DNA of 11,261 bases from Promicromonosporaceae bacterium (GTDB taxonomy: Bacteria; Actinomycetota; Actinomycetes; Actinomycetales; Cellulomonadaceae). Positions 1 through 11,261 of this stretch are shown piece after piece; position 1 is the stretch's first letter, and each line of letters opens with the position of its first letter. Below the pieces are notes generated by a model. It was not told the DNA's origin. It searched no databases and saw nothing but the letters and a program-made list of their open reading frames with translations. A program made the position numbers and the translations under genes. The stretch covers positions 1-11,261 of the forward strand of contig WRIF01000022.1 in NCBI GenBank assembly GCA_009782865.1. Direction: 5' to 3'.

Positions 1-6
1 TTCCTG

Positions 7-12
7 AAGGGA
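7..12 (+). promoter_or_regulatory. Possible ribosome binding site for GTG at 22
   Basis: AAGGGA ends 9 nt before the GTG at 22 and is too close to the TTG at 13 to serve it. It favours GTG 22 as the start, but it would be plain coding sequence if the gene begins upstream of the window. Confidence 0.35.
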
Positions 13-21
13 TTGCCCGGA

Positions 22-552
22 GTGACGATTGTCCCAAAGCGGGGCAATCGCGGCTACCCTCTGGCGGTTGTTAACGGCACGCTAGTTTTCCCCACTCGTC
101 ACGGAGTTGGCTCCAACGGGGTAGACGACCTCGCCGTCGCATGGTCGCAGCTTAAGGCCTCCTTGCTAATGCCGCCGGGGTCGTCGCCGCCCGTTGTCCA
201 AGGTGCGCTGGACCTTGGGAACGCCTTTGGCGCCGTAGACGAGTCTGCGATGGCCGCCACGATCCTCGAGGGTGCCTCACGAACGATACTTGCGGCATAT
301 GACTGCGAAGCCGGATCCGGTCTGCGCGGCCTGACCATTGGCGAGGTCAGCAATTTCACCCAACCTGACGGCAAGATCGAGTGGGCCTGGCACCGGGACG
401 TCTGCCTGGATGTGACGAACGACCGCTCCTCCGTTGCTCCCGTGCTTGACGATGTGCGTGACTTCAACGACGATCCCGAACCCTCTGTCGTACTTGGCCT
501 TCGGGCTATCAGTCCTGCGGCGGAGGCTTCCAGTCAGGAGCCCATCCAGTGA
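22..552 (+). CDS. Uncharacterised protein, first gene of accessory operon (5' end uncertain)
   Basis: I do not recognise this family. The product is about 176 residues, soluble, with no signal peptide or membrane segment. The N-terminal part is basic (VPKRGNRGYP) and runs into a hydrophobic stretch (LAVVNGTLVFPTRHGVG). The middle has a PPVVQGALDLG segment, and the C-terminus is acidic and Ser/Ala rich, probably disordered. I chose the GTG at 22 because AAGGGA lies 9 nt upstream. The frame is also open to the window edge through a TTG at 13, so the gene could start outside. Its stop overlaps the start of the next gene by 4 nt (GTGA), which implies translational coupling to the ImmA/IrrE regulator. 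By position it could be a partner or substrate of that peptidase; this is inference only. Confidence 0.6.
   Translation: MTIVPKRGNRGYPLAVVNGTLVFPTRHGVGSNGVDDLAVAWSQLKASLLMPPGSSPPVVQGALDLGNAFGAVDESAMAATILEGASRTILAAYDCEAGSGLRGLTIGEVSNFTQPDGKIEWAWHRDVCLDVTNDRSSVAPVLDDVRDFNDDPEPSVVLGLRAISPAAEASSQEPIQ
536..551 (+). promoter_or_regulatory. Ribosome binding site and coupled GTG start of the ImmA/IrrE gene
   Basis: AGGAG at 536-540 lies 8 nt before the GTG at 549-551. The GTG overlaps the TGA stop (550-552) of the preceding gene. This fixes the start of the second gene and suggests stop-start coupling. Confidence 0.7.
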
Positions 553-1682
553 GCCCGGACTCCTACGCGCTGATCTCCCGCACATTCGACAAGGACAGGC
601 TTCGGCAAGCCCGCGAGTTTGCAATGCTCACCAAACAGGCGTTGGCGGGTGCCATTGGCGTCTCGGCAGCGGCCGTCAGCCAGTACGAGTCAGGGTCGTC
701 ATCACCACGACCCGACCTGATACCTGCGCTTGCAAAATGTCTAAACGTGCGGCCAGAGTTCTTCACGTCTGGACGCCCGCAGATGCAACTCCCCGTCAAC
801 GAGGCCTTTTTTCGCAGCCTGCGTGCGACTACTGCGAAACAGCGACTCAAAGCAACGTCGTACACAGAGCAACTCTGGGAACTGGTTGAAGCCGTCGAGA
901 CCCACGTGCAACTGCCAGATGTCGGCCTTCCTGGCTTCGCCGGCGGCGAGATCACTCCTGGCTCCCTCCCCGCCGACCCTGTGGCCGCAGCCCAAGCACT
1001 CAGACGCGCTTGGCAGCTCGGACACGGCCCAGTGTCGCACGTCGTCCGTCTCCTCGAGTCCAAAGGGATCATCGTTGTAATTGCACCAGAGAGCACAGAT
1101 GAAGTGGCGCGGATCGATGCCTTCTCTACACTCTGTTTCGCACGCCCACTGGTGATCCTGTCGCTTGATCGAGCAGACGACATATACCGGTACCGCTTCA
1201 CGGCAGCCCATGAGCTCGGGCACCTCGTTCTGCACGGCGGGGCACTTGGAGGTGACACTGTCATAGAGCGTGAGGCCGACCGGTTCGCTGCCGAGTTCCT
1301 GACTCCTAACCTCAGCATTCGTCCACTTCTTCCCGCCCGCGTGGACTTTCGGAGACTGCTCGACCTTAACGCCGAGTGGGGCATCTCAGTCCAGTCCCTC
1401 ATTTACCGAGGCCGGGAAGTGGGCCTCTACTCAGAAGCCACCGCGCGACGTGCGTATATACGGCTCAACCAACTGAGGTCACAGGGACTGATTCCCTCTC
1501 ATCCGGTCAGCAACTACCCGGGGGAGGTGCCCAGTATGCTCCGGCAGGCCGTCGAACTGGCAGACGCAAATGGAGTATCCACCTCAGCGCTCGCCAAACA
1601 ACTCGCATGGAAGCATGCACACCTATGCCAAATGCTCGGAGTGACCGATAGACGGCCACTTCTAGAGATCGTTCCAAAGTGA
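549..1682 (+). CDS. XRE-family HTH regulator fused to ImmA/IrrE zinc metallopeptidase
   Basis: This 377-residue protein has the COG2856 architecture. An XRE-type helix-turn-helix occupies about residues 15-71, with LAGAIGVSAAAVSQYESG as the DNA-recognition core. A helical linker follows. The ImmA/IrrE peptidase core lies at about 160-320. Its zinc motif HELGH is at 221-225 (AAHELGHLVLHG), and EREADRFAAEFL at 240-251 supplies the probable third metal ligand (likely E242). All catalytic residues look intact. In this family the peptidase typically cleaves a repressor or partner protein in response to stress or phage signals, and the HTH binds DNA, often its own promoter. It sits between an unknown gene (4-nt overlap) and a TIGR04141-type gene (13-nt gap), so it probably regulates this operon. 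The promoter and operator would lie to the left of the window. Confidence 0.93.
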   Translation: MSPDSYALISRTFDKDRLRQAREFAMLTKQALAGAIGVSAAAVSQYESGSSSPRPDLIPALAKCLNVRPEFFTSGRPQMQLPVNEAFFRSLRATTAKQRLKATSYTEQLWELVEAVETHVQLPDVGLPGFAGGEITPGSLPADPVAAAQALRRAWQLGHGPVSHVVRLLESKGIIVVIAPESTDEVARIDAFSTLCFARPLVILSLDRADDIYRYRFTAAHELGHLVLHGGALGGDTVIEREADRFAAEFLTPNLSIRPLLPARVDFRRLLDLNAEWGISVQSLIYRGREVGLYSEATARRAYIRLNQLRSQGLIPSHPVSNYPGEVPSMLRQAVELADANGVSTSALAKQLAWKHAHLCQMLGVTDRRPLLEIVPK

Positions 1683-1687
1683 AAGGA
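1683..1687 (+). promoter_or_regulatory. Ribosome binding site of the TIGR04141/DUF6119 gene
   Basis: AAGGA lies just after the upstream stop (1680-1682) and 8 nt before the ATG at 1696. It is a good match and supports this start and operonic translation. Confidence 0.7.
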
Positions 1688-1695
1688 AGATTCGC

Positions 1696-3366
1696 ATGTC
1701 TCACAAAGAAGGGGCGAGTTACCGTACGACCATCTATAGGTTGGCCAACCTCGAGAAGGCGACTGACGCAGTCAGGCCCCAATATCTGACGTCCGACAAC
1801 TTCTCGGCAACCGAAATCATGGTTGACGACAGACCTGGCTTGATGGTGTTCGGCTCCATGAAGCGAGCGGAGGCAAAGTGGTGTGAAGCGCTGTCATCGC
1901 TATCAGGACGGCGCATAAAGGTGTCAGGGGAGAGTCCAGCAGGAGTTCTCCTCGTAAAACCGAAACTGAAAAATGCAGTAGAAGATCGCATCTGGCATGC
2001 CCTGACATACGGAATGGGCTTCCTGTTGCTCGATCCAAAGTATGTCGATAGCCTGTTCGGCCAAAAAATCGCGATTCGCATAGCGGAGCCAGATAGCTTA
2101 CACTCCTTGACGTCTACCACTATGAATGAACGCTCCCGAACATCAAGGTTGTCAATTCCCCAGGGGGACAATCTGCTAGGCTTTGGGATCGGAGGCATCG
2201 GAGAAGCGGTTAGCCGGGTTGTTGCGTTGGCCGATCTGAGTGAATTCTCAGCATCTAGAAGATCTCCTTTACAAATCAAAGGCTCAGATGCCCTGAATCT
2301 GCCGATTTCTTGCGACCCCATCAAAGCGTTGTCCGACCTGGATCAACTGGAAGAAATTCTGAAGCAAGAACCCTCGGAAGAATTGCGAGCATTGGAGCAA
2401 CTCACGAAAATTAGCAATCCAGATCGCGTGACAGAATTGGACGCACTTCTATCAAAGGCACTTGATGAGCTCGAAGACGACAAGAGCACAGCCCGAATTG
2501 GCCTGTCTTGGCCTCATGAAAGACTCGAGGACAACAGAGCGCCCGACTCCTGGATGCCAAGGTCCATGTTCACCAGCCGCAACAACAAACTTCAAGATGG
2601 GCAACCAACTTGGTCCGTAGTCAGCAGTGCGATAGCTGAGCAAGGCAAGGGAAACAGACTTGACCGATTGACGCGAGCCAGCATTCAACTGTTCAGAGAC
2701 GCCGGTGGTGATGAAGCAATCAGTCGTCATATTCCACTTAAGAAGTGGATTGCATTCGAGGCCGAAATGAAGGGCCTCACCTATACGCTCTTCGATGGCG
2801 ATTGGTATCGGGTAGATGACGATTATGCTCTCAAGATCGACCAGCGCGTCAGGGAATTGTTTGAGCACGCATCCACTGATGACCGGCTTATCGACTGGAG
2901 CAGTGAAGATGACGAAAATGAGTACAACACGAAACTTGCCAAGGAATTTGGCGGAGTCTGCCTCGACGCGAAGTTGCTATACACCGATCTCCACAAGCGC
3001 GGCATCGAGGCCTGCGACGTTTACTTGCCAGGAAACACACTGATACACGTCAAACGAACGGAGAGGTCTTCCGACGCTAGCCACCTTCTGTCGCAAGCCC
3101 TGGTATCAGCGGACGCCCTGCTGAAGGATGAAGAGGCTAGGAGACAGTTGAGGAACAGAATTATCGACGCAGGAGGCCTGGATCCCAACGACGTCAAGCC
3201 GCGCAAAATCATAATTGGTCTACATCGCAAGGATGGGCTGAATATTACTCCAGAATCGTTATTTACTTTCACAAAGGTCAACCTTGTTCGACAATCAGAA
3301 TCTCTTCGAAGCCATGGCATTGAGGTCCGAGTCCAGGTGATAAATCCCGTAAAGACTTCAAAGTGA
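1696..3366 (+). CDS. TIGR04141/DUF6119 family sporadically distributed protein
   Basis: This 556-residue soluble protein resembles the TIGR04141 (DUF6119) family, as I recall it, in length and in three places. These are an N-terminal region with IRIAEPDSLHSL (127-138), a glycine-rich segment LLGFGIGGIGEAVSRV (160-175), and a C-terminal block CDVYLPGNTLIHVKR (440-454) followed by ASHLLSQALVSADALL (461-476). Typical members are about 500-600 residues, so it appears full length. The family has no established biochemical function that I know of. The D441...HVK453 arrangement is reminiscent of a PD-(D/E)XK nuclease core with His in place of Glu/Gln, but this is only inference. The gene lies 13 nt after the ImmA/IrrE regulator, has its own RBS, and ends the operon. 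Its GC content is near half, with TTA, ATA and AGA codons, unlike the GC-rich genes to the right. This indicates recent horizontal acquisition. Confidence 0.85.
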   Translation: MSHKEGASYRTTIYRLANLEKATDAVRPQYLTSDNFSATEIMVDDRPGLMVFGSMKRAEAKWCEALSSLSGRRIKVSGESPAGVLLVKPKLKNAVEDRIWHALTYGMGFLLLDPKYVDSLFGQKIAIRIAEPDSLHSLTSTTMNERSRTSRLSIPQGDNLLGFGIGGIGEAVSRVVALADLSEFSASRRSPLQIKGSDALNLPISCDPIKALSDLDQLEEILKQEPSEELRALEQLTKISNPDRVTELDALLSKALDELEDDKSTARIGLSWPHERLEDNRAPDSWMPRSMFTSRNNKLQDGQPTWSVVSSAIAEQGKGNRLDRLTRASIQLFRDAGGDEAISRHIPLKKWIAFEAEMKGLTYTLFDGDWYRVDDDYALKIDQRVRELFEHASTDDRLIDWSSEDDENEYNTKLAKEFGGVCLDAKLLYTDLHKRGIEACDVYLPGNTLIHVKRTERSSDASHLLSQALVSADALLKDEEARRQLRNRIIDAGGLDPNDVKPRKIIIGLHRKDGLNITPESLFTFTKVNLVRQSESLRSHGIEVRVQVINPVKTSK

Positions 3367-3526
3367 ACCGGATCTGCAACACATTGTTCCAGGATGAAGG
3401 ACTTCTGTGCATCCGTCGGACGCAATGGCGTTCGTGTCTTTTCGTTCAATGCAACTTCATATGCGGGCTGGACATCGAAGAGCAGTTCGCAACCAGTCCG
3501 ACTAGTTCTACCTATCGGCGATTACC
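3367..3526. other. Convergent intergenic region, likely right edge of the accessory island
   Basis: This 160-nt gap separates the accessory operon from the broken radC. I see no convincing terminator, tRNA or integrase remnant in it. A 59-codon frame (ATG 3394 to TGA 3571-3573) and a 71-codon frame beginning with GTG at 3363 cross it. Both run into the 3' end of radC on the opposite strand and lack a good RBS, so I do not call them genes. Base composition shifts from about half GC on the left to clearly GC-rich from roughly 3530 rightward. Confidence 0.4.
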
Positions 3527-4198
3527 TCACCCGCTTCCGACCGCTCGGCACCAACCCGCGCGGGTCACAATGAGATGATCGAGAAAGCGAAGTCCCGCTG
3601 CGCTGGCCCCGGCACCAATCTTCTCGGTCGCTTCAGCGTCCGCGGAGCTGGGTGTTGGGTCGCCACTTGGGTGATTGTGCGCCACCGCGAAGGCCACGCC
3701 GTCGTGCCGGAGGACGGTGGCAAGGATTTCCCTGACCGGCAGCGGGCACGATTTGGCCGAACCAGTCGCCACCACCTCGGCTCGACGGAGCCGATTGGCG
3801 CCATCGACCACCAGCGCCAACACCTGCTCGGTTCGCGCGCTCCCAATCCGCGCCTGCGCCACGCGAGCGATGTCTGCCGAGCTGGCGATCACCTCCCCCT
3901 CCATGCCGCCTCCGGCTCGGGCCGCTAGGGCGAAGGCCGCGCAGAGGCGCGCGGCCTTGGCTGGCCCCACCCCGGGGTGTCTCGCCAGTTCCTCCGGGCG
4001 CGCCCTTACCTACCCAGCGAGGCCTCCCCAGTCGGCTAGGAGACGGTAGGCCACGTCGATGGCACTGGCCCCCTCGCAACCTGTCCCGAGCTGCACGGCC
4101 ACCAACTCGGCGCACGACAGCCCGTTTGGGCCGTTTCGCAGCAGTCGCTCGCGAGGCCGATCACTGATCGGCAGGTCCTTCATTCTCGGTGACTTCAT
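3527..4198 (-). pseudogene. radC: radC, interrupted by an in-frame amber codon
   Basis: Read through, this is a 222-residue RadC-like JAB/MPN protein of normal family length. The N-terminus carries MKDLPISDRPRERLL and CAELVAVQLGTG. A helix-hairpin-helix follows (ELARHPGVGPAKAARL). The C-terminal MPN domain has a complete metal motif, AHNHPSGDPTPSSAD, at about codons 173-187 (His174, His176, Asp187), and ends in LDHLIVTRAG. Codon 63, in GGLAG-stop-VRARPEEL, is TAG at 4010-4012 on the minus strand. The reading frame is unchanged on both sides, so one substitution (for example from TTG or CAG) explains it. The MPN part could be re-initiated at the GTG at 3970. The start may be ATG 4198 or ATG 4183; neither has a clear RBS. 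RadC's cellular role is unsettled, despite its old DNA-repair name. A sequencing error at one base would restore the gene. Confidence 0.85.
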
Positions 4199-4216
4199 CT
4201 TCCGATGATGTCACCG
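4187..4216. repeat. 30-nt near-perfect palindrome over the radC start
   Basis: The arms CGGTGAC-T-TCATC (4187-4199) and GATGA-T-GTCACCG (4204-4216) are complementary except for one T:T mismatch, around a TTCC loop. It covers the ATG at 4198 and lies 3 nt upstream of the alternative ATG at 4183. It could be a repressor operator or an mRNA hairpin hiding the first start. It does not match the actinobacterial LexA box. Confidence 0.6.
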
Positions 4217-4368
4217 CCCACCGACATGAACACGGCTCGGCGTCAAGCGGGGTACCCACGACTGAGCAACCTGGAGTCGAGTGCCCAACTTCGGCCCTGC
4301 AAACTGAGCAGTTCCGACGTCGCGAACGGCACAACGTCGCCACGCGGCGCGACCCGCGGCCAGGTATC
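4217..4368. other. Intergenic region between purU and radC
   Basis: This 152-nt stretch contains no gene I can support. It holds a direct repeat ACTGAGCA (4261-4268 and 4303-4310, 42 nt apart), a 6-bp inverted repeat CGACGT/ACGTCG (4315-4320 and 4334-4339), and a small GC-rich hairpin next to the purU stop. No clear -10/-35 pair for radC is visible. Confidence 0.35.
4346..4361 (-). terminator. Weak candidate hairpin terminator after purU
   Basis: GGCGCG...CGC-G-GCC can fold with a 3-nt loop and one bulged base, 8 nt past the purU stop. There is no T-run. A second 6-bp inverted repeat lies at 4315-4339. Both are weak. Confidence 0.2.
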
Positions 4369-5229
4369 TCAGCGGAAGACGACGGTCCGCGAGCCGTCGA
4401 GCAGGATGCGCTGCTGCGCATGCCACTTGACGGCGCGCATCAGGGCGCGGCGCTCCACGTCCTCGCCCATCGCCTGCAGCTCGGAGACACCCCGCGAGTG
4501 GTCAACGCGCTCGACGTCCTGCTCGATGATTGGCCCCTCGTCGAGGTCGCCGGTGACGTAGTGGGCGGTGGCGCCGATGAGCTTGACGCCGCGGGCATGC
4601 GCCTGGGCGTAGGGGCGGGCGCCCTTGAAGGACGGCAGGAAGGAGTGGTGAATGTTGATGATCCGCCCCGCCAGGTCCCCACAGAGTTCATCGGAGAGGA
4701 TCTGCATGTAGCGGGCCAACACCACGAACTCCACGTCCAGCTCGGTGATCAGCGCCCGCAGGGCCGCCTCGGCCTCCGGCTTGGTGGCGGCGGTCACCGG
4801 CAGGTGATGGAACGGCTTGCCGTAAAACTTCGCGATGTCGGCCAGGTCCGGGTGGTTGCCCACCACCGCGACCACGTCGATCTCTAGTCCCTGGTGTCGC
4901 TCGCGATAGAGCAGGTCAACCAGGCAGTGCGGCGCCTTGGACACCAGCAAGATGGTGCGCAGCCGGCGGCCCACCACCGCCAGGCCCCAGTCCATCGCGT
5001 ACAGGTCGAAGGTCGGGGTCAGGGCCGTGACCAGCACATCGCGCGGCTGGGCCGAGGCGAACTGCACCCGCATGAAGAACCGCCCCGACTCAAGCGAGCC
5101 GAACTGCTGGCTCTCGATGATGTTGGCGCCCACCGCCGCGAGCGCCCCCGAGACGGAGGCGACGATGCCCGGACGGTCCTCGCACGAGAGCGTGAGCACA
5201 AACTGGGCGGGCGGGGCGGAATCGGTCAT
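4369..5229 (-). CDS. purU: Formyltetrahydrofolate deformylase (PurU)
   Basis: PurU hydrolyses 10-formyltetrahydrofolate to tetrahydrofolate and formate in the cytoplasm, balancing one-carbon pools and supplying formate for purine synthesis. The 286-residue product has the usual length. An N-terminal ACT regulatory domain lies at about residues 8-85 (LTLSCEDRPGIVASVSGALA), and a formyltransferase-fold catalytic domain at about 92-286. The catalytic triad Asn192, His194 and Asp230 is visible in IINIHHSFLPSFKGARPY and GDLDEGPIIEQD. The frame continues open upstream, but the ACT domain and the CAGTACGCTT element 7 nt before it point to the ATG at 5229. There is no Shine-Dalgarno, so the transcript may be leaderless. 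It lies 104 nt downstream of the exporter gene on the same strand, with a hairpin between them, so it is probably transcribed independently. Confidence 0.95.
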   Translation of the reverse strand: MTDSAPPAQFVLTLSCEDRPGIVASVSGALAAVGANIIESQQFGSLESGRFFMRVQFASAQPRDVLVTALTPTFDLYAMDWGLAVVGRRLRTILLVSKAPHCLVDLLYRERHQGLEIDVVAVVGNHPDLADIAKFYGKPFHHLPVTAATKPEAEAALRALITELDVEFVVLARYMQILSDELCGDLAGRIINIHHSFLPSFKGARPYAQAHARGVKLIGATAHYVTGDLDEGPIIEQDVERVDHSRGVSELQAMGEDVERRALMRAVKWHAQQRILLDGSRTVVFR

Positions 5230-5236
5230 GGCGGTC

Positions 5237-5246
5237 AAGCGTACTG
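5237..5246 (-). promoter_or_regulatory. Putative leaderless promoter of purU
   Basis: CAGTACGCTT contains TACGCT, a fit to the actinobacterial TANNNT -10 hexamer, ending 8 nt before the ATG. The same CAGTANNNTT element precedes the exporter and mdh starts. No matching -35 is apparent. Confidence 0.45.
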
Positions 5247-5282
5247 CGCGCGCCCTGTCCGACGGCCGGGTTGGCTGCCCGC

Positions 5283-5298
5283 GGTCAGGCCGCTGACC
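5283..5298 (-). terminator. Hairpin terminator candidate after the ABC exporter gene
   Basis: GGTCAG-GCCG-CTGACC is a perfect 6-bp stem with a 4-nt loop, starting 35 nt past the exporter stop. A smaller hairpin lies at 5312-5323. No T-run follows, as is common for actinobacterial terminators. Confidence 0.4.
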
Positions 5299-5333
5299 CC
5301 TGACGGCCGGTGGGCGAGCGCCCGGCGCCTGGC

Positions 5334-8300
5334 TCAGCCGGCCAGGTGGCCCCAGCTGGCGGCCAGGTCGGCCCACGGGCCAGTCGCCACCACCTCTCCC
5401 CCGGCCATGACCACCACCCGGTCGGCCTTCGCCAGGGCGGCGGCCTTCGAGGTCGAGCCGATCACGGTCATGCCCCGGCTCCGCAGGGCATCCCACAGGC
5501 CGAGCTCGGTCTTGGCGTCGAGGGCGGAGGAGACGTCGTCGGCAATGAGCACCTGCGAACCGGTGGCCAGGGCGCGGGCCAGGGCCAGGCGTTGCAGCTG
5601 CCCACCGGAGAGCCTGACGCCCTTGTGACCGACGGCCGCCTCCAGGCCCCCGCTCTCGGCAATGTCCACCTGCAGCTGCGCGTCGGCCACCGGCCCCTCG
5701 ACCGCGCGGTCGGGGTAGGCGAGCGTGATGTTCTCGGCAATCGAGCCGCTGAGCAGGCGCGGCACCTGCTGCACGTAGGCCACCCGGCCCGGCCGCAGGA
5801 ACGTCTCGGCCTCCAAGACCTCCTCGCCGTTCCACCTGATCTCGCCGGTGAACGGCATCAGCCCGGCCAGGGCCGCCAGCAGGGAAGACTTGCCGGAGCC
5901 CACCCGCCCAAGCAGCAGCACCAGCTCGCCGCGCTCGACCCGCAGGTGGAAGTCCGAGACGCCGATGGTGCCGTCGTCCTCGTGCATCACCGTCACCCCG
6001 TCAAGGGAGAGCGACTCGAAGGCGGGCAATTCCGTGGCCGGCAGGGGCGCCGGGGCGACGCCGCGCACCAGGTCCACCCCGTCCGGCAGGGCCAGCAGGT
6101 CGGCGCCGTCCACAAAGGCGTCGGTGGCGTCCTTCCACGACTTGGTTCCCGGGTAGGCGGTGACCACCTGCCCGGCGACGAAGCCGATGAAGTCGAAGCC
6201 CGCGGCCGTGGTGGAGACCAGCAGCGTGACCGGCAGCGACCACCAGCCGTAGTAGAAGGCCACCCACGAGCCGAGGAACGCCGCCTGGCAGGTGAGCCAC
6301 GGCAAGCCATTGAGCAGCTGCGCCACCCGGTGCTCGAACACCTGCGCCTTGACGCGGCGGCCGTCCACCTCCGAAAGGAAGGCGTGCACCTGGCCGGTGC
6401 GGGCCGAGAGCTTGATGGTGCGCGAGGCGCCCACCGCGGAGACCAGCACCCGGCCGAACAGGGCGCGGGCATCGGCCGCGGCCTTGGCGGAGCGGCCCGC
6501 CACCGGACGGCCGGCGATGGCCACCAGCACCGAGGTGAGTAGGATCGCCGCCAGCACGGCGCCGGCCAGCAGCGAGCCACCGAGCAGGGAGGTGACCGCC
6601 ACCGTGAGGAAGCCACCCATGAAGTCGATCCACCGGTCGCCGTAGGTGATAAAGCGATCGGAGTCCATGGCGCGGGCCACCACCTCGCCCGGCGGGGTGG
6701 CCGGCAGGCGGCGCTGGTCGGTCTGGCCGCGCATGACAGCCAGGCGGGTGCGCAGCGAGAGCTGAATCCACCAGCGCGGGTAGACCCAGATGCCGTAGAA
6801 CACGCACAGGCGGGAGGCGAACAGCCCCACGATCAGCCAGGTGAGCGGCCAGGCGATGGAGGTCCCAGCCTCAACCCCGGCAACGGTGCGGCCCCACATG
6901 TAGCCGGCCAGCGGGCCGAACGCGCCGATGATGCCCGAGGCGGTGAAGCTTAAGCCCCCGAGCAGGCCCCAGGCCTTGTGGATGTTGAACTGGCGCGCCA
7001 CCGACCGCATGACCCCCATGCCCCGGTGCAGGCCCCGCCGCTGCGGCAGGGTGCCCTTGCGCCGGGTGCTTGAGAGCGTGGTCAAGGAGCCTACGCCGGC
7101 CCCTGCGTCGGCCCCTGTGTCTGCCCCTGTGGAGTGCGGGCCGGCGAGGTGCGGGCCCTCGGCCCCCGCAGAGGCCTCCATGACCGCAATGTCGGGGTGG
7201 AAGGTCTCGTGACCGAAGGCCTCCTCGTCAGCGGCGGCGGGGAGCGTAGTCCCGTCTACCGACGACGATGGCAGGTCGATCACCGTCTCGGCGGAGACGG
7301 AGCCGGTGGCGGCGGTGAGCAGGTCGCGGTACTGGCCGGACTGCTCGGCCAGGTCGGTGCGCCTGCCGAACTGGGAAAGGCGCCCGTGATCGAGGACGGC
7401 CACCAGGTCGGCGCGTTCGATGGTGGTCAGGCGGTGGGCCACCAGCACGCCGGTGCGCCCGCGCAGCAGGCGGTCGGCGGCGGCCACCACCAGCGCCTCG
7501 GTCAGGGGGTCCATGCGGGCCGTGGCCTCGTCCAACACCACCACCTGGACGTCGCGCACCAGCAGGCGGGCGAACGAGACGAGCTGCTCCTCGCCGGCGG
7601 ACAGCGAGGTGCCGTTGGAGCCGAGCTCGGTGTCCAGGCCGTCCGGCAGGCCTGCCACCCACTCGGTCAGGCCCAGCTCGGTGATGGCGGCCTCTACGGC
7701 GCCGGTTTTCACGTTCTCGAACAGGGTGATGTTGTCCCGCAGGGTGGCGGCGATCAACTCGGTGCGCTGGGTCACCACGCCCACGGCGCGACGCAGCGAC
7801 TCCAGGTTCAGGTCACAGATGTCGCGCCCGCCAACAAACAGCGAACCGGCCGGCGGCTCGACAGCCCGGGAGAGCATCGAGGCGAGCGTCGACTTGCCGG
7901 ACCCCGTGCGCCCCACCAGGGCCACCGTCTGCCCGGCTGGCACGGTCAGGGAGATGTCGCGCAGCGCGAAGGAACCCTGCCCATCGTCGAACTCAAAGTT
8001 GAGCCCGCGCACCTCCAACGCCAGCGGTTGGTCGGGGACGGCGGCGCCGTCGGTGGGTTCCGCCTCGGCGTCGAGCAGCTGCTTGATGCGGGTCAGCGCG
8101 CCGACGCCTTCCTGGATCTGCGGGAGGTTGGAGATCAGCTCGCCCATCACCCCGACCAGCAGGGTGGTCACCAGGAACAGGGTGACCAGGGCGGAGACCG
8201 TCATCGAGCCGGCGGCCGTCAGGAGGGCGCCGGTGACCAGCGCCACGGCTAGCAGGGTGTACAGCGGCAGGTCGGTGGAGGCGAGCAGCTTGATCTCCGC

Positions 8301-9023
8301 GCGCAGCACATCGAGCAGGCGGCGGTGGATGTTGGCCGACAGTTCGGCGAGGCGGCGCACGGCCAGCGGCTGGCCGAGGGAGGTGCGCAGGTCGTCACGC
8401 GCAGAGATCGACTCCTCCAGGACGGTGGCGTGCGCCGTCCACGCCTCTTCCTCCCTGACCCGGCGCCGGGCGATCTCGCCCATCTGCGGCCGGGCCAGCG
8501 CCACGATCAGGGCGAGCAGCACCGGGAAGGCGATCCAGCCCGGCCACCAGGTCAGGCCCGCCACGATCCACAGCGGCGGGATCGAGGCGCAGATGCGCAG
8601 CGCCGGCCAGACCGAGAAGCGGAACATGCGGCCGACGGCCTGCGTGTCGTCGTCCACCCGGTCCAAAATCTCCCCGGAGCTCTGCTCACCGAGCACCCGC
8701 ACCGGCTGGGCCAGGGCCGCAGACAACAGGTCCATGCGCAGGCGACCCTCGGCACGATTGACCACACCGTTCCAGATGACCCGGCCGACGTAGGCGCTGA
8801 AGGCGCCCGTCAGCACCGCCACGGCCAGCCACGCCATGTTGCGGGCCACCGGCTCGGCCGTCAGCCAGCCGGTGGTCAGGGACACCAGCGCGGTGAAGAC
8901 GGCGTGAATCGACAGGAACACCAGGGCCGTGACCGTGGCGGGGTTCGCCAGGCGGCGCCACGACAGCGTGCGCGACGGCGGCCGCAACTTGTCGACCGGC
9001 GGGGCGCTTTGAGGGGTGTCCAT
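5334..9023 (-). CDS. Single-chain ABC exporter (TMD-NBD-TMD-NBD) with one degenerate ATP site
   Basis: The 1229-residue product fuses two ABC-exporter halves. Half 1 has membrane segments between about residues 32 and 300 and an ATPase domain at about 335-570: Walker A GRTGSGKST (371-379), Q-loop Gln419, signature LSAGE (474-478), Walker B VVVLDE (494-499), H-loop His530. A polar, Gly/Ala/Asp-rich linker (about 572-677) joins half 2, with membrane segments at about 690-960 and an ATPase at about 1000-1225: GRVGSGKSS (1039-1047), LSGGQ (1138-1142), Walker B ending Asp-Asp (1158-1163), and no H-loop His. One composite site is therefore canonical and the other degenerate, as in heterodimeric exporters. 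The substrate cannot be read from sequence; drug, lipid or peptide export are all possible. I chose ATG 9023 over TTG 9032 because a CAGTAGCGTT element sits 7 nt before it and there is no RBS. Confidence 0.93.
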   Translation of the reverse strand: MDTPQSAPPVDKLRPPSRTLSWRRLANPATVTALVFLSIHAVFTALVSLTTGWLTAEPVARNMAWLAVAVLTGAFSAYVGRVIWNGVVNRAEGRLRMDLLSAALAQPVRVLGEQSSGEILDRVDDDTQAVGRMFRFSVWPALRICASIPPLWIVAGLTWWPGWIAFPVLLALIVALARPQMGEIARRRVREEEAWTAHATVLEESISARDDLRTSLGQPLAVRRLAELSANIHRRLLDVLRAEIKLLASTDLPLYTLLAVALVTGALLTAAGSMTVSALVTLFLVTTLLVGVMGELISNLPQIQEGVGALTRIKQLLDAEAEPTDGAAVPDQPLALEVRGLNFEFDDGQGSFALRDISLTVPAGQTVALVGRTGSGKSTLASMLSRAVEPPAGSLFVGGRDICDLNLESLRRAVGVVTQRTELIAATLRDNITLFENVKTGAVEAAITELGLTEWVAGLPDGLDTELGSNGTSLSAGEEQLVSFARLLVRDVQVVVLDEATARMDPLTEALVVAAADRLLRGRTGVLVAHRLTTIERADLVAVLDHGRLSQFGRRTDLAEQSGQYRDLLTAATGSVSAETVIDLPSSSVDGTTLPAAADEEAFGHETFHPDIAVMEASAGAEGPHLAGPHSTGADTGADAGAGVGSLTTLSSTRRKGTLPQRRGLHRGMGVMRSVARQFNIHKAWGLLGGLSFTASGIIGAFGPLAGYMWGRTVAGVEAGTSIAWPLTWLIVGLFASRLCVFYGIWVYPRWWIQLSLRTRLAVMRGQTDQRRLPATPPGEVVARAMDSDRFITYGDRWIDFMGGFLTVAVTSLLGGSLLAGAVLAAILLTSVLVAIAGRPVAGRSAKAAADARALFGRVLVSAVGASRTIKLSARTGQVHAFLSEVDGRRVKAQVFEHRVAQLLNGLPWLTCQAAFLGSWVAFYYGWWSLPVTLLVSTTAAGFDFIGFVAGQVVTAYPGTKSWKDATDAFVDGADLLALPDGVDLVRGVAPAPLPATELPAFESLSLDGVTVMHEDDGTIGVSDFHLRVERGELVLLLGRVGSGKSSLLAALAGLMPFTGEIRWNGEEVLEAETFLRPGRVAYVQQVPRLLSGSIAENITLAYPDRAVEGPVADAQLQVDIAESGGLEAAVGHKGVRLSGGQLQRLALARALATGSQVLIADDVSSALDAKTELGLWDALRSRGMTVIGSTSKAAALAKADRVVVMAGGEVVATGPWADLAASWGHLAG
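7099..7134 (-). repeat. Three 12-nt tandem units in the exporter linker
   Basis: Three units begin with GCCCCT on the + strand (7099, 7111, 7123) and encode degenerate GAD-type tetrapeptides (STGADTGADAGAG) in the linker between the two halves. It is likely a slippage-prone spacer of variable length. Confidence 0.6.
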
Positions 9024-9030
9024 GATCCGC

Positions 9031-9040
9031 AACGCTACTG
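9031..9040 (-). promoter_or_regulatory. Putative leaderless promoter of the ABC exporter gene
   Basis: CAGTAGCGTT contains the TANNNT hexamer TAGCGT, ending 8 nt before the ATG at 9023. A TTGACG at 9061-9066 lies 23 nt further up, too far for a normal -35. No Shine-Dalgarno is seen. Confidence 0.4.
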
Positions 9041-9095
9041 CCGCCCACCGTCAGCCGTCACGTCAATTTCCGCGGTGACGCCCAACCGCTCGCCG

Positions 9096-9112
9096 TTTCG
9101 CGCCCGGCGAAA
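9096..9112 (-). terminator. Hairpin terminator candidate after mdh
   Basis: TTTCGC-GCCCG-GCGAAA forms a perfect 6-bp stem 28 nt past the mdh stop, within the 117-nt gap before the exporter gene. There is no T-run. A direct repeat TCCTGGCGC (9113-9121 and 9126-9134) adjoins it. Confidence 0.35.
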
Positions 9113-9140
9113 TCCTGGCGCCGTCTCCTGGCGCTAAACG

Positions 9141-10130
9141 CTAGATCAGGCCGAGGGCCCGCACGGCGTCCCGCTCCTCGATCAACTCGGTGACCGACCT
9201 GTCGATGTAGGCCCGGGAGAGTTCGTCGATCTCCAGCCCCTCGACCACCGAAAGGCGCTCGCCGTCCGAGGTCACAGGGAAGGAGCAGACGAGGCCGGCG
9301 GGGACGCCGTAGTACTCCCGATCGGTCCAGATCGCCGCCGACATCCAGTCGCCCGGCTCGGTGCCGAAGTACCAGTCCCGGACGTGGTCGATGGTGGCGT
9401 CGGCTGCCGAGGCCTGCGAAGAGGTGCCGCGCACCTCCAACACCCGGGCGCCGCGCTCGGCGACGTCGGGGATGAACTCACCGCGGAACCAGCGACGGTC
9501 GGCCGCATACTCCGCGCCGGGGCGGCCGCCAATGGTGGCGTGCATCAGGTTGGGGTACTGCGCCGCCGAGTGGTTGCCCCAGATGGCCACCCGATGCACC
9601 TCAGAGACGGAGACACCCGCATGCTGAGCGATGCGCGTCACGGCCCGATTGTGATCCAGGCGGGTGAGCGCGCTCCACCGGTCACGCGGCACGTCGGGGG
9701 CGTTGATGGCGGCGATCAGCGCATTGGTGTTGCAGGGATTGCCGACGACGACGGCGCGCACGTCATCGGCGGCTACCTCGTTGATCGCCTGCCCCTGGGT
9801 GGCGAAGATGTGGCCATTGGCATTCAACAGGTCGGCGCGCTCCTGCCCCACCCGCCGCGGCCAAGCGCCCACCAGCAGCGCCAGGTCGCAGTCGCGGAAG
9901 CCGACCAGCGGGTCGTCGCTCACCTCGATGTCTGCCAGCAGCGGGAAGGCGCAGTCTTCGAGTTCCATCGCCACTCCCTCGGCCACGCGCACCGCCTGCG
10001 GCACCTCCAGCAGCCGCAGGCGCACAGGGGTGTCCTCCCCAAACATGGCGCCAGCCGCGGCGCGGAAAAGGAGGGAGTACCCGCACATGCCGGCGGCCCC
10101 CGTCACGGTCACGGTCATCGGCGGCTTCAT
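9141..10130 (-). CDS. mdh: Malate dehydrogenase (NAD-dependent, cytosolic type)
   Basis: This enzyme interconverts malate and oxaloacetate with NAD(H) in the TCA cycle. The 329-residue product matches the usual actinobacterial length. The dinucleotide motif GAAGMCG is at 11-17. LLEVPQA (40-46), with Glu42, suits NAD rather than [13 protein letters not shown] (90-98) supplies substrate-binding Arg92 and Arg98. [12 protein letters not shown] is at 127-138, and the catalytic Asp159 and Arg162 are in LDHNRA, with His187 in IWGNHS. Compared with the common GAAGQIGY and GMER forms I recall, it has Met-Cys in the first loop and Gln in the active-site loop. I chose ATG 10130 because a CAGTACCCTT element ends 6 nt before it. 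There is no RBS, and the longer open frame upstream shows no family homology. It is divergent from the aquaporin gene. Confidence 0.96.
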
Positions 10131-10136
10131 GGTGCT

Positions 10137-10146
10137 AAGGGTACTG
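10137..10146 (-). promoter_or_regulatory. Putative leaderless promoter of mdh
   Basis: CAGTACCCTT contains TACCCT (TANNNT), ending exactly 7 nt before the ATG at 10130. This is the spacing expected if transcription starts at the A of the start codon. No Shine-Dalgarno and no convincing -35 are seen. Confidence 0.5.
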
Positions 10147-10220
10147 ACCGCCGCGGCAACGAGGCGCTGTCTGTCGCAACCGCGCCGAAGTTCCACCATG
10201 TTCGGCCTTGGGGCGGGTAG

Positions 10221-10251
10221 GTTGCCTGATGACGCCATGTCAGGCTGCAAC
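10221..10251. repeat. Inverted repeat just upstream of the aquaporin RBS
   Basis: GTTGCCTGA (10221-10229) pairs with TCAGGC-TGC-AAC (10240-10251): a perfect GCCTGA/TCAGGC core plus three more pairs past a 3-nt bulge, with a 10-nt loop. It ends 1 nt before the RBS. It could be an operator or an mRNA hairpin affecting translation. Confidence 0.5.
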
Positions 10252-10252
10252 C

Positions 10253-10259
10253 AAAGGAG
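10253..10259 (+). promoter_or_regulatory. Ribosome binding site of the aquaporin gene
   Basis: AAAGGAG is a strong Shine-Dalgarno match, 4 nt before the ATG at 10264. It differs from the apparently leaderless neighbours and fixes the start. A possible -10 (TAGGTT, 10218-10223) lies upstream without a clear -35. Confidence 0.65.
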
Positions 10260-10263
10260 CACA

Positions 10264-11261
10264 ATGTCTGCGAGTAACCTCCCATACCTGGCCGAATCTA
10301 GTGTGGTCATCGACGTCAGCGAGGAGCCCCTCGACACCCCGGGCGCCCGCTACGGACTGCTGGCGCGCCTCGGCGCCGAGACCGTCGGCTCATTCATGCT
10401 GGTCTTCGGCATCCTGGGGGTGCTCGCGTTCAACGCGGTCAACAACTTCCAGGCCCTCACGGTGGCCCTGACCGCCGGGCTGCTGCTGATGGCCGCCTTC
10501 TCGGCGTTTGCCCACGTCTCCGGCGGCCACTTCAACCCGGCAATCAGCCTGGGGGCGGCCATCACCGGCCGCCTGGCCTGGCGGGATCTGCTGCCGTACT
10601 GGCTGGTGCAGGTGGTCGGCGCCGTCGTCGCCGCCGTGGTCGTCTGGGCCGTCGTACCCGAAACCTGGCCCCCCATGGTGCAGTTGGCCGACCGTTCCGA
10701 CCTGTTCGCCAATGCCGCCAACGGCTGGGCCGACCTGTCCCCGCTGGCCAACATGACCGGCGGCGCAACCGAGACCGCCTTTGTCGGCGCGCTGCTGATC
10801 GAGGTCATCGCCGCCGCCCTGCTGATGATGGTGTTCATCTCGGTGGCCGGGCGCGCCCGGCGCGCCGGCTCCCTGGCCGCCATCTACGGCTTCACCTTCA
10901 CCGGCCTGTACCTCCTGACCTGGGCCCTGACCAACGCCGGCCTCAACCCGGTCCGCTCGCTGGCGCCGCTGCTGTTCGCCGGCTCCGGGGAACACTGGGG
11001 CCAGCTGTGGCTGTTCGTCCTGGCCCCCCTGGCGGGCGCCGCCCTGGCCGGCCTGTCGTATGTCGCCTTCGGCCCGGCCCCCGCCATCGTCGAAGAGGTC
11101 GAGTTCATCGACGGCGACGACGACGCCGTCTGGGTGCTTGACGATGACGCCGAGGTGGACCTAGACCCGGCCGCCGACGAGGACGCCACCGACCTCGAAG
11201 AAGACGTCCCTGAGGGTGATGACGCCGAGGAAGACGACGCTGAAGAGGACTCCGAAGCCGA
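10264..11261 (+). CDS. Aquaporin/MIP-family channel with acidic C-terminal tail (3' end outside window)
   Basis: At least 332 residues are visible and the frame runs off the window. After an acidic N-terminal extension of about 34 residues come six membrane helices (about 35-270). The first pore box [14 protein letters not shown] keeps NPA (91-93). The second, [13 protein letters not shown], has NPV (228-230) but keeps the selectivity Arg231. Aligned by eye to E. coli AqpZ as I recall it, the other filter positions become Ala71, about Tyr216 and Ala225 in place of Phe43, His174 and Thr183. The pore may therefore be less water-specific and could pass glycerol or other small solutes. From about residue 276 the tail is dominated by Asp and Glu and presumably cytoplasmic. 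Family membership is secure; the substrate is not. The gene is transcribed away from mdh. Confidence 0.92.

What the first reader, a model, noticed from the sequence alone, without database searches (positions are those of the whole stretch)
22..3366. Three-gene cassette: unknown protein, XRE-ImmA/IrrE, TIGR04141/DUF6119
Seen: three same-strand genes with a 4-nt GTGA overlap and a 13-nt gap, each with a good RBS, and a GC-poor third gene. Known: ImmA/IrrE peptidases act as stress- or phage-responsive triggers, and TIGR04141 proteins are sporadically distributed with no assigned function. Inference: a regulator/sensor-peptidase controls a putative effector, with the first gene a possible partner or target of the peptidase. 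This could be a defence or toxin-antitoxin-like system.
Basis: partly seen in the sequence, partly recalled or inferred. Interest (0 to 1): 0.7.

Follow-up and report, generated by a model that had tools for sequence, protein, structure and literature searches.

The report
Toxin-antitoxin operon with a third gene
This looks like a bacterial toxin-antitoxin pair, cut off at one end by the contig edge, with an extra uncharacterised protein added; comparison of its relatives suggests that many toxins of this class may jam the ring-shaped clamp that holds DNA polymerase on DNA.

Summary
Genes 2 and 3 are as reported. Gene 1 runs off the contig start, so start 22 is false and only 183 C-terminal residues remain. 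Gene 2 is an XRE + ImmA/IrrE protein matching the RosmerTA antitoxin RmrA (PADLOC 1.4e-92), zinc site intact. Gene 1 occupies the RmrT toxin position and connects to RmrT models only through a chain of weak profile matches. So genes 1-2 are best read as a RosmerTA pair. Gene 3 (TIGR04141/DUF6119) is a recurrent add-on: it directly follows an RmrA-type gene in 9 of 32 other loci, with RmrAs only 27-32% alike attached to DUF6119s 64-68% alike; in at least five further loci it sits in or beside restriction-modification genes. Unexpected: proteins in the RmrT position often carry a sliding-clamp-binding-like motif (Qxx[LMI]F) mid-protein, in 15 of 36 viral-contig clusters against 2.3 expected. That fits a 2025 report that one Rosmer toxin, RipA, targets DnaN; its main text has none of the motif terms I searched. 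The window's copy is degenerate (QGALDL), and several partners lack the motif. DUF6119's activity is unknown.

The parts
1..552 (+). C-terminal part (183 aa) of a gene in the RmrT (toxin) position, cut by the contig start; clamp-motif-like VQGALDLG at fragment residues 66-73 (bases 196-219)
   Evidence: Open frame to base 1; profile match to the upstream proteins of L011/L047/L048, prob 92%, E 5.9e-7; no Pfam/NCBIfam/PADLOC hit of its own
549..1682 (+). RmrA-type antitoxin: XRE HTH (residues 18-72) + ImmA/IrrE (Peptidase_M78) domain with HELGH at residue 221
   Evidence: PADLOC RmrA 1.4e-92, residues 7-372 of 377; Pfam; NCBIfam spr1629 antitoxin 4e-30, below its cut-off; H221 E222 H225 H229 E240 invariant in 21 aligned RmrA-type proteins; HELGH
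1696..3366 (+). TIGR04141/DUF6119 protein, 556 aa, function unknown; conserved C-terminal core E407, D424, E438-x-C-D441, K453, Q467

Best explanation
The locus is a RosmerTA toxin-antitoxin operon, toxin gene first (RmrT type, truncated here by the contig edge) and XRE-ImmA/IrrE antitoxin second (RmrA), to which a DUF6119 gene has been added as a third, probably co-transcribed component. Inferred working: RmrA represses the operon and neutralises RmrT. When RmrA is disturbed, for instance by phage infection, RmrT is freed, docks by a mid-protein motif into the protein-binding pocket of the DnaN sliding clamp and stops replication (abortive infection). DUF6119 is a second effector or partner under the same control, possibly nuclease-like. 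Shown here: identities of genes 2 and 3, the truncation, the recurrent linkage, the module swapping, the motif enrichment among proteins in the toxin position. Inferred: that gene 1 is toxic, clamp binding by this copy, the trigger, and anything DUF6119 does.
For: RmrA identity. Gene 1: window to L011/L047/L048 group E 5.9e-7, that group to L002/L003/L005/L021 3.6e-8 and to L050 1.3e-4; L050 to a PADLOC RmrT model 7.2e-11. RmrT models match 3 of 10 upstream proteins and 9 of 9 viral ones (these nine were chosen for bearing the motif). DUF6119 linkage 9 of 32; module swap, DUF6119 64-68% against RmrA 27-32%. Motif: 15 of 36 clusters against 2.3 +/- 1.5 in shuffles (maximum 9 in 2000), RmrA control 3 of 36, neighbours 3 of 93; middle 30% of the protein 15, outer 70% 0. 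Literature: RipA, toxin of a Rosmer TA, interacts with DnaN, and suppressors lie in the DnaN protein-binding pocket (PMC12795458, sections 8, 9, 12).
Against: PADLOC does not hit gene 1 nor its nearest relatives from L011, L047 and L002. Of 55 profile comparisons among 11 groups of upstream proteins only 4 exceed 50% probability, and the window fragment matches only one group directly, so the upstream proteins are a set defined by position, not one proven family. The window's motif QGALDL meets neither the strict pattern nor the relaxed one, only the looser one. Proteins without a match at the site: L011 and L002, three of four upstream proteins on plasmids with window-type RmrA (L185, L186, L188), Escherichia phage L191, prophage L193, Gordonia phages L189/L190 (the last two match only outside it), and 9 of 36 viral clusters on the relaxed pattern in the middle. 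[LMI]F without the Q is not enriched (11 against 13.0 shuffled). One Rosmer toxin (Gordonia phage Kita) is reported to act on membranes (PMC10440598). DUF6119 has no RmrA upstream in 23 of 32 loci, 3 of these at contig edges.
Confidence: 0.6

Rival explanations
1. DUF6119 is the real toxin/effector and RmrA its direct regulator or antitoxin; gene 1 is an accessory sensor or protease substrate.
For: Tight spacing after RmrA (3-56 nt in the seven loci with intact frames); the linkage changes repeatedly on the DUF6119 tree (gains or losses); DUF6119 also lies in or beside restriction genes.
Against: The upstream gene, not DUF6119, is the usual RmrA partner; several upstream proteins match RmrT models; DUF6119 has no RmrA upstream in 23 of 32 loci, 3 not assessable.
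Confidence: 0.15
2. RmrT-RmrA is only a maintenance (addiction) module of mobile DNA and DUF6119 is an unrelated passenger.
For: Relatives of gene 2 (tblastn E up to 1e-5, many of them distant) lie on 195 of 72,556 plasmid records; the four examples fetched lie near ParA, relaxase, transfer or transposase genes; low GC.
Against: One DUF6119 clade carries very different RmrA genes in the same position, not expected of a passenger; DUF6119 also lies in other defence-type operons.
Confidence: 0.2
3. Gene 2 is an ImmA-type anti-repressor peptidase that cleaves a phage or ICE repressor to induce a mobile element; gene 1 is a remnant of that element.
For: ImmA family, intact zinc site.
Against: HTH and peptidase are in one protein as in RmrA, and the best PADLOC match is RmrA; I saw no integrase or phage gene among the window's ORFs (by reading only).
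Confidence: 0.05

Closest known systems
RosmerTA (RmrT/RmrA) phage-defence toxin-antitoxin family
   Same: Partner gene first, XRE + ImmA antitoxin at 1.4e-92 to a PADLOC RmrA model, 4-nt gene overlap
   Different: Third gene DUF6119; toxin subfamily without a PADLOC RmrT hit; toxin gene truncated in this contig
RipAB (Spr1630/Spr1629) of Streptococcus pneumoniae, a Rosmer TA whose toxin targets DnaN (PMC12795458)
   Same: spr1629 antitoxin is the best NCBIfam hit of gene 2 (4e-30); HTH + ImmA antitoxin
   Different: 105 bits against a cut-off of 335, so not the same equivalog; RipA's sequence was not compared here
SocAB of Caulobacter (clamp-binding toxin; known here through PMC12795458 section 12)
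   Same: Same proposed target pocket on the sliding clamp
   [quoted passage not shown] not compared here
TIGR04141/DUF6119 family
   Same: Nearly full-length match well above both cut-offs
   Different: No functional paper found in the library searched (one paper holds a term, on wheat)

Membership tests
RosmerTA | Antitoxin with HTH + ImmA/IrrE domain of the RmrA family | tested here: met
RosmerTA | Adjacent, overlapping partner gene | tested here: met
   4-nt overlap; upstream ORF in 17 of 22, 26 of 30 and 76 of 80 loci (some are wrong frames or duplicates)
RosmerTA | Partner matches an RmrT family | tested here: inconclusive
   No PADLOC hit for the fragment or L011, L047, L002; indirect chain through L050
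RosmerTA | Toxicity neutralised by RmrA; phage protection | not testable with these tools
   needs experiment
TIGR04141/DUF6119 | Score above curated cut-offs | tested here: met
   333 bits against 27, 298 against 35
Sliding-clamp-binding proteins | Canonical motif QL[SD]LF or close variant (consensus recalled) | tested here: not met
   Window copy is QGALDL. Strict pattern met by 15 of 36 viral clusters of proteins in the toxin position
PD-(D/E)xK nucleases (considered for DUF6119; motif recalled) | Acidic residue, then (D/E/Q)xK on the next strand | tested here: not met
   E407, D441, K453 in 40 of 40 aligned members, but residue 451 is His in the window and variable elsewhere (Gln in L044)
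PD-(D/E)xK nucleases (considered for DUF6119; motif recalled) | Fold | not testable with these tools
   structure prediction switched off; no significant relative among solved structures (best E 0.66)

The most novel reading that the evidence does not exclude
RosmerTA toxins, or most of them, are replication-clamp inhibitors: very divergent proteins in the RmrT position share little but a clamp-binding peptide in the middle of the protein, so a broad phage-defence family would work by jamming DnaN. In some actinobacteria this module is coupled to DUF6119, a portable defence protein that also joins restriction-modification operons.
Probability: 0.55. Interest if true: 0.8.

Novelty: new variant of a known kind. 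Interest (0 to 1): 0.62.

Why it matters
RosmerTA is named in published defence surveys (listing), but in the two papers read here the action of only two of its very diverse toxins is described (one on DnaN, one on membranes). A shared clamp-binding motif would give one target for much of the family, fit the published RipA-DnaN genetics, and be testable by a few point substitutions and a two-hybrid assay. The repeated attachment of DUF6119 to RosmerTA and to restriction genes marks an unstudied family (12 of 396 actinobacterial genomes, the window's among them) as a likely defence component worth testing.

Tried and rejected
Homologues of the 183-aa fragment: only itself among 162 candidates. 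DUF6119 profile against solved structures: nothing significant (best E 0.66). Weak Pfam hits of 58 DUF6119 members: scattered, none in more than 2 members. Upstream-protein profile A2 against solved structures: none. DUF6119 in phage records: none found; in viral contigs: 16 pattern matches, none confirmed. Own genome searched with A2 for the missing part of gene 1: only the window. Genes after RmrA in seven other loci: DUF3800, a weak PIN match, UPF0489, four without Pfam match; no common theme. Filing DUF6119 as a PD-(D/E)xK nuclease: rejected, the ExK position is not met.

Rows dropped and limits of the counts: (discovery set) dropped L042, L046, L081, L083, L084 (duplicates) and L003 (bad start), gave 37 clusters, strict 6 (shuffle mean 1.14, maximum 6), loose 22 (mean 10.7); after dropping 9 probable wrong frames, 28 clusters, strict 6 (mean 0.99, maximum 5), loose 20 (mean 9.3). 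One search used 76 of 80 loci (4 had no upstream ORF); L175 looks like a wrong frame and was kept. The motif idea was written down before the viral loci were fetched, but the strict pattern was fixed after one search had printed looser matches in that set; the middle-30% window and the relaxed pattern were set later still. For this and for the poor similarity among upstream proteins the odds of the novel reading were lowered from 0.6 to 0.55 on checking. One search left out 11 duplicate or fragment rows and left L004 and L028 unlabelled. Only some neighbours of DUF6119 genes were scanned (annotated plasmids 37-43).
Full report
WHAT IS THERE. The window is one whole contig of a 77.6% complete actinobacterial assembly. 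Gene 1 is not: its frame is open to base 1, so it is the last 183 codons of a gene cut by the contig end. GC is 0.62, 0.60 and 0.51 for genes 1-3 against 0.70 for the rest. The right flank (complementary strand) reads as radC, a purU-like gene, a long fused ABC transporter and malate dehydrogenase, with an aquaporin-like gene on the + strand (read; names recalled, not searched).

GENE 2 IS AN RmrA. It has an XRE HTH and a Peptidase_M78 domain, matches PADLOC RmrA model PDLC03955 at 1.4e-92 over residues 7-372 of 377, and keeps HELGH at residue 221; H221, E222, H225, H229 and E240 are invariant in 21 aligned RmrA-type proteins. NCBIfam's best hit is the spr1629 antitoxin, 105 bits, below its cut-off of 335.

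GENE 1 IS PROBABLY AN RmrT-TYPE TOXIN FRAGMENT. It has no hit of its own in Pfam, NCBIfam or PADLOC, and the protein search found only itself. But a gene in this position is the rule beside RmrA relatives: an upstream ORF of over 100 aa in 17 of 22 loci (two, L049 and L067, look like wrong frames) and 26 of 30 (several look like wrong frames, three repeat earlier loci), and of over 90 aa in 76 of 80 viral-contig loci. Profile comparison puts the window fragment with L011/L047/L048 (prob 92%, E 5.9e-7), that group with L002/L003/L005/L021 (95%, 3.6e-8) and, weakly, with L050 (54%, 1.3e-4). L050's protein matches a PADLOC RmrT model (7.2e-11), as do those of L053 and L051; 7 of the 10 scanned, L011, L047 and L002 among them, match none significantly. 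Only 4 of 55 comparisons among 11 groups exceed 50%, so the upstream proteins are a positional set of very divergent members, not one proven family.

GENE 3 IS A RECURRENT ADD-ON. Besides the window, 9 of 32 DUF6119 loci have an RmrA relative directly upstream: L002, L003, L005, L008, L009, L011, L019, L021, L026; in L004, L028 and L029 the gene lies at the contig edge and cannot be judged. In 8 of the 9 (not L026) a further gene abuts or overlaps RmrA upstream. On a 42-row tree (40 labelled) the linkage needs 6 changes, gains or losses, 5 forced by well-supported branches; shuffled mean 8.9, as low in 8 of 500. The clearest sign of a real tie is swapping: the L008 DUF6119 is 64-68% identical to those of L002, L003, L005 and L021 (L021 by a fragment), yet its RmrA is only 27-32% identical to theirs; against L011 the window shows DUF6119 42%, RmrA 51%. 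RmrA does not need it: the genomes of L047 and L048 have no DUF6119, four annotated plasmid examples have none beside RmrA, and among L075-L104 (about 1.5 kb flanks) only the window's own copy had it.

Away from RmrA, at least five DUF6119 genes lie in or beside restriction genes: next to a type I methylase in L025, between HsdM and HsdS in L036, after an MmeI-like gene in L034, after an AlwI-type endonuclease in L044, between HsdS and HsdR on a Mameliella plasmid. L006 has a Shedu SduA domain gene about 1.7 kb upstream. Other neighbours gave no Pfam match or none of this kind. No phage record or confirmed viral contig was found to hold it. In 40 divergent aligned members E407, D424, E438, D441, K453, Q467, F121 and W370 are invariant. 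The spacing recalls a PD-(D/E)xK core (recalled), but residue 451 is His here and variable elsewhere, so membership is not met and the nuclease idea stays weak.

THE UNEXPECTED RESULT. The spr1629 paper in the listing names the sliding clamp. Rereading the upstream proteins I saw that many carry a peptide like the bacterial clamp-binding motif (consensus QL[SD]LF, recalled) and noted it before fetching the viral loci. In those, 76 upstream proteins form 36 clusters at 40% identity. Q..[LMI]F occurs in 15 of 36, against 2.3 +/- 1.5 in shuffled copies (maximum 9 in 2000), 3 of 36 RmrA controls and 3 of 93 neighbouring ORFs of 150-300 aa; all 16 occurrences lie at 0.46-0.66 of the length. The exact pattern was fixed after one search had printed looser matches in the same set. 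In the middle 30%: 15 against 0.6 shuffled, outer 70% none; a relaxed pattern 27 against 3.6, outer 2 (window and relaxed pattern set after seeing the data). The [LMI]F pair without the Q is not enriched (11 against 13.0), so D-for-Q forms should not be counted as support. Nine viral proteins chosen for the motif all match PADLOC RmrT models, six different ones. In an alignment of 11 members chosen for the motif or a close variant, only the initiator Met and the motif Q are invariant and the F nearly so; the choice of rows favours that.

In the window's own group the site is QGALDL. Of 22 relatives aligned (of 46 found) 19 have Q in the same column, mostly as Q..[FL]D[FL]; four divergent ones read QHPLF, QDDLF, QADIF and QADLF at or next to it. 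In the DUF6119-linked loci L019 (QLELF) and L021 (QPMLF) are canonical; L002, L003 and L005 have D for Q (DPQLF, DPMLF); L011 shows nothing at the site on these patterns. Upstream proteins on plasmids with window-type RmrA: L187 has QTMFDF, L185, L186 and L188 no match; phage partners L189, L190, L191 and L193 lack it at this site.

LITERATURE. PMC12795458 (abstract, sections 8, 9, 12 and passages read) shows that RipA, toxin of a Rosmer TA, interacts with DnaN in two-hybrid and split-luciferase assays and that suppressors lie in the DnaN protein-binding pocket. In it 'clamp binding motif', 'clamp-binding motif' and 'QLSLF' occur zero times. Searches for Rosmer with DnaN or clamp terms find no other paper that names Rosmer. 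PMC10440598 (outline with abstract, section 6 and passages read) describes RmrA paired with diverse RmrTs and one membrane-active RmrT. TIGR04141/DUF6119 has no functional paper in the library searched.

HOW IT LIKELY WORKS. See the best explanation. Shown: identities of genes 2 and 3, the truncation, linkage, swapping, motif enrichment in the positional set. Inferred: that gene 1 is toxic, that it binds the clamp, that RmrA senses phage, and what DUF6119 does.

Noticed in passing
window 3527-4198 (complement): The radC-like gene is interrupted by a single in-frame stop near base 4010: sequencing error or pseudogene. Described only.
   Followed up: partly
L025, L034, L036, L044, L070: DUF6119 genes inside or beside type I and other restriction-modification genes.
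   Followed up: partly
L068, L069 (Streptomyces plasmids): DUF6119 preceded by an unknown ~200-235 aa gene without Pfam match, with TPR or NB-ARC genes downstream and divergent methyltransferase and specificity-subunit genes upstream.
   Followed up: no
L082 2640-4088: A 482-aa gene without Pfam match 21 nt after a window-type RmrA: another candidate third gene.
   Followed up: partly
L135 4100-5284: A DUF3800 gene directly after RmrA in a viral contig.
   Followed up: no
L071 (Agrobacterium plasmid): TIGR04141 gene next to a very long NACHT-domain gene.
   Followed up: no
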